Shown here: positions 1 to 64,000 of the stretch, piece by piece
Position numbering within the stretch: position 1 is the first letter of the stretch
How the letters are laid out: every line of letters starts with the position of its first letter
From: Granulicella aggregans
Lineage (GTDB): Bacteria; Acidobacteriota; Terriglobia; Terriglobales; Acidobacteriaceae
NCBI RefSeq assembly: GCF_025685565.1
Contig: NZ_JAGSYE010000001.1
Span: 1,736,001 to 1,800,000 of the forward strand
Length of the DNA stretch: 64,000 nucleotides
Direction of reading: 5' to 3'
The notes under the pieces: model-generated
Told to the model about the DNA's origin: nothing
Databases searched by the model: none
Seen by the model: the letters and a program-made list of their open reading frames with translations, nothing else
Made by a program: the position numbers and the translations under genes

Positions 1-1
1 A

Positions 2-3000
2 GCCGCGGTATTCACTCTGGCCGCCACCTTTGCGGCGGTGCATCTCGGATCTCCGTCGGCTGCTGCGCCTTCCGTCATGGCCGACGCTAAATCGCCGGCG
101 ATCGCTGATTCAGTGTCGACACCCGCCTATGCGGGCGGCTGCAGCGCGTATGCGTCGACCGGTGCTGCGAAGCCGGAGACCGGACCCCAGGACGAAAACG
201 CCGCTGCCGCTACCAGTGTGATCGACAGCTTCTTCAGCCTGGACGCGGGCAGGAATCCCGCCTTGCCCTCCACGGTCCGGTTTGCCATCGTTCTTGCGCC
301 CGATCCTCGCCACACCAACCTCAGCCTGATGTTCGATCGCGAGATGGCGATGCTCGTGCAAGCCGCACAGGACCAGGGCTACGACTACAACTCCTCATGG
401 TTGCCCTGGAAGCAGGATTCCTCGCCGGCTCTGACTCATCTAGGCGATCGCCAGTATGCGGAGGACCTAACCAGCCAGCGCGAGAACTGCCCGGGCGTGA
501 TCCTCTTCCGTCGCCGCACCCAGCCCGGAACCGAGGACTTCAGGCAAGGTCTGGTGGTCTTCGTCGTCGGCGAACAGGCCACGGGAGGCATCAACGAGGG
601 GCAATGGTTCAATGCATTGTTATGGCTGAGCAAGCATGCGGGTCTCAACGGCCCCGATGCATCCGCAGGGAAGACTCCGACGAAATCCATTGCAGGCGAT
701 GGGATCCTGCGTATCCTGGGCCCCACGTTTACCGGATCGCTGCCTGCACTCCGCCGCAACCTCAAAGCTCTTTACGATCCAGACCCGCCGCAAGCCGGCG
801 GTGCTCCAGCGCCGCCAGCAATTCTCCGCGAGATATTTCCATCGGCCCGCATTCTCAGCGGCAGCGTAAGCAGTTGCTCCGCCGTTCAGTGGTTCGAGCG
901 TGAACTTCCGCGGGACACAGCGAAGCCTCCTGCCACAGCGACTTGGCATATCGACTTCGGCACCTTCCAGGAGAACGACTCCGTCCACATCTTCCGTCTG
1001 ATGAAGTTCCTCAGCTCCCAAGGCACACCTCCATCCGACACCGCCATCCTCTCCGAGGACGATACCGCCTACTCCGAGCACGAGCGCGTAGACTCTCCCT
1101 GCGACTTTCCCTACGCCCAGGACAACCGCCCGATTCACCTCGTCTTCCCCCGCGACATCTCCGCCCTTCGCAGCGCTTACGAGAAGCAGGCGGTCTTCGA
1201 GGGGTCAGGCCCCGGCCTCAAGGATCGCGCCCATCCGATCCTGCACGACGATGCGTCGAGCGATTCCGGGCAGTCAGAGATCACCGACACCATCGCCAGC
1301 TCCAGCGGCAGCGTCGCCGCGATCGACCAGGAGGCCTCTCTCTATGGCATCGTCAGTATCCTGCGCAATCACCACTCGCGCTATCTCATCCTGCGCTGCA
1401 CCAACCCGCTGGACTTCCTCTTCCTGACCCGTTTCTTCCACCGCGCCTATCCGCAGGCTCGCATCGTAACTGTCGGCTCTGACCTGCTCTTTCGCCGCGA
1501 GATCGACACTACGGAGTTCCGCGGCGTGCTCGCGGTCTCCAGCTATCCTCTGCTGCCAAGAGCGCAACACTGGTCCCGTATCACGGAAGACAAATGGAAC
1601 GAGCAGGATCACAACCACCTCGTCTTCCAGGGCAGCCTCGCGGAAGGCATGTACCTTGCCGCGCGCTACACGTTGCAGGGAGCGAACCTGCCGAGCCCGA
1701 ACTCCGATCCGCAAACGGACCAATCCTCCGCCGTTCCCCTGATCCCCTTTCAACAACCGCCGCCCGAGTGCGTGGCCATGACCGGCCCGTGCCCGGCGCT
1801 GAAGATGTACCGCGCTTTTCCCGCACCCGATTACTCCGATCCGTTCTGGTTTCATCCCACGATCTCGGCCCCGAATTCTACCCACGAGAAGTTCAGCACT
1901 CACCCATCCACCTGGATCAGCGCCGTCGGTCGCGATGGATACTGGCCGATAGCCGTCATCAACAAAGATCAGATCGCAGGCATCTGTCTTGAAGATGAAG
2001 ACAATCGATGCGCCGAGAATGCCTCCGGCAAAGCGCCTCCCGTCTCTACTGTCCTGGACCTGATTGAGCCCGATCCCGCAAAGCTCGCGAAGACCGGCGA
2101 TCCGCACACTCCCGCGTCCGCTCTCGTTCAGCACTATGAGTTCAAGCGAGCAGCTCCGCAGGATCAGCCCCGAGTCTTCAATCCCCGGCTCAGGATGAGC
2201 CTGCCCCTGCCATGGATCCTCGCCGCTCTTCTCGCAAGCGCGTTGCTCGGCTACCAGGTGTGGGGGTTCATCAATGGAGGAGTCAATCCCTCGGACGGCC
2301 TCTTCTCGGTCTTTCGTCTCTCGGAAGACCCGGCGCATGGCGTCCTGCTTGCCGTCGGCTGCTCCTTGTCCGTGATGTTGCTCTTCGAACTGGGTGGAGT
2401 CTTCTTCGTCCCTCCAGATTTCTTTCTCATCAGCGGTTCGAAGGCCTATATCTTCACCGTGTTCACCGTGCTTCTCATCGCGATCGTGGTCATCTGTTGC
2501 TGGTTTGTACGGCGGAAGGCGCAGCTGGAAGAGCTGGGCGCGCCACCTGATCCGGGCTACCTCTTTCGCGCCCTCGGAGCCTGCGCAGGCTCTGGCATCC
2601 TCTTCATGGTCCTCTTCTGGTTCTGCTACCTCTCGCGCCTGGACCAGGTCAACGCCATCCCCCGGTTTTATCGCATGATCCACATCACGGACGGCGTCTC
2701 GCCGCTACTTCCGGTACTCCTGCTGACCTTCGGCTTCTACCTTTGGAACTGGCAGGCGATCGCCGGAGACCTGATGCTCGCTAGGGGATGTCCCACGCTG
2801 CCGCGTCTGCGCCGCGAGGGCGCGATCCCAGGCGGCTGGTTTCAGATCGGACCCCTAGGTCGCACCTTTCCCCCGCAGCCGGCCGCCGGCGACGGTCCCA
2901 ATACGCTGGAGGCGGAGAATACCCGCATTAGCCATACGCTCGGCAGGGAGATCCTTCGCTTTGCCCACCCGTTCTGTTTCGCCAACCGCATCATCGCCGC

Positions 3001-4066
3001 ACCGGTCTTTCTTTTCATCGCAACGTGCGTCTGCTTCGAGTGGACACGTAACCTTCCGCTTCTGGGGCTTGAGAGCAGTAGCTTCAACATCGTGGTCGAC
3101 GGCATTCTGCTGATCGCCCTCCTCTTCACCGCTACTGAGGCACTGCGCCTTTACTCCACCTGGGTGCAGCTGAGAACGTTGCTGCTTGCCCTCGGTCGCC
3201 TGCGTCTGCGCAGAACCATCTGCCGCCTCCGTCCCATCGAGGCGAACTCCATCTGGAGCGTCAGTGGCAGTGTGCGCCGCGTCCAGTACGATCTCTTCCG
3301 GGATCAACTCGACGCCGCGAAACGGCTGCTTCGCCTAACCCACGGAAACTCGTTGGGTCATGGCCCTCTCCAATACCTCCCGAATGTGGAGCTCTACGGA
3401 GAGTGCTTCGCAGAGCTCATCGAGTCCCAGAACCCCACCCGGACCGCCTGGTGCTCTCCCATCGCCCCGACCACACCGGCAGAACCTGCCGCCGCGCCTC
3501 CACCGCGCGAGCTGCGCGATGTTCTCGCCGACGCTGCCGGCGAAGTCTGCAACCGGCTCATCGGAATCTGGGACGCTGAGACAGAGTCGCTCAACCTCGA
3601 AGGAGTCGGAGCCGCCTCAGACGATCATTCCAAAGAGATTCCTCTAAGCGGCGAAGCCAAGGTCCGCGCCGCTGAAGAGTTTGTCGCCTACCACTACATC
3701 TCCTTCATCCAGAACATCGTCGCCCGCATGCGGACCATGACTCTCTCGATGATCTGTCTCTTCATTACCGTTTGCTCCGCCATCTCGTTTTACCCCTTTG
3801 TTCCGCGTACTGAGGTAAGTGTCTGGCTCGCAATCAACCTGCTGCTGATTGGTGCCGCCGTTGCTTACGTCTACGCGGGCATGGAGCGCGATGAGATCCT
3901 CAGCTATATCGCGAGCACCACGCCGGGCCGTCTGGGAACGGACTTCTATGTGCGCCTTGCAGGATTTCTCGCCGGGCCACTCATCGGCATCCTCACGACA
4001 CAGTTCCCGTCGATCACAGAGACCGCGCTGCAATGGCTGCAGCCCGGACTTGACGCGATCAAGTAA
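2..4066 (+). CDS. Very large multi-pass membrane protein, unknown function (5' end outside window)
   Basis: The frame is open from the first complete codon at base 2, so the true start is upstream; the earliest start inside the window is GTG at 38. The edge residues AAVFTLAATFAAVHLG look like the core of a signal peptide or N-terminal anchor, so probably only a few codons are missing. About 700 mainly soluble residues follow. From about residue 720 there are roughly ten hydrophobic segments, for example WILAALLASALLGYQVW, YIFTVFTVLLIAIVVICCW, GILFMVLFWFCYL and, near the end, LAINLLLIGAAVAYVYAG. A soluble stretch of about 200 residues separates the last three segments from the others. I recognise no enzymatic motif or named domain. 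The product is probably an envelope protein with a large extracytoplasmic N-terminal half. That the gene is real is clear from its length and codon use. Confidence 0.85.
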   Translation, partial: AAVFTLAATFAAVHLGSPSAAAPSVMADAKSPAIADSVSTPAYAGGCSAYASTGAAKPETGPQDENAAAATSVIDSFFSLDAGRNPALPSTVRFAIVLAPDPRHTNLSLMFDREMAMLVQAAQDQGYDYNSSWLPWKQDSSPALTHLGDRQYAEDLTSQRENCPGVILFRRRTQPGTEDFRQGLVVFVVGEQATGGINEGQWFNALLWLSKHAGLNGPDASAGKTPTKSIAGDGILRILGPTFTGSLPALRRNLKALYDPDPPQAGGAPAPPAILREIFPSARILSGSVSSCSAVQWFERELPRDTAKPPATATWHIDFGTFQENDSVHIFRLMKFLSSQGTPPSDTAILSEDDTAYSEHERVDSPCDFPYAQDNRPIHLVFPRDISALRSAYEKQAVFEGSGPGLKDRAHPILHDDASSDSGQSEITDTIASSSGSVAAIDQEASLYGIVSILRNHHSRYLILRCTNPLDFLFLTRFFHRAYPQARIVTVGSDLLFRREIDTTEFRGVLAVSSYPLLPRAQHWSRITEDKWNEQDHNHLVFQGSLAEGMYLAARYTLQGANLPSPNSDPQTDQSSAVPLIPFQQPPPECVAMTGPCPALKMYRAFPAPDYSDPFWFHPTISAPNSTHEKFSTHPSTWISAVGRDGYWPIAVINKDQIAGICLEDEDNRCAENASGKAPPVSTVLDLIEPDPAKLAKTGDPHTPASALVQHYEFKRAAPQDQPRVFNPRLRMSLPLPWILAALLASALLGYQVWGFINGGVNPSDGLFSVFRLSEDPAHGVLLAVGCSLSVMLLFELGGVFFVPPDFFLISGSKAYIFTVFTVLLIAIVVICCWFVRRKAQLEELGAPPDPGYLFRALGACAGSGILFMVLFWFCYLSRLDQVNAIPRFYRMIHITDGVSPLLPVLLLTFGFYLWNWQAIAGDLMLARGCPTLPRLRREGAIPGGWFQIGPLGRTFPPQPAAGDGPNTLEAENTRISHTLGREILRFAHPFCFANRIIAAPVFLFIATCVCFEWTRNLPLLGLESSSFNIVVDGILLIALLFTATEALRLYSTWVQLRTLLLALGRLRLRRTICRLRPIEANSIWSVSGSVRRVQYDLFRDQLDAAKRLLRLTHGNSLGHGPLQYLPNVELYGECFAELIESQNPTRTAWCSPIAPTTPAEPAAAPPPRELRDVLADAAGEVCNRLIGIWDAETESLNLEGVGAASDDHSKEIPLSGEAKVRAAEEFVAYHYISFIQNIVARMRTMTLSMICLFITVCSAISFYPFVPRTEVSVWLAINLLLIGAAVAYVYAGMERDEILSYIASTTPGRLGTDFYVRLAGFLAGPLIGILTTQFPSITETALQWLQPGLDAIK

Positions 4067-4102
4067 GCGGAATGCGCACTGCGCATCATGCGGGGATATT
4101 AT

Positions 4103-4178
4103 TGGAGCACCGAATGGGATTTGAACCCATGAATACTGGTTTTGCAGACCAGCGCGTTAGCCACTTCGCCATCGGTGC
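4103..4178 (-). tRNA. tRNA-Cys (anticodon GCA)
   Basis: On the minus strand this folds as a 76-nt cloverleaf with an encoded CCA. The acceptor stem is GCACCGA/TCGGTGC, the anticodon stem CTGGT/ACCAG with loop CTGCAAA, and the T arm ATGGG/CCCAT with loop TTCAAAT. The discriminator is T, as expected for cysteine. It lies 82 bp downstream of the peroxiredoxin on the same strand, so co-transcription is possible. Confidence 0.95.
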
Positions 4179-4260
4179 TCTTGAATCGCCTGGAGCCGGC
4201 AAATGCCACACTCCCCGCAATCGTTGATCCTATCGTACAACCTTGCCTTCGACTCAATCC

Positions 4261-4926
4261 CTAGCGGGTTGCGAGCGCAAGGTCCTTCCTCGCCAGATAC
4301 CAGGTTGCCACGTTCAGCCCGGCTCCGCCACCGTTGGTCCTCCTCGCCGCATCGGCCAGAGTAGCCGGAGCAGGCACGATCACCTGCTGGCCTGGCTTCC
4401 AGTTTGCCGGGCAGCTTACGCCGTTTGCGTCCGCCGTCTGCAGCCCCTGGAACATCCTCACCAGCTCCGCCACATTGCGGCCAAGCTGAGCAGGGTAGTA
4501 CATCAGCGCCCGCACCAGGCCCTGCGGATCGATCGCAAACACCGCGCGCACCGTGGCCGTATCGTTCGCCACCTCATGCACCAGCCCATAAGCCTGCGAG
4601 ACCTTCTGATCGAGGTCTGCGATCACAGGAAAGCGGATCTGGACCCCAGCCATCGCCTCCAGGTCGCGCACCCACGCGATGTGTGAGTAGATCGAGTCGA
4701 TGGACACGCCCACCAGTTGCACGTTCAGCCGCTCAAACTCGTCCTGGTGCTTGGCAAACTCGATGAACTCCGTCGAGCACACCGGCGTAAAGTCCGACGG
4801 GTGCGAGAACAGCAGCACCCATTTGCCCTGCGCTGTGTAGTCGCTCAAGCGGATCGGGCCGTGCGTGCTCGTCGCCTCGAAATCCGGTGCTACTTCAAGA
4901 ATCCGTGGAATACGTCCTTCGCTCAT
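4261..4926 (-). CDS. Peroxiredoxin, Prx6/1-Cys type
   Basis: Thiol peroxidase that reduces peroxides through an active-site cysteine. The 221-residue product has the thioredoxin-fold motif PSDFTPVCSTE with the peroxidatic Cys at residue 50, and the C-terminal SCPANWKPG segment of the Prx6 group with a second Cys at 172. The ATG at 4926 is preferred over an upstream in-frame start because GGAG lies six bases before it and the family begins with a sequence like this (EGRIPRILEVAPDFEA). Its leader region holds an A repeat, a strong hairpin plus T-run, and a poly-Cys mini-ORF, all on the same strand. This suggests that expression depends on cysteine supply or on read-through (inference). tRNA-Cys follows 82 bp downstream. 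Confidence 0.92.
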   Translation of the reverse strand: MSEGRIPRILEVAPDFEATSTHGPIRLSDYTAQGKWVLLFSHPSDFTPVCSTEFIEFAKHQDEFERLNVQLVGVSIDSIYSHIAWVRDLEAMAGVQIRFPVIADLDQKVSQAYGLVHEVANDTATVRAVFAIDPQGLVRALMYYPAQLGRNVAELVRMFQGLQTADANGVSCPANWKPGQQVIVPAPATLADAARRTNGGGAGLNVATWYLARKDLALATR

Positions 4927-4960
4927 AGCTGCTCCTATCCATGAAACCAAAAAGAATGCC

Positions 4961-5004
4961 CGGGTGCCCCATCCATCGCAGTCTTATCGCGATGGGTGGG
5001 ACGT
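4961..5004. repeat. Palindromic repeat, family A
   Basis: Arms GTGCCCCATCCATCGC and GCGATGGGTGGGACGT around a short loop. Typical copy of the A family, located between the peroxiredoxin start and the terminator upstream of it. Confidence 0.85.
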
Positions 5005-5033
5005 AAACCCTTCCCCAGCCCTTCATGCACGAA

Positions 5034-5076
5034 ACAAAAACCCCACCCTCGCTTCTCAGCGTCCGGGTGGGTTTTC
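5034..5076 (-). terminator. Rho-independent terminator or attenuator before the peroxiredoxin gene
   Basis: On the minus strand AACCCACCC pairs with GGGTGGGGTT around an 18-nt loop, directly followed by TTTTGTTT. It starts about 37 bases after the stop of the poly-Cys peptide and about 110 bases before the peroxiredoxin start. This is the spacing expected of a transcription attenuator. The A-rich flank would also allow some function in the other direction. Confidence 0.75.
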
Positions 5077-5112
5077 TCTGCTCTTCGAAATGCTTCGCTT
5101 ACTTCGAGTCGC

Positions 5113-5199
5113 TTATCCCATCATCCCGGAACACACCACGTCACATCCGCAGCAACAGCAGCGGCAGCAAGGCGTGTTCGAGAGGGAAGTCATCGTCAT
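5113..5199 (-). CDS. Cysteine-rich leader peptide (28 aa), probable attenuator peptide
   Basis: An ATG at 5199 opens a 28-codon frame ending in TAA at 5113. It encodes 8 cysteines, seven of them within a ten-residue core, in PCCRCCCCGCDVVC; the rest is short and Ser/Thr/Met-rich. A second in-frame ATG follows two codons later. Only a weak AGAG precedes the first start. Runs of Cys codons at the head of an mRNA, followed by a terminator hairpin, are the hallmark of ribosome-mediated attenuation that senses charged tRNA-Cys, and Cys-rich leader peptides of this sort are known in mycobacteria. Downstream on the same strand lie a thiol peroxidase and tRNA-Cys. Alternatives are a metal-binding micropeptide or chance. 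The peptide is read directly from the sequence; the regulatory role is inferred. Confidence 0.6.
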   Translation of the reverse strand: MTMTSLSNTPCCRCCCCGCDVVCSGMMG

Positions 5200-5311
5200 A
5201 AGCTCTAAACTGAATCTGTACCGCAGCCTGCCCTGAGTTCTATGCGGGTATGGCCGAGGAGGCTGTTTGACCTCCTTGCGGTAACTTCGACCTTACGATT
5301 TCGAGGCTTTC

Positions 5312-6250
5312 ATGTCAATCCCACCCCCGTCTTCCGGAAAAGGCGCCACCGGGTACGCTCTCGTCGATGTCTTCGCCGAGTCGCCCCTCGAAGGCAACAT
5401 GCTCGCCATCTTTACCGACGCCCGCCATCTCTCGACCGCCACCATGCAGGCTCTCGCCCGCGAGACCAACCTCGCCGAGACCACCTTCATCATCCCGCGC
5501 GATGCGGCCATCGAAGCTGAGCGCGGCGTTCAGGTGCGTATCTTCACCACGCAGGAGGAGCTTCAGTTCGCCGGCCATCCCACGCTTGGCACCGCAACCT
5601 GGCTCTATCTCAATCACCCTGTCCTGCGCGGGTCGGAGACGATCACGCTCGATCTTCCCGTAGGCCCCATCACCGTGAAGTTTGATTCGCAGGACGCGAC
5701 GAAGCCAGGCGTCTTCGCCACGATGCAGCAGAAGGCTCCCACCTTCGGCACAATCCACACGCCAGAGGCCATAGCAGCCGCTCTGGGGCTCTCCGTCGAT
5801 GACCTTGACCCATCGCTGCCAATCCAGACCGTCTCCACCGGCATGGCCTTCTGCATCGTTCCGCTGCGCTCGATGGAAGTCGCATCACGCCTCTGCATAC
5901 CGCAGGACCAGGCGCAGTCCTATCTCGACTCCTGCGATGCGAAGTTTTTCTACTGCATCACGCGCGCGGACGAAGGCTCGTCCGCCGACTGGCACAACCG
6001 CATGCAGTTCTACAACGGAGAAGACCCCGCAACTGGTTCTGCTTCCGGCTGTGCCATCGCTTATCTCGTGCACCATAAGGCGGCGGTCAATGACCAGGCA
6101 GTTGTATTCGAGCAGGGCATTGAGATCAATCGGCCCAGCCGAATCGAAGTTAGGGCCGCTTTTTCAACCGATCAACAATCGATTCCCGATTTGGTGTTCG
6201 TCGGAGGACGCACCATTCCCGTTGCATCCGGTTCCTTTTTCCTGCCGTGA
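5312..6250 (+). CDS. PhzF-family isomerase
   Basis: Member of the PhzF/diaminopimelate-epimerase fold family of cofactor-free isomerases; the substrate cannot be told from sequence. The 312-residue protein has the family landmarks: DVF near the start, NLAETTF (the conserved acid used for proton transfer), FAGHPTLGTA in the N-terminal lobe, and GEDPATGSASGC in the C-terminal lobe. GAGG lies five bases before the ATG. No phenazine genes are nearby, so a phenazine role is unlikely. The gene faces away from the Cys-leader/peroxiredoxin unit and shares a divergent upstream region with it, which includes an AGGAGG/CCTCCT hairpin at 5257-5276. Confidence 0.9.
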   Translation: MSIPPPSSGKGATGYALVDVFAESPLEGNMLAIFTDARHLSTATMQALARETNLAETTFIIPRDAAIEAERGVQVRIFTTQEELQFAGHPTLGTATWLYLNHPVLRGSETITLDLPVGPITVKFDSQDATKPGVFATMQQKAPTFGTIHTPEAIAAALGLSVDDLDPSLPIQTVSTGMAFCIVPLRSMEVASRLCIPQDQAQSYLDSCDAKFFYCITRADEGSSADWHNRMQFYNGEDPATGSASGCAIAYLVHHKAAVNDQAVVFEQGIEINRPSRIEVRAAFSTDQQSIPDLVFVGGRTIPVASGSFFLP

Positions 6251-6356
6251 TACACCGGATTCCCACAAGGAAAAACCGCGTTTAACCGCCAATTCACGCA
6301 TACTTCGACTTTTTGCTTCGTTGGCAAGAGCAAAGAAATCCTTCGCTTCGCCAAAT

Positions 6357-6717
6357 CTTCGCACTTGCGAAGTCCATGAGCCGTTCGTAATGTTGGGAAG
6401 CGTTACAGGGACAGCGGACGTTCTTACGAACTTCCTCTTTGCTCCTCAAAACAGTCTTTCGCCTGCTTTACCACAACTTGAGTTGAGAGAAGCCTCGCTG
6501 CTTGTCCGCCCCGGTTCAGATCTCCATCAGCTTCGCTGATGCGGGCCCTTGAATCCGCTGCCGGACATCGCAGACGCTCGCCTTCACTCGCACATCGCCC
6601 CTGCTTGCAAGGCGATCTTCACCTCCACGTGTGAAGATCGCGCCCGCCGCAGTAAGGCCATCTGCGTTCCATGAAGCCAGCGTGGCAACCTGCCCTGACT
6701 CCTTGCACGATGCAAGG
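6357..6717 (+). other. Hairpin-rich non-coding region upstream of a response regulator
   Basis: No convincing gene is seen between 6251 and about 7025. The stretch contains several perfect inverted repeats: CTTCGCA/TGCGAAG (6357-6372), GTTCGTAA/TTACGAAC (6383-6390 with 6424-6431), CATCAGC/GCTGATG (6525-6541), GCGATCTTCAC/GTGAAGATCGC (6612-6641, with an unpaired G before the last arm) and CCTTGCA/TGCAAGG (6701-6717). This density is far above the rest of the window outside the A-D repeats. It could be a long structured 5' leader or a small RNA. The strand is assumed from the downstream gene. Confidence 0.35.
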
Positions 6718-7025
6718 CGGACCAGCAAGCAGGGCTTCTCTCGCACCCGTGGCCGCGCCGTTCCATGCCTCTAAACGAGGTCGAACGGCCGGCCGGGGGC
6801 ACTGCTTCCTTCCGGAGCAGACAGGAGAGCCTCGTCTCATCGAGCCTCTTCCGTCTTCCTCCCAACGGCGCAGACGCCTTTCCTCGCTCTCAATCCACCG
6901 GGCGCGATCGCGGGTTCGTCCGAAACCATGCTGCCACGATGCGCCTCGCAACAAACGAGCACATCCCCGCGGCCCTCTCCGCCGCACGGCCCTACCAGCC
7001 GCGCCGGCAGATCCTGCGAGCCCCA

Positions 7026-7490
7026 ATGCGCCCCAAGAAGTCGATCCTCTGTGTTGACAGCAACGAACAGCCTCTCTCAGTTCGTAAGTTTCTCCTCGAA
7101 ACCCGCGGCTACCGCGTGATCACCGCCACCAGCTCCCAGCAGGCTCTTGAGATCCTCCGGGCATCCATCCCCGGCACGCTCGACCTCATCCTTTCAGATC
7201 TCATCATGCCGCAGATGGACGGCAACGAACTCGTCCGCCGCGCCAAGCAGCTTCACCCCGGCCTGCCCGCGATGATCGTCTCCGGCACCGTCACCTCGTT
7301 CGACCGCGCCATCGCCGCCGATGTCTTCCTCCCCAAGGGCGCTTGCTCCGCCTCCGAGATGCTCGAGCGCATCCGCGTCCTCGTAGCTCGCAAGCGAGGC
7401 CCCAAGAAGGCCGTCAAGCCCGACTACATCGCGCCCGACTTCGCTCCAGCCTCGTCGATGTCCTCCTTCGCCCACGCCGCAGCCAGCTAG
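7026..7490 (+). CDS. Receiver-only response regulator
   Basis: Single CheY-like receiver domain of about 120 residues plus a short disordered tail, with no output domain. Visible landmarks are ILCVDS at the first strand, the phospho-acceptor Asp in LILSDLIMPQMDG, the Ser/Thr switch in IVSGTV and the conserved Lys in FLPKG. The first acidic pair is reduced to a single Asp (VDS rather than DD), which may change Mg2+ binding. The ATG at 7026 is preferred because the domain starts there; the frame is open far upstream with alternative starts at 6939 and 6765. No kinase gene is adjacent, so the partner is unknown. The long hairpin-rich region before it may be its leader. Confidence 0.8.
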   Translation: MRPKKSILCVDSNEQPLSVRKFLLETRGYRVITATSSQQALEILRASIPGTLDLILSDLIMPQMDGNELVRRAKQLHPGLPAMIVSGTVTSFDRAIAADVFLPKGACSASEMLERIRVLVARKRGPKKAVKPDYIAPDFAPASSMSSFAHAAAS

Positions 7491-7505
7491 GCCTGCCAGG
7501 AAAGC

Positions 7506-7545
7506 TTGTCATCCTTCGCCGCAGGCGGAGGATCTGCTTCTTCTC
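7506..7545. repeat. Hairpin repeat, family D
   Basis: TTGTCATCCTTCGCC, loop, GGCGGAGGATCTGCTTCT. It is followed after about 15 bases by an A repeat, the usual composite order. Confidence 0.75.
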
Positions 7546-7560
7546 CGGACCGCCACCAAT

Positions 7561-7604
7561 CTGTGCCCCATTCATCGCGCCGTTGCCTCACGCGATGAGT
7601 GGGT
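7561..7604. repeat. Palindromic repeat, family A
   Basis: GTGCCCCATTCATCGC and GCGATGAGTGGGT arms around a loop of about 12 bases. Right-hand part of a D-A composite in front of the GH2 gene. Confidence 0.8.
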
Positions 7605-7720
7605 CTGGGCGACGAACGCCTCCAGCTCAAGCCAAGCGCGAACCTTCTTCATCCCACCGCTGTAAACTCGTCGCAATGTTCTTCATTCACTCAGACATCC
7701 GGAAAGCACCGCGGCCAACA

Positions 7721-10375
7721 ATGACTGCTCTGAAGCTCGCCCTTATGGCATCGCTCCTCCCCGCCACCCTCGCCTCCGCCCAGCTCGTTCACCAGATCCC
7801 CGAGCAGACCCTCACCGGCTGGCAGATGCAGGACACCTCCAAGGTGGCAGGCAAGCCCGCCGAGGTCTCAAGCCCCGCCTTCAAGCCGGAAAATTGGTAC
7901 AAGGCAACAGTCCCCGGAACGGTCCTCACCACGCTGGTCGACAATAAGGTCTACCCCGAGCCCCTCTACGGCGAGAACATGCGTTCCATCCCTGAGAGCC
8001 TCAACAAGGCCGACTACTGGTACCGCACCACATTCATGGTCCCCGCCTCGCACAAGGGCCGCCACACCTGGCTGCACTTCGCCGGCATCAACTACGAGGC
8101 CCAGATCTGGGTCAACGGCCATCAGGCCGGCTCCATGCGAGGCGCCTTCATCCGCGGCGACTTTGACATCTCCGACTTCGTCAAGCCCGGCACCACCGCA
8201 GCTCTCGCCGTCCTCATCTCGCCGCAACCGCACCCCGGCAAGCCCGTGGAACACACCGTCGCCAACGGAGTCGGCGTCAACGGTGGAGATACCGCAATCG
8301 ACGGCCCAACCTTCCTCTCCACCATCGGCTGGGACTGGTTGCCCGCCGTCCGCGACCGCGATACCGGCATCTGGCTGCCCGTCACTCTCTCTGCCAGCGG
8401 CCCTGTGTTGATCAAACAACCCTTCGTCACCAGCGAGATCGCCGCAGACCACGGAACCGCCGATCTCACCGTCGCCGCCACAGTCAACAACATCACCGCC
8501 GCGCCCATCACCGGCACACTCACCGGCACCATCAAGGGCCCCGGCGCAGAGCCCATCAAGTTCAGCAAGCAAGTCTCCATCGACGCGAACAGCGCCACAT
8601 CCGTAACCCTGGACACCGCCTCCATCCCCGCCCTCCACATCAGAGACCCGCACCTCTGGTGGCCGAACGGCTACGGCAAGCAAAATCTCTACAAACTCAC
8701 GCTCTCCTTTGAGCTCGCCAAATCTGAAGCTCTCTCCGACGCCATCACCACCAACTTCGGCATCCGCAAGATCGACTACTCCGTCTCCGACTCCGAGAAC
8801 CTCACCCTCTCCGTCAACGGAGTCCGCATCATGGTTCGCGGCGGCAACTGGGGCCTTGACGAAGGCATGAAGCGCATCCCGCGCGAGCGCCTCGACGCGC
8901 AGTTCCACATGCACGCCCTCGCCAACCTCAACCTCATCCGCAACTGGGTCGGCCAGAGCACCAGCCCCGACTTCTACGACATGGCCGACAAGTACGGCAT
9001 CCTCCTCTGGGACGAGTTCTTTCAACCCAACCCCAGCGACGGCCCCAACCCCGACGACATACCCACCTACCTCGCCAACGTCACCGACAAGGTTCTCCGC
9101 TACCGCAACCATCCCGCCATCGCCGTCTGGTGCGCCCGCAACGAGGGCTACCCGCCCAAGGCACTCGACGACCAACTCAAGATCATGATGGCGAAGCTCG
9201 ACCCCACCCGCCTCTATCAATCGAACTCAGCCGATGGCCGCGGCGTCTCCTCGCACGGTCCTTATCACTGGCGCTCGCCGCACCTCTTCTACAACCTCAA
9301 CGAGAGCTTCAAGACCGAGACCGGCTCCGTCTCAATCCCCACAATCGAGTCGATTCAGGGAATGATGCCCGAGAAGGACTGGGAGACCCAGAACGACGAC
9401 TGGGCCCAGCACGACCTCGCCCATGGTGCACAACGCGGCGACGCCTACCCCTACGAGCTCGCCAGACGCTACGGCCCCATCCGCAACCTCGCCGACTTCG
9501 TCCGCAAGGGCCAGCTCGCCAACTACGAGGCCTTCCGCGCCATGTACGAAGGCCGCAACGCGCAGATGTTCAAGGCCACCACCGGCGTCATCACGTGGAT
9601 GAGCCATCCCGCGCAACCCAGCTTCGTCTGGCAGCTCTATCACTACGACCTCGATCCCAACTCATCGCTCTTCGCCGCGAAGAAAGCCTCCGAGACGATC
9701 CACGTCCAGCTCAATGAAGCCAATCATGGCGTCGAAGTCGTCAACAACACGCCCGAGCCGCTGTCCGGCCTCAAGGTCCACACCACCCAATACCTTCTCG
9801 ACGGCAAGATCGTCGGTGAAGACACAAAGCCCATCGCAAACCTCCCCGCCAGCAGCACCATCAAGGTCTATCAGTTCGTCGAAGCAACACGCGAAGCTCT
9901 CTACTTCGTGAAGCTCGATCTCACCGACTCAGCGGGCAAGCTCCTCTCCACCAACTTCTACTGGCAGAACGTAGCCCAGGAAGACTTCACCGGCCTCGAA
10001 AAGCTCCCCACCGTCACGCTCGACGCGAAGGCAACCTCGACCACCGAAGGCAGTAACACCTTCATCAAAGTCACGATCCACAACCCATCGAAGTCGATCG
10101 CATTGATGACCCATCTTCAGCTTCACCAGAAGCAATCCGGCAAGCGCGTCCTACCCGCCTTCTACTCCGACAACTACGTCACGCTCACGCCCAACGAAGC
10201 GCGCACCATCACCATCGAAGCCGCCACCAAAGACCTCGCAGACGACAGCCCTCTTATTGCCATCGACGGCTTCAACATCGACGTCAAGCCTTCGTCAGGC
10301 GAAGTCTCCATAGCTCCAAACCTCAACGCTCAACCCATGCACTGGCCCGCCTCCAACCTCGTCCCTCATCAATAA
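7721..10375 (+). CDS. Secreted GH2 glycoside hydrolase (beta-mannosidase / exo-glucosaminidase-like)
   Basis: Exported glycosidase of about 884 residues acting on beta-linked sugars. The start at 7721 gives a clean signal peptide (ALKLALMASLLPATLASAQ); an upstream ATG at 7676 and the long open frame before it lack this. Next comes a GH2 sugar-binding jelly-roll domain (WYKATVPGTVLTTL, YWYRTTF, GINYEAQIWVNG), an immunoglobulin-like domain, and the catalytic barrel with WCARNEGYPP, whose Glu (about residue 475) is the expected acid/base. Glu 543 in PTIESIQ is a candidate nucleophile. C-terminal beta domains follow. GH2 members with this N-E-G motif are usually mannosidase or glucosaminidase types, but specificity is not decided here. 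It stands alone between repeat-filled gaps. Confidence 0.88.
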   Translation: MTALKLALMASLLPATLASAQLVHQIPEQTLTGWQMQDTSKVAGKPAEVSSPAFKPENWYKATVPGTVLTTLVDNKVYPEPLYGENMRSIPESLNKADYWYRTTFMVPASHKGRHTWLHFAGINYEAQIWVNGHQAGSMRGAFIRGDFDISDFVKPGTTAALAVLISPQPHPGKPVEHTVANGVGVNGGDTAIDGPTFLSTIGWDWLPAVRDRDTGIWLPVTLSASGPVLIKQPFVTSEIAADHGTADLTVAATVNNITAAPITGTLTGTIKGPGAEPIKFSKQVSIDANSATSVTLDTASIPALHIRDPHLWWPNGYGKQNLYKLTLSFELAKSEALSDAITTNFGIRKIDYSVSDSENLTLSVNGVRIMVRGGNWGLDEGMKRIPRERLDAQFHMHALANLNLIRNWVGQSTSPDFYDMADKYGILLWDEFFQPNPSDGPNPDDIPTYLANVTDKVLRYRNHPAIAVWCARNEGYPPKALDDQLKIMMAKLDPTRLYQSNSADGRGVSSHGPYHWRSPHLFYNLNESFKTETGSVSIPTIESIQGMMPEKDWETQNDDWAQHDLAHGAQRGDAYPYELARRYGPIRNLADFVRKGQLANYEAFRAMYEGRNAQMFKATTGVITWMSHPAQPSFVWQLYHYDLDPNSSLFAAKKASETIHVQLNEANHGVEVVNNTPEPLSGLKVHTTQYLLDGKIVGEDTKPIANLPASSTIKVYQFVEATREALYFVKLDLTDSAGKLLSTNFYWQNVAQEDFTGLEKLPTVTLDAKATSTTEGSNTFIKVTIHNPSKSIALMTHLQLHQKQSGKRVLPAFYSDNYVTLTPNEARTITIEAATKDLADDSPLIAIDGFNIDVKPSSGEVSIAPNLNAQPMHWPASNLVPHQ

Positions 10376-10378
10376 ATC

Positions 10379-10415
10379 CGGGTGTCCCACGTCTCCACTC
10401 TGAGACGTGGGACAC
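10379..10415. repeat. Palindromic repeat, family A (short-loop variant)
   Basis: GGGTGTCCCACGTCTC and GAGACGTGGGACAC arms, immediately after the GH2 stop codon. It could double as a terminator stem but has no T-run. Confidence 0.75.
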
Positions 10416-10482
10416 TTGCGCGAACGCGCGAACCGCAACCCCTCACCCATTCAAAACCGCTCACTTTTCTCCCCACTTGATT

Positions 10483-10520
10483 CTTGTCATCCTTCGCGAA
10501 GCGGAGGACCCGCTTCTGTC
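10483..10520. repeat. Hairpin repeat, family D
   Basis: CTTGTCATCCTTCGC followed by GCGGAGGACCCGCTTCTG; left part of a D-A composite before the DUF817 gene. Confidence 0.7.
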
Positions 10521-10559
10521 TTTGCCGTGGCCTGTTCTTCCTAAATAGCTACCAAACTC

Positions 10560-10604
10560 CGGGTGCCCCATCCATCGCGGTCGTATCGCGATGGGTGGGA
10601 ACGT
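10560..10604. repeat. Palindromic repeat, family A
   Basis: CGGGTGCCCCATCCATCGCG and CGCGATGGGTGGGAACGT; it ends about 30 bases before the DUF817 start. Confidence 0.8.
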
Positions 10605-10635
10605 ATACCCTCAACCCAGTCCCTCTCCACCCACC

Positions 10636-11499
10636 ATGCTCGCTTACACAAAATCCCGCTTCCACGCGGTCCGCGTCCGCTTCGAGAACCACGTCCCCAC
10701 CAGTCCGCTCAACGCGCGCCTATGGGAGTTCTTCCTCTTCACCTTCAAGCAAGCCTGGGCATGCCTCTTCGGCGGGACGCTCCTCACCCTCGTCCTCCTC
10801 ACAAAGCTCTTTTATCCCCCTCACGCATTCCTCGCCCGCTATGACTTCCTCTTCCTCGTAGCCCTCGCCATCCAGGCACTCCTGCTTATCCTCCGCATGG
10901 AGACCGTCCGCGAAGCCAAGATTATCTTGGTCTTCCACATCGTCGGCACGGTCATGGAGCTCTTCAAGACACAGCTCGGCTTCTGGCAGTATCCCGAGGC
11001 AAGCTTCTTTCGTCTCGGCCATGTTCCACTCTTCTCCGGCTTCATGTACGCCTCGGTAGGCAGCTTCATCGCCCGCATCACCCGCATCTTCGACCTCCGC
11101 TTCACCCGCTACCCCAGCGCGAAAGCCACGTCAGTCCTGGCGATTCTCATCTATGCCAACTTCTTCACCCACCACTACCTTCCCGACATCCGCTACCTGC
11201 TCTTCCTCTTCATCGCGATCCTCTTCGGCCCCACATGGATCTACTACCGGCCTTATCAGAAGCACCGTCGCATGCCGCTGCTGCTCGGCTTCTGCCTGGT
11301 TGCCCTCTTCATCTGGCTCGCAGAAAACATCGGCACCTTCGCCAACATATGGGTCTACCCCAACCAGCACAACGGCTGGCACGTAGTCCACTTCCAGAAA
11401 TTCGGGAGCTGGCTTCTGCTGATGATCATCAGCTTCATCCTGGTCACTCTCGTCCACAAGCCACGCCCACCTGTGGCGACCGAATACCAGCAGCCTTGA
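10636..11499 (+). CDS. DUF817 family integral membrane protein
   Basis: Polytopic membrane protein of 287 residues with about seven to eight hydrophobic helices, for example FGGTLLTLVLLTKLFY, FLFLVALAIQALLLIL and LLLMIISFILVTLV. Conserved-looking stretches such as ETVREAKIILVFHIVGTVMEL, FWQYPE and LAENIGTFANIWVYPNQ match the DUF817 family, whose function is unknown. The ATG at 10636 is chosen because the upstream part of the open frame runs through an A repeat and is rich in Pro/Ser. There is no strong ribosome binding site. Repeats flank the gene on both sides and no operon partner is seen. Confidence 0.85.
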   Translation: MLAYTKSRFHAVRVRFENHVPTSPLNARLWEFFLFTFKQAWACLFGGTLLTLVLLTKLFYPPHAFLARYDFLFLVALAIQALLLILRMETVREAKIILVFHIVGTVMELFKTQLGFWQYPEASFFRLGHVPLFSGFMYASVGSFIARITRIFDLRFTRYPSAKATSVLAILIYANFFTHHYLPDIRYLLFLFIAILFGPTWIYYRPYQKHRRMPLLLGFCLVALFIWLAENIGTFANIWVYPNQHNGWHVVHFQKFGSWLLLMIISFILVTLVHKPRPPVATEYQQP

Positions 11500-11524
11500 T
11501 GCTTGCATCCTCCTCGCGTCAATC

Positions 11525-11572
11525 CTTGTCATCTTTCGCGAACCGGGGCCGGGAAGCGGAGGATCCGCTCTT
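11525..11572. repeat. Hairpin repeat, family D (with extra loop)
   Basis: CTTGTCATCTTTCGCGAACC and GGAAGCGGAGGATCCGCTC; left part of a D-A composite between DUF817 and the anti-sigma gene. Confidence 0.65.
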
Positions 11573-11614
11573 TCCTTTGCCATTGCCTATTCTCTTCCCT
11601 AAGCCACAACCGTT

Positions 11615-11654
11615 CGGGTGCCCCATCCATCGCGTCTTTGCGATGGGTGGGACG
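11615..11654. repeat. Palindromic repeat, family A
   Basis: CGGGTGCCCCATCCATCGCG and GCGATGGGTGGGACGT with a very short loop, in the convergent gap downstream of both neighbours. Confidence 0.8.
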
Positions 11655-11675
11655 TAAGCAGTCAACCCGGCATAC

Positions 11676-12419
11676 TCACCGCTGCGCCCCATCGACCGCC
11701 ACCACTAACTCCTTCAGCTTCGCCATCTCCACATCACTCACCGCAACAACCTCAAGCCCCGCAGCATGCGAGTCCAAAATATGAAACCCTGAGGCCCGCA
11801 CCTCCGTAGCACCCCCAGCCTCTGATCCAGCCTTCTCCATCAGGAAAACCGAGGCCCGATGCTTGCCCACGCTATAGATCAACTGCGCCGCCGGACGATG
11901 CCCAACATAAGTCAGGTTCGCCCCCTCCAGCGTCGTCCCTTCAGGCAATCCTTCCGGCACGTTGAAGCTGAACGGGATCTTCCCCTGGAACCATGGCTTC
12001 ACCGTGTGCCGGTCGGAAGACAACACCTCCGGTGCTGCGCTTGCAGCCATCGTTGCTACATGCTGATCTGTAATCTCCGTCGCCAGCCCCTGCTCGATCT
12101 TCTGCGGGGTGAGACGCCACCATCCCATGCCTGCGAACGCAACGAACAGGGCCGCCGCAACCGCCCACTGCCTCCAAACCCCGCGGCTCGCAGTGGGCTT
12201 CGCGTCACGACTGTTACCTAATCGTGCGCGCAAATCGTCGGGCAACGTATACCGCCGCCCCACCTGCGCCGTCGTCTGCTTCAGCATCATCCTTGTCAGT
12301 GCGTCCGTGGTGCACTCCGCGCAACTCGCAAGATGGGCCGTCGCAGTCGCCATCTCCTGCGAAGACAGCTCGCCGTCAGCCAACGCGCTCATCGACTCAT
12401 CCGATAGATGTTCCATCAT
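11676..12419 (-). CDS. Anti-sigma factor with zinc-binding N-terminal domain
   Basis: Membrane-anchored regulator of the ECF sigma factor encoded just upstream; their frames overlap by four bases (ATGA), which implies translational coupling. The 247-residue protein starts with an anti-sigma HxxxCxxC motif (HLASCAEC, about residues 32-39) that should bind zinc and the sigma factor. A single membrane helix follows (WAVAAALFVAFAGMGWW), then an exported C-terminal domain of about 130 residues that is probably the sensor part. The start ATG at 12419 or the next codon at 12416 are equivalent choices. The signal that releases the sigma factor is unknown; the divergent haem and phosphoesterase genes are candidate targets. 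Confidence 0.85.
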   Translation of the reverse strand: MMEHLSDESMSALADGELSSQEMATATAHLASCAECTTDALTRMMLKQTTAQVGRRYTLPDDLRARLGNSRDAKPTASRGVWRQWAVAAALFVAFAGMGWWRLTPQKIEQGLATEITDQHVATMAASAAPEVLSSDRHTVKPWFQGKIPFSFNVPEGLPEGTTLEGANLTYVGHRPAAQLIYSVGKHRASVFLMEKAGSEAGGATEVRASGFHILDSHAAGLEVVAVSDVEMAKLKELVVAVDGAQR

Positions 12420-12997
12420 CTCCGCACGCCTCTCGCAACGTCCTTCAATAGTTCCTCCCGTAGCTGCCGCCTCGCGCGCGCGATGCGCGACATCACCGTG
12501 CCCATAGGAATCTCCAGCACCGTGGCAATCTCGCGGTACTTCATCTCCTCCACATCGCACAGCAAAATCACCTCGAGCAGCGGTGCGGGCAACTGCTCCA
12601 TCGCCGCCTCCACCGCGGCCCGATCGCTCATCTGCAGGAAGAGGCTCTCCGGCGTCGCCCACTCAACCGCTCCATCCGGGACGACCTCAGTTCCGCTCAA
12701 CTCATCTTCGAGCGCAATGGTCCGCCGCGTTTCAAGCCCCGTCTTCGAAGTCAGAAAGGTGTTCCTCAAGATGCGAAAGATCCACGCCTTGAAGTTGCTG
12801 CCAGCCTCGAACCCGGCATAACCGCGCAACCCCTTTAGATATGTCTCCTGCACCAGGTCCTCGGCATCGGCAGGAACGCGCGCCAGCCACGAAGCGAGGT
12901 TGTAGAGCGCAGGCAGCAGCGGCTCCGCCATCTCCTCAAAGCTTCGGGTCGATTCCGCCTGTTCAGGCGCGGCACGCTTCCACGCTAATAACGTCAT
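12416..12997 (-). CDS. ECF-type RNA polymerase sigma factor
   Basis: Extracytoplasmic-function sigma factor of 193 residues. Region 2 is seen in LVQETYLKGLRGYAGFEAGS and FKAWIFRILRNTF, and region 4 in AMEQLPAPLLEVILLCDVEEM, then YREIATVLEIPMGTVMSRIARARRQL, where the helix-turn-helix binds the -35 element. GGAG lies six bases before the ATG. The gene is the first of a two-gene unit with the zinc anti-sigma factor. It is transcribed away from the metallophosphoesterase/cytochrome pair, with about 100 bases between the starts, so those genes may form part of its regulon (inference). Confidence 0.93.
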   Translation of the reverse strand: MTLLAWKRAAPEQAESTRSFEEMAEPLLPALYNLASWLARVPADAEDLVQETYLKGLRGYAGFEAGSNFKAWIFRILRNTFLTSKTGLETRRTIALEDELSGTEVVPDGAVEWATPESLFLQMSDRAAVEAAMEQLPAPLLEVILLCDVEEMKYREIATVLEIPMGTVMSRIARARRQLREELLKDVARGVRR

Positions 12998-13095
12998 CGG
13001 TGCTCCGCTTCACCCATGCAAACTATAAAGCTTCGAAAATATTCCCGGAATAAATCTTGGGTTCGCTGGTTTACCTCTGCGGAGGAACAAAACGC

Positions 13096-14079
13096 ATGAG
13101 CGATCAACATCTACCGGAACCAGTGCCGGAGAACCCAGCAACCACCCCATCATCCGACGGCATCGACCGCCGCAACTTCCTGTCCTGCATGGCCTGGGCC
13201 GGAACCGGCCTTATCTGGAGTATGGTGGGCGGCGTCCCCACCTCGAAGCTCTTCGCCGCCACGCCATCCAGCCATGCTGCCGCGCAAAGCAGCTTCAGCT
13301 TCGTTCAAATCAGCGACAGCCATATCGGCTTCAATAAGCCAGCGAACCAGGACGTCACGGGAACGCTGAAGCTGGCCATCGACAAGATCAACGCGCTCTC
13401 CGTCAGGCCGGAACTCCTGCTGCATACCGGCGACATCACCCACTCCGCCAAGCCCGCGGAGTTCGACACCGCCCAGCAACTCATCAAGTCCGCTAAGGCA
13501 GGCGAGACCTTCTACGTCCCCGGCGAACACGACTTCGCCTCCGACGACGGTGCCCAGTACAAAGCACGTTTCGGCAAAGGAACGCTGGGCACCGGCTGGT
13601 ATAGCTTCAATCATCGCGGCGTCCACTTTATCGGCCTGAATAACTGTCTCCAGATCGACGCGCTCGGCAAGCTTGGCCCGGATCAGCTCGCATGGCTCAA
13701 GCAGGACCTCGCCGGCCTCTCTGCGTCGACACCGATAGTCGTCTTCGCCCACATCCCCTTGTGGATGGTTTACCCCGAGTGGGGCTGGGCAACGCAGGAT
13801 GGAGCTGAAGCTCTCAGCTATCTCAAGCGCTTTGGCTCTGTCACTGTCCTCAACGGCCACATCCATCAGGTGGTGCAGAAGGTCGAAGGCAACGTCGCCT
13901 TCCACACCGCCACATCGACGGCCTTCCCCCAACCAGCGCCCGGCAAAGCTCCCAGCGCAGGCCCGATGATGGTACCTGCGGGCAAGCTCCGCAGCGTCCT
14001 CGGCATCACCGAAGTACAGTACATCGCGAAACACTCTCATCTCGCCATCGTCGATGCGTCGCTTGCGGAGAACGCATGA
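13096..14079 (+). CDS. Tat-exported calcineurin-like metallophosphoesterase
   Basis: Exported phosphoesterase of 327 residues. A twin-arginine signal (DRRNFLSCMAWAGTG) precedes the catalytic fold. The metal-binding motifs run in family order: ISDSHIG (D-x-H), HTGDITH, PGEHD (the usual GNHD with Glu for Asn), FAHIPL and NGHIHQ. The ATG at 13096 is chosen because GGAGG lies about ten bases before it; an in-frame start at 13057 has no such site. The stop overlaps the start of the cytochrome gene (ATGA), so the two are co-translated. Location on the periplasmic face and divergence from an ECF sigma pair suggest an envelope-stress or redox-linked role. The substrate is unknown. Confidence 0.9.
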   Translation: MSDQHLPEPVPENPATTPSSDGIDRRNFLSCMAWAGTGLIWSMVGGVPTSKLFAATPSSHAAAQSSFSFVQISDSHIGFNKPANQDVTGTLKLAIDKINALSVRPELLLHTGDITHSAKPAEFDTAQQLIKSAKAGETFYVPGEHDFASDDGAQYKARFGKGTLGTGWYSFNHRGVHFIGLNNCLQIDALGKLGPDQLAWLKQDLAGLSASTPIVVFAHIPLWMVYPEWGWATQDGAEALSYLKRFGSVTVLNGHIHQVVQKVEGNVAFHTATSTAFPQPAPGKAPSAGPMMVPAGKLRSVLGITEVQYIAKHSHLAIVDASLAENA

Positions 14080-14846
14080 AACTCCGCACCGCCGTTCTCG
14101 CCTGGATCACTGCATTGCCAGCCTCGCTGCTTCTGGCCCGCGTCCATCCTTTCGGGGACGCGGGCCTCTTCGCCGCAACTCACCCCGCGCATCCCACCTC
14201 GATACCGCCGCAAGCGGACGCGATCCTCTCAGCCAAGTGCGTCGACTGCCACTCCGAGCAGACCCGCCCGCATCTCTATGGCCGATTTGCTCCCATATCC
14301 TGGCTGATGGAGCGCGACATCGTCGAAGGCCGCAAACATCTCGATCTCACAGCCTGGGACACCTACACCCCCGACAGGCAACAGACCCTCCAGTCACTCA
14401 TCCTCAAAGAGGTCAGATCGAACGAGATGCCGTTGCCGCAGTACCGCATCATCCACCCCGACTCCGCGATGACTGCTGCGGACATCGAGGCTCTTACTTC
14501 CTGGGCCCATGCTTCCACCTCAAATGAGCTGCCATCCGCGACCACCGAAGGCGATTCTGCTGCGGGCAAGCTCGTCTTCGAGAAGCGCTGCACCGGCTGC
14601 CACGCGCTCGACCAAAGTCACGAAGGGCCGAAGCTGCGAGGAGTCTTCGGCAAACCTTCCGCGCAGGTCGCGGGCTTCGACTACTCGCCGGCGCTCAAAA
14701 GCTCGCACATCATCTGGAACGAGACCACGCTCGACAAATGGCTCACCGACCCTGACGCGTTTGCTCCGGGCAACAACATGAGCTTCGGTATCCCGAAACC
14801 GCAGGAGCGCAAGGACCTCATCCGATTCCTGAAGGACTCTCGCTGA
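14076..14846 (+). CDS. Exported dihaem protein: haem-binding domain plus cytochrome c domain
   Basis: Periplasmic electron carrier of 256 residues with an N-terminal signal peptide (AVLAWITALPASLLLA). It holds two CxxCH haem-attachment sites: CVDCH (about residue 55) in a domain like the Haem_bd family, with the nearby NEMPLPQY segment, and CTGCH (about residue 172) in a class I cytochrome c domain whose distal ligand is probably the Met in NNMSFGI. The start overlaps the phosphoesterase stop by four bases. Pairing with a Tat-exported phosphoesterase suggests that the two work on the same periplasmic process, but no electron donor or acceptor is visible nearby. Confidence 0.88.
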   Translation: MKLRTAVLAWITALPASLLLARVHPFGDAGLFAATHPAHPTSIPPQADAILSAKCVDCHSEQTRPHLYGRFAPISWLMERDIVEGRKHLDLTAWDTYTPDRQQTLQSLILKEVRSNEMPLPQYRIIHPDSAMTAADIEALTSWAHASTSNELPSATTEGDSAAGKLVFEKRCTGCHALDQSHEGPKLRGVFGKPSAQVAGFDYSPALKSSHIIWNETTLDKWLTDPDAFAPGNNMSFGIPKPQERKDLIRFLKDSR

Positions 14847-14855
14847 CCGTAGTCT

Positions 14856-17228
14856 CTACGCCTCGACCAGCCCATAGCGCCGCTGCCACTGCTGCTTCAG
14901 TCGCGCCCATACCGCCTCGCGCTCTTCCTTGGACACCTTCGGATCAGGCTCGCGTGCAAATCTTGCGGCCTCCACTTTCGCCAGCTCCAACTGCTCTCGA
15001 TCGCGAATCAGATTCGCCACGCGAAACTCCGGCAGCCCCGCCTGCCGCGTCCCAAAGAACTCCCCTGGCCCGCGTTGCTGCAGGTCGAGCTCAGCCAGCT
15101 CAAACCCATCCTGCGTCCGCACCATCGCGTCCAGCCGAGCCTCCGCCTGCTCGCTCACACGCCCGCCGGTCATCAGGATGCAGTAGCTCTTCGCCGCGCC
15201 GCGCCCCACGCGCCCGCGAAGCTGGTGCATCTGCGCCATGCCAAACCTCTCCGCATGCTCGATCACCATCACCGTCGCGTTCGGAACATCCACGCCCACT
15301 TCAATCACGGTAGTGGCAATCAGCACATCCACGTCGCCGCGCTTGAACCGCGCCATCGCGACCTCCTTATCGTCGGAGCTCATGCGCCCATGCAACAACT
15401 CAATCCTTAGCCCGGCAAGCCCACCCTTCCCCAACTCCTCATACATCTCGGTCGCGGACCTCAGCTTCTGCTTGGGAAATAACTCCGGTTTTGCGCTCTT
15501 GCTCTTTGCAGCAGATTTCTTTGCTACCTTCTTCGCTGTCTTTATCCCGGCACTCAACGTCGCTTCTGTCTTCGCCTCGACTTCCTCATCATGCGCAAAA
15601 TCCAACTCCGGCTGATCGTCCTTCGCTCCTTCAATCACCGGGTAAACGATGTAAGCCTGCCGCCCCGCCGCGACCTGCTTCTTCACAAACGCCCATACAT
15701 CGCCAGCCCGCTCCTCCGTCGTCCTCCGCGTCACAATCGGCGTCCTTCCCGGTGGCAGCTCATCGATCACGCTTACATCAAGGTCCCCATAAAGCGTCAG
15801 CGCCAACGTCCGAGGAATTGGCGTCGCCGTCATCACCAGCACATCAGGATCGAGCGCGTCATCCTTCTTCATCAATCGAAATCTCTGCTGTACGCCAAAC
15901 CGGTGTTGTTCATCCACGATCACCAGCCCAAGATTTGCAAAGTCCACCTTGTCTTCGATCAGCGCATGCGTGCCAATCGCAAGATGCGTCTCCCCGCGAA
16001 AGATCGTGGCTCGAGCCTGGCGTTTCGTCGCCTCATCCAGTGATCCGGTCAGCAGCGTCACACGATACGGCCTTCCCGTCTTCGGCGAGATAGCGTCACC
16101 CAGCAGCTTCCTCGCCGAAAGATAATGCTGCGTCGCCAGGATCTCCGTCGGAGCCATTAAAGCCGCCTGGTAGCCGTTCTCGATCGCCACCAGCGCCGCC
16201 TGCATGGCGACGATTGTCTTACCCGATCCCACATCGCCCTGCAACAATCGCCGCATAGGCTGCGGTCTCTTCATATCGGTAACGATCTCGCCCAGCACCC
16301 GCTTCTGCGCCGCCGTGGGATGGAAGGGAAGCACCTGCTTGATCGCCTTTCGCACCCCATCGCCCGTCGTGAACGCCGTCCCCTCGCGCTCCCGCATCCG
16401 CCGCCGCTTTAGCTCCAGCCCCAGCTCAAGGTAGAACAGTTCCTCAAAGATCAACCGCCGATGCCCGGGCGTGGTCGCTGCAATCAACTCCACCATCGGC
16501 GTCCCCGCCTCAGGAAAATGCACCGCCTTCAGCGCCTCGAGCCGTGCGGGCAACTTCAGCCGTGCACGCATACTCTTTGGCAAAGTCTCTTGATCGGCCA
16601 AAGGAAGACTCTGTGCCCCATTCATCGCGGCATCCTCGCGATGAGTGGGACTGCCACCACTCTCCATCTCCTCAAAGATCGACCAAAGCACACGTCTCAA
16701 CCACTTCGATCCCAGCTTCGCGCCCCAAGCTGTCGTCCCACCCAGGGTCTCGTACACAGGAACGATTCGCCCCACCTCCAGCATGGAGAACTCAGCGTCC
16801 TCGCCCTGCGCATCGGTAGGCAGCAACTCGAACTGCGGCTGAATCATCTTGAACTTGCCCGCGCTCGATCGCGAAGGCTCCAGCTTCCCGTACAGCGCCA
16901 CCATCTGCCCCGTACGAAACTTGTCCTTGAGATAAGCCCCGCGGAACCACATGCACTTCACCGTGTCGAGCCCCTGCCCCACGGTCATCTCGAACAGCGG
17001 CATCGACCGCGTATGCAGCAGCGCCGCCCCTCGCACCTCGCCGATGATCGATGCCATCTGCCCGGCCTTCAGTACAGAGATCGGCACCGGATTCAGCCGG
17101 TCCTCATAGCGAAACGGCAGGTGATACAGCAGGTCCTCGACCGTATCGATGCCCCGCTTCGCAAGCTCGACAGCAACCCGCTCGCCCACCCTCCTGACAA
17201 ACTTCACCGGTGTAGAAAGTTCAAGCAC
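14856..17228 (-). CDS. recG: ATP-dependent DNA helicase RecG
   Basis: Superfamily 2 helicase that remodels stalled forks and Holliday junctions. The 790-residue product has the N-terminal wedge domain (DTVEDLLYHLPFRYEDR), Walker A GDVGSGKT, DEQH box (IVDEQHRFGVQQR), MTATPIPRT, and the C-terminal motifs TTVIEVGVDVPNA and QLRGRVGRG. It is longer than typical RecG (about 680-700). Two insertions account for this: an A repeat read in frame at 16611-16651 (residues about 193-206) and a Lys/Ala-rich stretch of about 50 residues between helicase motifs, in the TAKKVAKKSAAKSKSAKPE region. The start codon is GTG at 17228. Activity is presumably retained, as all motifs are intact. Confidence 0.96.
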   Translation of the reverse strand: MLELSTPVKFVRRVGERVAVELAKRGIDTVEDLLYHLPFRYEDRLNPVPISVLKAGQMASIIGEVRGAALLHTRSMPLFEMTVGQGLDTVKCMWFRGAYLKDKFRTGQMVALYGKLEPSRSSAGKFKMIQPQFELLPTDAQGEDAEFSMLEVGRIVPVYETLGGTTAWGAKLGSKWLRRVLWSIFEEMESGGSPTHREDAAMNGAQSLPLADQETLPKSMRARLKLPARLEALKAVHFPEAGTPMVELIAATTPGHRRLIFEELFYLELGLELKRRRMREREGTAFTTGDGVRKAIKQVLPFHPTAAQKRVLGEIVTDMKRPQPMRRLLQGDVGSGKTIVAMQAALVAIENGYQAALMAPTEILATQHYLSARKLLGDAISPKTGRPYRVTLLTGSLDEATKRQARATIFRGETHLAIGTHALIEDKVDFANLGLVIVDEQHRFGVQQRFRLMKKDDALDPDVLVMTATPIPRTLALTLYGDLDVSVIDELPPGRTPIVTRRTTEERAGDVWAFVKKQVAAGRQAYIVYPVIEGAKDDQPELDFAHDEEVEAKTEATLSAGIKTAKKVAKKSAAKSKSAKPELFPKQKLRSATEMYEELGKGGLAGLRIELLHGRMSSDDKEVAMARFKRGDVDVLIATTVIEVGVDVPNATVMVIEHAERFGMAQMHQLRGRVGRGAAKSYCILMTGGRVSEQAEARLDAMVRTQDGFELAELDLQQRGPGEFFGTRQAGLPEFRVANLIRDREQLELAKVEAARFAREPDPKVSKEEREAVWARLKQQWQRRYGLVEA
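16611..16651. repeat. Palindromic repeat, family A, inside recG
   Basis: GTGCCCCATTCATCGCGG and CTCGCGATGAGTGGGAC. It is read in frame through recG on the minus strand as SPTHREDAAMNGAQ, in a loop before the helicase core. Confidence 0.85.
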
Positions 17229-17271
17229 CTCACGATGCTACCAAGCCCACCCTGCCACACCCGACAAACGC

Positions 17272-17300
17272 CGTCATTCTGAGCGAAGCGAAGAATCCCT
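17272..17300. repeat. Hairpin repeat, family C
   Basis: CGTCATTCTGAGCGAAGCG and AAGAATCCC, in the gap between the recG start and the GH127 stop. Confidence 0.75.
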
Positions 17301-17322
17301 GGATTTCTCCAGCCACGAAATT

Positions 17323-17340
17323 CGGGTGCCCCATCTTCGC
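17323..17340. repeat. Truncated family A repeat
   Basis: Only the left arm CGGGTGCCCCATCTTCGC is present; the right arm is missing before the GH127 stop at 17355. It follows a C unit, so this is a broken C-A composite. Confidence 0.55.
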
Positions 17341-17354
17341 GCATTGTCGTCGCA

Positions 17355-19247
17355 CTAAGCCTTCAATGGCTGATACGTTCGGTACATCTCATCCCCAATC
17401 CCCATAAACGGCCGAAACGTAATCGGTGACCTCTCCGTCTCCACCGAGTATGCATCGCCACCCTCCACCTTCTTCGCCGCCACTAAGCTGGAGCGCGTCA
17501 TCTCCGTCGGCCAGTGCCCGGTCGCCATGTACACCACCGGCCCACTCATCATCGCCGCAAACTCCGCTGTCTGCTGCGTTGCCAGCATCTTGCCCGGCTC
17601 GGTCGTGGAAGGCTGATTGACATTCATGCTCAGCGTCTCCAGCCGCACCGGCATTCCGAACTCCATCTCCACCACGTCGCCGTTCCGCCACCCACGCTTC
17701 ACTGCATGGAACGTCCCTGGCCTCACGACGCCCTCGACCACGTTGCCGTTCACCATCACCCGAGTCCCCAGCCCTGCCCACTCCGGAATCCTTACATTCA
17801 GCGCGAACTCCCGCTCCGCCGCCAGCTTCAACGTCATCTTCGTCGTAGGCCGGAACGGGTACTCCGTCTCCTGCACCAGTGTCACCGGAGTTCCGCCCTG
17901 CTTCCATGTAACCTGCGAAGGCACAAATAGATTCACATGTAGGCCCGCTTCGCTCACAAAGTACGAGCTGATGCCGTAGTCCGCCGCAATCTGCGGAAGA
18001 GTGCCCGAGCAGCACGGCCACTTGTTTCCGTAGTACAGCTTGCGCCCATTCATGCTGTAGTCCGAGTAATAGAAACTCGACCCATCCTCCTGAATCGGCT
18101 TCGCCCCCAGCACCGTGTTGTAGAGCACCCGCTCCATGCTGTCGCCATACCGGCTATCGCCCGTGACACGCAGCAGATACCGCGTGATCTTGAAGTGCCC
18201 ATAAGCTCCACACGGCGTCTCAAAGCTGTTCTTCTCGGAGAAGATGCTGCGCGCCAGATCATCCGTATGCGGCCGCAGCAGTTGCTCTCCTGGCCCCCAT
18301 CCTCCGGTCGCATAGCTCTGCTCCTGCACGATGCGGAACCCATTCGTCGCCGCCCGAAGATGCTTCTCGCTGCCTGTCGTCAGGTAAGCCTGCATCGCCG
18401 AACTGAGCGCATTCACATGGCTGTACGCATGCTCGCCCGGCAGCACGTTGATGTCTTCGGATAGCGGATTGAACAGCAGGTCGTCCTCAAGAAACCGCAC
18501 CGCCGTATCGCGATACCTCACGTCGCCCGTTCTCTGATAAGCGAGAAATAGATTCTCCGGCAGCGTGTACGTCTCGTCCCACGTGTCGCCGTCGATCTGG
18601 TGTGGCCGCGCGTGCTGCTCCATCCGCGAAAGCGCCTTCTCCGGCAGGTGCGGCAGCGCCGCATCGAGCGCTACCTTCATCGCGGGCTTCGCACTCTCCA
18701 CTCCCGCGAGAGAACACGCATCGCTCAGCCCGCAGAACGTCTTGTCGAACGTGTACCCCGGCAGATGATAGCCGTCATAAAATCGGCTCACCAGGGTAGG
18801 TTGCAACCCCGCTACAAGCTGCTCCACCTTCACCTTGGTCGCCCGATCACCCGTAGCCGCATATCCCCGCGACAGCGCCGAGACATACTGACCAAAGCTG
18901 TGCCCCGCAACAAATCCCTCGGCCCCGCCATTGGTCGCCCAGAACCGCGAGTTCGAGTACCAGCCGCCCATATCATCGCCCGGCGCATCCAGCCCCGCAC
19001 CTTGCCGGAACGGCTTGAGAAGCATGTCGTTGTCGAGCCCCAGAAACCGCGCCTGCGTCTGCTCAAACTGCGACCGCATCGGCCCCGGCAGCAGCGTCAC
19101 CTGCCCATACTCAAGCTGCTTCAGCCTCGTACTCGCTCCCGCACCAGGGAGAAGGTCCGCCATCGCCCGCCCACCAAACGCCAGCCCTGCCGAAGCCGCG
19201 GCCCCACTCTTCAACACATCCCTGCGCGTAAACGAGCGAAACGACAT
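17355..19247 (-). CDS. Tat-exported GH127-type beta-L-arabinofuranosidase
   Basis: Exported glycosidase of about 630 residues, predicted to release beta-L-arabinofuranose from plant glycans. The start ATG at 19247 opens a twin-arginine signal (FTRRDVLKSGAAASAGLAFG). The frame continues open for over 1 kb upstream, but only antisense to the MFS gene, and is rejected there. Family marks are DDMGGWYSNSRFW, GHSFGQYVSALS and the Cys-pair WPCCSGTLPQIA (Cys 412/413). In GH127 these cysteines provide the nucleophile and bind zinc together with a Glu and another Cys, here probably Glu 343 and Cys 346 in ETPCGAYGHFK. C-terminal beta domains follow. With the GH2 and GH42 enzymes this indicates hemicellulose or pectin side-chain use. 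Confidence 0.9.
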   Translation of the reverse strand: MSFRSFTRRDVLKSGAAASAGLAFGGRAMADLLPGAGASTRLKQLEYGQVTLLPGPMRSQFEQTQARFLGLDNDMLLKPFRQGAGLDAPGDDMGGWYSNSRFWATNGGAEGFVAGHSFGQYVSALSRGYAATGDRATKVKVEQLVAGLQPTLVSRFYDGYHLPGYTFDKTFCGLSDACSLAGVESAKPAMKVALDAALPHLPEKALSRMEQHARPHQIDGDTWDETYTLPENLFLAYQRTGDVRYRDTAVRFLEDDLLFNPLSEDINVLPGEHAYSHVNALSSAMQAYLTTGSEKHLRAATNGFRIVQEQSYATGGWGPGEQLLRPHTDDLARSIFSEKNSFETPCGAYGHFKITRYLLRVTGDSRYGDSMERVLYNTVLGAKPIQEDGSSFYYSDYSMNGRKLYYGNKWPCCSGTLPQIAADYGISSYFVSEAGLHVNLFVPSQVTWKQGGTPVTLVQETEYPFRPTTKMTLKLAAEREFALNVRIPEWAGLGTRVMVNGNVVEGVVRPGTFHAVKRGWRNGDVVEMEFGMPVRLETLSMNVNQPSTTEPGKMLATQQTAEFAAMMSGPVVYMATGHWPTEMTRSSLVAAKKVEGGDAYSVETERSPITFRPFMGIGDEMYRTYQPLKA

Positions 19248-19391
19248 CGCGATAGATCCCCCGGAGCCCGCTATTCTGAGTTGCAGAAATCCTACGCCAC
19301 CCGTGCTACGACCCTCAATCGCCCGTAGTTCGACTGTCCCATGCCGACACTCGCAAACTCTGCGAGCCGATCCTCCAGATAAACTGGAAGA

Positions 19392-20624
19392 ATGGACATC
19401 TCTCTCGCTGAGCAGGCGCAGAAGCCCGCGAGCATCCTCACCCGCACGCCGCTCATGGCGCTTGCCGTGGCTGCCTTCGGCATCGGCACCAGCGAGTTCA
19501 TCATCATGGGCCTGCTGCCGGAGCTCTCGCGCGACTTCGCCGTCAGCATCCCCAAGGCGGGAGCTCTGGTCACCGGCTACGCTCTCTCGGTCACCATCGG
19601 AGCTCCGCTCGTTGCCCTGGCCACGGCACACATGGAGCGCAAACGCGCCCTGCTCCTTTTGATGGCCGTCTTCACCCTCGGCAACCTCGCCTGCGCCGTC
19701 GCGCCCACGTACAACCTCCTCTTCGCCGCCCGCGTCCTCACCGCTCTCTGCCACGGAGCCTTCTTTGGCATCGGTTCCGTAGTCGCTGCAAATCTGGTGC
19801 CCCGGAATCAGCGCTCGCAGGCCATCGCCCTCATGTTCTCCGGCCTCACCCTGGCGAATGTCCTCGGAGTTCCCGCCGGCACCGCGCTCGGACAGGCCTT
19901 CGGATGGCGCACCGCCTTCTGGGCCATCGTTCCCATCGGCCTCGCCGCCGCAACCGCCCTCTTCTTCCTCGTCCCGCCGCAGGAAGCAGGAAAGAGCAAT
20001 CTCCTCCACGAGTTCAGCGTCCTCCGCCGCCCACAGGTGCTGCTCGGCATGTTTATGAGCACCCTCACCTCGGCCTCGCTCTTCTGTGTCTACACCTACG
20101 TCGCACCCACGCTGCTTGTCGTCACCCACGTCTCGCCACACATGGTCACGCTTACGCTGCTGCTCTTCGGCGTAGGCATCACCATCGGCAACCTCGCCGG
20201 CGGCACGCTCTCGGACTGGCATCCGCGGACCTTTCTCATCGCATCGATGCTCGCCCTCGTGGCCTCGCTCTTCGTTCTCTACTTCGCGGAGCCCTACGCC
20301 ATCCCCTGCATCGCCATGGTCCTCATCTGGGGAGCGATCCAGTTCGGTGCCGGCGCTCCGCTCCAGTCCCGCGTCGTCGACCACGCCTCCGAAGCCCCCA
20401 ACCTCGCCGCAACGCTCAACCAGGGAGCTTTCAACTTCGGCAACGCCACCGGAGCCTCGCTTGGCGGCCTCATCATCACGGCCGGATACGGCTACCGTAG
20501 CCTCACCTTCGCCAGCGCTGCGATCACCCTAGTCACGCTTGCTCTCGCCTTCCTCGCCGTCCGCCTCGATCGCAACAATCCCCGGCCCATCTCGCATGAG
20601 ACCGGCCTCCGCATCTCCCACTAG
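19392..20624 (+). CDS. MFS efflux transporter, DHA1 (AraJ/YdhP-like)
   Basis: Inner-membrane proton-driven exporter of 410 residues with about 12 helices. The N-terminal motif LAVAAFGIGTSEFIIMGLLP is typical of the DHA1 sugar-efflux/chloramphenicol-resistance-like branch. The loop 2-3 region (ATAHMERKRALLL) and the antiporter-type VLGVPAGTALGQAFGWR motif in helix 5 fit the superfamily. A GGAAGA site precedes the ATG. The gene is divergent from the GH127 enzyme, so a link to sugar efflux is possible but unproven; drug efflux is equally likely from sequence. Confidence 0.9.
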   Translation: MDISLAEQAQKPASILTRTPLMALAVAAFGIGTSEFIIMGLLPELSRDFAVSIPKAGALVTGYALSVTIGAPLVALATAHMERKRALLLLMAVFTLGNLACAVAPTYNLLFAARVLTALCHGAFFGIGSVVAANLVPRNQRSQAIALMFSGLTLANVLGVPAGTALGQAFGWRTAFWAIVPIGLAAATALFFLVPPQEAGKSNLLHEFSVLRRPQVLLGMFMSTLTSASLFCVYTYVAPTLLVVTHVSPHMVTLTLLLFGVGITIGNLAGGTLSDWHPRTFLIASMLALVASLFVLYFAEPYAIPCIAMVLIWGAIQFGAGAPLQSRVVDHASEAPNLAATLNQGAFNFGNATGASLGGLIITAGYGYRSLTFASAAITLVTLALAFLAVRLDRNNPRPISHETGLRISH

Positions 20625-20649
20625 CCCCTATTCCCCCATAAAGATGAAA

Positions 20650-20718
20650 CGTCATCTCGACCGAAGCGGCGAACGGCATCATCGTTCGCCGCGCAGTGGA
20701 GAGACCCCCGCATTTGCC
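20650..20718. repeat. Hairpin repeat, family B
   Basis: CGTCATCTCGACCGAAGC, a variable hairpin GGCGAACG/CGTTCGCC, then GTGGAGAGACCCCCGCATTT. Left part of a B-A composite. Confidence 0.8.
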
Positions 20719-20743
20719 TTTTCTTTTTCCCGCCAAACTCAAC

Positions 20744-20785
20744 TCTGTGCCCCATGCATCACGGCACCATCGTGATGCGTGGGAC
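20744..20785. repeat. Palindromic repeat, family A with compensatory changes
   Basis: GTGCCCCATGCATCACG pairs with CGTGATGCGTGGGAC. Both arms differ from the usual CATCGC/GCGATG in a way that keeps pairing, which supports a selected hairpin. Confidence 0.8.
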
Positions 20786-20851
20786 GGCCACGGCTTCCAC
20801 CAGCCCTGAACCGAACCCTCCTCGCTCGCATCAAACTCGCAGGAGATACAA

Positions 20852-21727
20852 ATGCAAATCGCCTTCCTCGGCCTGGGCAAGATGGGCAGCGCCATCGCTG
20901 GCCTTCTTCTTGATAAGGGCCACAGCCTCACCGTCTGGAACCGCACCGCCGCAGCCGCCAAGCCCCTTACCGATCGGGGCGCAAAGTCAGCCGAAACTCC
21001 CGTCGCTGCCGTTCAATCCGCCGACATCGTCTTCACCATGCTCACCGACGATAGTGCAGCCGAGTCCGTCCTCTTCGATCAAGGCACCCTCGCCGCGATC
21101 CGGGCGAATGCCATTCACATCTCGCTCTCGACCATCTCAGTAGCCTTGGCCGAACGTCTCGAAGCGGCACACGCTGAGCGCAAGCAGCGCTTCCTCAGCG
21201 TCCCTGTCTTCGGCCGCCCTAACGTTGCAGCCGAAAGCAAGCTCTGGCTAGCCATCGCGGGTGACTCCGCAGTCATCGAAGAAGCATTGCCACTCCTCGC
21301 CTCCATCTCACGGGGCCACACGATCATCGGCACGCGCCCCAGCCAGGCGAACGCCGCCAAGGTCGCCGGCAACTTTATGATCACGTCGATCATCGCCTCC
21401 CTCGCAGAGGCCTTCACCGTAGCCGAGTCGCACGGCATCGATCCCGCCATCTTTCTCGAGACCGTCAACAGCGCCCTCTTTCAATCGGCATTCGTCAGCA
21501 ACTACGGCAAGTTCATGATCGATCCACCCGAGAACCCCGGCGCAACCATCAAGCTCGGCGCAAAGGACACAAGGCTCTTCCGCGAAGCCGCCCAGTCCAC
21601 CCAAACTCCAACGCCGCTCGGCGACTTGTACCAGCAACACATGCAAGCGGCCATCGCCGCCGGTCGTGGCGATGATGACTGGGCCGCCGGCTACCTAAGC
21701 CAGACCCGCGCCGAAGCGAAGTCTTAG
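20852..21727 (+). CDS. NAD(P)-dependent beta-hydroxyacid dehydrogenase family protein
   Basis: Member of the 3-hydroxyisobutyrate / 6-phosphogluconate dehydrogenase-like family, 291 residues. The N-terminal Rossmann fold opens with IAFLGLGKMGSAIAGLLLDKG and is followed by VWNRT, as in NADP-linked members. The substrate loop is degenerate (ISLSTISVALAERL in place of DxSTxxP). The catalytic Lys is expected in NAAKVAGNFM (GxxGxGxxxK-like region). AGGAG lies just before the ATG. The family also covers glyoxylate/succinic semialdehyde reductases and imine reductases, so the substrate is open. It is bounded by B-A composites on both sides. Confidence 0.87.
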   Translation: MQIAFLGLGKMGSAIAGLLLDKGHSLTVWNRTAAAAKPLTDRGAKSAETPVAAVQSADIVFTMLTDDSAAESVLFDQGTLAAIRANAIHISLSTISVALAERLEAAHAERKQRFLSVPVFGRPNVAAESKLWLAIAGDSAVIEEALPLLASISRGHTIIGTRPSQANAAKVAGNFMITSIIASLAEAFTVAESHGIDPAIFLETVNSALFQSAFVSNYGKFMIDPPENPGATIKLGAKDTRLFREAAQSTQTPTPLGDLYQQHMQAAIAAGRGDDDWAAGYLSQTRAEAKS

Positions 21728-21783
21728 TTCGCCACGCTTTCCAGCAATACAAGAAGCGTCGCACTTTTGATCACTAGAAGATG

Positions 21784-21832
21784 CGTCATCTCGACCGGAG
21801 CGAAGCGAAGTGGAGAGACCCCCCGCATTGGC
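21784..21832. repeat. Hairpin repeat, family B
   Basis: CGTCATCTCGACCGGAGCG, AAGCGAAGTGGAGAGACC, CCCCGCATTGGC; the simplest form of B, in the convergent gap before the aldo/keto reductase. Confidence 0.8.
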
Positions 21833-21864
21833 TTTTATCAAACTCTCCTCGGAGAAATCCGCCT

Positions 21865-21906
21865 CCGTGCCCCACTCATCGCAGTCGTATCGCGATGAGT
21901 GGGACG
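21865..21906. repeat. Palindromic repeat, family A
   Basis: CCGTGCCCCACTCATCGC and GCGATGAGTGGGACG; right part of a B-A composite. Confidence 0.8.
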
Positions 21907-21913
21907 CAGAACG

Positions 21914-22774
21914 CTACCCGCCAATCGCATCCAGCCGCGCCACCACCTCCGGCGCCAACTGAATCTTCGCCGCCGCCAGATTCTCCTTCAAATGCTGCGA
22001 CGACGAAGTCCCCGGAATCAGCAGCATATTCTCCGAGCGCTGATAGAGCCATGCCAGCGCCACCTGCATCGGAGTTGCGCCGATCTCTTTCGCTACGTCA
22101 TCCAGCTCCGAAGACTGCAGCGGCGTAAATCCGCCAAGCGGGAAGTAAGGCACGTAAGCCACGCCCTTCTTCTCCAGCAGATCCACAAACGCATCGTCCT
22201 CGCGCTTCGCCAGGTTGTAGAAGTTCTGCACGCACACGATAGGCGTAATCTTCTCCGCCTCTTCGAACTGCTCCTGAGTCACATGGCTTAGACCGATGTG
22301 CTTGATCAGCCCTTGCTCCTTCAACTCAACCAGCACCGACAGCGCCTCCGCCAGTGACCCCGGAGCAGGAGCATCTCTGCCCAGGTTGCGCAGATTCACC
22401 ACGTCCAGCGCATCCAGTCCAAGGTTCTTGAGATTGTCATGCACGCCACTCACCAGCACATCGCGCGAGTGGCTTTGAATCCACGATCCATCGCTGCCCC
22501 GCGTCGCACCGACCTTGGTCACAAGTACCAAGCCATCCTTGTACGGATGCAGCGCCTCCTTCAGAATCTGGTTCACCACATGCGGCCCATAGAAGTCGCT
22601 CGTATCGATATGGTTCACACCGCTCTCCACGGCCTCGCGCGCGACGGCCACAGCCGCAGCCCAATCCTTCGGCGGACCAAAGACATGCGGCCCCGCAAGC
22701 TGCATCGCGCCATATCCCATCCGGTCCACCGTCATCGAAGTTCCCGGAAACGTAAAATTCCTCGCGTCACTCAT
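21914..22774 (-). CDS. Aldo/keto reductase (YdbC-like)
   Basis: NADPH-linked oxidoreductase of the AKR fold, 286 residues. Visible features are YGAMQLAGPHVFG, the catalytic segment HIDTSDFYG (Asp and Tyr), VLVTKVGA (active-site Lys), the FY-N sheet VCVQNFYNLAKRE, and the C-terminal cofactor motif LIPGTSSSQHLKENLAAA. GGAG precedes the ATG by six bases. It is transcribed divergently from a TetR regulator, with an imperfect inverted repeat in the shared upstream region, so it is probably the regulator's target. The substrate is unknown, perhaps a reactive carbonyl. Confidence 0.92.
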   Translation of the reverse strand: MSDARNFTFPGTSMTVDRMGYGAMQLAGPHVFGPPKDWAAAVAVAREAVESGVNHIDTSDFYGPHVVNQILKEALHPYKDGLVLVTKVGATRGSDGSWIQSHSRDVLVSGVHDNLKNLGLDALDVVNLRNLGRDAPAPGSLAEALSVLVELKEQGLIKHIGLSHVTQEQFEEAEKITPIVCVQNFYNLAKREDDAFVDLLEKKGVAYVPYFPLGGFTPLQSSELDDVAKEIGATPMQVALAWLYQRSENMLLIPGTSSSQHLKENLAAAKIQLAPEVVARLDAIGG

Positions 22775-22821
22775 CCAATTCTCCTTTGCTGCCTTTTGCT
22801 GTTCTTTGCTGTCCTTCGCTC

Positions 22822-22857
22822 TTACCTGTGTTTAGATGAAGAAAGCTTCAGGTTAGG
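22822..22857. promoter_or_regulatory. Candidate TetR operator between the aldo/keto reductase and tetR genes
   Basis: Imperfect inverted repeat CTTACCTG ... CAGGTTAG with an inner GAAG/CTTC pair, centred about 65 bases before the reductase start and overlapping the AGGAG site of the regulator gene. Position and symmetry suit autoregulation. This is an inference. Confidence 0.4.
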
Positions 22858-22866
22858 AGTTCGCAT

Positions 22867-23499
22867 TTGCCGCCGCCATCCGCAACCCTCTTAGAGCCCC
22901 GTAAATCGCCGGTCCAGGCCCGTTCCGCCGCCAGTGTCGAGGCAATTTTAGAAGCCACCGTTCAGGTTTTGGTCTCCGTCGGGAAAGAGCGCCTCACCAC
23001 CACCCGCGTCGCCGAACGCGCCGGGGTCTCCGTGGGCACCCTCTATCAGTACTTCCCCAATAAGACTGCGCTGCTGCAAGCCGCGCTTCGCCGCCATCTC
23101 GAGGCCGTCACCAACGCCATCGATCGCGTCTGCCAGGAGCAGCGCGGCCACCCGCTCGAAGAGATGGCCACGGCACTCATCACCACCTTCCTTGATGCCA
23201 AGATGCGCAACGCAAAAGCCAGCGTCGCCATGTACTCCATCAGCGCCGATGTCGACGGCATGAAGATCGCGCGGCAGATCGGCCTCCACTCCGGCAAGGT
23301 AGTCGCCGCCATGTTCGCAACGACGAGCGACCCTCCCTTGAGCGATCCCGCCCTGGTCGCCTCCATGCTGACCAGCGCCATGGCGGGCATTAGCCGCCGC
23401 CTGCTCGAAGGCCCTTCGCCCGAGAAACACGTCGAGCCCCTCAAGCAGGAGCTCATCTTCCTCGCCCGCGCCTACCTCAAAGCCTGTTCCGCCCGCTAA
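22867..23499 (+). CDS. TetR/AcrR family transcriptional regulator
   Basis: DNA-binding repressor of 210 residues. The N-terminal helix-turn-helix is clear: AILEATVQVLVSVGKERLTT, TRVAERAGVSVGTLYQYFPNK. The C-terminal ligand domain is unassigned. The start is TTG at 22867, with AGGAG eight bases before it; no ATG lies near the domain start. Divergence from the aldo/keto reductase, with a candidate operator between, suggests ligand-controlled expression of that enzyme and of itself. A B repeat follows the stop. Confidence 0.92.
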   Translation: MPPPSATLLEPRKSPVQARSAASVEAILEATVQVLVSVGKERLTTTRVAERAGVSVGTLYQYFPNKTALLQAALRRHLEAVTNAIDRVCQEQRGHPLEEMATALITTFLDAKMRNAKASVAMYSISADVDGMKIARQIGLHSGKVVAAMFATTSDPPLSDPALVASMLTSAMAGISRRLLEGPSPEKHVEPLKQELIFLARAYLKACSAR

Positions 23500-23516
23500 G
23501 CCCCCCACAACGAACT

Positions 23517-23577
23517 CGTCATCTCGACCGAACCCTGAGCGTAGCGAAGGGGAAGTGGAGAGACCCCCGCATTGGCC
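23517..23577. repeat. Hairpin repeat, family B
   Basis: CGTCATCTCGACCGAACC, CTGAGCGTAGCGAAGGG, GAAGTGGAGAGACCCCCGC; no A unit follows. Confidence 0.75.
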
Positions 23578-23627
23578 TTTGTCTTTGCTCGCAATACTCC
23601 TTAACCCCGCTAAGCGAAAATAGGACC

Positions 23628-24398
23628 ATGAGCAACACCGAAAAGTTCACCGGCCGCGTCTCCGCCTACGTCGCCTACCGCGAACGCTACGACCCCGAGA
23701 TCGTCCTCCCCGTCCTCCGCGAGTGGCGCGTCCTCGAACCCGACTGGCTCATCGCCGACATCGGCGCAGGCACCGGCATGTTGTCCGACGTCTTCCTCGC
23801 CAGCGGCAATCGCGTCCTCGCCATCGAACCCAACGCCGAGATGCGCCAGGCCTGCGCGCAACTCCACCCCGCCAACCCCAATCTCTCAATCATCGACGGC
23901 ACCGCCGAAGCCACCGGCCTCGCCAGCGCCTCCGTCGATGTCGTCGCCGTAGGCCGCGCCCTGCACTGGTTCAACCTCGAAGCCACCCTGCCCGAGTTCC
24001 GCCGCATCCTCAAGCCGAATGGCTGGGTCATCATCCTCGCCTTCGGCCGTTCCAAAGAGGGCAGGGAAGAGAACATCGCCTACGAAGACTTTCTCCGCCC
24101 CTTCACCCAGGATGGCGAAGGGACCCGCGTCACCTACGCCGTATACCAGCGCCTCAAAGACCACTTCCCCGGCGACGAGTTCCACCACAAGGAGATCCCG
24201 GGAGAGATGTCGCTCGATTGGGACGCCCTCCGTGGCCTAACCCTCTCGCTCTCGCACGCGCCGCTGCCCGGTACGCCACAGTTCGCGCCCTTCGAGGCTT
24301 CCCTGACCCGCTACTTCGACAGATATCAGCAGGATGGCAGGATCACCCTCACCACCCGCTACTGGATCAACGCCGCTCGCTTCAACCAAGCCCTCTAA
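23628..24398 (+). CDS. Class I SAM-dependent methyltransferase
   Basis: Methyltransferase of 256 residues of the UbiE/Methyltransf_11 type. Motif I is LIADIGAGTGMLSDVF, the acidic end of strand 2 is AIEPN, and motif II/III are SIIDGTAEATGLASASVDVV and VGRALHWFNLEATLPEFRRI. The segment before motif I (FTGRVSAYVAYRERYDPE) is common in trans-aconitate methyltransferase-like proteins. TAGGA lies shortly before the ATG. The acceptor is unknown. It precedes the ABC exporter by 44 bases on the same strand, so the three may be co-transcribed. Confidence 0.9.
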   Translation: MSNTEKFTGRVSAYVAYRERYDPEIVLPVLREWRVLEPDWLIADIGAGTGMLSDVFLASGNRVLAIEPNAEMRQACAQLHPANPNLSIIDGTAEATGLASASVDVVAVGRALHWFNLEATLPEFRRILKPNGWVIILAFGRSKEGREENIAYEDFLRPFTQDGEGTRVTYAVYQRLKDHFPGDEFHHKEIPGEMSLDWDALRGLTLSLSHAPLPGTPQFAPFEASLTRYFDRYQQDGRITLTTRYWINAARFNQAL

Positions 24399-24442
24399 AC
24401 CGCCCCTGATAGACTCACCTCATCACCCAATCCCGAGATCCC

Positions 24443-25402
24443 ATGCCTATCGTCGAACTGCATAACGTCCGTAAGGTGTACGACACCAAGGTCGCCGTCC
24501 ACGGACTCTCCTTCAAGATCGAACCCGGTACCATGTTCGGTCTCCTCGGCCCCAATGGCTCCGGCAAGACCTCCTCCATCCGCATGATGATCGGCATCAC
24601 CGTGCCGGACTCCGGCTCGGTCACCCTCCTCGGCCAGCCCTTCGATCGCAGGAACCTGAACCGCGTCGGCTACCTGCCCGAAGAGCGCGGCCTCTACAAG
24701 AAGATGAACGTCCTCGATCAGCTCGTCTTCCTCGGCCAGCTCCACGGCCTCGACGCAGCCACAGCCAAAAAGCGCTCCCTCATCTGGTGCGAGCGCATGG
24801 AGATCTCCGAGGCCATCCCCAAGAAGACCGAAGAGCTCTCCAAGGGCATGCAGCAGAAGATCCAGTTCATCGCGTCGCTCTTGCACGAGCCTGACCTCAT
24901 CATCATGGACGAGCCCTTCAGCGGCCTCGACCCCGTCAACGCAACCCTCCTTCAAGACACGTTGGTCGACCTACGCAAGGAAGGCAAAGCCGTCCTCTTC
25001 TCCACCCACCGCATGGACCAGGTTGAAAAACTCTGCGACGAGATCGCCCTGATCAGCGGCGGTCATCTCCTGCTCTCCGGCTCCATGCGCGAGGTCAAAT
25101 CCACCTACCCGCGCAACCGCGTCCAGATCGTCTTCGAAGGCTCAGATGCCTTCCTGAAGCACCCCGCGATCGAAGAGGCCAAGAACTACAGCGGCCACGC
25201 CGAGATCAAACTAGCCCCATCGTCCGATCTCGCCTCCGCCTCGAACGCGGTCCTCACCGAAGCCCTCACCGGAGCCCGAGTCTCCCGCTTCGAAGTGATG
25301 GAGCCAACCTTGGAGGAGATCTTCATCGAGCGCGTTACCGCCCAGACTGCGGCCCAGAACACCGCCAGCGCCACCACGAACGGAGTCGCCGTCCATGCCT
25401 AG
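24443..25402 (+). CDS. ABC transporter ATP-binding protein (NatA-type)
   Basis: Nucleotide-binding subunit of an ABC-2 exporter, 319 residues. It has Walker A GLLGPNGSGKTSS, signature ELSKGMQQKIQF, Walker B LIIMDEPFSGLDP and the switch FSTHRMDQVE. The C-terminal extension of about 100 residues is typical of NatA/DrrA-like subunits. Its frame overlaps the permease gene by eight bases, so the two are translationally coupled and form one exporter. Na+ or drug export is the usual assignment for this branch; the substrate is not shown here. Confidence 0.93.
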   Translation: MPIVELHNVRKVYDTKVAVHGLSFKIEPGTMFGLLGPNGSGKTSSIRMMIGITVPDSGSVTLLGQPFDRRNLNRVGYLPEERGLYKKMNVLDQLVFLGQLHGLDAATAKKRSLIWCERMEISEAIPKKTEELSKGMQQKIQFIASLLHEPDLIIMDEPFSGLDPVNATLLQDTLVDLRKEGKAVLFSTHRMDQVEKLCDEIALISGGHLLLSGSMREVKSTYPRNRVQIVFEGSDAFLKHPAIEEAKNYSGHAEIKLAPSSDLASASNAVLTEALTGARVSRFEVMEPTLEEIFIERVTAQTAAQNTASATTNGVAVHA

Positions 25403-26642
25403 CAGCTTCCTTCACAACACCTGGCTCATCGCCCGCCGCGAGTACGTCGAGCGCATCCGCGCCAAGAGCTTCATCGTCATGACCGTCCTCATTCCCGCGC
25501 TCATGGGCGGCCTCACCTTCGCGATGAACTTTGCGACCGGCAAGAACGCGAAGTCCGATGTCAACATTGCCATCGTCACCCAGGACTCGAAGTTCGGCCT
25601 CGACCTCCAGCAGGAACTCGCGAAGCACAAGCACCCGAAGATCACCGCCGATGTCATCGCGCCTCCGGGCGCAGACACCCGCGCCGTTCTCGAAGGCGAG
25701 TTCAAGGACAAGAGCCTCGATGGATATCTCTGGGTCACGCCCCCGGCATCCGCACACGCAGCCCCTACCTTTGAATGGAAGACCCGCGCCAAGGGCTACC
25801 TCAACACCCAGACCGAGCTCAGCGAATCCATCCGCACCGTCCTCACCCGCGAGGGCCTCGCCCACTCCGGCATGGGTTCGCCCGACGTCGACGCTCTCAT
25901 GCAGCCCATCGACCTCGACGCCACCACCGCCAGCAAGGACTCCGCGGCCTCCGGCGAAGCCGTTGCCTTCGGCCTCTTCTTCATCATGTACTTCGTCATC
26001 CTCTTCTACGGGATGAACGTCGCCCGCTCCATCATCGAAGAGAAGACCTCGCGTATCTTCGAGGTCCTGCTCGCCACCATCAGGCCCGAAGAGATGATGG
26101 CCGGCAAGGTCCTCGGCGTCGGTTCGGTCGGCCTCACCCAGGTAGGCATCTGGCTCCTCGGAGCCATCGCGCTTAGCGCACGCGGCCTCGTATCCCTCGG
26201 TGACGACTTTGCCTTCCACATCACCGCCCGCCAGGGAATCTTCTTCGTCGTCTTCTTCTTCCTCGGCTACACGCTCTACTCCGGCATGGCCGCCGCACTT
26301 GGTGCCATGACCAGCTCCGAGCAGGAGCTGCAGCAGATGAACATCTTCCTCATGCTGCCGCTCATCGCCTGCTCGGGCGTGGTCTTCACCGTCGTCTCAG
26401 ACCCCAGCGGAACCGTGGCAAAGGTCTTCTCCTTCATCCCCTTCTGTACGCCACTCATCATGTACGTCCGCATCGCGGTCAGCCAGCCACCCTGGTACGA
26501 GATCGCGATCTCCATCGCCGCGCTATGCGCCACCATCGTGGCGATCCTATGGTTCGCTGCGAGAATCTACCGCGTAGGCATCCTGATGTACGGCAAAAAG
26601 CCGAACCTACCGGAACTCCTCCGCTGGCTCAAGTACAGCTAA
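25395..26642 (+). CDS. ABC-2 type exporter permease (NatB-type)
   Basis: Membrane subunit of 415 residues paired with the preceding ATPase. There is one N-terminal helix (FIVMTVLIPALMGGLTFAMNF), a large external domain of about 150 residues, and then five to six C-terminal helices starting at AFGLFFIMYFVILFYGMNVA. The cytoplasmic motif SIIEEKTSRIFEVLLATIRP is diagnostic for the ABC2_membrane_3/NatB family. The start overlaps the ATPase gene by eight bases. Two A repeats follow the stop. Confidence 0.92.
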   Translation: MPSSFLHNTWLIARREYVERIRAKSFIVMTVLIPALMGGLTFAMNFATGKNAKSDVNIAIVTQDSKFGLDLQQELAKHKHPKITADVIAPPGADTRAVLEGEFKDKSLDGYLWVTPPASAHAAPTFEWKTRAKGYLNTQTELSESIRTVLTREGLAHSGMGSPDVDALMQPIDLDATTASKDSAASGEAVAFGLFFIMYFVILFYGMNVARSIIEEKTSRIFEVLLATIRPEEMMAGKVLGVGSVGLTQVGIWLLGAIALSARGLVSLGDDFAFHITARQGIFFVVFFFLGYTLYSGMAAALGAMTSSEQELQQMNIFLMLPLIACSGVVFTVVSDPSGTVAKVFSFIPFCTPLIMYVRIAVSQPPWYEIAISIAALCATIVAILWFAARIYRVGILMYGKKPNLPELLRWLKYS

Positions 26643-26663
26643 AACTCCGAAGCTCCACAAAAT

Positions 26664-26705
26664 CGGGTGCCCCATTCATCGCAGTTTTATCGCGATGAGT
26701 GGGAC
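26664..26705. repeat. Palindromic repeat, family A
   Basis: CGGGTGCCCCATTCATCGC and GCGATGAGTGGGAC; first of two A units in tandem, 48 bases apart. Confidence 0.85.
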
Positions 26706-26752
26706 ATTCGTGCGAAGCACGAACCGCTCTCCCCTAACCCGCCACCAACGCT

Positions 26753-26797
26753 CGGGTGCCCCATCCATCGCAGCTTCATCGCGAGGGGTGGGAAAGT
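26753..26797. repeat. Palindromic repeat, family A
   Basis: CGGGTGCCCCATCCATCGC and GCGAGGGGTGGGAAAGT; the right arm has decayed slightly. Second of two tandem A units. Confidence 0.75.
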
Positions 26798-26824
26798 AAG
26801 CTTTTTCCCAGCTAAACTACCCAA

Positions 26825-27487
26825 GTGCCACCACCCACCTACACCCCCACCCAGCGCCTGACCCTCTTCCTCGTCCCGCGCCTGGCCTCGCTCCTCATCC
26901 GCATCCTCGGCTCGACCCTCCGTTACGAAGATCTCATCGCTCCCGGAGTCACCCCCGGCTCGCAGATCCCCGGCCCCGTCGTCTACGCCTTCTGGCACCG
27001 TTGCCTGCTCTCCTGCGCCTACTACTTCCGCGGCCAGAAGATCGCGATCCTCATCTCCCGCAGCTTCGATGGCGAACTCATCGCCCGCACCGTGGAACGT
27101 CTCGGCTTCATCGCCATCCGCGGGTCAAGCTCAAGGGGCGGCGCCATGGCCCTAAAACAAATAGCCGACGAGTACGGTCGTGGCACCCGCTGCGCCATCA
27201 CCGCCGACGGCCCCCGAGGCCCCAATATGGTCGCCAAACCCGGCACCGCCCAGTTCGCCCAGTTGGTCGGCACCTGGGTCGGCACCTTCTACGTCCTTCC
27301 ACTCCGCGCCTGGGAGCTCAAGACCTGGGACCGATTCCTCATCCCCAAACCCTTCAGCCGAGTGCTCATCACCTGGCCTCCCCACGTCCCCGCCGAAGAC
27401 GTCACCGAACAATCCGTCCAGGCCAATTTGGACCTCGCTGTCGCCATGACCCTCCCGCCCTTCAACCCAAAATCGTCGTCATTCTGA
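26825..27487 (+). CDS. DUF374 family lysophospholipid-acyltransferase-like protein
   Basis: Predicted membrane-associated acyltransferase of 220 residues, related to lipid A/lysophospholipid acyltransferases. Family marks are VVYAFWHRCLLSCAYYF (His of the acyltransferase motif), ILISRSFDGELIARTVERLG, IRGSSSRGGAMALKQ and the TADGPRGP motif. An amphipathic N-terminus (LFLVPRLASLLIRILG) could anchor it. The start is GTG at 26825. The stop codon TGA is supplied by a C-family repeat at 27478-27504, so the last residues (SSSF) are encoded by the repeat and the protein end has probably been moved by its insertion. Confidence 0.88.
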   Translation: MPPPTYTPTQRLTLFLVPRLASLLIRILGSTLRYEDLIAPGVTPGSQIPGPVVYAFWHRCLLSCAYYFRGQKIAILISRSFDGELIARTVERLGFIAIRGSSSRGGAMALKQIADEYGRGTRCAITADGPRGPNMVAKPGTAQFAQLVGTWVGTFYVLPLRAWELKTWDRFLIPKPFSRVLITWPPHVPAEDVTEQSVQANLDLAVAMTLPPFNPKSSSF

Positions 27488-27504
27488 GCGAAGCGAAGAA
27501 TCCC
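27478..27504. repeat. Hairpin repeat, family C, supplying a stop codon
   Basis: GTCATTCTGAGCGAAGCG and AAGAATCCC. The TGA inside ATTCTGAG is the stop of the DUF374 gene. Confidence 0.8.
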
Positions 27505-27584
27505 GAGAGATTACCTACCGCCCCGATCTCCCGACCGTTTCGGTCTCACACTCCTCTCTCGCCGCTTCAATTTAGGATTTTCCA

Positions 27585-28094
27585 ATGAGCACTTTCTGGG
27601 TAGAGACCGAAAATCAACTCCGCGTGGCGATCGTGCCCCGTCCGCGTGGAGGAGACTGGCTCGAAGAGGAGATAGCTCATATCAAGCGAGATGGCATTAA
27701 CGTCCTCGTCTCCATGCTTCCTGAAGACGAAGCGAACGAACTGGGCCTCTCTTCTGAAGCTGCGCTCTGTAGAGCAGCGGGAGTCATCTTCAAATCGTTC
27801 GCTATTACAGATCGAGAGACTCCCGCTTCAACCACCGCATTTAAATCATTCGTTGAAGGCCTCCAATCTGAACTCCGCGCGGGACGAAGTATCGCTGTCC
27901 ACTGTCGAGCCTCAATTGGTCGTTCCTCCCTTTTGCTTGCCTCGCTGCTCTGCGCTGAGGGTTTCCAGCCAGAGGACGCCTTTACGCGTCTCTCAAAGGC
28001 CAGAGGTCTACAGGTCCCCGATACTCAAGAGCAAGTCCGCTGGGTCGAACGCTTCGTCGCCAGCCTTCAGCCCAAGAAACAACGGACAATCTAA
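27585..28094 (+). CDS. Cysteine-based protein phosphatase (dual-specificity / tyrosine type)
   Basis: Cytoplasmic phosphatase of 169 residues. The signature P-loop [10 protein letters not shown] (HCx5RS) carries the catalytic Cys and Arg. The general-acid region is probably ITDRETPAS, and the segment [16 protein letters not shown] upstream is typical of small bacterial members. Codon use is less C-biased than in its neighbours, so recent acquisition is possible. It ends two bases before queA and is probably co-transcribed with it, without an obvious functional link. Substrate unknown. Confidence 0.85.
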
Positions 28095-28096
28095 CC

Positions 28097-29218
28097 TTGC
28101 TCGTCTCCGACTTCAACTTCTCGCTCCCCGAAGACCTCATCGCCCAATCCCCGCCAGCGATCCGCGGCACCAGCCGCATGATGCATCTTGATCGCGCCAC
28201 TGGCACCCTCAAAGACGACACCTTCGTCAACCTCCCCAGCTATCTCCACGAAGGCGACCTTCTCATCCTCAACGACAGCCGAGTCATCCCCGCCCGCCTC
28301 TACGCCACGCGAGCGCGCAGCCCGCACACTCAAAGCTCCTCGCCCGATCCAACGGGCCGCATCGAGGTCCTCCTAACCCAGCAGCTTCCCGGTAAAGAAC
28401 GAGAAGACAACATCTGGTCCGCCCTCGTCCGCCCCAGTCGCAAGATCCAGCCCGGCGAACACCTGAACTTCGCCGACGAAACCAACGCGATCGCCCTAAC
28501 GGCCGAAGTCCTAACCGCCGGAGACTTCGGCGAACGCACCCTCCGCTTCGCCCCCACTGCCGAACCCTTCCACGCCATCCTCGACAGCATCGGTCACATG
28601 CCTCTGCCGCCCTACATCCACCGCGATGACTCCGGCGAGGACCGCACACGCTACCAGACCGTCTACGCCAACCAGCCCGGCTCCGCCGCCGCGCCTACCG
28701 CCGGCCTCCACTTTACTTCTGAAGTATTGCAAGCCCTCAAATCCAAAGGCATTCAAATCGAGTACGTCACCCTCCACGTAGGCCTCGGCACCTTCCAGCC
28801 CGTCCGCGCCACCCACCTCGCCGACATCCGCCTCCACGCTGAGCACTACACTCTCACCGCTACAACCGCTGCAGCGATCAACAAAGCACTCGCAGAGAAG
28901 CGAAGGATCATCGCCGCCGGCACCACCACCACGCGCACGCTCGAACACTGCGCCCTCATCTCCAACGGCGAGCCGCTAGAGTCCCACTCCGGCCAGACCA
29001 GCATCTTCATCTCGCCCGGTCATGAATTCAAGATCGTACAAGGCCTCCTCACCAACTTTCACCTCCCGCAGTCGACGCTCATCATGCTGGTCAGCGCCCT
29101 CGCCGCGCAATCCCGTACGCCCGAGCAGGGAAGGGAACTCATCCTCTCCGCCTACCGCCACGCCGTCGAGCAGCGTTACCGCTTCTTCAGCTACGGCGAC
29201 TGCATGTTGATTACCTAG
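28097..29218 (+). CDS. queA: S-adenosylmethionine:tRNA ribosyltransferase-isomerase QueA
   Basis: Penultimate enzyme of queuosine synthesis; it transfers and isomerises the ribosyl part of SAM onto preQ1 at tRNA position 34. The 373-residue product has [10 protein letters not shown], the family block [25 protein letters not shown] and [12 protein letters not shown], then [12 protein letters not shown] and the end block [30 protein letters not shown]. The start is TTG at 28097, only two bases after the phosphatase stop. Other queuosine genes are not in the window. A small loop around residue 75 (AARS-type Ser/Pro segment) makes it slightly longer than usual. Confidence 0.95.
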
Positions 29219-29225
29219 CGGTCTA

Positions 29226-29708
29226 TTACTCAGCGGCCGGCACAACCACCCGCGTGCTATGGAAGAACACCAGCGTCCACGCGCCATCCTGCTTCTTCAG
29301 AATCGCGGACTCCAGCCACTGCTGCGGTGCCGGTGCACTGGCTCCCGGCATCTGGATCGACCCGTCGTTCAGATAGGTAATCCACGCCCTGTCGCACTCC
29401 ACCGTTACCTCAGGCTTCGTCACGTTCCACACAAACTTTGCGCCCTTGTCCTGAAACGCCTTCACAGCGTCCATCAGGCTGTCCATGCTTTCGTAACGCA
29501 CTCCGCCATCGAACGCATAGAATCCCGGCGCAACCACCGTATGCAGCTTCGCGAAGTCATCGACTGTCGCCGCCTCGTACATGGTGCGCATGGTCTGCAC
29601 TACGGCGGCCTTGTCTTTCGGGTCGGTCTTACAGTTTTGCGCGTTCGCACCCCGGCACTTCCCCAGGCTCAACAGACCGCACACAAACAGCGGTAATAAC
29701 TTCCGCAT
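29226..29708 (-). CDS. Secreted NTF2-fold protein (DUF4440/SnoaL-like)
   Basis: Exported protein of 160 residues: signal peptide LLPLFVCGLLSLGKCRGANAQ, then a single alpha+beta cone domain. The pattern MRTMYEAATVDDFAKLHTVVAPGFYAFDGG, later AWITYLNDGSI, and WLESAILKKQDGAWTLVFFHSTRV is characteristic of DUF4440. These domains are often catalytic-like or ligand binding; no active site can be assigned. GAGGTG precedes the ATG. It is convergent with queA, with seven bases between the stops. Confidence 0.82.
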   Translation of the reverse strand: MRKLLPLFVCGLLSLGKCRGANAQNCKTDPKDKAAVVQTMRTMYEAATVDDFAKLHTVVAPGFYAFDGGVRYESMDSLMDAVKAFQDKGAKFVWNVTKPEVTVECDRAWITYLNDGSIQMPGASAPAPQQWLESAILKKQDGAWTLVFFHSTRVVVPAAE

Positions 29709-29803
29709 CCTTGCACCTCACCCCTGAGAGTTTGCGGCAATCGTACCACGCTCAGGAAGTCCATTCGCCACGCCGCCTCTCGCAGCCGTACCATCAATTC
29801 ATC

Positions 29804-32797
29804 ATGTCCGAAGCGCCGCACACCTCCGCCAAGCCCCCCATCTACCTCCTCGATTCGATGGCCTTCATCTTCCGCGCCTACCACGCCATGCAGCGGCAGC
29901 GCCCCATGTCGACACGCACCGGCATCCCCACGGCCGCGACCTATGTCTTCGTCAACATGATCAACAAGCTGCGCAAGGACTTTTCTCCCCAGTACCTCGC
30001 AGCCATCTATGACGTCGGTGCTCCCGTCCATCGCAACGAGCTGGCGACGCAGTTGAAAGACGTCCAGAAGTTCAACATCAAGACCCAGGCCTTCGAGACC
30101 ATCGAGTACGGCGGCTACAAGGCCAACCGAGCCGAGACCCCACCCGACCTCATCCAGCAGCAGCCTTACATCCGCCGCGCCCTCGAAGCCTTCCGCATCC
30201 CCATCCTCTACTACGAAGGCTTCGAGGCAGACGACGTCATCGGCACGCTCTCGCACAAGCTCGCCGCGCTCGGCCATCATGTCTACGTCATCTCGCCCGA
30301 CAAGGACATGATGCAACTCGTCACCGACGAAGTCAGCATCCTCAACCCCACCAAAGACAATCTCATCCTCGATCCCGCTGGTGTCACGAATGTCCTCGGC
30401 GTGCCTCCCGAACAGGTGATCGACGTGATGGCCCTCCGCGGCGACTCCGTCGACAACATCCCCGGCGCTCCCGGCATCGGCGACAAAGGTTCCATCGACA
30501 TCATCAAGGAGTTCGGCTCCGTAGAAGCCGCCCTCGACCGCGCCGACGAGGTCAAAAAGAAAACGTATCGCGAATCGTTACAAAATAATCGCGACAACAT
30601 TCTTCTCTCGAAAGAGCTCGTCACCATCCACACCGAGGTGCCTATCGACTTCTCCATCGAAGCCATGCGCACCCAGCCCGTCGACAACGCCGCCTGCCGC
30701 GCCCTCTTCTCCGAGCTCGAATTCACTACGCTGCTCAAAGAACTCGCGCCATCCGTCGACAACACCGTCATCTCTTACGATTTGAAACCCACGCAGCTAC
30801 AAATCGACCATCTCCTCACCGCCGCCCGCGCGATCAACCCCGAAACCGGCCGACCGCAGGGCCTAGCGATAGCCATCTTCGAAGACGCCACCGCCATCTC
30901 CGAAGAGATCGCCATCGAAGACCCCGCCGCCGAGACTGAAGTGGAACCCCCACCCGCCGAAACCATGTCCCTCTTCGGCGCTCCCACAGACACACCCCCC
31001 GAGACCTTGTCATCCTTCGCCGCAGGCGGAGGATCTGTTTCCTCGGCTACCACGGATGCTCCCGACCCCGCCTGCCGTCTAGGCCTTGCCGTCACCCCGA
31101 ACGAAGCCATCGAAGTCTCCCTCGACGCTCCCGGCATCAAAGAGGCACTCACCGACCCCACCCTCCCCAAAGACCTCCACGACCTAAAAGCCGTCCTCCG
31201 CGCCCTTGCACCGCACTCCATCGATCTGCAAGGTGTTCGCGACGACGTGATGCTGCTCAGCTACCTCGTCAATCCCACTCACGGCTCCCATACGCTGCCC
31301 GACATCGCGGCCCGCACCACCAGCCGAGCCCTGATCCATCAGCCCACCAAGCTCAACCCCTCCGACCCTAATCGCCTCCCGGAAGCCGCCGCCGCCATCG
31401 TTCGCCTCGCCACCGCACTCACTACGCAGCTTGCCGAAGCAGGCACATTCGAGCACGAGATCCCGAAAGATGACCCCGCCCTCGGAGGTGCTGTGACCCT
31501 CGAGATGCTGGTCACCGAAAAGCCAACGCGGAAGGAGGAAGTCTCCCCGCTTCATAACGTCTACAAGACCATCGATCTCCCCCTCGTCCCCGTCCTGCTC
31601 CGCATGGAACAGACCGGCGTCCGCGTCGACAGCGAAGTCCTGCGCGCCCTTTCAAGCCGTCTCTCCATCGACATCGACAACCTCGCCGAGCGCATCTACG
31701 CCCTCGCCGGCGAGACCATGGGTCTCGATGGGCCACACCGCTTCAACATCAACTCGCCCAAGCAGCTCGGCGATGTTCTCTTCAACAAGATGAACCTCCC
31801 CAAGCCCATGAAGTACGGCAAGGGAAAAGTAGTCAGCACCGCGCAAGACGTCCTCGAAGAGCTCGCCGAGCACCACACCGCCCCCGCTCTGGTCCTCGAG
31901 TACCGCCAGATGTCGAAGCTACGCAGCAACTACACCGATCAGCTTCCCACGCTCGCCGACTCCGAAGGCCGCGTCCACACCACCTTCAACCAGATCGGCA
32001 CCGCCACCGGCCGTCTCTCGTCGACGAACCCCAACCTGCAAAACATCCCCACCCGTACCGCCCTCGGCCGCGAGATCCGCACCGCCTTCATCCCCGCCCC
32101 CGGCAACCTGCTCATGTCCGCCGACTACTCCCAGATCGAGCTCCGCCTCATGGCCCACTTCTCACAGGACCCGCTCCTGCTCAACGCCTACCGCACAGAT
32201 CAGGACATCCACACCCTCACCGCAGCTGAGGTCTTCGGCGTTGATCCCGCCACCATGTCCAAAGAGACCCGCGCCCGAGCCAAGGCCGTCAACTTCGGCA
32301 TCGTCTACGGCATCAGCCCCTTCGGTCTCGCCGCCCAGCTAGGCATCGATCAGAAGGAAGCAAAGCTCTACATCGAGACCTACTTCGACCGCTACAAGGG
32401 CGTCCGCACCTTCATCGACGAGACCCTCGAAACCGTCCGCCGCGACGGCGCCGTCAAGACCTACTTCGGTCGCATCCGCCCCATCCCGGACATTCAGTCC
32501 CGCAACCCGAACATGCGCGGCTTCGCCGAGCGCACCGCCGTCAACACGCCGCTCCAAGGCACCGCCGCCGACCTCATCAAGCTCGCCATGATCGCCCTCG
32601 ATCGCGAGATGACCGCACGCAAACTCCGCTCGAAGATGACCCTGCAAGTACACGACGAACTCCTCTTCGACGTCGTTCCCGAAGAGGCCGACGAGCTCAA
32701 AGCCCTCGTCAAACAAGAGATGGAACACGTAGCCGAGTTCTCCATCCCCATCGTCGCCGACGTAGGCCTCGGCCAGAACTGGCGAGACATCAAGTAA
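29804..32797 (+). CDS. polA: DNA polymerase I
   Basis: Repair and Okazaki-fragment polymerase of about 997 residues. The 5'-3' exonuclease domain is clear (YLLDSMAFIFRAYHAMQ, YYEGFEADDVIGTL, VISPDKDMMQLV). The polymerase domain has motif A SADYSQIELRLMAHFSQD, motif B RAKAVNFGIVYGISPFG and motif C LQVHDELLFDV. The middle 3'-5' exonuclease-like domain lacks the catalytic D-x-E (it reads LGLAVTPNEA), so proofreading is probably absent, as in several other bacterial Pol I enzymes. Start ATG at 29804; the frame is open upstream but antisense to the DUF4440 gene. A D-family repeat (31007-31044) is read in frame in the linker before the exonuclease-like domain. Confidence 0.96.
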   Translation: MSEAPHTSAKPPIYLLDSMAFIFRAYHAMQRQRPMSTRTGIPTAATYVFVNMINKLRKDFSPQYLAAIYDVGAPVHRNELATQLKDVQKFNIKTQAFETIEYGGYKANRAETPPDLIQQQPYIRRALEAFRIPILYYEGFEADDVIGTLSHKLAALGHHVYVISPDKDMMQLVTDEVSILNPTKDNLILDPAGVTNVLGVPPEQVIDVMALRGDSVDNIPGAPGIGDKGSIDIIKEFGSVEAALDRADEVKKKTYRESLQNNRDNILLSKELVTIHTEVPIDFSIEAMRTQPVDNAACRALFSELEFTTLLKELAPSVDNTVISYDLKPTQLQIDHLLTAARAINPETGRPQGLAIAIFEDATAISEEIAIEDPAAETEVEPPPAETMSLFGAPTDTPPETLSSFAAGGGSVSSATTDAPDPACRLGLAVTPNEAIEVSLDAPGIKEALTDPTLPKDLHDLKAVLRALAPHSIDLQGVRDDVMLLSYLVNPTHGSHTLPDIAARTTSRALIHQPTKLNPSDPNRLPEAAAAIVRLATALTTQLAEAGTFEHEIPKDDPALGGAVTLEMLVTEKPTRKEEVSPLHNVYKTIDLPLVPVLLRMEQTGVRVDSEVLRALSSRLSIDIDNLAERIYALAGETMGLDGPHRFNINSPKQLGDVLFNKMNLPKPMKYGKGKVVSTAQDVLEELAEHHTAPALVLEYRQMSKLRSNYTDQLPTLADSEGRVHTTFNQIGTATGRLSSTNPNLQNIPTRTALGREIRTAFIPAPGNLLMSADYSQIELRLMAHFSQDPLLLNAYRTDQDIHTLTAAEVFGVDPATMSKETRARAKAVNFGIVYGISPFGLAAQLGIDQKEAKLYIETYFDRYKGVRTFIDETLETVRRDGAVKTYFGRIRPIPDIQSRNPNMRGFAERTAVNTPLQGTAADLIKLAMIALDREMTARKLRSKMTLQVHDELLFDVVPEEADELKALVKQEMEHVAEFSIPIVADVGLGQNWRDIK
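31007..31044. repeat. Hairpin repeat, family D, inside polA
   Basis: TTGTCATCCTTCGCCGCAGG and CGGAGGATCTGTTTCCT. It is read in frame as LSSFAAGGGSVSS at about residues 402-414, in a Pro/Thr-rich linker. Confidence 0.8.
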
Positions 32798-32811
32798 ATT
32801 CCGTCACGCCG

Positions 32812-34230
32812 TTATCGGTCGAGAGCGAGGCCTACGTATAACGCTCCGATCACCTCGCCGGACGCTGAGATCACAGGATCGTAGGCGGCTACGAATGGCT
32901 TGCCAAGGATATAAACCGCTCCTTCGTGCCGAAGCTTCCTGGTCAACCGGGCCATCGCCGCGCCCTTGGGATTAAGGATCGTTCCCGTCGCGCGGCTGCC
33001 ATCCGCCCGCTTGATGTTGGTAGCCGTTCGTACGAAGTCGCTTCCGTCCCGCACGAACAACGTGGCAACGCATCCAGTCCGCTGGTTGACACGGTCGACC
33101 AGAGCGTTCGCATCCGCCGCGTTGACTGACCCGAAGCGCAGGCCAGGAAGGGTACGGCCGCCGACCTCCGTGGTTCCATTCACGCGTGGAGCTCCCGCCT
33201 TCAAGCACTCGGCCCGAAGCTCTTCCATGGCGTGCTCCACACGCGGCCAGGAGTTGGCGATCTGGCGAACCAGGCTCTCCGAGTCGGAGCTTTCGCGGGA
33301 AGTTCCGCCCAATCCGCTTAGGAGAGCCAGATTCCTTCTAGCTCCTGTCCTTTGAAGCTGGCTTGCGGAGTCCACCAGCCGCATGCTCATCTCTGCGGCG
33401 GCATCGGCTTCAAACGTCGATGCCGAGGCCATCTTGTCGATCTCATTCAGTTGGGCGCTCAGACTTTCCAGAGCCGATGTCTGGCGATTGGAAGCGTCGG
33501 CCACTTCGGCAGACATCGTCTGCACCTGGTACATGGAGTCGCGAATGCTCTGGAGCGAATTCTGGACCTCGAGATTTCGCGTGATACTCGTGTCCGCGGC
33601 CTCTTCTCCAAGCAGCATCGACTTCTCCGCGGCGAGCGCGGTTGCACCCATCTTCCCGATGCTGGTTGCAATCTCGGTCGTCGACTCTCTTGCCCGGTCC
33701 GCCAGCGCTCGAATCTCCTGAGCGATCACATTGAAGCCGTCGCCGTGTGCGCCTGCATGCGCTGCTTCTACGGCAGCATTCAGCGCCAAGAGATTGGTCT
33801 GTCGCGCAATATCCCGAACGGTCTCGACGACGCGATTGACCTCGGTCATGCGTTGCACAAACTCCCGCATCAGAGAGGCGCTCTCTTTCGCGGTCTTCGA
33901 CATGTCGCTCATGGAAGCGGCTGTGGCCTCCATCAGTTCATTGCCGCGCTCCGTGTCCCGGGCGACTGTCTCCGCCTGCTCGGCGGTCTTGAGGCTGTTG
34001 CCGGCGCAGCGTCTCGCTGAACTCTGGATCTGCCGCTCCATCGTCGCAATGTCCTGGACCATCTGGCGTTGCGCGTTGGAACGCTCCGCGGTCGCTTTCG
34101 ACGTCTGCAGCAATGCGAAACTGAGGCTGCTGAATTCAGCGAAGGTCGACCCACCGGTCGTCGCCTTCGCACGACCCGGCATGGCCTGGGGCGAGTTCTT
34201 TCTGCTAAACGCATCGAGGAATCTGGACAT
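32812..34230 (-). CDS. Soluble methyl-accepting chemotaxis protein with C-terminal Cache domain
   Basis: Chemoreceptor-like protein of 472 residues with inverted layout. The signalling coiled coil comes first, with the tip [40 protein letters not shown] that couples to CheA/CheW. The sensor is at the C-terminus, a Cache_3-Cache_2-like domain: [56 protein letters not shown]. There is no signal peptide or membrane helix, so a domain that is normally periplasmic appears cytoplasmic here. The ATG at 34230 has TTGAGGT nine bases upstream; an in-frame TTG at 34245 is less likely. It diverges from a GGDEF/EAL gene across a region with 12-bp tandem repeats. Confidence 0.88.
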
Positions 34231-34483
34231 ACTACTGGACCTCAAGTCAGCCGGCTCAACGCCGGAAACGGAAGCAGGAAGATGCTTCGTTCCTCAATGC
34301 CGCGGCGTCCGGGCCGCACAAACGGCAGGCCCCCGAGTCATATCAGCGTGGTGCTCTGCTCACAAACAAACCTTAGCGGGTCACGTGACGTTCGGCACGT
34401 GGCCGAAGGTTGTAGCGTCCCAGACAATCGGGTCACGCTGCATCGTCGCCTTCCGCGTCCCCATCTCCCTGAATTTGTCAGGT

Positions 34484-34531
34484 CCCAGACCTGTTCCCAG
34501 ACCTCTTCCCAGACCTTTTCCCAGACCTCAT
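34484..34531. repeat. Four tandem 12-bp repeats in a divergent upstream region
   Basis: Four exact-period copies of CCCAGACCT followed by GTT, CTT, TTT and CAT, about 250 bases before both the chemoreceptor and the GGDEF/EAL starts. The regular period and conserved core suggest binding sites for an oligomeric regulator, or simple slippage. No protein in this frame looks real. The remainder of 34231-34764 shows nothing else recognisable. Confidence 0.6.
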
Positions 34532-34764
34532 CGGGTCAAACTTCGGGCTGTCTCTCCGTCTCTGCCTCCCACTTTCAGGGGAGTTTCATTCAGCTCCTCC
34601 TGCGTCAAACTCATCCGGTCACGACGTAGAGACTCGTACCGAATGAGCGGGTCTTTGATCTTTCAACGGCAGTTCATCTCTTCACCCAATGTTCGCGAAC
34701 GGGGCTGTTGACCACGCCGCTCGCAGCCGATAGGTAGCCGTCTCACCCGTGATTGGAGTGCAGT

Positions 34765-36999
34765 TTGTCATCCCCAGGGCCCATATCAGAGTCGTACTCG
34801 CGACTCTACAGTCGCGTTCTCTACGTCGTCATCCTGTTACAGCTAGCCCTCGGTTCCATCGCCTGGTTTGCCGCCAGATCGCTCCGGTTACAAAACTCCA
34901 CTCTGATGGCCGACCGCCATCTTCTACTGGTCGAGTGGGCGCTGGGCCTGACGCCCTTTCTCATCATCACCGCCGTCCTCTGCGCCACCATGATTCGCCG
35001 CGACGCCCGTCGGCAGTCTGCTGGCCGGCAGCAGATGGAAGATGAACTTCGCCGGGCCCACAACACGCTCGAACGGCGCATCGAAGATCGCACCGCCCAG
35101 CTCCAGACCGAGGTGACCGAACGCCAGCGCGCCGAGCAGCTAAACCGCGGTCGAAATCAGCTTCTCGAGATGCTCGCCCAGGAGGAGCCGCCGCACAAGA
35201 TCTTCCAGGCCCTCACCGACGTCATCGCCAAAGAACGTTCGCGCTGGTGCTGCGCCCTGCACCTCGCCCGCGAAGGCGATCTTCACATGGAATCCTCGAG
35301 CGGACTCCCTACAAATCTTCTCCGCAGTCTCAAGCAGCTCGACGTTACGATGACCGACGCTCCCGAAGCCGTGGCCCTGCGTGAACGCAAACCCCAGGTC
35401 ATCGAAGACCTGCCCCGCGAACGCAAGCCCTGGCCTCAGCTCCTCTTCGCCAACGGCATTCAGTCTCTATGGTCGATTCCGATCTTCGCGCCGGATGGCT
35501 CACCCCTCGGCACCCTCACCATCTACTCTCTGCTCCGCTGCCAGCCCTCGCAACAGGATTGGGAGCTTCTCGAATCGCACTCCAAGATGGCCGCGCTCGT
35601 TCTCGAGCGATACCGCCTCCAGCAGGACCTGCGCCGCCACGCCTATCACGACAGCCTGACCGGACTTCCCAACCGATTGCTCGGAGAAGAGCAGCTGCAC
35701 TCCGCCATCAAGCGCAGCTCACGAGCGGCCACGCCCGTCGCGGTCCTGTGGATCGACCTCAACAAATTCAAGCAGACCAATGACGTCCACGGCCATCTAG
35801 CCGGCGATGCTGTACTCAAAGAGGTCGCTCTCCGGCTCTCCGCCCGTCTGCGCGAGAGCGACACCATCGCCCGCATGGGGGGCGATGAGTTCATGGCCGT
35901 CCTCGAAGGCGTCACCGATCGTGCCGACGCCGAACACGTCGCCCAATCGCTGCTCCAATCGCTCACCGCGCCCATCCCGTTCCAGCGGCTTATGCTCTCC
36001 GCCTCCGCCAGCGTCGGCGTCTCCATGTATCCCGAGGACGGAGAATCAGCAGACCTGCTCGAAAGAAACGCCGACATGGCCATGTACGAGGCCAAGTTCG
36101 GACATCACGGCGTGCGCGCCTTCTCGCCCGCCCTCGACCTGGTCCTGTCCGAGCGCCGTGAACTCGCGAAGGCGATGACCGAGGCCCTCGAGACCGAGGG
36201 CTTCGCGCTGCACTATCAGCCTCAATACCGTCTGGATGGATCCCTCGCCGGATTCGAAGCCCTTCTTCGCCTGCCCCATCCCACGCTTGGGATGATCTCT
36301 CCTGCGCGGCTGATACCCATCGCGGAAGAGAGCGGCATGATCGTCGCTCTCGGCAACTGGGTCCTGCGCGAGGCGTGCCGTCAGAGTCTGGAATGGCAGC
36401 TCACCGGATATCGTGCCGTGCCCATCGCCGTCAATATCTCTGCGATCCAGTTCATGCGCGATGACTTCGCGGACCAGGTCGCCGATGTTCTCCGCGAGTC
36501 CGGCCTCGATCCCGAACTGCTCGAGCTTGAACTCACCGAAAGCGTGATGGTCAAAGACTTCACCGAGTCGACCCGGCAGCTTGAACGCCTCAAAGCTCTC
36601 GGCGTCAGCATCGCCGTCGACGACTTCGGAACCGGCTACTCCTCTCTGAACCAATTGCATCGTCTCCCCATAGACCGCATCAAGATCGACCGCTCCTTCA
36701 TCCAGGCGCTCGGCGATCCTCGAGGAACGCTTCCGATCGTGGAGAGCATCATCTCGATGGCGCATCGCATGGGCATGATGGTGGTCGCCGAGGGCGTCGA
36801 GACCGAGCAGCAGGAGATGGCGCTGGCCGCAAACGGCTGCGACCTCCTTCAGGGATACCTTCTCTCGAAGCCTGTCGAAGCCATCAGGGCCGCTGGTCTG
36901 CTGGCTTCCACCGGCTTCGTGTTCCTGGAGGATCTTCCTCTTGACCGGTTTCCTGAGGAGCCTGTCGGTCGTGAGCGGGAGCTTGCCTCGGCCTCCTGA
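34765..36999 (+). CDS. GGDEF/EAL protein with N-terminal membrane anchor and GAF domain
   Basis: Probable c-di-GMP turnover enzyme of about 744 residues. Two N-terminal helices (VLYVVILLQLALGSIAWFA and LTPFLIITAVLCATMI) flank a very short external loop. A coiled coil follows (RRAHNTLERRIEDRTAQLQT), then a GAF-like domain. The GGDEF domain has an intact MGGDEF at about residue 372 with an RxxD inhibitory site (RESD) five residues before it. The EAL domain has an intact FEALLR (about 498), followed by LELTESVM and VDDFGTGYSSLNQLHRLPID. Both activities look possible. GGAG lies six bases before TTG 34765; TTG 34753 is an alternative. It is divergent from the soluble chemoreceptor. Confidence 0.93.
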   Translation: MSSPGPISESYSRLYSRVLYVVILLQLALGSIAWFAARSLRLQNSTLMADRHLLLVEWALGLTPFLIITAVLCATMIRRDARRQSAGRQQMEDELRRAHNTLERRIEDRTAQLQTEVTERQRAEQLNRGRNQLLEMLAQEEPPHKIFQALTDVIAKERSRWCCALHLAREGDLHMESSSGLPTNLLRSLKQLDVTMTDAPEAVALRERKPQVIEDLPRERKPWPQLLFANGIQSLWSIPIFAPDGSPLGTLTIYSLLRCQPSQQDWELLESHSKMAALVLERYRLQQDLRRHAYHDSLTGLPNRLLGEEQLHSAIKRSSRAATPVAVLWIDLNKFKQTNDVHGHLAGDAVLKEVALRLSARLRESDTIARMGGDEFMAVLEGVTDRADAEHVAQSLLQSLTAPIPFQRLMLSASASVGVSMYPEDGESADLLERNADMAMYEAKFGHHGVRAFSPALDLVLSERRELAKAMTEALETEGFALHYQPQYRLDGSLAGFEALLRLPHPTLGMISPARLIPIAEESGMIVALGNWVLREACRQSLEWQLTGYRAVPIAVNISAIQFMRDDFADQVADVLRESGLDPELLELELTESVMVKDFTESTRQLERLKALGVSIAVDDFGTGYSSLNQLHRLPIDRIKIDRSFIQALGDPRGTLPIVESIISMAHRMGMMVVAEGVETEQQEMALAANGCDLLQGYLLSKPVEAIRAAGLLASTGFVFLEDLPLDRFPEEPVGRERELASAS

Positions 37000-37032
37000 A
37001 GCGTTGCCTGGGCCGTCACCCGCTCCCCGCCG

Positions 37033-38145
37033 CTACTTCACCATTGGCTCCAACGCTCCCGTCGCCGTCATGAAGTACGGCGAGATCCCCGTCTGGGTCA
37101 CCTTGACCCCATGCGTTGTTCCCAAGGGGTAAGCATCTTTCGGAATCGTCAGGATGAACCGGTTACGGATCAGGAAGAGGATGCCCGCAATTCCGTCTCT
37201 GCGGAACTCCGGCGCTGAAGTCAAGGTCAGACCGCCATCGTTCGCGCAGAGCAACTCCAGGTTATTTGCCGAGCGTAAGGCAGCCGGCGGGGCAAGGGAA
37301 ACCGACGAACCAGGTGTTCCGTGGGTCGTTGTCAGCGCGTTCCGTGAGAAGTCGTCCGCGTCGGACTGCCGTTTGTCTCTCAGCCCGAAGATCGCCACGC
37401 CCTGGTCGAACGCATACTGCTCCACGGTCAGCCAGTCGTACTTTCCGCCCCCATTCTCGCCGCTTGAAATAAGCAGGATCACTCGCCTTCCCGGAGCATG
37501 CGATAGTCCCGCCACCGCGACCGCCACGTCGTCCCACAGCGGAAACGTCTTTCCGCATGCCGAGTGCTCCTTGCCTCCATGCAGCGTCGGGAACGACATC
37601 GCGTCGCTGACCCCCTTTCGCAGGGCCGCGGCGTCAGGAACAGCGTTATTCATCGAACGTGTCATCGTGCAGTCGGCCGCGTACATCGTGATGCGGTCCG
37701 TCGGCAGCAGCTGCGATCCCACCAGTCCCGCGAACTCGTCCCCCAGCTTGGAAAGATCGTGAAAGCTGTCCCTGCTTGCATCGATCAGGATCACCAGGGA
37801 GAGCGGATCCTCGCCCTCCCGGCGCATCGAGAGCGGTGTGATCTGCGTTCCATTGGCGGTCTTTAGCCTTAGCTTCTCCACCGGCACGTCATCGACAGGC
37901 CGATGGATATGGTCCGTGATCAGCAGAGCCATCTCAAGCGTAGGTACAGATGTTGCAGCGGCGCTCGGAGCAGCCGGAGCAACCACGGCGGCGGGTGCGG
38001 CCGCAGCCGGATCGGCGGTCTGGCTCTCCAGTATGGCGCAACTTCCAGGCAGAAGTAGGACGACGGTCAGCGAAAGCATTGAGCGAGCAGAGGTAAGCGA
38101 ACGAGAGTGTCCCAAGTAATTCACCTTCTGCGGAGCTGTTTGCAT
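37033..38145 (-). CDS. Exported VWFA-related protein (Acidobacteria type)
   Basis: Secreted or anchored protein of 370 residues. A hydrophobic N-terminal segment (SMLSLTVVLLLPGSCAILES) is followed by an Ala/Pro-rich linker and then a von Willebrand A-type domain: PLSLVILIDASRDSFHDLSK (MIDAS-like D-x-S-x-S region, slightly altered) and later RRVILLISSGENGGG. This fits the VWFA-related family greatly expanded in Acidobacteria, of unknown role. The start at 38145 (MQTAPQKV) is chosen to place the signal segment near the N-terminus; the open frame reaches 38244. It is convergent with the GGDEF/EAL gene. Confidence 0.78.
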   Translation of the reverse strand: MQTAPQKVNYLGHSRSLTSARSMLSLTVVLLLPGSCAILESQTADPAAAAPAAVVAPAAPSAAATSVPTLEMALLITDHIHRPVDDVPVEKLRLKTANGTQITPLSMRREGEDPLSLVILIDASRDSFHDLSKLGDEFAGLVGSQLLPTDRITMYAADCTMTRSMNNAVPDAAALRKGVSDAMSFPTLHGGKEHSACGKTFPLWDDVAVAVAGLSHAPGRRVILLISSGENGGGKYDWLTVEQYAFDQGVAIFGLRDKRQSDADDFSRNALTTTHGTPGSSVSLAPPAALRSANNLELLCANDGGLTLTSAPEFRRDGIAGILFLIRNRFILTIPKDAYPLGTTHGVKVTQTGISPYFMTATGALEPMVK

Positions 38146-38295
38146 CCGCGTAAAGCGGTCTGTGCCGCGCGCAGGAAGCATAGCATTTGACGGGAAGCCG
38201 GCCTCTCGAGCGCAGAGGCCGGCAGCTCTGACCAGCCAAATCAAGCACCGTCTTCTACTTTCGTGTCACTCTTGGCCCCTGACCCCCAAAAAATC

Positions 38296-38312
38296 TTGCC
38301 CATAATGGGCAA
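38296..38312. promoter_or_regulatory. Perfect palindrome TTGCCCAT-A-ATGGGCAA
   Basis: A 17-bp palindrome in the divergent gap between the VWFA gene and a small secreted-protein gene (38146-38461). The same TTGCCCAT arm recurs in the long hairpin at 43755-43800. It is probably a protein-binding site (inference). The rest of the gap shows no gene. Confidence 0.45.
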
Positions 38313-38461
38313 ACCCATTAGCATCACCTCAAGAACAAATCCTAATTACTTCGAACCCTGAAGAGAGCTGCGTTTCAATCTCTTAGGTCATTCGCGGGTA
38401 ACTTGAAATCTCTTCCCAGGCAAGCGGCTTTACAAGATTCATAACGTGAAAGGTAGATTTA

Positions 38462-38947
38462 ATGCACTGGCAGACCATCCACCGTTTTAGATTTCTTTTG
38501 GTAATAATGCTGGGCATCTCCTGCCATTCCATCGCTCACGCTGCCTGCCAGGTTGAAGGCCCCTCGCTCGAAGAGACGACCAAGTACCTCATCGAAGCGG
38601 GCCGCTCAACCGTTCCCAACTTCACGCTCACCTATAGCATCGAGACCGGCGTCATCAAGCTCGACTCCGGCTTCCGCCAGAGTGTTCCCGTCTATCTTCT
38701 CGACTGCGAGTCCTTCGTCGTCAGCGGCCACCCGCCCACCAACGTCAAGGTCTGGTGCAAGGACAACGTCCTCTGCGTCAACAGCATGCAGAAGACCGGC
38801 GAGCCCTTCACCGAAGGCGCCCTCCGCATCTACTACGAAGCGGACGAGGAGCACGCCCTTCGCGTCTCTCGCGCTCTCTCGCACTTCGTCTACCTCGTTC
38901 AGAAGCAGTACGACGAACAGAAAGATCCCTTCGCCACCAAGAAGTAA
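38462..38947 (+). CDS. Small secreted protein of unknown function
   Basis: 161 residues with a good signal peptide (FLLVIMLGISCHSIAHA). The mature part has four Cys (positions suggest two disulfides), including LLDCESF and VWCKDNVLCVNS. The C-terminal third is helical and charged (LRIYYEADEEHALRVSRALS). AAGGTAG lies upstream of the ATG at a good distance. I recognise no family. The palindrome at 38296 lies about 150 bases before it, and a B repeat follows the stop. Confidence 0.75.
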   Translation: MHWQTIHRFRFLLVIMLGISCHSIAHAACQVEGPSLEETTKYLIEAGRSTVPNFTLTYSIETGVIKLDSGFRQSVPVYLLDCESFVVSGHPPTNVKVWCKDNVLCVNSMQKTGEPFTEGALRIYYEADEEHALRVSRALSHFVYLVQKQYDEQKDPFATKK

Positions 38948-38971
38948 GCAATTGAAGTCCTAACAGGAACC

Positions 38972-39020
38972 CGTCATCTCGACCGGAGCGAAGCGGAGTG
39001 GAGAGACCCCGCATTTCGCC
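38972..39020. repeat. Hairpin repeat, family B
   Basis: CGTCATCTCGACCGGAGCG, AAGCGGAGTGGAGAGACCCC, then GCATTTCGCC. Confidence 0.8.
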
Positions 39021-39075
39021 CTTTCGAACCGCCCACCTGTCTGCTCCTGGAGCCGACAGGTGGGCCGTTCAGCAT

Positions 39076-40086
39076 TTAGTCATAGGCGTAAGGATTCGTG
39101 TCCACCGTGGTCATACCGCGCGTCTGGTTACACAGAAACACCGACCCGGTAAAGTAGATCCCCGGCTTGGTAACGGTCTTCGCGACCTCGTACGCATGCT
39201 TCAGCTCCGCCACCGTCAACTGCACCGGAGCCTCATCCGGCTGATACGTAATCCCGTACGGATAGTCCTCGCCCGTCCTGCTGATCTCCACATGACACCC
39301 CACCACCCACGTCACGGCGTGCGTCTCCAGGAACCGCATCAGTCGCTCCATGCTCGCAAACCACTTGTCCCAGAAACTGATGTAGCACCGCCCGCGATAG
39401 AACATGTCTCCCGTGAAGAGAATCTGCGTGGACTCGTCGTAGTAAGCGAACTCCGACTCCACATGCCCCGGGCTTCCCCATATCAAAATCTTCCGCCCGC
39501 CCAGGTCCAGCGCCACCCGCTCCTCGGGATAGTTCGTCATCCCCCAGAAGCCGACCATCTCCTCATGCGTCTGCCCCATGAACCGAGTGTTTGGCCGGTC
39601 CCAGAACTGGTCGATCCCCGCGTAGTGGTCGTCATGCAGATGGCTGAAGCTCAGCAGCAGTTCCATATCGTTGGGCTTCCGTCCATTCCGCGTGCACCAC
39701 TCCGCAATGCACTGGTCGACCACATCCCGCAGCCCCCAATCCGTCCGTAGCTGCGTATAACCCTGGTCAATGAAAAGTATCCGCTCATTCCCAAAGTAGA
39801 GGTGCATAAACGGAGCCTCATAGCTGTAAGCCTTGTTCTGGCGCAGATACGCCGTGTGCTCGTTGTACCAATGCACCTGCACCGCAGGGTCCTTGTTGTC
39901 CATGCACGAGGGCGACCCGCAGATCCACCTCTCCGGCCACGTCCCCGCCGCCGGAACTTCCGTCGCAAAATCAATCTGCTTCTTCGCAACAGCGGGCTCC
40001 GCAACCGCCTCGCGTTCCATCACCACCGACACCGTCGGAATCACCACCGAAACGATCGGCAAAGCCAGAAAACTTCTACGATCCAT
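39076..40086 (-). CDS. Metallo-beta-lactamase-fold hydrolase, metal site intact
   Basis: Exported hydrolase of 336 residues with an N-terminal Arg-Arg signal-like segment (DRRSFLALPIVSVVIPTVSVV). The fold's metal ligands are present in order: SHLHDDH (HxHxDH), SPGHVESEF, FTGDMFYRG (bridging Asp) and VGCHVEIS (last His). The N-terminal WICGSPSCMDNKDPAVQVHW and NEHTAYLRQNKAYSYEAPF blocks are shared with the gene immediately upstream, so the two are paralogues. ATG 40086 follows GAGGGTGG; TTG 40089 is rejected. The substrate is unknown. Confidence 0.87.
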   Translation of the reverse strand: MDRRSFLALPIVSVVIPTVSVVMEREAVAEPAVAKKQIDFATEVPAAGTWPERWICGSPSCMDNKDPAVQVHWYNEHTAYLRQNKAYSYEAPFMHLYFGNERILFIDQGYTQLRTDWGLRDVVDQCIAEWCTRNGRKPNDMELLLSFSHLHDDHYAGIDQFWDRPNTRFMGQTHEEMVGFWGMTNYPEERVALDLGGRKILIWGSPGHVESEFAYYDESTQILFTGDMFYRGRCYISFWDKWFASMERLMRFLETHAVTWVVGCHVEISRTGEDYPYGITYQPDEAPVQLTVAELKHAYEVAKTVTKPGIYFTGSVFLCNQTRGMTTVDTNPYAYD

Positions 40087-40117
40087 CAACCCACCCTCTA
40101 AGACCTCAATAAAGAAC

Positions 40118-40179
40118 CGTCATCTCGACCGGACCCTGAGCAACGCGAAGGGGAAGTGGAGAGACCCCCGCATTTCGCC
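40118..40179. repeat. Hairpin repeat, family B
   Basis: CGTCATCTCGACCGGACC, CTGAGCAACGCGAAGGGG, AAGTGGAGAGACCCCCGC; directly joined to an A unit. Confidence 0.8.
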
Positions 40180-40219
40180 TTGTGCCCCATTCATCGCAGC
40201 TTCATCGCGATGAGTGGGT
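40180..40219. repeat. Palindromic repeat, family A
   Basis: TGTGCCCCATTCATCGC and GCGATGAGTGGGT; right part of the tightest B-A composite in the window. Confidence 0.8.
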
Positions 40220-40236
40220 TCACCGATAAGCCCCAT

Positions 40237-41325
40237 CTATGGCAGCCAGAACGGCACCGGAATCTCCGGCATATCCGCTCCTGTCCGATACACCTGTTCA
40301 TCCGGCCCCACGCGGTTCAGCAGAATGAACTCCTCGCGAAACACAACCGTCGCCTTCCCAACGATCCCCGTCGCATACGTCAGCGCCTCATCGATCACCC
40401 TAGGCTCCAACTGCAGCACATGCTCAAACTCGCGATGGTTCCTGAACCGCGGATAGGCTCTCCCTGGCACAAACATCATCTCAATGTGTCCGCCCATAAC
40501 CCACTTCACCGTGTGGCTCTCGCTCCACGCCTTCAGCCTTGTCAGCGAAGTCACATAGTCTCGATCGTTCGCGATCATGATCCTGCCCGGATACAGCAGG
40601 TCGCCCGTATAAAGCAGCTTGTTGTACGAGTCATAGAACGTCACCCCATCTTTATGCGTCCCCGGCGTGGGAATGACGGTGATCACCCTCCCGCCCAGGT
40701 CGATCTTGCCCGTCCCCTTCGGCCACTCTCCCAAACCATAGAACTGTTTTGCCGCCGCCAACTCCATCGGCGCAAGCGTAGTCTCCGGCCTTCCCACAAA
40801 CTGCCCTCGCCCCTGGTGCTGCGCGACATCCTCACCCGACGTCAGCACCACCGTCAGCGGAATCGTCTTCCTTCCCCGCATCTGGCACCACCGCCGCACC
40901 AGCGCATCCACCGTCTTCCGCAGCGGATAAAACTCCGCCTCCGGAGTCGCTCCCGTATCGATCAGCAACGCCCCGCTGTTCCCGAACAGCAGGTACGTAA
41001 ACGGAGCCTCCCAATGCACGCACGGATTCTCGCGCAGGATGTACGTGTCCTCGTTGTAGGCGATCACATGGACCCGCGGATCGGTATTCTTCGCCGCCAC
41101 CACTGACCCATGAATCCACCGCAGCGTGATATCTCCCGCGGCCGGCCCGTCACACTCGTAGTCATGCACCACCGGCCCTGTCCGGCGCAGCGGCAGACAC
41201 GAGTCCGTATTCCTCACCCCCGGCGGGTTATAAGCCTGCTCCGGATCGCCATTCGGTGTATTCGCCAGTTTCTTCGGCGGTACCACGACGCAAGGAACAG
41301 CCGTCTCTGAACTACCCGTTTGCAT
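40237..41325 (-). CDS. Metallo-beta-lactamase-fold paralogue lacking the first metal ligands
   Basis: Paralogue of the adjacent MBL-fold protein, 362 residues. Shared blocks are NEDTYILRENPCVHWEAPF, LLIDTGATPEAEFYPL, LYTGDLLYPGR and MGGHIEMMFV. Where the sister has HxHxDH this protein reads TSGEDVAQH, and the next His motif is PGTHKDG; the bridging Asp and the last His remain. Either metal binding is altered or the protein is a pseudo-enzyme. No clear signal peptide is present, unlike the sister. GGAGG lies five bases before ATG 41325; GTG 41337 is less likely. A B-A composite separates the two genes. Confidence 0.85.
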   Translation of the reverse strand: MQTGSSETAVPCVVVPPKKLANTPNGDPEQAYNPPGVRNTDSCLPLRRTGPVVHDYECDGPAAGDITLRWIHGSVVAAKNTDPRVHVIAYNEDTYILRENPCVHWEAPFTYLLFGNSGALLIDTGATPEAEFYPLRKTVDALVRRWCQMRGRKTIPLTVVLTSGEDVAQHQGRGQFVGRPETTLAPMELAAAKQFYGLGEWPKGTGKIDLGGRVITVIPTPGTHKDGVTFYDSYNKLLYTGDLLYPGRIMIANDRDYVTSLTRLKAWSESHTVKWVMGGHIEMMFVPGRAYPRFRNHREFEHVLQLEPRVIDEALTYATGIVGKATVVFREEFILLNRVGPDEQVYRTGADMPEIPVPFWLP

Positions 41326-41356
41326 TGAATCCTCCACGCACTCCCCACCAAGAAGA

Positions 41357-41458
41357 CGTCATCTCGACCGAAGCCGTGCAGCGACCGGGGTCCCCGGCGA
41401 ACGTTCTTTGTTCGCTGGGGTGGCAGAGCACGGCGCAGCGGAGAGACCCCCGCATTTT
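41357..41458. repeat. Hairpin repeat, family B with long insert
   Basis: Starts CGTCATCTCGACCGAAGCC and ends GCGGAGAGACCCCCGCAT. About 45 extra bases in the middle contain GGCGAACG/TTCGCTGG-like arms. It fills most of the 41326-41644 gap. Confidence 0.7.
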
Positions 41459-41644
41459 CCCTTTGCCCCACAACCCCGCGCCCGGGCGCAACCCCGCCGG
41501 CGCCCCAATCCTCTAAAAGTGATAACCCGAGTCTACGCAACCGGCCGCCTTTGAATCAGCAACATGGCCGCTCTCTATCTCCGCAATAAGCACTCCTGCT
41601 CTTTCCACCACGACTTTCATCCCGAAATCCGCGTCATAACCAAC

Positions 41645-42679
41645 ATGACCTCGAGCTCCGCCTCTGGCCCGGCCCATCGCAAACGCAATCTCCTCGTACC
41701 GATTCTGACCGCGCTCCTCTGCGCTCCATCGGCCTTCGCCTCCGCGTCCTTCCTTCTCGAAGAACCCTACGGCACCTTCGGCGCGCTCAACCCCACCGGT
41801 CACGCCGCTATCTACCTCGACAACGTCTGCGCCGACACCCCCACCCACCTCCGCCCCTGCCGCGATGAAGAGCCCGGAGTCGTCATCAGCCGCTATCACC
41901 GCGTCGGCGGATACGACTGGATCGCCATCCCCGTCATCCCCTACCTCTACGCCGTCGACTCCATCAGCGAGATCCCCGAGCGCGTCGACAAAAAACAAGT
42001 CGCCGCCCTCCGCGACGCCTACCGCCGCAAATACCTCCTCGACATCGCCCCCAGCACCCTCGACGACCGCGCCCCCAAAGGCGACTGGACCCAGCTCGTT
42101 GGCGCATCCTTCGACCGCCGCGTCTATGGCCTCCGCTTCGACACCACCCCCGACCAGGACCTCGAACTGATCGCCATCCTCAACGACCGCCGCAACGTCG
42201 CGCACTTCAACCTCTTCTATCGCAACTGCGCGGACTTCTCCCGATCCGTCCTCCAGATCTACATGCCCGACGCCATCCGCCGCAACGTCATCGCCGACTT
42301 CGGCATCATGACCCCCAAGCAGATCGCCCGCTCCCTCGTCGTCTACGACAAGCACCACCCGGAGCTCCACGCCACCTTCTTCACCATCCCCCAGGTTCCC
42401 GGCACCCTTCACCGCAGCCACTCCGTTGATGGCGTCGCCGAAGCTCTCGTCAAGAGCAAAAAGTACGTCATCCCCTTGACCTTCTTCGCTCCCCAGGTCA
42501 CCGGAGCGGCCGTCGCCGCCTTCCTCGTCAATGGCCGCCTCAAGCTCCCCAAAGACCCGCCGGATCTGGTTCTGACCACCACTGATTCCGCATCTCCCAC
42601 GCAGCCCGCCGACGCCCAGCCCGCCAACACTCAGCCTGTCGTCGCCCCGGCAAGCGTTCCGACACCCCTCAGCAGATAA
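41645..42679 (+). CDS. Secreted protein with possible permuted papain-like (NlpC/P60-type) fold
   Basis: 344 residues with signal peptide NLLVPILTALLCAPSAFASA. The pattern of a His in NPTGHAAIYLDNVC followed, about 150 residues later, by a Cys in LFYRNCADFSRSV is like that of permuted NlpC/P60 and DUF4105-type cysteine hydrolases, in which His precedes Cys. This is an analogy, not a family match. The tail is Pro/Ala/Thr-rich (PADAQPANTQPVVAPASVP) and probably disordered. ATG 41645 is preferred as it puts the signal peptide at the start; the frame is open to 41564. Confidence 0.68.
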   Translation: MTSSSASGPAHRKRNLLVPILTALLCAPSAFASASFLLEEPYGTFGALNPTGHAAIYLDNVCADTPTHLRPCRDEEPGVVISRYHRVGGYDWIAIPVIPYLYAVDSISEIPERVDKKQVAALRDAYRRKYLLDIAPSTLDDRAPKGDWTQLVGASFDRRVYGLRFDTTPDQDLELIAILNDRRNVAHFNLFYRNCADFSRSVLQIYMPDAIRRNVIADFGIMTPKQIARSLVVYDKHHPELHATFFTIPQVPGTLHRSHSVDGVAEALVKSKKYVIPLTFFAPQVTGAAVAAFLVNGRLKLPKDPPDLVLTTTDSASPTQPADAQPANTQPVVAPASVPTPLSR

Positions 42680-42732
42680 AGCCAGCGGGGATTAGACGAA
42701 GAACCGGGGAACAAAATCAACAAAATAGAAGT

Positions 42733-42797
42733 CGTCAGCTCGACCGAAGCGGCGGACAGCTTTCTCGTCCGTCTCGTAGTGGAGAGACCCCCGCATT
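42733..42797. repeat. Hairpin repeat, family B with inner hairpin
   Basis: CGTCAGCTCGACCGAAGC, inner GGCGGACAG ... CTCGTCCGTCTC, then GTGGAGAGACCCCCGCATT; it sits in the 42680-42957 gap. Confidence 0.75.
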
Positions 42798-42957
42798 CTC
42801 TCGCTCGGCCACTCTGATCAGCCGCGGGCAGAACCCACTCGCCCGCTGTTACACTAAAGATTCGCGCCGTCTCTCCAGCGCGGACATCTTTTCAGTTCCG
42901 CCAGATGGCCGGATCACCTCGCCGCCGCGGAACGACCCAAAGGAAGACAAAACCACC

Positions 42958-43704
42958 GTGGATCAGCAGACCAAAGAGACTCTCAAGCACGACCAGTTCA
43001 TCGACACCACCAACTCCGGCATCTCCTGGGCCAGCGCCCACCGCAGCACCCTCATCACCGGCGCTGTCGTTCTGCTCGTCGCGATCGTGGCCGTCATCGG
43101 CGGTTTCGCCCTCTACAATCACCGCTCGGAGCAGGCAGCCACCGACTTCGGTGCCGCCTTGCAGGCCTACCAGACACCCATCGCGCAGCCTGGCCAGCCC
43201 GTGCCTCCCGGCGTCAAGACCTACTCTTCAGTTCTTGAGCGCGCCAAGGCCGCCAACGCCATGTTCCTCGCCGTCTCGGACAAGTACGGCATGACCCACG
43301 CGGGCAAGCTCTCGCTCTACTTCGCCGGCCTTACCGCCATCGAAGCCGGCCAGAACGCCGCCGCCGAGACCGACCTCAAGAAGGTCGCCGACGGCTGGAA
43401 CTCCGATCTCGCCGCCCTCGCCAAGCTCTCGCTCGCGCAGCTCTACCGCCAGACCAGCCGCGACTCCCAGGCCATCGACCTCTACAACCAGCTCACCGCG
43501 AAGCCGACCTCTACCGTTCCTGCCGGCCTCGCCCAGCTTCAGCTAGCCGAGCTCTACGAGTCCGAAGGCAAGCCAGCCGAGGCCAAGAAGATCTACGCCC
43601 AGCTCAAGGACAAAGACGCCAAGGGCCCCATCGGCCAGATCGCCCAGCAGAAGCTGAACCCTGCTCCCGCAGGCGGCCCCGGCGGAGCGATCCAGGCTCA
43701 ATAG
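42958..43704 (+). CDS. Membrane-anchored tetratricopeptide protein (YfgM-like)
   Basis: 248 residues: a short cytoplasmic N-terminus, one helix (TLITGAVVLLVAIVAVIGGFALY), and then TPR-like helices (KLSLYFAGLTAIEAGQNAAA, LAKLSLAQLYRQTSRDSQAI, LAQLQLAELYESEGKPAEAK). This matches the YfgM/TPR_21 layout, in which an anchored periplasmic TPR domain assists membrane-protein or outer-membrane assembly. The start is GTG 42958 with AGGAAG about twelve bases before it. The next gene is about 310 bases away, so it is probably transcribed alone. Confidence 0.82.
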   Translation: MDQQTKETLKHDQFIDTTNSGISWASAHRSTLITGAVVLLVAIVAVIGGFALYNHRSEQAATDFGAALQAYQTPIAQPGQPVPPGVKTYSSVLERAKAANAMFLAVSDKYGMTHAGKLSLYFAGLTAIEAGQNAAAETDLKKVADGWNSDLAALAKLSLAQLYRQTSRDSQAIDLYNQLTAKPTSTVPAGLAQLQLAELYESEGKPAEAKKIYAQLKDKDAKGPIGQIAQQKLNPAPAGGPGGAIQAQ

Positions 43705-43754
43705 CAATCAGCACAGACCAAAAAATCCGCTAGCTCTGCGGTAGAGAATCAGCC

Positions 43755-43800
43755 ATTTTGCCCATCGTTACGACATCTTGTCGCTAAGGATGGGCAAAAT
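43755..43800. promoter_or_regulatory. Long two-stem inverted repeat
   Basis: ATTTTGCCCATC pairs perfectly with GATGGGCAAAAT; inside, CGACA pairs with TGTCG around TCT. It lacks a T-run, so it is not a standard terminator of the TPR gene. It may be a regulator site or leader hairpin for the GGDEF/EAL gene downstream. Confidence 0.5.
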
Positions 43801-43850
43801 GGCGTTATGTCGTCTTTCAGACGTGTATTTTCGTGCGACCAAGAGTAGTG

Positions 43851-43863
43851 TTGACAAAGTCAA
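43851..43863 (+). promoter_or_regulatory. Candidate -35 element with symmetric flank
   Basis: TTGACAAAGTCAA is a consensus -35 hexamer that is also a short palindrome (TTGAC/GTCAA). CATTAA lies 17 bases downstream of TTGACA as a weak -10. It points towards the GGDEF/EAL gene. Confidence 0.35.
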
Positions 43864-43898
43864 TGGCATGAAGCATTAATGTTCATCTGGCAAATAAT

Positions 43899-43914
43899 CA
43901 TGCGAGCTCGCATG
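43899..43914. promoter_or_regulatory. Perfect 16-bp palindrome CATGCGAGCTCGCATG
   Basis: Fully symmetric, about 35-50 bases downstream of the candidate -35 and about 100 bases before the GGDEF/EAL start. Likely operator for a dimeric regulator (inference). Confidence 0.5.
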
Positions 43915-44017
43915 GGTCGGTAAGGATCTTCCTATATCGTCGTGCGGCAAGCCGGTTCGTTGAAAAGCGAGTGTTGGAGATTCAGAAATTCCCAGTAGTG
44001 TTGGATAGGAATTTCTC

Positions 44018-46633
44018 ATGCAAGTAGGTTCGAAGGTCGTTCACCCTCTCGTCGTGGGGTCCGGAGTCATTGCGGTTGTTGGTGTCTTTATTGCGTTCCC
44101 CTGGATGCTCACCAACATCTTCTCCGCCACCTATCTTCCACACGGCTTCTGCTTCATGTGGAATCCGCAGCTACTCTGGCTGCACGTCATCTCCGACATC
44201 ATTATCAGCGCCTCTTATCTGGTCATCGCCGGGACCCTTGTGCATCTGGTGCGGGCTGCGCGGAAAGACGTTCCGCTGCAGAACATCTTCTTTCTCTTTG
44301 GCGCTTTCATCCTCCTCTGCGGCCTCACCCACTTCCTTGCAGTCGTCGTCCTTTGGAAGCCGCTGTATTGGATGGAAGGAGACGTCAAGCTGCTTACGGC
44401 GGCCGCTTCCTTGCTCACTGCCATCGTCCTTCCCTTATCAATCCCTAAAATCCGCGGTATTCTCACGAGCGCCAGGCTCTCCGCCGAAAGCGAGCGCCGC
44501 TTCCTCGCTGCTGCCAACTCCAGCCTCGACAGCATCTTCATCCTCTCCAGCATTCGCGATGCCGCGGGAGAGATCGAGGACTTCAAATTCAATTTCGTCA
44601 ATCCAAATGCCGCCCGGTTGATCAGCCGCACGCCCGACGAAATCCTGGGACAACGCCTTTGCGAATTGGTCCCATTCAACCGAACCTCCGGCCTCATCGA
44701 GAGATACAAACACGTCGTTGAGACGGGAGTCGGTTTCAAGGAAGAATTTCACATCAGCGCAGAGCGAGTCCTCGCGTCCTGGCTGAAGATCCAGGCCATC
44801 AAACTCGAAGACGGAATCGTCATCACCACCAGCGACATCACGACGCGAAAGCGCCTTGAGTTCGAGCGAACCAAGGCGTTCACTCATTCACTGATTGACA
44901 GCTCTCCAGCGACTATCATCGTCACCGACCTTACCTACACCATCACCGCGATCAACCCCGCCGCGGAGAGAATGCTCTGGTACAAGCCTGAAGAAGTCGT
45001 TGGAAAGCAGACGCCGCTCATCTTCTACGACATCGAAGAGATCGAGGACCGTGCCAAAAAACTTACGACGAAATATGGGACGCAAGTCACCGTCAACGAG
45101 GTCATCTTCTTCGTCAGCCGTGCCCAGAACATCGACGACGAGGCCGAGTGGAGCTTCGTTCGCAAGGGGGGATCACGCCTCACCGTCCAGGTCACAGTAA
45201 CTCCCCTTGTCGGGGATAGCGCCCACGACTCCGGCTTCATGATCACCGCCTATGACGTCTCAGAGCGAAAGCGCCGCGAAGAGTACATCTCGCACATCTC
45301 CCAGCACGACTCGCTCACCGGCCTGCCCACGCGCCACCTCCTCTTCGATCGTCTGGCAATGGCCATCGAACGCGCAAAACGCATGAGTACAAACTGCGCT
45401 CTCCTCATGTGTGATCTCAATGAGTTCAAGGGAGTCAATGACTCCTACGGCCATCACGCCGGCGACGTTCTGCTCTCCCAGCTCGCCACCCGCCTGAAGA
45501 GCACCATACGGGCTAGTGACACCGTCGCCCGCATGGGTGGGGATGAGTTCGTGGTTCTTCTGGAAGGGATACACAACGAGGCCGAAGCGATCACCATCGC
45601 GAAACAGATCAAGGAGAGCCTTCGTCTGCCCTTCACCTTGTCGCAAAACACCACCATCCACGTAGACGGCAGCATTGGCATCTGCATGTATCCCGAGAGT
45701 GCCTCCGACTCGACCAGCCTGCTCAGAAATGCGGACGTGGCCATGTATCACGCCAAGGTTGAGGGAGGTGTCCAGATTGAGATCTACACCAAAGCGCTTG
45801 CCCACACCTCTATGCAGAAGCAGGAGATCGCCGCCGGCCTGCGCGATGCCCTGCGCAACGGCGAATTGCGCCTCAACTATCAGCCTCAACTTGACCTCTG
45901 CGACGAGCGCGTCGTCGGCTTTGAATGTCTCCTGCGTTGGACCAATCCGCGCCTCGGAGCTATCTCGCCCGCCATCTTCATCCCCATCGCCGAAGCGAGC
46001 GGCCTTATTCAGCCGATCGGTGCCTGGGTACTCAAGCAGGCGTGCAAGGACATCCGAGCACTCAACCTGAAGCTCGGACGCGAACTCTTTATCTCGGTCA
46101 ATCTCTCGCCCCGCCAGATGGAACAGAAGGGCATCCTCGAGATCGTGGCGGAAGCAATTCAGGAAAGCGGAATCGATCCGGCTTGGCTCGAACTGGAGAT
46201 CACAGAAGGCGTCCTGATGAAGGACTCCGTCGCTACCACAGCGGTGCTTGAGGGCTTGCGTAAACTCGGCGTCCGGATCGCGATCGACGACTTCGGTACC
46301 GGCTTCTCCAACATGTCCTACCTGCTGCGCCTGCCCATCGACTGCCTCAAGATCGACCGCTCCATCATCGATGGCTGCTCGACCACCTCGAACATGTCGA
46401 CCGTTGCAAGCGCAATCATCGCGCTCGCTCATCAACTCAAGCTCAGCGTAGTCGCCGAAGGTGCAGAGATGATCGAAGAGATCGAGTTCCTGCAGCACGA
46501 GAAGTGTGACCGCGTTCAGGGATTTTACTTCTCCCGCCCGCTTCCCTTGGATCAGATCGTCGCCATGAACCTCAATGGCCACGGCGACGGCCACAAGCTG
46601 CGCGGAGAAGCTCAACCGGCTGCCAGCCGCTAG
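44018..46633 (+). CDS. PAS-GGDEF-EAL protein with ethylene-receptor-like membrane domain
   Basis: Probable c-di-GMP enzyme of 871 residues. The N-terminal four-helix membrane region contains the ethylene-binding residues of plant ETR1 at matching spacing: Asp 60 and Tyr 67 in ISDIIISASY, then Ile 98, Cys 101 and His 105 in FGAFILLCGLTHF (ETR1 Asp25, Tyr32, Ile62, Cys65, His69). In ETR1 the Cys and His bind Cu(I). Two PAS-like domains follow (about 165-275 and 285-410). The GGDEF motif is intact at 507-511 with an RxxD inhibitory site (RASD). The EAL motif is ECL (Glu 636 kept), with LEITEGVLM and IDDFGTGFSNMSYLLRLPID downstream. AGGAA precedes the ATG. The ligand is inferred. Confidence 0.92.
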   Translation: MQVGSKVVHPLVVGSGVIAVVGVFIAFPWMLTNIFSATYLPHGFCFMWNPQLLWLHVISDIIISASYLVIAGTLVHLVRAARKDVPLQNIFFLFGAFILLCGLTHFLAVVVLWKPLYWMEGDVKLLTAAASLLTAIVLPLSIPKIRGILTSARLSAESERRFLAAANSSLDSIFILSSIRDAAGEIEDFKFNFVNPNAARLISRTPDEILGQRLCELVPFNRTSGLIERYKHVVETGVGFKEEFHISAERVLASWLKIQAIKLEDGIVITTSDITTRKRLEFERTKAFTHSLIDSSPATIIVTDLTYTITAINPAAERMLWYKPEEVVGKQTPLIFYDIEEIEDRAKKLTTKYGTQVTVNEVIFFVSRAQNIDDEAEWSFVRKGGSRLTVQVTVTPLVGDSAHDSGFMITAYDVSERKRREEYISHISQHDSLTGLPTRHLLFDRLAMAIERAKRMSTNCALLMCDLNEFKGVNDSYGHHAGDVLLSQLATRLKSTIRASDTVARMGGDEFVVLLEGIHNEAEAITIAKQIKESLRLPFTLSQNTTIHVDGSIGICMYPESASDSTSLLRNADVAMYHAKVEGGVQIEIYTKALAHTSMQKQEIAAGLRDALRNGELRLNYQPQLDLCDERVVGFECLLRWTNPRLGAISPAIFIPIAEASGLIQPIGAWVLKQACKDIRALNLKLGRELFISVNLSPRQMEQKGILEIVAEAIQESGIDPAWLELEITEGVLMKDSVATTAVLEGLRKLGVRIAIDDFGTGFSNMSYLLRLPIDCLKIDRSIIDGCSTTSNMSTVASAIIALAHQLKLSVVAEGAEMIEEIEFLQHEKCDRVQGFYFSRPLPLDQIVAMNLNGHGDGHKLRGEAQPAASR

Positions 46634-46649
46634 CCGCTGCAACAGCGCT

Positions 46650-48767
46650 TCATATCGGCATCAAGACGCGCACGCCATAAGCATCGAGACTCACCGCCTC
46701 GGACACCGCCGCCCCGCTCAAAACATCCTTCATCTTCCCCGCCACCTTCACAGTAACCGGCTCAGCGTTGTAGTTCAGCACATAAGTCAGCGTTCCCTTG
46801 CTGGATCCCCGCCTGGTGATCTCCACGCCTCGCGGCACATCCGCGGCTACCTTCACCCCGGAAGTCGCGGCCAGAGTCAGCAGCACGCGCGCCAGGTCGG
46901 CCGGCTCGAGGTGCGCTCCCACATAAACCGCCTTGCCCCTACCAAAGCTGTGAGACGTAATCGCCGCCTTCCCCGCATACTGCCCCGTCGTATAAGTCGC
47001 CAACACGTCCGCTCCCTTGGGATCGAGAATGTCGCTCCATACCTTGCACTCCGCCTCGTTCCCAGCCAGCATCCCGGAGAACATAACTCCCTGCTTCTCC
47101 GAATAGATCGGCTGCGTGTCCAGCACCTCCACCCCCATCACATCCCTCAGCAATCCCGGCAGCGGAGTATCGACCACCCGGTCATTCTCCTCCTTCACGC
47201 CCAGCCGGAAGCCCGCCACAAACACGCCGCCGCCCTGCACAAAGCTGCGAATCCGTTCCGCCTGCTCCTTCGTGACGATGTACATCACCGGCGCGTACAC
47301 CACCTTGTACCGCGACAAGTCCTTCGTCGCATCCACAATGTCCACGCCCGCGTTCGACGCGCCAACGCATCCATACCAGGTCATCAACTCGGTCGCGTAC
47401 TTCAGATTCATCTGGCTTGGCTGAATCGTCAGCGCCCAATCCGAGTTCGAGTCGAAGCACAGTGCCACCTCCGCCACATACGGCGCGTTCAAAGCCTCAC
47501 GCCCCAGCGACTTCAGCTCCTTGATCGTCTGCTTCATCTCGTCGAACCCCGGGCTATGCGACCGGTCATGCCGGATCATCCCGTGCCAGTACTCCTCCGC
47601 TCCAAAGTTCGCCGTGTCCCAGCGAAAGTAGTTGATCCCCATCGCTCCATGCGAGATCGCCTGGTACGTCCACAGCCGAATCTGCCCCGGCTCCGGCTGC
47701 GGAGAAAAGTACGGCTGCCCCGCCTTGCCCGACTGCTCTTCCATCACCAGGAACGGCTTGCCATCCTTCACGCTGCGCGAAAAATCATGCGCGAACGAAG
47801 CCACCGAAGAGTTACTCTGCCCACCAAAGAACAGCGCAAAGAATCCCGGATAGTTGTCCGCCGAAACGAAGTCCAGCTTCCGATACAGATCGCGATCGTC
47901 GATCGTATCGACCAGACCTGGAACGTTGTTCGTCGTGATGAAGTGCTTCGGACACTCCCGCCGCAGCATCGTCAACTGCTCTTCGAGATAGCTCACATTC
48001 GCGTAGCTCTGGTATCGGTCATAATCCAGCGTCAGCCCCGGATTCGTCGGAGCCCCCGAGGGCAGCGGCACTGGAATCTGCGACCAATCCGTATACGTAT
48101 TGCTCCAGAAGACCGTCCCCCACGCTTCGTTCACCGCCTCCAGCGTCTTGTACTTTTCCCTTGTCCACGCCTGAAATCCCTCACCGCAAAACCGGCAGTA
48201 ACAACGTGCATCGTTTCCCAGGGTCAGTTCGTTATCGATCTGCCACCCCGCCACCCCAGGCGTATTGGCAAACCGTTTTGCCATCTCTGTCGCTATCGTC
48301 AACGATAGCTTCCGGTAAGTCTTATTCGTCGGACAAGTGAACCGCCGCGACCCATAAGTCAGCGTGACCCCATGCTCATTCACGATCAGGATCTCGGGAT
48401 ACTTCTTTGACAGCCAGGAAGGCGGCGCAGCCGTCGGCGTTCCCAGGATCACAGCGATCCCATGCGCATTCAGAATCTTCACCGACCGCTCCAGCCATGC
48501 GAACTCGAAGAATCCTTCCTTCGGCTCCATCAACGCCCAGGCGAACTCTGCGATGCGGACGTTGGTGATGCCCATCGCCGCCATCTGGGTGGCATCGTCT
48601 TCCCAAAGATGTTCGGGCGTCTGGTCAGGATAGTAGTCCGTCCCCAGCAGCAGCAGATTAGAGGAAACGTTTACTGTGTCGCCCTGACTAAAAGCCACCC
48701 GCCCCGGCAGAACGCCCAACGTCGCCACCGCAGCCCCAGCACTCAGCACAAACATCCGTCGATTCAT
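46650..48767 (-). CDS. Exported GH42 beta-galactosidase
   Basis: Secreted retaining galactosidase of 705 residues. An Arg-Arg-containing signal peptide (RRMFVLSAGAAVATLGVLPG) is followed by the GH42 barrel: GTDYYPDQTPEHLWEDDATQ, the acid/base Glu 180 in GWQIDNEL, the zinc-cluster cysteines CYCRFC (189, 191, 194) with Cys 145, and the nucleophile in FLVMEEQSG (Glu 343/344). A trimerisation-like domain and a C-terminal beta domain follow. GGGGGAAAT precedes the ATG. Export suggests action on galactans or arabinogalactan fragments outside the cytoplasm. It is convergent with the ethylene-receptor-like gene. Confidence 0.94.
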   Translation of the reverse strand: MNRRMFVLSAGAAVATLGVLPGRVAFSQGDTVNVSSNLLLLGTDYYPDQTPEHLWEDDATQMAAMGITNVRIAEFAWALMEPKEGFFEFAWLERSVKILNAHGIAVILGTPTAAPPSWLSKKYPEILIVNEHGVTLTYGSRRFTCPTNKTYRKLSLTIATEMAKRFANTPGVAGWQIDNELTLGNDARCYCRFCGEGFQAWTREKYKTLEAVNEAWGTVFWSNTYTDWSQIPVPLPSGAPTNPGLTLDYDRYQSYANVSYLEEQLTMLRRECPKHFITTNNVPGLVDTIDDRDLYRKLDFVSADNYPGFFALFFGGQSNSSVASFAHDFSRSVKDGKPFLVMEEQSGKAGQPYFSPQPEPGQIRLWTYQAISHGAMGINYFRWDTANFGAEEYWHGMIRHDRSHSPGFDEMKQTIKELKSLGREALNAPYVAEVALCFDSNSDWALTIQPSQMNLKYATELMTWYGCVGASNAGVDIVDATKDLSRYKVVYAPVMYIVTKEQAERIRSFVQGGGVFVAGFRLGVKEENDRVVDTPLPGLLRDVMGVEVLDTQPIYSEKQGVMFSGMLAGNEAECKVWSDILDPKGADVLATYTTGQYAGKAAITSHSFGRGKAVYVGAHLEPADLARVLLTLAATSGVKVAADVPRGVEITRRGSSKGTLTYVLNYNAEPVTVKVAGKMKDVLSGAAVSEAVSLDAYGVRVLMPI

Positions 48768-48868
48768 ATTTCCCCCAAGGCCGTTGTTTATAGCAGCCCC
48801 AACCTACGATCGGCAATCGACGCCCCTGACAACGTCTCCTAAACCACGGTTCGCATCCCTCCGCAGAA

Positions 48869-48913
48869 CGTCATCTCGACCGCAGCGAAGCGGAGCGGAG
48901 AGACCCCGCATTT
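48869..48913. repeat. Hairpin repeat, family B
   Basis: CGTCATCTCGACCGCAGCG, AAGCGGAGCGGAGAGACCCC, GCATTT; between the GH42 start and the peptidase stop. Confidence 0.8.
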
Positions 48914-48945
48914 AGCTTTTCTCCTATTCCTCTCAACTACTTCGC

Positions 48946-49851
48946 TCACAGCCCCTTCAAAAACTTCAGAAGCCCCTCAAAGTAAACCGCCTGGTCGTCC
49001 CACATCGCCAGATGGCTCCCATTCGGACAGATCAGCGACGTCCCATTCGCCACCATCGTCGCCATCCTCTTCAAATCTTCGGGATCCATCGTGTCGTGCG
49101 CCGCTCCAATCGTTAGCGTCTTAACCGTGATCTCGTGCAGCCGGTCCCAGCTCTCCCAGTCCTTGAAGTTCCCTGTCACCACGAACTCGCTCTTACCCTG
49201 CATCTCGTGATAGATCGCAAGGTTCGCATCGCGGAACGCTCGCGTCACCGGCTCCGGCCACGGCTTCGTTCTGCAGATCACCTGCGGATAAAGCTCTTCC
49301 ATCATGATCCGCTCGTACTCCGGATTGTCGTAGTCCCGCGCTGCGTCCAGAATCTCCAGCCGCTCCCGCGACTCCGGCCCCAGCAGCCCCTTCAGATAAT
49401 CGAGTCGCCCCAGGTAAGCCTGGATACCCGCCGTCATATTCGAGATCACTAGCCCCTTCAAGTGCCGCTGATACTTCAGCGCGTACTCGATCGAGAGCAT
49501 CCCGCCCCAGCTCTGCCCATACAGCACAAAGTCCTCGAGCCCCAACCCCACCCGCACCTCTTCCACCTCTTCGCGATACCGCTCCCGCGTCCACAACGCC
49601 GGATCATCCGGCTTGTCCGAGTTCCCGCACCCAAGCTGGTCGTAGTAGTACATCTCGATGCCCGCCTGCGGCAGGAACGACTCCATCGCCTCCAGATACT
49701 GGTGCGTAAATCCCGGCCCGCCATGCAGCAGCAACACCTTGAGTGGCCCTTCGCCCATCCGCTTGGTCCACACCTTGTACCGGCCACCCATTACCGGCAC
49801 CATCTTGATCCCCGCCACCTTGATTCCAACCGGATTTAGCCCGTCGCTCAT
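48946..49851 (-). CDS. Alpha/beta hydrolase, proline iminopeptidase family (S33)
   Basis: Serine peptidase-type hydrolase of 301 residues. Landmarks are the oxyanion HGGPGFTHQY, the YYDQLGCGNSDKP segment typical of prolyl aminopeptidases, nucleophile elbow GQSWGG, acid in GAAHDTMDPED and His in PNGSHLAMWDD. No signal peptide, so it is cytoplasmic, where it would release N-terminal Pro or act on small amides or esters. ATG 49851 is chosen; the frame extends upstream through the terminator hairpin and is not plausible there. Transcription is probably separate from the gene upstream because of that terminator. Confidence 0.92.
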   Translation of the reverse strand: MSDGLNPVGIKVAGIKMVPVMGGRYKVWTKRMGEGPLKVLLLHGGPGFTHQYLEAMESFLPQAGIEMYYYDQLGCGNSDKPDDPALWTRERYREEVEEVRVGLGLEDFVLYGQSWGGMLSIEYALKYQRHLKGLVISNMTAGIQAYLGRLDYLKGLLGPESRERLEILDAARDYDNPEYERIMMEELYPQVICRTKPWPEPVTRAFRDANLAIYHEMQGKSEFVVTGNFKDWESWDRLHEITVKTLTIGAAHDTMDPEDLKRMATMVANGTSLICPNGSHLAMWDDQAVYFEGLLKFLKGL

Positions 49852-49873
49852 CGCAGCAGTATACCCACGCCCC

Positions 49874-49911
49874 AAAAGGGCAGCGGAGTCGATAGACTCT
49901 GCTGCCCTTTT
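49874..49911 (-). terminator. Rho-independent terminator of the FG-GAP/lectin gene
   Basis: AAAAGGGCAGCGGAGTC pairs with GACTCTGCTGCCCTTTT around GATA (one mismatch). It lies 30 bases after the stop of the upstream gene on the minus strand. U-rich arms make it functional in either direction. Confidence 0.8.
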
Positions 49912-49940
49912 GCGTCCATCCGTGCACCCTGCGACGAGTC

Positions 49941-52900
49941 CTAGTGAGCGATCCAAGTCCAGTTCAGAATCTTGATCGAACTTGGAGTCGCTCCGGTTCC
50001 GGCCGTAAATCCGGCAAACGCCTGTGCCGGTATCAACGATTCCAGCCCGCTTCCCGAGTACAGCTTTGTGGTGAAGTTCTCGTACTCATCAAGGTCCGTG
50101 ATGGAAAGCGTCAGATTCGTTCCATCCGACTCGATCCGCGCATGGAACGTATGCCCGGTGTACAAGAGAATGCCAGTCGATCCCAGATTGATCGAAGGCG
50201 TGGTCGGAGAGGCGCCGTTGAGATAGAGGCCAGTCGAGTCTGTCCCCTCGCCAGCATTGTTATGCGTGTCGAACTTGATCGCCAGGCTGTTGCCGATCAC
50301 CGTTCCTCCGCCGTTCGGGACCGCCGGACCGTAGCCCAGGCCTCCGCCCTGCGATCCGATCGAAGCCAGTCGCTGGTTCTGGATTACAAACGCAAACCCA
50401 TCCCCTTGGCCGTTCGCGATCTGGAAGTCGAAGTCGGTCGAGAAGAAGCCCTGCGGCAGTACCTTCTGGACCTCAAACGCTGTGGTCGCCTGGAACTGGG
50501 TGCCGTTGGTCAACTGCAGCGCCGATCCGTTGACCGCCGCGATGCCATTGAACGCAAGCCCTGTGCCGCCCGAATATCCATCGAACGCCTGCCCTGTCCC
50601 TGGAGCGAATCCATCCGGATAGGTCGGCTTCGGATAGAGAAGCAGCGCCGGAGCTGGCGGAAAGGTGTTGATATTGATGTTCCAATCGTAGATAGTCTGA
50701 ACGGCTGTGCCGGAACCGGTTCCTCCAGTGAATCCCGCGTAGAAGGCGCTGCCGCCCAGCGGGTAAGCCGTCGAGAGGAGCAACGTGAAATCGGTGGACT
50801 TTTGCGTCACGAGATCGGTAAGCGTCACCTCGATCTGATTCGTATTCTGCGAGAAGATCCTCGCGTGAAAACGATGGCCGCTATGCAGATCGAGACCGGA
50901 GGGCGTCAGGTCGACTGCGGGCGACAGATTCGGATTGTTCGACGAAGTAACTCCGTTCTCCTCGAGCCTCACCGAATTGCTGCCTTCGCCCAGGTTGTTA
51001 TGCAGGTCGAAGGCGATTGCAAGACTGTTCGTGATGCTCGCTCCGGTTCCGCCGGCAGGATTTCCGTAGCCAAGGCCGCTGCCGGAAGAGCCAATCGCGT
51101 TTGGCCCATTCGACTGCAGCACGAAGGCGAAGCCGTCAGCAGTGGCATTCGTCAATTGAAAGTCGAACTGCGCGTCGAGAGAGGAGATCGCGCTCAAATC
51201 GATTCTCTTCTTGGAGAAGAAGCTGCCGCTCTCGAACTGACCTCCATCGGTCAACTCGATCGCCGACCCCTGTAGCTTGGCGCTTCCATTAAGTTGAAGT
51301 CCCGTCTCTCCCGCAAATCCGCTGCCGTACGCAACTCCTGCTGAATCGACCTCGTTGCCGGTGGACACGCTCGCGCTGTGGAAGGTGTCCCCGGAGTAGC
51401 TGGAGATGATGTTGTGGACCCCGGAATCGAGCGATATGGCCGTGCTACTGTTCGCGACTAAAGTCTCATTCAATGACCCCACAAAGCCCGTGGAAGCCGA
51501 AGTATTCAGCGGATTCAACTCCAGCAGATCAGGTATCCCGTCTCCCGTGAAGTCTGCGTAAGCAAGCACGGGATAGACGTACCCAGATGGCTGCGGAAGT
51601 ACGATGCCGGTCGTGTAAAAATCACCCTGCTGCCCGTAGGGGTTGGTGAACTGCTGGGCTCCAAAATACGTCCCGAGATATCCCTCCGAGCCGGTGAACC
51701 CCGCTACACCCAGCTTGCCATTGCCGATGACGTCGGCGGCGAACGGATAGCTGACCCCGTTGCTGCCGTGCTGAACGAAGGTATAGTCACCGTTCCCGTG
51801 CAAAAAGACGCCGCTGCCGAATCCTGTGAATTCGACGTCCACAAAGCCGTCGTTATCGAAGTCACCGACCAGAAGTGAACCCCCATTGCCCAGCTCACCA
51901 TAAAAACTCCCCATCAGCGTGACAGCTGCAACGGGAGTGGACTGGAAAGTGCCATCCCCATTTCCGCCAAGAACCACGATCTGTTGCGTCACCACGTCAT
52001 AGAAGGCCAGGTCCTGAAATCCATCATGATTGAAGTCCGCAATCGCTGGATTGGCGAGTGTGTCTCCGCCTAGCGAAATCGCTGCCTGCACCGCAAACGT
52101 GCCGTCGCCCTGTCCCAGCAGCACATGAATCGCACCCCCGCCCGAAGCAGTCTTGCTGACAAGAACCAGGTCTGCTATCCCATCCCTGTTCAGGTCGCCC
52201 GTCGCGAGGAACAGCGGACTGTCGGTCAAGTGAGTCGCAGTAGCTGCTGTAAACGTTCCATTGCCATTTCCCAGTCCGATATAAATCGAGTTCGTCGCTG
52301 CGTCCGGAATTGCGATATCGAGATTGCCGTCTCCGTTGAAGTCCGCCGTAAGCAGAGCTCCATGCGCTCCGGTTGGTCCTGCAGGCGTAGGCCCGGGCGT
52401 AAAGGCACCAGCTCCGTTGTCAAGCAGAACGTTCAATGTCGAAGCGCTATTGGTCTCCGCGATGTCCTGAAATCCATCGTTGTTGAAGTCCCCGGTCGTC
52501 GCTGCAACCGCCGTTGTCTTAAGCGCCGCAGGAACGCTGGAGAGGTCCAGCAAATTCCCGCCAAGGTACGAAAGGTAGGGAAGGTAGTCGACATTCACAA
52601 CCACCGGCGCGGTCGCCAGCACAGCATTGTCTCTGGAAGCGTCTGTAAACGTAACGGTTCCGCCCGGCCTCAGGCTTCCCACGCTCTGCACATTCGCCGA
52701 CAAAGTAAACCCCGCGCTGGCTGGAACCGCGCTACCAGCGACGCTGGTCGCCGCGACTGCCGCGCTGGGCGTGGTCGAAAAATCGTGATAAACAGAGGTG
52801 CTTCCCGCATAGGTCTTCGTCCCGTGAAAGATCGCCCGCAGTTGGTGCGGCCCCGGTGCAAGTTGAACCCGGATAGTCGCCGTCCCATTCGCCAGCAGCT

Positions 52901-53168
52901 GCGCCCGGCCGATCGGAGCGACGTTCTCGCAGTCCGCCGGTCCCTTGTCGCAAAAGATCACCTGCCCCGGATGCACTACCGTTGGACCTGACGTCACCAT
53001 CGCCGTCAGCGTCGTGACGCACCCCTGTTGCAGACACGCGGGACTTACATCCAGGGCGGTCGATGTAGACGCCTGGGCACGGCACTCAGTCGAAGACCCT
53101 ATCAGGGCAAAGACTGCCAGAACCAGGATGGGAAGCAAAAAAGACGGGGCAACGCGCAGAACTCTCAT
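49941..53168 (-). CDS. Secreted FG-GAP repeat protein with two L-type lectin-like domains
   Basis: Exoprotein of 1075 residues. A signal peptide (FLLPILVLAVFALIGSSTEC) leads into an Ig-like domain. At least six FG-GAP/Ca2+-loop repeats follow, for example GDFNNDGFQDIAE, ADFNGDGNLDIAI, ADFNHDGFQDLAF and GDFDNDGFVDVEF, forming a beta-propeller. The C-terminal half holds two legume-lectin-like domains. Each has the D-F-x-F strand plus a DGFAFV core and then NSLAIAFDLHNN or NSLAIKFDTHNN, where Asp and Asn would bind Ca2+. GGAG lies seven bases before ATG 53168. Adhesion to polysaccharide is the natural inference. The gene is followed by a strong terminator. Confidence 0.87.
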   Translation of the reverse strand: MRVLRVAPSFLLPILVLAVFALIGSSTECRAQASTSTALDVSPACLQQGCVTTLTAMVTSGPTVVHPGQVIFCDKGPADCENVAPIGRAQLLANGTATIRVQLAPGPHQLRAIFHGTKTYAGSTSVYHDFSTTPSAAVAATSVAGSAVPASAGFTLSANVQSVGSLRPGGTVTFTDASRDNAVLATAPVVVNVDYLPYLSYLGGNLLDLSSVPAALKTTAVAATTGDFNNDGFQDIAETNSASTLNVLLDNGAGAFTPGPTPAGPTGAHGALLTADFNGDGNLDIAIPDAATNSIYIGLGNGNGTFTAATATHLTDSPLFLATGDLNRDGIADLVLVSKTASGGGAIHVLLGQGDGTFAVQAAISLGGDTLANPAIADFNHDGFQDLAFYDVVTQQIVVLGGNGDGTFQSTPVAAVTLMGSFYGELGNGGSLLVGDFDNDGFVDVEFTGFGSGVFLHGNGDYTFVQHGSNGVSYPFAADVIGNGKLGVAGFTGSEGYLGTYFGAQQFTNPYGQQGDFYTTGIVLPQPSGYVYPVLAYADFTGDGIPDLLELNPLNTSASTGFVGSLNETLVANSSTAISLDSGVHNIISSYSGDTFHSASVSTGNEVDSAGVAYGSGFAGETGLQLNGSAKLQGSAIELTDGGQFESGSFFSKKRIDLSAISSLDAQFDFQLTNATADGFAFVLQSNGPNAIGSSGSGLGYGNPAGGTGASITNSLAIAFDLHNNLGEGSNSVRLEENGVTSSNNPNLSPAVDLTPSGLDLHSGHRFHARIFSQNTNQIEVTLTDLVTQKSTDFTLLLSTAYPLGGSAFYAGFTGGTGSGTAVQTIYDWNININTFPPAPALLLYPKPTYPDGFAPGTGQAFDGYSGGTGLAFNGIAAVNGSALQLTNGTQFQATTAFEVQKVLPQGFFSTDFDFQIANGQGDGFAFVIQNQRLASIGSQGGGLGYGPAVPNGGGTVIGNSLAIKFDTHNNAGEGTDSTGLYLNGASPTTPSINLGSTGILLYTGHTFHARIESDGTNLTLSITDLDEYENFTTKLYSGSGLESLIPAQAFAGFTAGTGATPSSIKILNWTWIAH

Positions 53169-53512
53169 GTAGGTCTCCGGAGTGGTGAGATCGCTTATAG
53201 GCAACAGTGCTCGAGTGAGGAAGAATTTCGATGCCGGGTCGTTCCGCGTGCATCGACTTGGAGGGCTGATGCTATCTATCGGTAGCGGGTTGCTCGTAGC
53301 TTGGGGAGTAACAACAAGTCGGGCTATGCAGTCGAGCTATGACCGGATGCGCTGTGCCGCGCCTATCCCGCGTCGACGGAATAATACCTCGCTGGCATAG
53401 GAATATTCGAGAAAAATAAATAAATCCTCCGCCAACGCGAAAAACCCGCGCTTCGAAGTTGCTGCCTGCTTCAAAAGGAACTATCCGAAGTCGGAGACTT
53501 ACACTCCCTTAC
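53169..53512. other. Intergenic region without recognisable gene
   Basis: Between the lectin-protein start and the K+ channel stop. No A-D repeat, convincing ORF or strong hairpin is seen; it presumably holds the promoter of the lectin gene. A local AT-rich patch (about 53400-53430) is unlike the surroundings. Confidence 0.5.
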
Positions 53513-54751
53513 TTACTTATGGTCCTCGTGCAGCGGCGTCCCACCCACAACCGCATACTCGTTCGCTTCGTTGTCAGGTGCCGCGCTATTAGGCCCGGCC
53601 TCGGCTCTCTTCCGTGCGATCTCCTTCTGCGACCGCAGCCCCGCCACCGTGCTCCACTGGTCGTTCTTCTTCGGCTCCGTGAGCCAATCCGAGACCGGCA
53701 TCCCCAGGTACTCCGCCAGAGCATGAGCATACGGCTCATAGAGCTTCCGGATCGCCCTCAGCCGCTCCTCCGATGCCGGATCGCCGCACAGCACAATGTC
53801 GGTATCGTTCAGCAGCCCGCAGAGCTTGCGAAAGTCCGCCATCGGCAGCCGGTCGATCTCCTGCTGCGCCGCCCACTGCTTCTTCTCCTTCAGATGAAAG
53901 ACCAGCACCAGGTCCACCAGCGCATGCCTTGCCATGGCGAAGGTCAACTGCGCCTGCCGTACCGGCGTCCCCTGCAAACTGGTAATCAGCACCGAACACG
54001 CATCGAGCACCGCCGTCAGCGCCGACAGCCAGCTCTGATTGTCATGCTGCGACCTGTAGTAGCAGAGAAGCGGGTACGACACATGCGACTCCAGCAGTTC
54101 CGCCGACCACCGCTCCCACTCCATCAGCAGTGCGACAATTGCCTCGTCGCCGCCGTCGAACCCATGCCGCCGCAGCAGCTCCCCAGCCGTCGGGGGCGAC
54201 CCCGCCCGCCCATCCAGCAGCGCGATGCTTACCTCGCGCTTGGAGAACGCTCCGTACAGCACCGGCACATACCCAATCACCAGCGCGACGAAGCCCAGCC
54301 CCACGCCCGCCTCGGTAATAATCATCGCCCGCGCCGAGACCACCTGCGGCAGAATGTCCCCCAGCCCCAGCGTGAACAACGTCGTCCCGCTTACATAAAG
54401 GTCGGTCTTGAACTGGTCCAGCCCACTCGTCGCCACATGCCCGGTCACGTCGTGAAACGGCGACCCCATCGCATAGAACAGCAGCGCGAACCCGATCTCC
54501 AGCACCGCCGCCCACACCACTAGCAGCAGAATCAGGGATGCCGGCCCGTAGATCCCGTAAAAGTCCTCCCGCACCCGCTTGCTCTTGATCCGTCGTGCAA
54601 TCGCCGCCCACGGCCCCCACGTCACCAGGAAAAACAGCCGGGTGATCCGGAAACGTCCCGCTGGACGCCGTGGCAGGATAATTGTCTGGAATGTGTCCAG
54701 ACCCACCGCCAACAGAAACACCACTCCCGCAAATCCCGTTAAGATGTGCAA
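53513..54751 (-). CDS. Two-helix potassium channel-like protein with large cytoplasmic domain
   Basis: Membrane protein of 412 residues. An N-terminal helix (GFAGVVFLLAVGLDTF) is followed by a KcsA-like pore unit: outer helix SLILLLVVWAAVLEIGFALL, pore loop with filter SGTTLFTLGLGDILP (GLGD in place of GYGD), and inner helix EAGVGLGFVALVIGYVPVLYGAF. About 230 cytoplasmic helical residues follow with no RCK/TrkA motif; they start with SKREVSIALLDGRAG. The start is TTG 54751 with AAGGA just upstream. It is divergent from a lone receiver gene. Ion selectivity is inferred from the filter. Confidence 0.83.
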   Translation of the reverse strand: MHILTGFAGVVFLLAVGLDTFQTIILPRRPAGRFRITRLFFLVTWGPWAAIARRIKSKRVREDFYGIYGPASLILLLVVWAAVLEIGFALLFYAMGSPFHDVTGHVATSGLDQFKTDLYVSGTTLFTLGLGDILPQVVSARAMIITEAGVGLGFVALVIGYVPVLYGAFSKREVSIALLDGRAGSPPTAGELLRRHGFDGGDEAIVALLMEWERWSAELLESHVSYPLLCYYRSQHDNQSWLSALTAVLDACSVLITSLQGTPVRQAQLTFAMARHALVDLVLVFHLKEKKQWAAQQEIDRLPMADFRKLCGLLNDTDIVLCGDPASEERLRAIRKLYEPYAHALAEYLGMPVSDWLTEPKKNDQWSTVAGLRSQKEIARKRAEAGPNSAAPDNEANEYAVVGGTPLHEDHK

Positions 54752-54957
54752 ATTCCTTTGGCTCCGAATCAGATTCTAGGCTACGTCTGGCCTGACAGCA
54801 TCTCTGGCCGCAAGAGCAATAAAGGAGCGCTATGTTGCCTGGACGACAGTAACTGATCGAAAATACCGGTAAGCTCAGCGGGCTTGTATCCCAAATCTGG
54901 CATCACGCTCACAGGGGTCTCATCACTACGCAACCGCTCTCCCAACGAAACCACACC

Positions 54958-55326
54958 ATGAAACGAGTCCTGGTCATGGACGATGAACAAATCACAGCCG
55001 ACACGCTGGGCCTGATCTTTCGCAAGCGGGGATTTGATACCCACGTCGCCTACACCGTCGACGCCGCCCTTGACTTCGTCCGTGAGTCCCATCCAGAACT
55101 CATCCTCTGCGACATCACCATGCCCGGTCGCGACGGCCTCGAGTTCATGGTCGAACTCACGCGCATGAACTCCTCCTGCCCGGTCATCGTGCTCACCGGC
55201 TACGTCACCAACCTGCCTCCGGTCCGCGAACAGATTCGCAAGATGCCGCAGAACACACACGTCTTCCTCAAGCCCTGCCCGCCCGAAGAGATCCTCCGCG
55301 AAGCCACCCGCATGCTCTCCGCCTGA
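54958..55326 (+). CDS. Receiver-only response regulator
   Basis: CheY-like protein of 122 residues, essentially one receiver domain. All key residues are present: acidic pair in VLVMDDEQ, phospho-acceptor Asp in LILCDITMPGRDG, Thr in VIVLTGYV and Lys in VFLKPCPPEE. No output domain and no kinase gene nearby, so it probably works by protein interaction or in a phosphorelay. No clear ribosome site precedes the ATG. It shares the upstream gap (about 205 bases) with the K+ channel gene, and the channel could be functionally linked, though nothing in the sequence proves this. Confidence 0.9.
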   Translation: MKRVLVMDDEQITADTLGLIFRKRGFDTHVAYTVDAALDFVRESHPELILCDITMPGRDGLEFMVELTRMNSSCPVIVLTGYVTNLPPVREQIRKMPQNTHVFLKPCPPEEILREATRMLSA

Positions 55327-55395
55327 CCGTCTCCCGCGTCTGTTGCCACTCCTTATGCCTCGGCTGCCAACGTGAACAACTCGCCCGGTCTTGCT

Positions 55396-55466
55396 TAAGG
55401 GCACGGCTTCAGCCTTGCCATGAGCTCGTCACCTGTCTCGCGGCTTTAGTCGCTGAGGTGCGGTTT
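55396..55466. repeat. Possible repeat with two short inverted motifs
   Basis: AGGGCACGGCTTCAGCCTTG and CGGCTTTAGTCGCTGAGG motifs, each imperfectly self-complementary. They resemble dispersed intergenic elements, but only this copy occurs in the window, so repeat status cannot be shown here. Confidence 0.3.
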
Positions 55467-55486
55467 ATCACTCCCGCGCAGTTACC

Positions 55487-55858
55487 TCACCAGGTCTTAA
55501 ACGGCCAGATCAGCCGGAGCAGCGTGCGCAGAAGGACAAAGCTGAGACTGAACTCGGGATCGCCCGGAGAGACATCTCCCATCTTCGGATCGAGCCCACG
55601 CAGTTTTTCTTCTGTGATGTTGTCCGTAAATCCAAACGACCGCGACACTGGCTTGTCCTTGCGAACCGGATACGGTTGAAAGTTAGCGCAGGCACGTTTG
55701 CAGATCACGCATTCTGAGTGAAAGTAGGCATGGTCCGCACAGTGTGGTTGCTGTGGATCGGGGACCATCTTTCCCGGACGCACGATTTCCAGCGCCTCGC
55801 TTCGCAAGTGAATCGGACGAAGTACGACACCCTTTGGAGCGGGCTCAGGCAATTCCAT
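55487..55858 (-). CDS. Hypothetical protein with a Cys cluster
   Basis: 123 residues if started at ATG 55858; the frame is open to 56005, but the upstream part runs through a degenerate A repeat. A cluster HSECVICKRAC (CxxC plus a third Cys, with His/Cys nearby in HCADHAYFHSE) could bind a metal. The C-terminal part has a possible short hydrophobic segment (FVLLRTLLRLIWPF). No family is recognised. Codon use is less biased than in the neighbours, so the call is tentative. Confidence 0.5.
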   Translation of the reverse strand: MELPEPAPKGVVLRPIHLRSEALEIVRPGKMVPDPQQPHCADHAYFHSECVICKRACANFQPYPVRKDKPVSRSFGFTDNITEEKLRGLDPKMGDVSPGDPEFSLSFVLLRTLLRLIWPFKTW

Positions 55859-55880
55859 GGCATGAAGTGTACTATCCCGC

Positions 55881-55916
55881 GTCCCCCATCCACGCTGCTT
55901 CACCGCATGGGTGGGT
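55881..55916. repeat. Degenerate family A repeat
   Basis: GTCCCCCATCCACGC and GCATGGGTGGGT arms around a short spacer; both arms are decayed relative to intact copies. Confidence 0.45.
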
Positions 55917-56077
55917 CCTTCGCGCCGGACTCCCGTCCACAACCGGACACGCATGTTGTAAAACGAACACTCGCCGCAATCCTCCATTGCCACCGTCCTA
56001 ATCACGTCAGCAACTTACCTTTGGCAGCCAAATTGCCCCGATCTCCGGTGCCGCTCCCCATCAAAGGAGTCCCACCC

Positions 56078-56489
56078 ATGCCGCACTTCGAACGCATCCG
56101 CGACGTCATCTCCGGCCCCTTCAGCCCCGGCATCATCGACCAGCGTCAGGCTGCCGGCTGGCAGCTCCTCTCCATCGAGTGGCGCCGCGAGCTGCCCGAA
56201 TCCGAAGCCCCCAGCCCAGGTGCTTATTCTGACGACATCCCCTACGGCCTCCGCATCTCCGATGACTGCTCCCGCCTCGAGATCGACCCCACTGAAAATC
56301 AGGTCCTCCAGCAGATGATGGAACTCCTCGCCCAGGACTTCCCCTACCCCAAAAATCGTCAGCGACCTCAACGAAAAGGGCTTCCGCACCCGCGATGGCA
56401 GTCTCTGGACCCGCGTCGCCGTCTTCAACATGATGCCCCGCCTCATCGAAGCCGGCCCCCGCCTGCTCACCCACCGCACTTTCAGGTAA
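56078..56489 (+). pseudogene. Frameshifted small gene with recombinase-type helical domain
   Basis: An ATG with AAAGGAG nine bases upstream starts a protein beginning PHFERIRDVISGPFSPG. The frame is coherent to about EELLAQDFPYP-equivalent position 56350 and then becomes Arg/Pro junk. Continuing one frame over after the run CCCCAAAAA (56347-56355) restores a sensible C-terminus: IVSDLNEKGFRTRDGSLWTR, VAVFNMMPRLIEAGPRLL, stop TAA 56487-56489. So one extra A in an A5 run breaks the gene, or the base is a sequencing error. The LN-x-x-G-x-x-T-R-x-G-x-x-W pattern resembles the DNA-binding 'Recombinase' domain of serine recombinases, but no resolvase domain is present. Full length would be about 136 residues. 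Confidence 0.7.
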
Positions 56490-56504
56490 ACCCGGCCACG
56501 AATC

Positions 56505-56541
56505 CGGGTGCCCCACATTCTCGCTTTTGAGATGTGGGACG
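56505..56541. repeat. Palindromic repeat, family A (short-loop variant)
   Basis: CGGGTGCCCCACATTCTC and TTGAGATGTGGGACG, just after the frameshifted gene. Confidence 0.8.
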
Positions 56542-56631
56542 CAAATACTCCCTCCGCCCGATAGTCCCCTCGCCGATACTGCCTTCTCCCGAAGTTGGAG
56601 GACCTGTTTTCGCTTTGTCGTTGTTGTTGCC

Positions 56632-56657
56632 GTCATCCTGAGCGAAGCGAAGGACCC
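56632..56657. repeat. Hairpin repeat, family C
   Basis: GTCATCCTGAGCGAAGCG and AAGGACCC, in the gap before the next membrane-anchored protein gene. Confidence 0.75.
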
Positions 56658-56754
56658 GCCACACCTCTTACGTCCGCTCATCTGCTCGAACCTTTCGCCA
56701 CACGACTCACTGCCAACCCGATCCATTTCCCCCGCCACCGGTGTCTAACTCCAC

Positions 56755-57993
56755 ATGGCCCTCGCACGCCGTTGGACCCGCCGACTCCTCCGCGCCTCTC
56801 TTTATGCCCTTGTCGCGGTCCTCCTGCTATCCGCCATCCTCCGCACCGCAACCTATCTCTACCGCCTCCGCGCCGAGCACCTCATGGCCGACCTCCAATC
56901 CCTCCAGCTCCGCCACAGCACCTGGCCCGAAGCCCAGCGCCTCATCACCCGATGGGGCCGTCACGGACACTACGAAGGCACCTGCGACGCCTCCTTCTGC
57001 CGCTACACCATCAGCCTCGAAAGCCCCGAGTGGGCGGAAGAATATACCTTCGCTAGGACGCAGCACTCTAAGGCCGTTGATTCAATAGGGCCGCCGACGC
57101 ACAATCTGCTTCAGCGTCTTGGGAGTAGGGCCGCGCTAATAGATGTCACGTTCGTCGTCCAGGACGGCGTAATTCTTCGGAAAGGGGCCGTATTTGCCTA
57201 CAGCGTTGTGAATAACGTCAGGGTCGACGATTCCTACTTGCTCATCGCCACGATTCACTCGGCCAGCCGACTCGGTAACGACGATGGCTGGTACCTAACA
57301 GGCACCGACCAACTCGCAAGACACCCGTTCTATACATTCACGAGGCCCGGCGGCTGCACATTCTGCATGATGGCGCGCGTCACCTTTGCTGCCGATACAC
57401 CAGACTCTCAAGTCCGCAATCTCACAACCTTCGACCTTGCCTGCCTCACGAGCTTTAGACCCTGTACCGCGATCGAAGATGTCTATCCTGCCTCGGAAGG
57501 GTGGCACCTCTATGACGGCGCGACGGGAGGCCGCCCCGAGACCATCGAGACACAGAAGCAAAACGCCCCGCTTCCAGTGGCATGTGGCGTCCCAATCTTT
57601 GCCCGGGGCCGTGAGGCCGGCCAGATCTTTGCAGTGACCTCAATCACCGAGTCCCAACACACCGAAGAAGGCGTCATTCGCGAGCCAGCAAATCTCCGGC
57701 TCGACGAAGTCCTAAAGGGAAGCACATTCCATCGCTTGGGCGAAAGGATGAGCGTAGTTGCTGAGGCTGACGGTCGTTCCACACCTCTTCAGATAGAGAC
57801 TCCGCTGACCCCAAGCAAACACTTCCTCATCATCTCCTTTTACCCAGCGGACACATCCTATCCACTTGAACTCAACCGCTGTTCCGTCATCCCGGACACC
57901 CCCGAAAACCGAGCTCAACTCCAACTCGGGATAGCTCAGAACGACACCCTTCGCCATTCCGACCCACGCGCCGACTGGTTCGTTCCTGAATAG
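56755..57993 (+). CDS. Membrane-anchored protein of unknown function, mosaic codon use
   Basis: 412 residues with one N-terminal helix (LYALVAVLLLSAILRTATYLY) and a large, probably periplasmic, part. Cys pairs CDASFC and GCTFC are visible. No family is recognised. The first ~95 codons are strongly C-ending like the host genes, whereas from about 57050 onwards codons are mixed (for example AATAGGGCCGCCG, CTAATAGATG), so the gene looks like a fusion of host 5' sequence with DNA of different origin. Homologues would show whether the first segment belongs. An A repeat follows the stop within a few bases. Confidence 0.72.
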   Translation: MALARRWTRRLLRASLYALVAVLLLSAILRTATYLYRLRAEHLMADLQSLQLRHSTWPEAQRLITRWGRHGHYEGTCDASFCRYTISLESPEWAEEYTFARTQHSKAVDSIGPPTHNLLQRLGSRAALIDVTFVVQDGVILRKGAVFAYSVVNNVRVDDSYLLIATIHSASRLGNDDGWYLTGTDQLARHPFYTFTRPGGCTFCMMARVTFAADTPDSQVRNLTTFDLACLTSFRPCTAIEDVYPASEGWHLYDGATGGRPETIETQKQNAPLPVACGVPIFARGREAGQIFAVTSITESQHTEEGVIREPANLRLDEVLKGSTFHRLGERMSVVAEADGRSTPLQIETPLTPSKHFLIISFYPADTSYPLELNRCSVIPDTPENRAQLQLGIAQNDTLRHSDPRADWFVPE

Positions 57994-57995
57994 AT

Positions 57996-58032
57996 CGGGT
58001 GCCCCACATCTCGCCTCTGAGATGTGGGACGT
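57996..58032. repeat. Palindromic repeat, family A (short-loop variant)
   Basis: CGGGTGCCCCACATCTCG and CTGAGATGTGGGACGT, directly after a stop codon. Confidence 0.85.
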
Positions 58033-58055
58033 AAAACGTTCCGCGCTCCAATAAC

Positions 58056-58101
58056 CCGTGTGCCCCATTCATCGCGCTCTTGTCTCTCGCGATGAGTGGG
58101 T
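58056..58101. repeat. Palindromic repeat, family A
   Basis: GTGTGCCCCATTCATCGCG and CGCGATGAGTGGGT, second A unit in tandem, before xseA. Confidence 0.8.
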
Positions 58102-58159
58102 CTTCGCGCCCCGCGCGAACCGCCCCCGCCCACTCCCAGAATGCTAAACTTCCCTCTGG

Positions 58160-59830
58160 ATGCCCGCCGGAGAAAACCCGCCTTCCTCACCCGATACCCT
58201 GGCCAGCCTGCGCCGCAAATCCCGCCCCAAGCTGGAAAAAAGCCGCCCCACCCAACCCGACCTCTTCTCCACCGCAGAATCCGCGCCAGCCCCAGAATCT
58301 AAAAAAGCCGTCATTCTGAGCGCAGCGAAGAATCCCCACATTCCGGCCTCTGCCACTGTCGTTCCCGTTGAGCAAGAACGCCGCATCTACTCCGTCCGCG
58401 CCCTCGTCGCCGACATCCGCCAGCACACCGAGTCCGCCTACTCCAACATCTGGGTCGAAGGCGAGATCTCCAACTGCCGCCCCGCCGCCTCCGGCCACGT
58501 CTACTTCACCCTAAAAGACGGCGAAGCCCAGCTCCCCATCGTCCTCTTCCGCCGCCAGGCCCAACTCCTCCGCTTCCGCCCGCAAGACGGCCTAGCCGTC
58601 CTCGTCCGAGGCCGCATCTCCGTCTACGAGTCCCGAGGCCAGCTCCAGCTCATCGCCGAGACCATGGAACCCCGCGGCGCAGGCGCACTCCAGCTCGCCT
58701 TCGAACAACTCAAGCGCCGCCTCGCCGACGAAGGCCTCTTCGACGCCGCCCGCAAGCGCCCCCTGCCGCCCTTCCCGCACTGCATCGGCGTCGTCACCTC
58801 GCCCACCGGAGCCGTCATCCGCGACATCGTCACCGTCGTCCGCCGTCGCCACGCCCGCCTCAACCTGCTCATCTACCCCGCCCTCATGCAGGGCACGAAC
58901 AGCCCGCAGACAGTCATCGACGGCATCGCCTGGTTCAACGCACATCCCGACAGAGTTGACCTCATCGTCATCGCAAGAGGCGGCGGCTCCCTCGAAGACC
59001 TCGCCGCCTTCAACGACGAGTCCCTCGCCCGCGCCATCGCCGCCAGTGAGCTTCCCATCGTCTCCGCCATCGGCCACGAGACCGACTTCACCATCGCCGA
59101 CTTCGTCGCCGACCTCCGCGCTCCCACGCCCTCAGCCGCCGCCGAGCTCATCACCGCCGCCCAGCACCGCATCGAAGACCGCGTCCACGCCCTCACCACC
59201 CGCCTTCAGCGCGCCGTGTCTTACAGCCTCATGCAGTCGCGGCAGCGCTACGCCCGCCTCTCCGCCGACTCCGTCCTCATGCGCCTCCGCGACAGCCTCT
59301 ACCGCCGCGAGCAGCACCTCGACGACCTCGCCTACCGCGCCGACTCCGCCCTGCACCGCCGCCTCCGCTCTCACACCGCCCGCCTCACGTCGCTCACCGC
59401 GCGTCTCCAGCAGCAAGCCCCCACCGCCCGGCTTGCCCTCACCCACCGCCGCCTCGACCGCGTCCGCGAAGCCCTCATCCGCATCGGCAGCCACCTTCTC
59501 GACACCCGCCGCACGCGCCTTGCCTCCGCCACCACGCGCCTCCACGCTCTATCGCCGCTAGCCGTCCTCAACCGCGGCTACGCCCTCATCTACGCAGAGC
59601 CAACAAATCCGGGTGCCCCACATCTCGCCTCTGAGATGTGGGACAGCATGTCCGGCCAACCAAGCCCGGGTGCCCCACCCATCGATTCTGATGGGTGGGA
59701 TGAAAACATCTCCCCCGCCTCGAACGGCACTCTCCTCCGCAACGCCGCCGACGTGAAACCCGGCCAACGCATCCGCGCCCGCCTGGCCACCGGCACCCTC
59801 ACCGCCACAGTTTTGGAGACCCACGAATGA
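58160..59830 (+). CDS. xseA: Exodeoxyribonuclease VII large subunit
   Basis: Catalytic subunit of exonuclease VII, a single-strand DNA exonuclease, 556 residues against about 400-460 usually. After a Pro/Lys-rich N-terminus come the OB-fold (IYSVRALVADIRQHTESAYSN, IWVEGEISNCRPAASGHVYF), the catalytic domain (GVVTSPTGAVIRDI, VDLIVIARGGGSLEDLAAFN, IVSAIGHETDFTIADFVADL, RAPTPSAAAE), and the long coiled coil. Three repeats are read in frame: C near the N-terminus (58310-58336, VILSAAKNP) and two A units near the C-terminus (59609-59701, NPGAPHLASEMWD and SPGAPPIDSDGWD), which split the final conserved block. The stop overlaps the glmM start (ATGA). The small subunit gene is not in the window. Confidence 0.95.
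   Translation: MPAGENPPSSPDTLASLRRKSRPKLEKSRPTQPDLFSTAESAPAPESKKAVILSAAKNPHIPASATVVPVEQERRIYSVRALVADIRQHTESAYSNIWVEGEISNCRPAASGHVYFTLKDGEAQLPIVLFRRQAQLLRFRPQDGLAVLVRGRISVYESRGQLQLIAETMEPRGAGALQLAFEQLKRRLADEGLFDAARKRPLPPFPHCIGVVTSPTGAVIRDIVTVVRRRHARLNLLIYPALMQGTNSPQTVIDGIAWFNAHPDRVDLIVIARGGGSLEDLAAFNDESLARAIAASELPIVSAIGHETDFTIADFVADLRAPTPSAAAELITAAQHRIEDRVHALTTRLQRAVSYSLMQSRQRYARLSADSVLMRLRDSLYRREQHLDDLAYRADSALHRRLRSHTARLTSLTARLQQQAPTARLALTHRRLDRVREALIRIGSHLLDTRRTRLASATTRLHALSPLAVLNRGYALIYAEPTNPGAPHLASEMWDSMSGQPSPGAPPIDSDGWDENISPASNGTLLRNAADVKPGQRIRARLATGTLTATVLETHE
58310..58336. repeat. Hairpin repeat, family C, inside xseA
   Basis: GTCATTCTGAGCGCAGCG and AAGAATCCC; read in frame as VILSAAKNP in the N-terminal extension. 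Confidence 0.8.
59609..59645. repeat. Palindromic repeat, family A, inside xseA (first)
   Basis: CGGGTGCCCCACATCTCG and CTGAGATGTGGGACA; read in frame as PGAPHLASEMWDS. Confidence 0.85.
59666..59701. repeat. Palindromic repeat, family A, inside xseA (second)
   Basis: CCGGGTGCCCCACCCATCG and TGATGGGTGGGAT; read in frame as PGAPPIDSDGWDE, 20 bases after the first unit. Confidence 0.85.
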
Positions 59831-61317
59831 AGAAGCTCTTCGGCACCGACGGCATCCGCGCCGTCGCCGGCCAGGCCCCGCTTGACCCGCCCACCATCTA
59901 CGCCGTCGGTCTCGCCCTCGCCCATCACCTCGGCAACTCGCCAAAGGTCCTCATCGGCCCGCCTCGCGTCTTGATCGGTTCGGATACCCGCGAATCCGGC
60001 ACCTGGATCGCCGCAACCCTCACCTCAGGTCTCATTGCCGGCGGAGCTACTGTCGAGTCCGCCGGCATCATCACCACCCCCGGCGTCGCCTATCTCGCGG
60101 CCACCCACAACTTCGCCGCCGGCATCGTCATCTCCGCCTCCCACAATCCCTGGGAAGACAACGGCATCAAGCTCTTCGGCCCCGACGGCTTCAAACTCCC
60201 CGACGCCACCGAACTAGCCATCGAAGCGGAGATCTTCCGCCAGCTGGAAATTAGCCAGCTTGAGGAAAGCCGTCATCCTGAGGCGAAGCCGAAGGATCCC
60301 GATGCGGCTGACCTCACCACAACCGCTCGAACCTTTCAGCCACAGAACCCGGGTGCCCCACATCTCGACTCTGAGATGTGGGATAGAACCACCACAACCA
60401 CGCCCGCCGTAAACGAATCCGACCGCCTTGCCTACATCAACTTCCTCTTGAACGCCGTCCCCGACCTTACCCTCACCAATCAAAAAATCGTCATCGACTG
60501 CGCCAACGGAGCCGCCAGCTCCATCGCACCGCAGCTCTTCGCCTCCCTGATCGAACGCGGTGGCGGCGAAGTCCACATCACCCACGCCAGCCCCACCGGC
60601 CGCAACATCAACGAGCACTGCGGCGCTCTCCACCCCATCGTCGTAGCCCAGGAAGTAGTCGCTCAAAAAGCCACCCTCGGCATCACCTTCGACGGCGACG
60701 CCGACCGCGCCCTCTTCGCCGACCACCACGGCAACGTCATCAACGGCGACGCGGTTCTTCTATTGGCAGCAAGAGACCTCGCCGCCCGCAACGCCCTCGC
60801 GAACAACACGGTCGTCGCGACGACGATGTCCAACATGGGCTTAGAAGCCGCTTTAAAACGGACGAATATAAAAATGCTCCGCGCCAACGTAGGCGACAAG
60901 TATGTCCTCGAGCAGATGCTCGCCACCGGCGCATCCCTCGGCGGCGAACAATCCGGCCACATCATCTTCTCCGGCCGCAGCACCACCGGCGACGGTCTCC
61001 TCACCGCTCTGCTGCTGCTCGACATCGTGCAAAGGGCAGGGAACTCCCTTGCCGACCTAACCTCCGACCTCAAGACCTTCCCCCAGGTCATCGTCAACGT
61101 GAAGGTCCGCGAAAAACGCCCTCTCGATGCCATCCCCACAGTAGTCGCCGCCATCGCCGCCGCCGAGCACGATCTCAAAGACACCGGCCGCGTCGTCATC
61201 CGCTACTCCGGCACCGAAGCCCTCGCCCGCGTCATGATCGAAGCCGAATCCGAACCCCTCATGCGCCACCATTCAGAGGCGATTGCCGCCGCCATACGGA
61301 ATGAACTCGGCATCTGA
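59827..61317 (+). CDS. glmM: Phosphoglucosamine mutase
   Basis: Converts glucosamine-6-P to glucosamine-1-P for UDP-GlcNAc and so peptidoglycan. The start FGTDGIRAVAG, the phosphoserine loop ISASHNPWEDNGIKLFG, the Mg2+ loop ITFDGDADRALF, sugar loop GGEQSGHIIF and phosphate loop RYSGTEALARVM are all intact. At 496 residues it is about 45 longer than usual. The excess is a complete C-A composite repeat (60272-60385) read in frame between the first and second domains, including the peptide PGAPHLDSEMWD, which matches the xseA insert. The ATG overlaps the xseA stop by four bases, so the two genes are translationally coupled. Confidence 0.96.
   Translation: MKKLFGTDGIRAVAGQAPLDPPTIYAVGLALAHHLGNSPKVLIGPPRVLIGSDTRESGTWIAATLTSGLIAGGATVESAGIITTPGVAYLAATHNFAAGIVISASHNPWEDNGIKLFGPDGFKLPDATELAIEAEIFRQLEISQLEESRHPEAKPKDPDAADLTTTARTFQPQNPGAPHLDSEMWDRTTTTTPAVNESDRLAYINFLLNAVPDLTLTNQKIVIDCANGAASSIAPQLFASLIERGGGEVHITHASPTGRNINEHCGALHPIVVAQEVVAQKATLGITFDGDADRALFADHHGNVINGDAVLLLAARDLAARNALANNTVVATTMSNMGLEAALKRTNIKMLRANVGDKYVLEQMLATGASLGGEQSGHIIFSGRSTTGDGLLTALLLLDIVQRAGNSLADLTSDLKTFPQVIVNVKVREKRPLDAIPTVVAAIAAAEHDLKDTGRVVIRYSGTEALARVMIEAESEPLMRHHSEAIAAAIRNELGI
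60272..60300. repeat. Hairpin repeat, family C, inside glmM
   Basis: GTCATCCTGAGGCGAAGCC and GAAGGATCCC; read in frame as RHPEAKPKDP. Left part of a C-A composite wholly inside the coding region. Confidence 0.8.
60349..60385. repeat. Palindromic repeat, family A, inside glmM
   Basis: CGGGTGCCCCACATCTCG and CTGAGATGTGGGAT; read in the same frame as in xseA. Confidence 0.85.
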
Positions 61318-61337
61318 CCAGCGGCGCTAGCTTCTCC

Positions 61338-61377
61338 CTTGTCATCCTTCCACGAAGTGGGAGGATCTGCTTCTTCT
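61338..61377. repeat. Hairpin repeat, family D
   Basis: CTTGTCATCCTTCCACG and AAGTGGGAGGATCTGCTTC, shortly after the glmM stop. The remaining 61318-61488 stretch shows no gene. Confidence 0.7.
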
Positions 61378-61488
61378 ATCTCGGCCGCTAATGCGTTGAG
61401 AGGCGCTAGACCGCAACCCTGAGCGTAGCCGGGAGTCGAAGAACGCGATGCTACTGGCATCGACGTCGCTGAAAATCACGGCCACCCG

Positions 61489-62091
61489 CTAAAGAGAATG
61501 AAATCTTTGCCGAGCTTCGCGTACTAGGCGCTCGAGGCTGGAGAGATATAAACGGGCTAATTCGACAGGCGAGTCAACCGGTACGCCATTGATCACCGGA
61601 GGATTTCTTAGGGAACAGTAAATAGAAGCTACTTCTGGCCGTAGTGAAATGTAGTACTTTTCAAGCTCCCCGCTCGGAGTTTTTATCATCCATCCGGACC
61701 CGCCTTCCGAATCTCCTACGAACATAGCCACGCTTCCTGGCGGCCGAGGGCCAAAATCCCTCTCGGGCTGAAAATCGTGGATCACAACCTCATTAGTCAA
61801 GGAGATTGACTCACCTTCTTTAACTATCTTGTTCCGAAGCACGTACATATAGCCCGCGATTGGATCAGCTTTCAACTTAGCCATTTCGGGTTCGTACCAA
61901 GCCTCAAAATCCTGAACAATATTCTTTAGGTGCGGTAATGCAAAAGTTACAGAACGTCCCCAATTCACTACATTAGCGAAACCCGACCGCAAACGTCCTG
62001 GAGTAGTTCGCATATCCTCCAGCCCGTGCTGAGCGGTGAGCAATATGAACTCGGCTCCTTGCAGAACTTCCTCTACACTTTTCTTCTGCAA
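61489..62091 (-). CDS. Hypothetical protein, atypical base composition
   Basis: 200 residues, no signal peptide or membrane helix. Segments such as VEEVLQGAEFILLTAQHGLE, GYMYVLRNKIVKEGESISLT and the C-terminal helix LARLYLSSLERLVREARQRF read like a real, mostly alpha-helical cytoplasmic protein. No family is recognised. The coding sequence is clearly lower in GC than the neighbours and uses A/T-ending codons freely, which points to horizontal acquisition. Together with the next small gene it forms a 0.9-kb patch between glmM and the permease. Confidence 0.7.
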   Translation of the reverse strand: MQKKSVEEVLQGAEFILLTAQHGLEDMRTTPGRLRSGFANVVNWGRSVTFALPHLKNIVQDFEAWYEPEMAKLKADPIAGYMYVLRNKIVKEGESISLTNEVVIHDFQPERDFGPRPPGSVAMFVGDSEGGSGWMIKTPSGELEKYYISLRPEVASIYCSLRNPPVINGVPVDSPVELARLYLSSLERLVREARQRFHSL

Positions 62092-62203
62092 GGTGGCAGC
62101 TCCCTATTTTGGAAATAGATCTCGCTTGTCGCGAACAAATTGATTGGTTTGTATCTTGGCCGCTTCGAAGAACGCCGGTCAGCCTTCAGAGGGCTAGCGA
62201 GAT

Positions 62204-62371
62204 CTAAATTGACTCTTTAGAGAGAACGCCCTTAGCTTCTCTGCGAACACGCTTGTTATACTTGCGTTTTATCTCGGCACGCTGACCAGGCCGCCACTGT
62301 AAGAAGCGTCTCCATCGCGTGAGGGCATCATGCTCATATCCGGATTTGATCGGCACTTCGCCCTTGGCCAT
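62204..62371 (-). CDS. Small basic protein of unknown function
   Basis: 55 residues, very rich in Arg/Lys: KSGYEHDALTRWRRFLQWRP, RAEIKRKYNKRVRREAKG. GGGGAAG precedes the ATG at 62371 at a good distance; the open frame extends through an A repeat upstream, which is not credible as coding. High charge suggests nucleic-acid binding. It belongs to the same lower-GC patch as the preceding gene, and similar short proteins occur in mobile DNA (inference). No toxin or antitoxin motif is seen. Confidence 0.55.
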   Translation of the reverse strand: MAKGEVPIKSGYEHDALTRWRRFLQWRPGQRAEIKRKYNKRVRREAKGVLSKESI

Positions 62372-62410
62372 TTCATCTTCCCCATCTAAGCATAACTCTG
62401 TGCCGGTGGG

Positions 62411-62450
62411 CCGGGCACCGCACATCTCGCTCCTGAGATGTGGGACGTAC
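62411..62450. repeat. Palindromic repeat, family A (short-loop variant)
   Basis: CCGGGCACCGCACATCTCG and CTGAGATGTGGGACGT, between the small gene and the permease stop; the left arm has diverged. Confidence 0.75.
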
Positions 62451-62455
62451 GCCCC

Positions 62456-63547
62456 CTAAACCCCGCTCCACATCACCGCCAACCCCGCCATTACTCCCAA
62501 CCCGGCTACCGCACCCGCCAGCCGCAACCCCGCCTTCTTCCCCACCAACTCCGACATCGCACTCAGCGAATAGACGCTCACCGGCCCCAGCGTGCACAGC
62601 AGCGCCACCACATAAGCCGCCGGAGCGCCCGCGCGATAAAGTACAAACGCCAACGCCACATCCAGAGCCATAGGAACCGGCAGCAGCGTCCCCACAATCG
62701 CCACCCCAATCACGCCGATCACCGACACCGGCAGATGCGTCCCATACGCCGGAATCACCACCGCCATCGTCGCGCCCAGCACCGCTGCCAGCAGCATCCA
62801 CGGCAGCGTCATCAGGAACAGCCGCGCAAAGTTCCGCAGGTACTTCGCCCCAAACGCCGCCAGCCGAGCACCCAGCGAAGGCTGCTCCTCAAACGATCCC
62901 ATCGAAAGAATCTTCCGCTTGTTCTCCGCCACCAGCAGCGGCACGCAAGCCAGCAGCAAGACCGGCACGGCCACGCGCCAAAGCGCAATGTGCAGTGGAA
63001 ACAGCACAAACGCCATCGCCACCACCACGGGGTTCATCGTCGGCGAAGCGATCATCGCCGCCAGCGTCATCCGGGTGCTCGCGCCACCCACGATCAGGCT
63101 CTGTGCCACCGGCGTCGCGCAGTTCGTGCAAACGCCCAGCGGAGCTCCCGCCACCGCCCCGCACAGCACATTCCCCGCCGCAGATTCAAACCGCTTTGGC
63201 ACCATCGCCCCGGCAAACAGCGTCATCATCGCCGCCCCAAACGGCACCGCGAAGTACATCCCAAACCGGTTGGTATACAGCCAGTTCACGCTCGTCTTCG
63301 CAATCTGCTCCGGCACCGGCATCTCCGGAGTCACCTTCAGCAGCGCGTCAAACGAGATCGTCCCGGCCACCTTCACCCCATTGCCCGCATGGAGCTTCTT
63401 CAGCAAAGCCGGATACCGCTGCTGCGTCCAGAAGATCAGCGCGATACTCACCGCCAGCAGGATCGACAGCGAGACCTCAAGCCTCGGCAAACGGCGCGTA
63501 GGAGCGGCAACGGCGACAGTCGGAACGGAGAACGGAGCAGTAGACAT
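62456..63547 (-). CDS. ArsP/DUF318-like permease
   Basis: Inner-membrane permease of 363 residues with about eight to ten helices in two halves. The first half contains the loop GAPLGVCTNCATPVAQSLIV, GGASTRMTLAAMIASPTMNP; the CxxC with surrounding Gly/Pro is typical of the ArsP_1/DUF318 group (organoarsenical or thiol-linked metal efflux in characterised members). The second half includes MALDVALAFVLYRAGAPAAY and SAMSELVGKKAGLRLAG. ATG 63547 follows GGTAGG; a start at 63586 is possible but has no ribosome site. Substrate not decided. Confidence 0.82.
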   Translation of the reverse strand: MSTAPFSVPTVAVAAPTRRLPRLEVSLSILLAVSIALIFWTQQRYPALLKKLHAGNGVKVAGTISFDALLKVTPEMPVPEQIAKTSVNWLYTNRFGMYFAVPFGAAMMTLFAGAMVPKRFESAAGNVLCGAVAGAPLGVCTNCATPVAQSLIVGGASTRMTLAAMIASPTMNPVVVAMAFVLFPLHIALWRVAVPVLLLACVPLLVAENKRKILSMGSFEEQPSLGARLAAFGAKYLRNFARLFLMTLPWMLLAAVLGATMAVVIPAYGTHLPVSVIGVIGVAIVGTLLPVPMALDVALAFVLYRAGAPAAYVVALLCTLGPVSVYSLSAMSELVGKKAGLRLAGAVAGLGVMAGLAVMWSGV

Positions 63548-63666
63548 AGGCCTACCAGTCTGCCCGTTTATGGTGGAGACGTCCATCAATCAATAGATGG
63601 AGATTCGCCGAGATCGCCGCAAAGAAGCGCAACCTTCAATCGGCGCGCCACACCCCAACTCAAGAG

Positions 63667-63733
63667 ACGTCATCTCGACTGAAGCGGCGGACGGTTGTAT
63701 CGTCGGTCGCGCAGTGGAGAGACCCCCGCATTT
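63667..63733. repeat. Hairpin repeat, family B with inner hairpin
   Basis: CGTCATCTCGACTGAAGC, inner GGCGGACGG ... CGTCGGTCGC, then AGTGGAGAGACCCCCGCATT. Confidence 0.8.
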
Positions 63734-63769
63734 CCTCTTTTCACCCCTGCCAAGCCACCCAGACCTGTC

Positions 63770-64000
63770 TTACCCCGCAACTTCGCTCGCATAGATCTGG
63801 TACGACACCTTCGGCCTCTCGCCGCTTTCATTCATCGCATAAACCCGGTCCCGAATCGCCGCGTCCTCCGCCGTCACCCGTTCCCGGCTCCGAAGATAGT
63901 CCAGCCACGACTCCATCAGGAACGTCTCGTTCAGCCGCTCCGGATCCGTCGCATCCCGATAGATCCCCCACCGTATCGCCCCATCCCGCAGCCTCACTCC
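63770..64000 (-). CDS. C-terminal end of an MFS_3/EntS-like transporter (5' part outside window)
   Basis: Only the last 76 residues are present; the frame is open at the window's right edge. The segment DGAIRWGIYRDATDPERLNE, TFLMESWLDYLRSRERVTAE matches the soluble C-terminal domain carried by many MFS_3 (DUF894) exporters, where a conserved Trp/Tyr block and the ExF-x-x-x-SW motif recur. The membrane part must lie to the right. The protein is presumably an exporter of the enterobactin-exporter type, substrate unknown. Confidence 0.78.
   Translation of the reverse strand, partial: GVRLRDGAIRWGIYRDATDPERLNETFLMESWLDYLRSRERVTAEDAAIRDRVYAMNESGERPKVSYQIYASEVAG

Follow-up and report, generated by a model that had tools for sequence, protein, structure and literature searches.

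In the trp- and his-type attenuators of enteric bacteria, a promoter is followed by a leader ORF containing codons for the regulated amino acid and by an intrinsic terminator. T-box riboswitches respond to the charging state of a tRNA and thereby control termination. Copper-responsive leader peptides are known from Bordetella and Rhodobacter, and soft metals are bound by poly-Cys peptides. For the Cys leaders of Actinobacteria, Seliverstov 2005 (PMC1262725) describes leaders without conserved terminator hairpins; Canestrari 2020 is cited in PMC13236596 for translation attenuation of the cysteine genes of M. smegmatis, and PMC4833913 deals with leader genes in general. In Acidobacteria, attenuators were predicted by Naville and Gautheret 2010 (PMC2965389), almost none of them with associated functions.

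The locus considered here is found on the minus strand of a stretch of 64,000 nucleotides (the window, at its full length) from a soil bacterium of the Acidobacteriaceae (our family f1 is taken as such), the nearest named relative being Granulicella, of which one MAG carries the same locus. With the trp/his-type attenuators it shares the promoter, the short leader ORF, the terminator and a predicted pairing of leader RNA with the 5' arm of the terminator, but here the codons are those of Cys, the protector hairpin was not found by folding, and the targets reach beyond biosynthesis to a peroxiredoxin and a tRNA gene. Cys-codon runs in a short ORF before sulfur genes are shared with the mycobacterial leaders, which the near-leaderless starts of some genera may also resemble; the present set differs from them by the terminator-like hairpin found after all 46 leaders and by tRNA genes as targets. 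With T-boxes the locus would share the sensing of tRNA charging and the choice on termination, but no Rfam T-box match was obtained in the locus at E<=10, and it is the ribosome that would sense. The fixed Cys spacing of copper-responsive leader peptides is not seen, spacing and flanks varying between lineages. As to the predictions of Naville and Gautheret 2010, the likeness consists in attenuators being present in Acidobacteria, the difference in a signal and targets being proposed here. Among the matches listed in the open PMC literature (subscription papers being mostly outside it), there was no recognizable report of a tRNA gene or a peroxiredoxin under a Cys-codon attenuator; a preliminary description of this DNA had regarded such control of a peroxiredoxin in Acidobacteria as undescribed. 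The proposed mechanism is of a known kind, and tRNA-Cys and peroxiredoxin are new as targets within the open literature searched.

Anatomy and conservation of the leader unit

On the minus strand the order is promoter, 5' element, leader ORF, intermediate hairpin, terminator, peroxiredoxin and tRNA-Cys. The sigma-70 type promoter (5290..5318) is formed by TTGACA (5318-5313), 17 nt and TAAGGT (5295-5290). Between it and the leader lies a structured 5' element of 63 nt (5220..5282), a three-way junction ACCGC..P2..P3..GCGGU. The leader ORF MTMTSLSNTPCCRCCCCGCDVVCSGMMG (5113..5199; 28 codons, 8 Cys, stop TAA) contains the Cys run CCRCCCC (5149..5169), the presumed site of ribosome pausing at Cys-tRNA shortage, and, in its codons SGMMG (5116..5130), the candidate antiterminator segment TCCGGGATGATGGGA, which pairs with CCCACCCGGA of the terminator in nascent-RNA folds. 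The intermediate hairpin TCGAA..TTCGA (5083..5107; from folding and alignment A1) precedes the intrinsic terminator (5036..5073), made up of the 5' arm AACCCACCC (5073-5065), the 3' arm GGGTGGGG (5048-5041) and the T-run TTTTT (5040-5036). The peroxiredoxin gene (4261..4926) has its ATG at 4926 and a stop codon ending at 4261 and is followed, after 82 nt on the same strand without visible promoter or terminator, by an accessory tRNA-Cys (GCA; 4103..4178) with an encoded CCA preceded by U, the second tRNA-Cys gene of the genome. The preliminary description had the 28-codon ORF with eight Cys and its end at 5113, a stem with T-run in 5034-5076 (the hairpin 5073-5041 and the TTTTT that follows fall inside this span) and the peroxiredoxin start at 4926, and all of these were confirmed; it overlooked promoter, 5' element and tRNA-Cys, and the CGAAG motifs in which it saw a possible alternative fold instead build the intermediate hairpin, present in many relatives in alignment A1.

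Some further features of the surroundings were noted. At 5312-5318, the -35 box of the promoter touches the start codon of a divergent PhzF-family gene (5312..6250, plus strand). A REP-like hairpin CCCACCCATCGC..GCGATGGATGGG stands between terminator and peroxiredoxin (4968-5000, minus strand). L002, a close relative, does not have it, and there seem to be similar words at other places in the window, perhaps near 10563 and 11618 (plus strand).

A tRNA-Cys query was run against 299 genomes of the class and 60 stretches were fetched, of which 51 loci, together with the window, make up the f1 sample of 52 tRNA-Cys loci from 50 genomes. The sample covers only genomes with an operon-type tRNA-Cys: a tRNA-Cys match was obtained in 54 f1 genomes and none in 20 other listed ones, and G281 (contig end), G102 and G191 (stretches without tRNA by ARAGORN) and G301 (partial match) lie outside the 52-locus set. 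Spurious, far-off Cys ORFs at five loci were removed from the leader list by hand (L090, L103 and L109 of G298; L116 and L120 of other families). A Cys-rich leader and a terminator were found ahead of tRNA-Cys in 46 of the 52 loci, leader, promoter and terminator being common to 45 relatives, a few of which are near duplicates. The leaders contain four to nine Cys codons, and peptide length, Cys spacing and flanking residues differ between lineages. A terminator-like hairpin, CCCACC..GGTGGG or a variant of it (L101, L104), stands 16-49 nt behind the leader stop codon in all 46 (for L083 and L095, which the script misplaced, the position was read by eye, and the hairpin of L083 is weak). All ten peroxiredoxin loci fetched from a second family of the order likewise have a short ORF, with between 2 and 8 Cys codons (in L012 and L017 as read by eye), and behind it a GC hairpin that leads into T-rich sequence (a good T-run in nine, a poor one in L014). 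The expectation of the preliminary description that relatives would keep Cys codons and terminator was therefore borne out in both families; the third-base changes at Cys codons, which it also named as support, are clearer between families and limited inside the family, where all 43 codons at alignment column 22 are TGT, and column 28 has TGT in 26 and TGC in 10.

The leader scan gave no leader at six of the 52 loci (G010, G012, G240 and three of G298), and in G012, G240 and G298 the operon-type tRNA-Cys does lack a leader. Loss of the ORF or of its Cys codons in close relatives had been named earlier as the refuting case, and two genomes speak against the reading in this way: G012 has neither leader nor peroxiredoxin ahead of the operon-type tRNA-Cys, and the close relative G010 (L290), the exception to the range of Cys counts, carries a relict leader MTMISNSTRRRRCIGDRVRV, the Cys run of which now reads RRRRC with Arg codons, together with tRNA-Cys, 5' element and terminator and with no peroxiredoxin between leader and tRNA-Cys. 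Two ORFs 5' of peroxiredoxins, a Cys-rich one in G012 and a short one with Cys in G010, both lack a clear terminator and were left out of the count. In a separate peroxiredoxin search, a Cys-run ORF was found nearby by script in 21 of 30 loci, L012 and L017 being added by eye; the script gave no leader in the remaining seven, three of which belong to the same genus (L008, L022 and L028) and four to other families (L020, L021, L026 and L030).

TTGACA and a -10-like box were read in the sequence of all 46 loci, and the promoter score was >=10.5 in 89% of them as compared with 0.7% of shuffles. Several leaders begin approximately 11 nt past the -10 box and are thus close to leaderless; such starts are found in some genera and the 5' element in others, and several further codons follow beyond the Cys run. 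The 5' element (47-63 nt) was collected, between promoter and leader, with a pattern requiring both ends, which gave 27 distinct sequences, the window included; 23 of them fold alone to the three-way junction, with stems changed but kept, the other four being those of G158, G332, G318 and G129. No Rfam family matched the element above its gathering score, and in the whole window only tRNA was matched at gathering level, the weak matches at E<=10 being judged due to chance.

Possible alternative pairing of leader and terminator

In alignment A1, which contains 43 of the 46 loci (L072, L089 and L107 were omitted as near duplicates), RNAalifold found the terminator alone. The best register between the 3' codons of the leader and the 5' arm of the terminator is GGGTG:CACCC, with 77.5% of the cells paired versus 32-57% at slides of one to three columns. 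Cells changed on both sides were 17 versus 11.2 in shuffles, a number reached by 5 of 500 shuffles; the covariation score of 0.069, reached by 52 of 500 (0.056-0.061 at slide +2 or +3), and the pairs changed on both sides and the pair types, matched by 206 and 303 of 500 shuffles, respectively, are unremarkable. Of the 46 leaders, 38 have GGGTG, GGGCG or GGGTTG 3' of the Cys run, and the motif is spread over three reading frames (with 32, 5 and 1 leaders, respectively), which points to a constraint at the level of the RNA rather than of the peptide. The leader in the window is among the eight without the usual motif, its segment being the fold-predicted TCCGGGATGATGGGA.

With a ribosome placed in the middle of the Cys run, the terminator arm was predicted to be sequestered (>0.5) in 43 of the 46 nascent RNAs, with a mean of 0.77. 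Sequestration was above the RNA's own synonymous-codon control, built with the codon usage of the genome of the window alone, in 46 of 46 (means 0.77 versus 0.48) and above the nucleotide-shuffle control in 39 (shuffle mean 0.60), with p-values that are not independent because the loci share ancestry; the value of zero for the ribosome at the stop codon is obtained by construction. When the full-length RNA with the mid-run ribosome was considered at equilibrium, the terminator usually won (mean 0.77 versus 0.16 for the antiterminator), so that the switch would need co-transcriptional timing. When leader and terminator arm were compared by RNAduplex with simple shuffles, the mean z was no stronger than −0.58, with 31 of the 46 values below zero. 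Composition alone accounts for this, since the C-rich arm pairs with any G-rich codons of the leader, and the synonymous-codon test was therefore used instead. A protector pairing of the Cys run with the spacer was not found by folding (0.00); such a pairing is not counted as obligatory for a ribosome-mediated attenuator.

Genes behind the leaders

The protein encoded in the window is formed by an AhpC-TSA and a 1-Cys Prx C-terminal domain and scores above the cut-off of NCBIfam PRK13189. One or two peroxiredoxins stand between leader and tRNA-Cys in 43 of the 46 leader loci. At these 43 loci, the peroxiredoxin-tRNA-Cys gap has a median of 52 nt (range, 29-178), and in the 42 that were long enough to score, promoter scores did not exceed those of shuffled sequences (7.08 versus 7.02) and no terminator was found, so that the two genes look co-transcribed. 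The association is obligatory in neither direction, as judged from the genomes examined. Five of them (G020, G292 and G147 in the 52-locus set; G391 and G281 found later) have the leader and then tRNA-Cys with no peroxiredoxin between; in G292 and G391, leader and tRNA-Cys are kept and no peroxiredoxin of this kind was detected at E<=1e-15, and G020 has its peroxiredoxin elsewhere, without such a leader. In G298, both peroxiredoxins have leaders and the three tRNA-Cys genes have none; some other genera have the leader ahead of the peroxiredoxin alone; and, in the second family, ARAGORN detected no tRNA at the ten peroxiredoxin loci, over approximately 1.5 kb downstream in nine and up to the contig end in L013. 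A tRNA-Sec(UCA) is found 824-1655 nt behind the leader-peroxiredoxin match in five genomes that belong to other genera (L144, L162, L171, L181, L193), and in one of them (G411; L193) it comes after a tRNA-Cys, the two standing in a row.

The early impression of a single tRNA-Cys in the genome of the window was wrong: the tRNA scan (54 matches) gave a second, ordinary tRNA-Cys right behind a tRNA-Gly. The ordinary gene, after tRNA-Gly, was matched in 59 of 61 genomes across the class, so that the decoding of cysteine need not depend on the leader unit. The operon copy has diverged in sequence from the ordinary one. U73 is an identity element for cysteinyl-tRNA synthetase and, by taking into account the U before the encoded CCA, the operon tRNA-Cys should be charged by this enzyme. 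Fragments of the 3' part of tRNA-Cys, of the type that elements integrating into tRNA genes leave behind, lie 2-20 kb from the intact gene in G014, G024, G028, G031, G273, G281 and G295, and such elements may use the accessory tRNA-Cys for attachment. Elsewhere in the genome of the window (C2:523300-525800; L357), second copies of tRNAs for Arg, Pro, Phe, Ser, Leu and Trp, several of them low-scoring, stand closely packed in what looks like the tRNA array of a mobile element.

The covariance model R1 was used to search for further leader-terminator units. In the same genome it gave two convincing copies, the window leader and one approximately 880 kb away (L122, C1:862153-862269), where a second Cys leader MISTSTTACRMCRSFCCCMAYARGCECCR stands ahead of cysD with a terminator for which a perfect GCGTGGGT/ACCCACGC alternative pairing is available; the weaker matches inspected there were not leaders. 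The search of the family gave 84 matches, of which 69 were examined, two (window and G001) were already known and 13 weaker ones were left. Of the 69, 34 precede a peroxiredoxin, three directly precede tRNA-Cys and approximately 20 precede sulfur genes, with CysD, CysK, SsuA-family, ThiS-family and sulfite/nitrite reductase as HMM-named targets (the sulfite/nitrite reductases, like an SQR-like protein, being above the Pfam and below the NCBIfam cut-offs) and the rest judged from how their sequences begin. A Cys ORF is missing from nine of the 69, and further matches, L173, L186 and L196 at the least, look due to chance. Similar terminators that lack a Cys leader were seen ahead of other amino-acid genes at L177, L184 and L187 (genes that read like aspartate kinase) and at L195 (one that reads like acetolactate synthase), and are probably other amino-acid attenuators of Acidobacteriota. 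Throughout the class, 82 of 299 genomes gave a match at E<=3e-4. The 20 further stretches fetched, new ones from among the best matches, all had a Cys-run ORF, ahead of genes that, by eye, resemble CysD (5), sulfite reductase (8), TauE-type transporters (3) and, one each, a sulfurtransferase, CysG, SsuA and YeiH.

Proposed mechanism, alternatives and significance

The locus is very probably a ribosome-mediated transcription attenuator that reads Cys codons and thereby senses Cys-tRNA. The anatomy, its conservation, the possibility of the alternative pairing and the lack of another visible promoter are found in the sequences themselves; we infer from them the direction of the response, the stalling and the read-through. 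The conserved promoter would make the leader RNA. With plentiful Cys-tRNA, the ribosome would pass the Cys codons, reach the stop codon and cover the last leader codons, allowing the terminator ACCCACCC..GGGTGGG to form. When Cys-tRNA is short, as in cysteine limitation and perhaps upon cysteine oxidation, the ribosome would pause among the Cys codons, leaving the last codons of the leader free to pair with the 5' arm of the terminator, and the polymerase would go on to transcribe the peroxiredoxin gene together with the accessory tRNA-Cys. Stalling at Cys codons that prevents termination and switches on a peroxidase had already been envisaged in the preliminary description, and conserved leader and terminator support it, but that scheme was incomplete in missing tRNA-Cys and the sulfur genes. 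Since the leader would measure the loaded form of the same kind of tRNA that the transcript carries, the arrangement would amount to a feedback loop on tRNA-Cys supply, which the unit would couple to a thiol peroxidase. With less assurance than for the attenuator itself, it seems fairly likely that in Acidobacteriaceae the peroxiredoxin and the extra tRNA-Cys, with tRNA-Sec taking its place in some genera and standing beside it in one genome, are made mainly at Cys-tRNA shortage, as a self-correcting loop combined with an alarm for oxidized cysteine.

That the leader is a chance ORF beside an ordinary terminator is refuted by conservation and can be given practically no weight, even if the window by itself would make the ORF only moderately unlikely: 40 first-order resamples of the window gave an expectation of 0.075 such ORFs (<=45 codons, >=8 Cys) per 64 kb, which is not negligible alone. 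The leader ORF is regarded as more than chance because leader, promoter and terminator are retained in many genera and such an ORF is nearly absent from control loci: among the best 80 GTDB peroxiredoxin loci, obtained by a profile search with the peroxiredoxin alignment and mostly from other phyla, only one has it within 400 nt upstream, and this is the Granulicella locus. It is improbable, to a lesser degree, that the peroxiredoxin is the sole regulated target, with tRNA-Cys downstream by chance. The ten second-family loci with leader and peroxiredoxin and no tRNA detected, and G298 with leaders on its peroxiredoxins only, are what such a view predicts, but it leaves aside the five genomes in which tRNA-Cys follows the leader without an intervening peroxiredoxin (none of this kind being found at all in two of the five), the gap without a promoter of its own and the similarly placed tRNA-Sec of other genera.

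Two further readings retain the leader and assign it another role. The poly-Cys peptide might itself be the sensor, the nascent chain binding copper or a thiol-reactive signal, or being oxidized, and arresting the ribosome, a view to which the general affinity of poly-Cys for soft metals, the plausibility of a peroxiredoxin as a redox target and the strong conservation of the bases of the Cys run in the family (the invariant TGT codon) lend some appeal. It is nevertheless considered quite unlikely by taking into account the variable length, Cys spacing and flanks of the peptide across lineages and the presence of the same design ahead of cysD, cysteine synthase, sulfite reductase-type and sulfonate-uptake genes and tRNA-Cys; from its position before sulfur genes and tRNA-Cys, cysteine supply is favoured as the signal. 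Still less probable is control by the Cys leader at the level of translation or through Rho, as in mycobacteria, with the hairpin as an ordinary terminator or insulator. The near-leaderless start of several leaders, approximately 11 nt past the -10 box, recalls mycobacteria. For the Cys leaders of Mycobacterium, PMC1262725 reports the absence of conserved terminator hairpins, but here a terminator-like hairpin stands behind 46 of 46 leaders (two placed by eye, one weak), and the direct target in five genomes is tRNA-Cys, which is untranslated, so that masking of a start site would be impossible as the mechanism there. The attenuator sensing Cys-tRNA is the preferred reading.

Ribosome-mediated attenuation is known for biosynthetic operons, and here it appears to govern an extra tRNA for the sensed amino acid. 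A thiol peroxidase seems to come under the same control, and throughout one class of Acidobacteriota the switch seems to be placed ahead of genes for cysteine and sulfur. It offers a testable answer to how tRNA supply could be adjusted to demand and suggests that the charging of Cys-tRNA may act as a redox gauge. If this is true, a tRNA gene would be governed by an attenuator for the amino acid that the tRNA itself carries.
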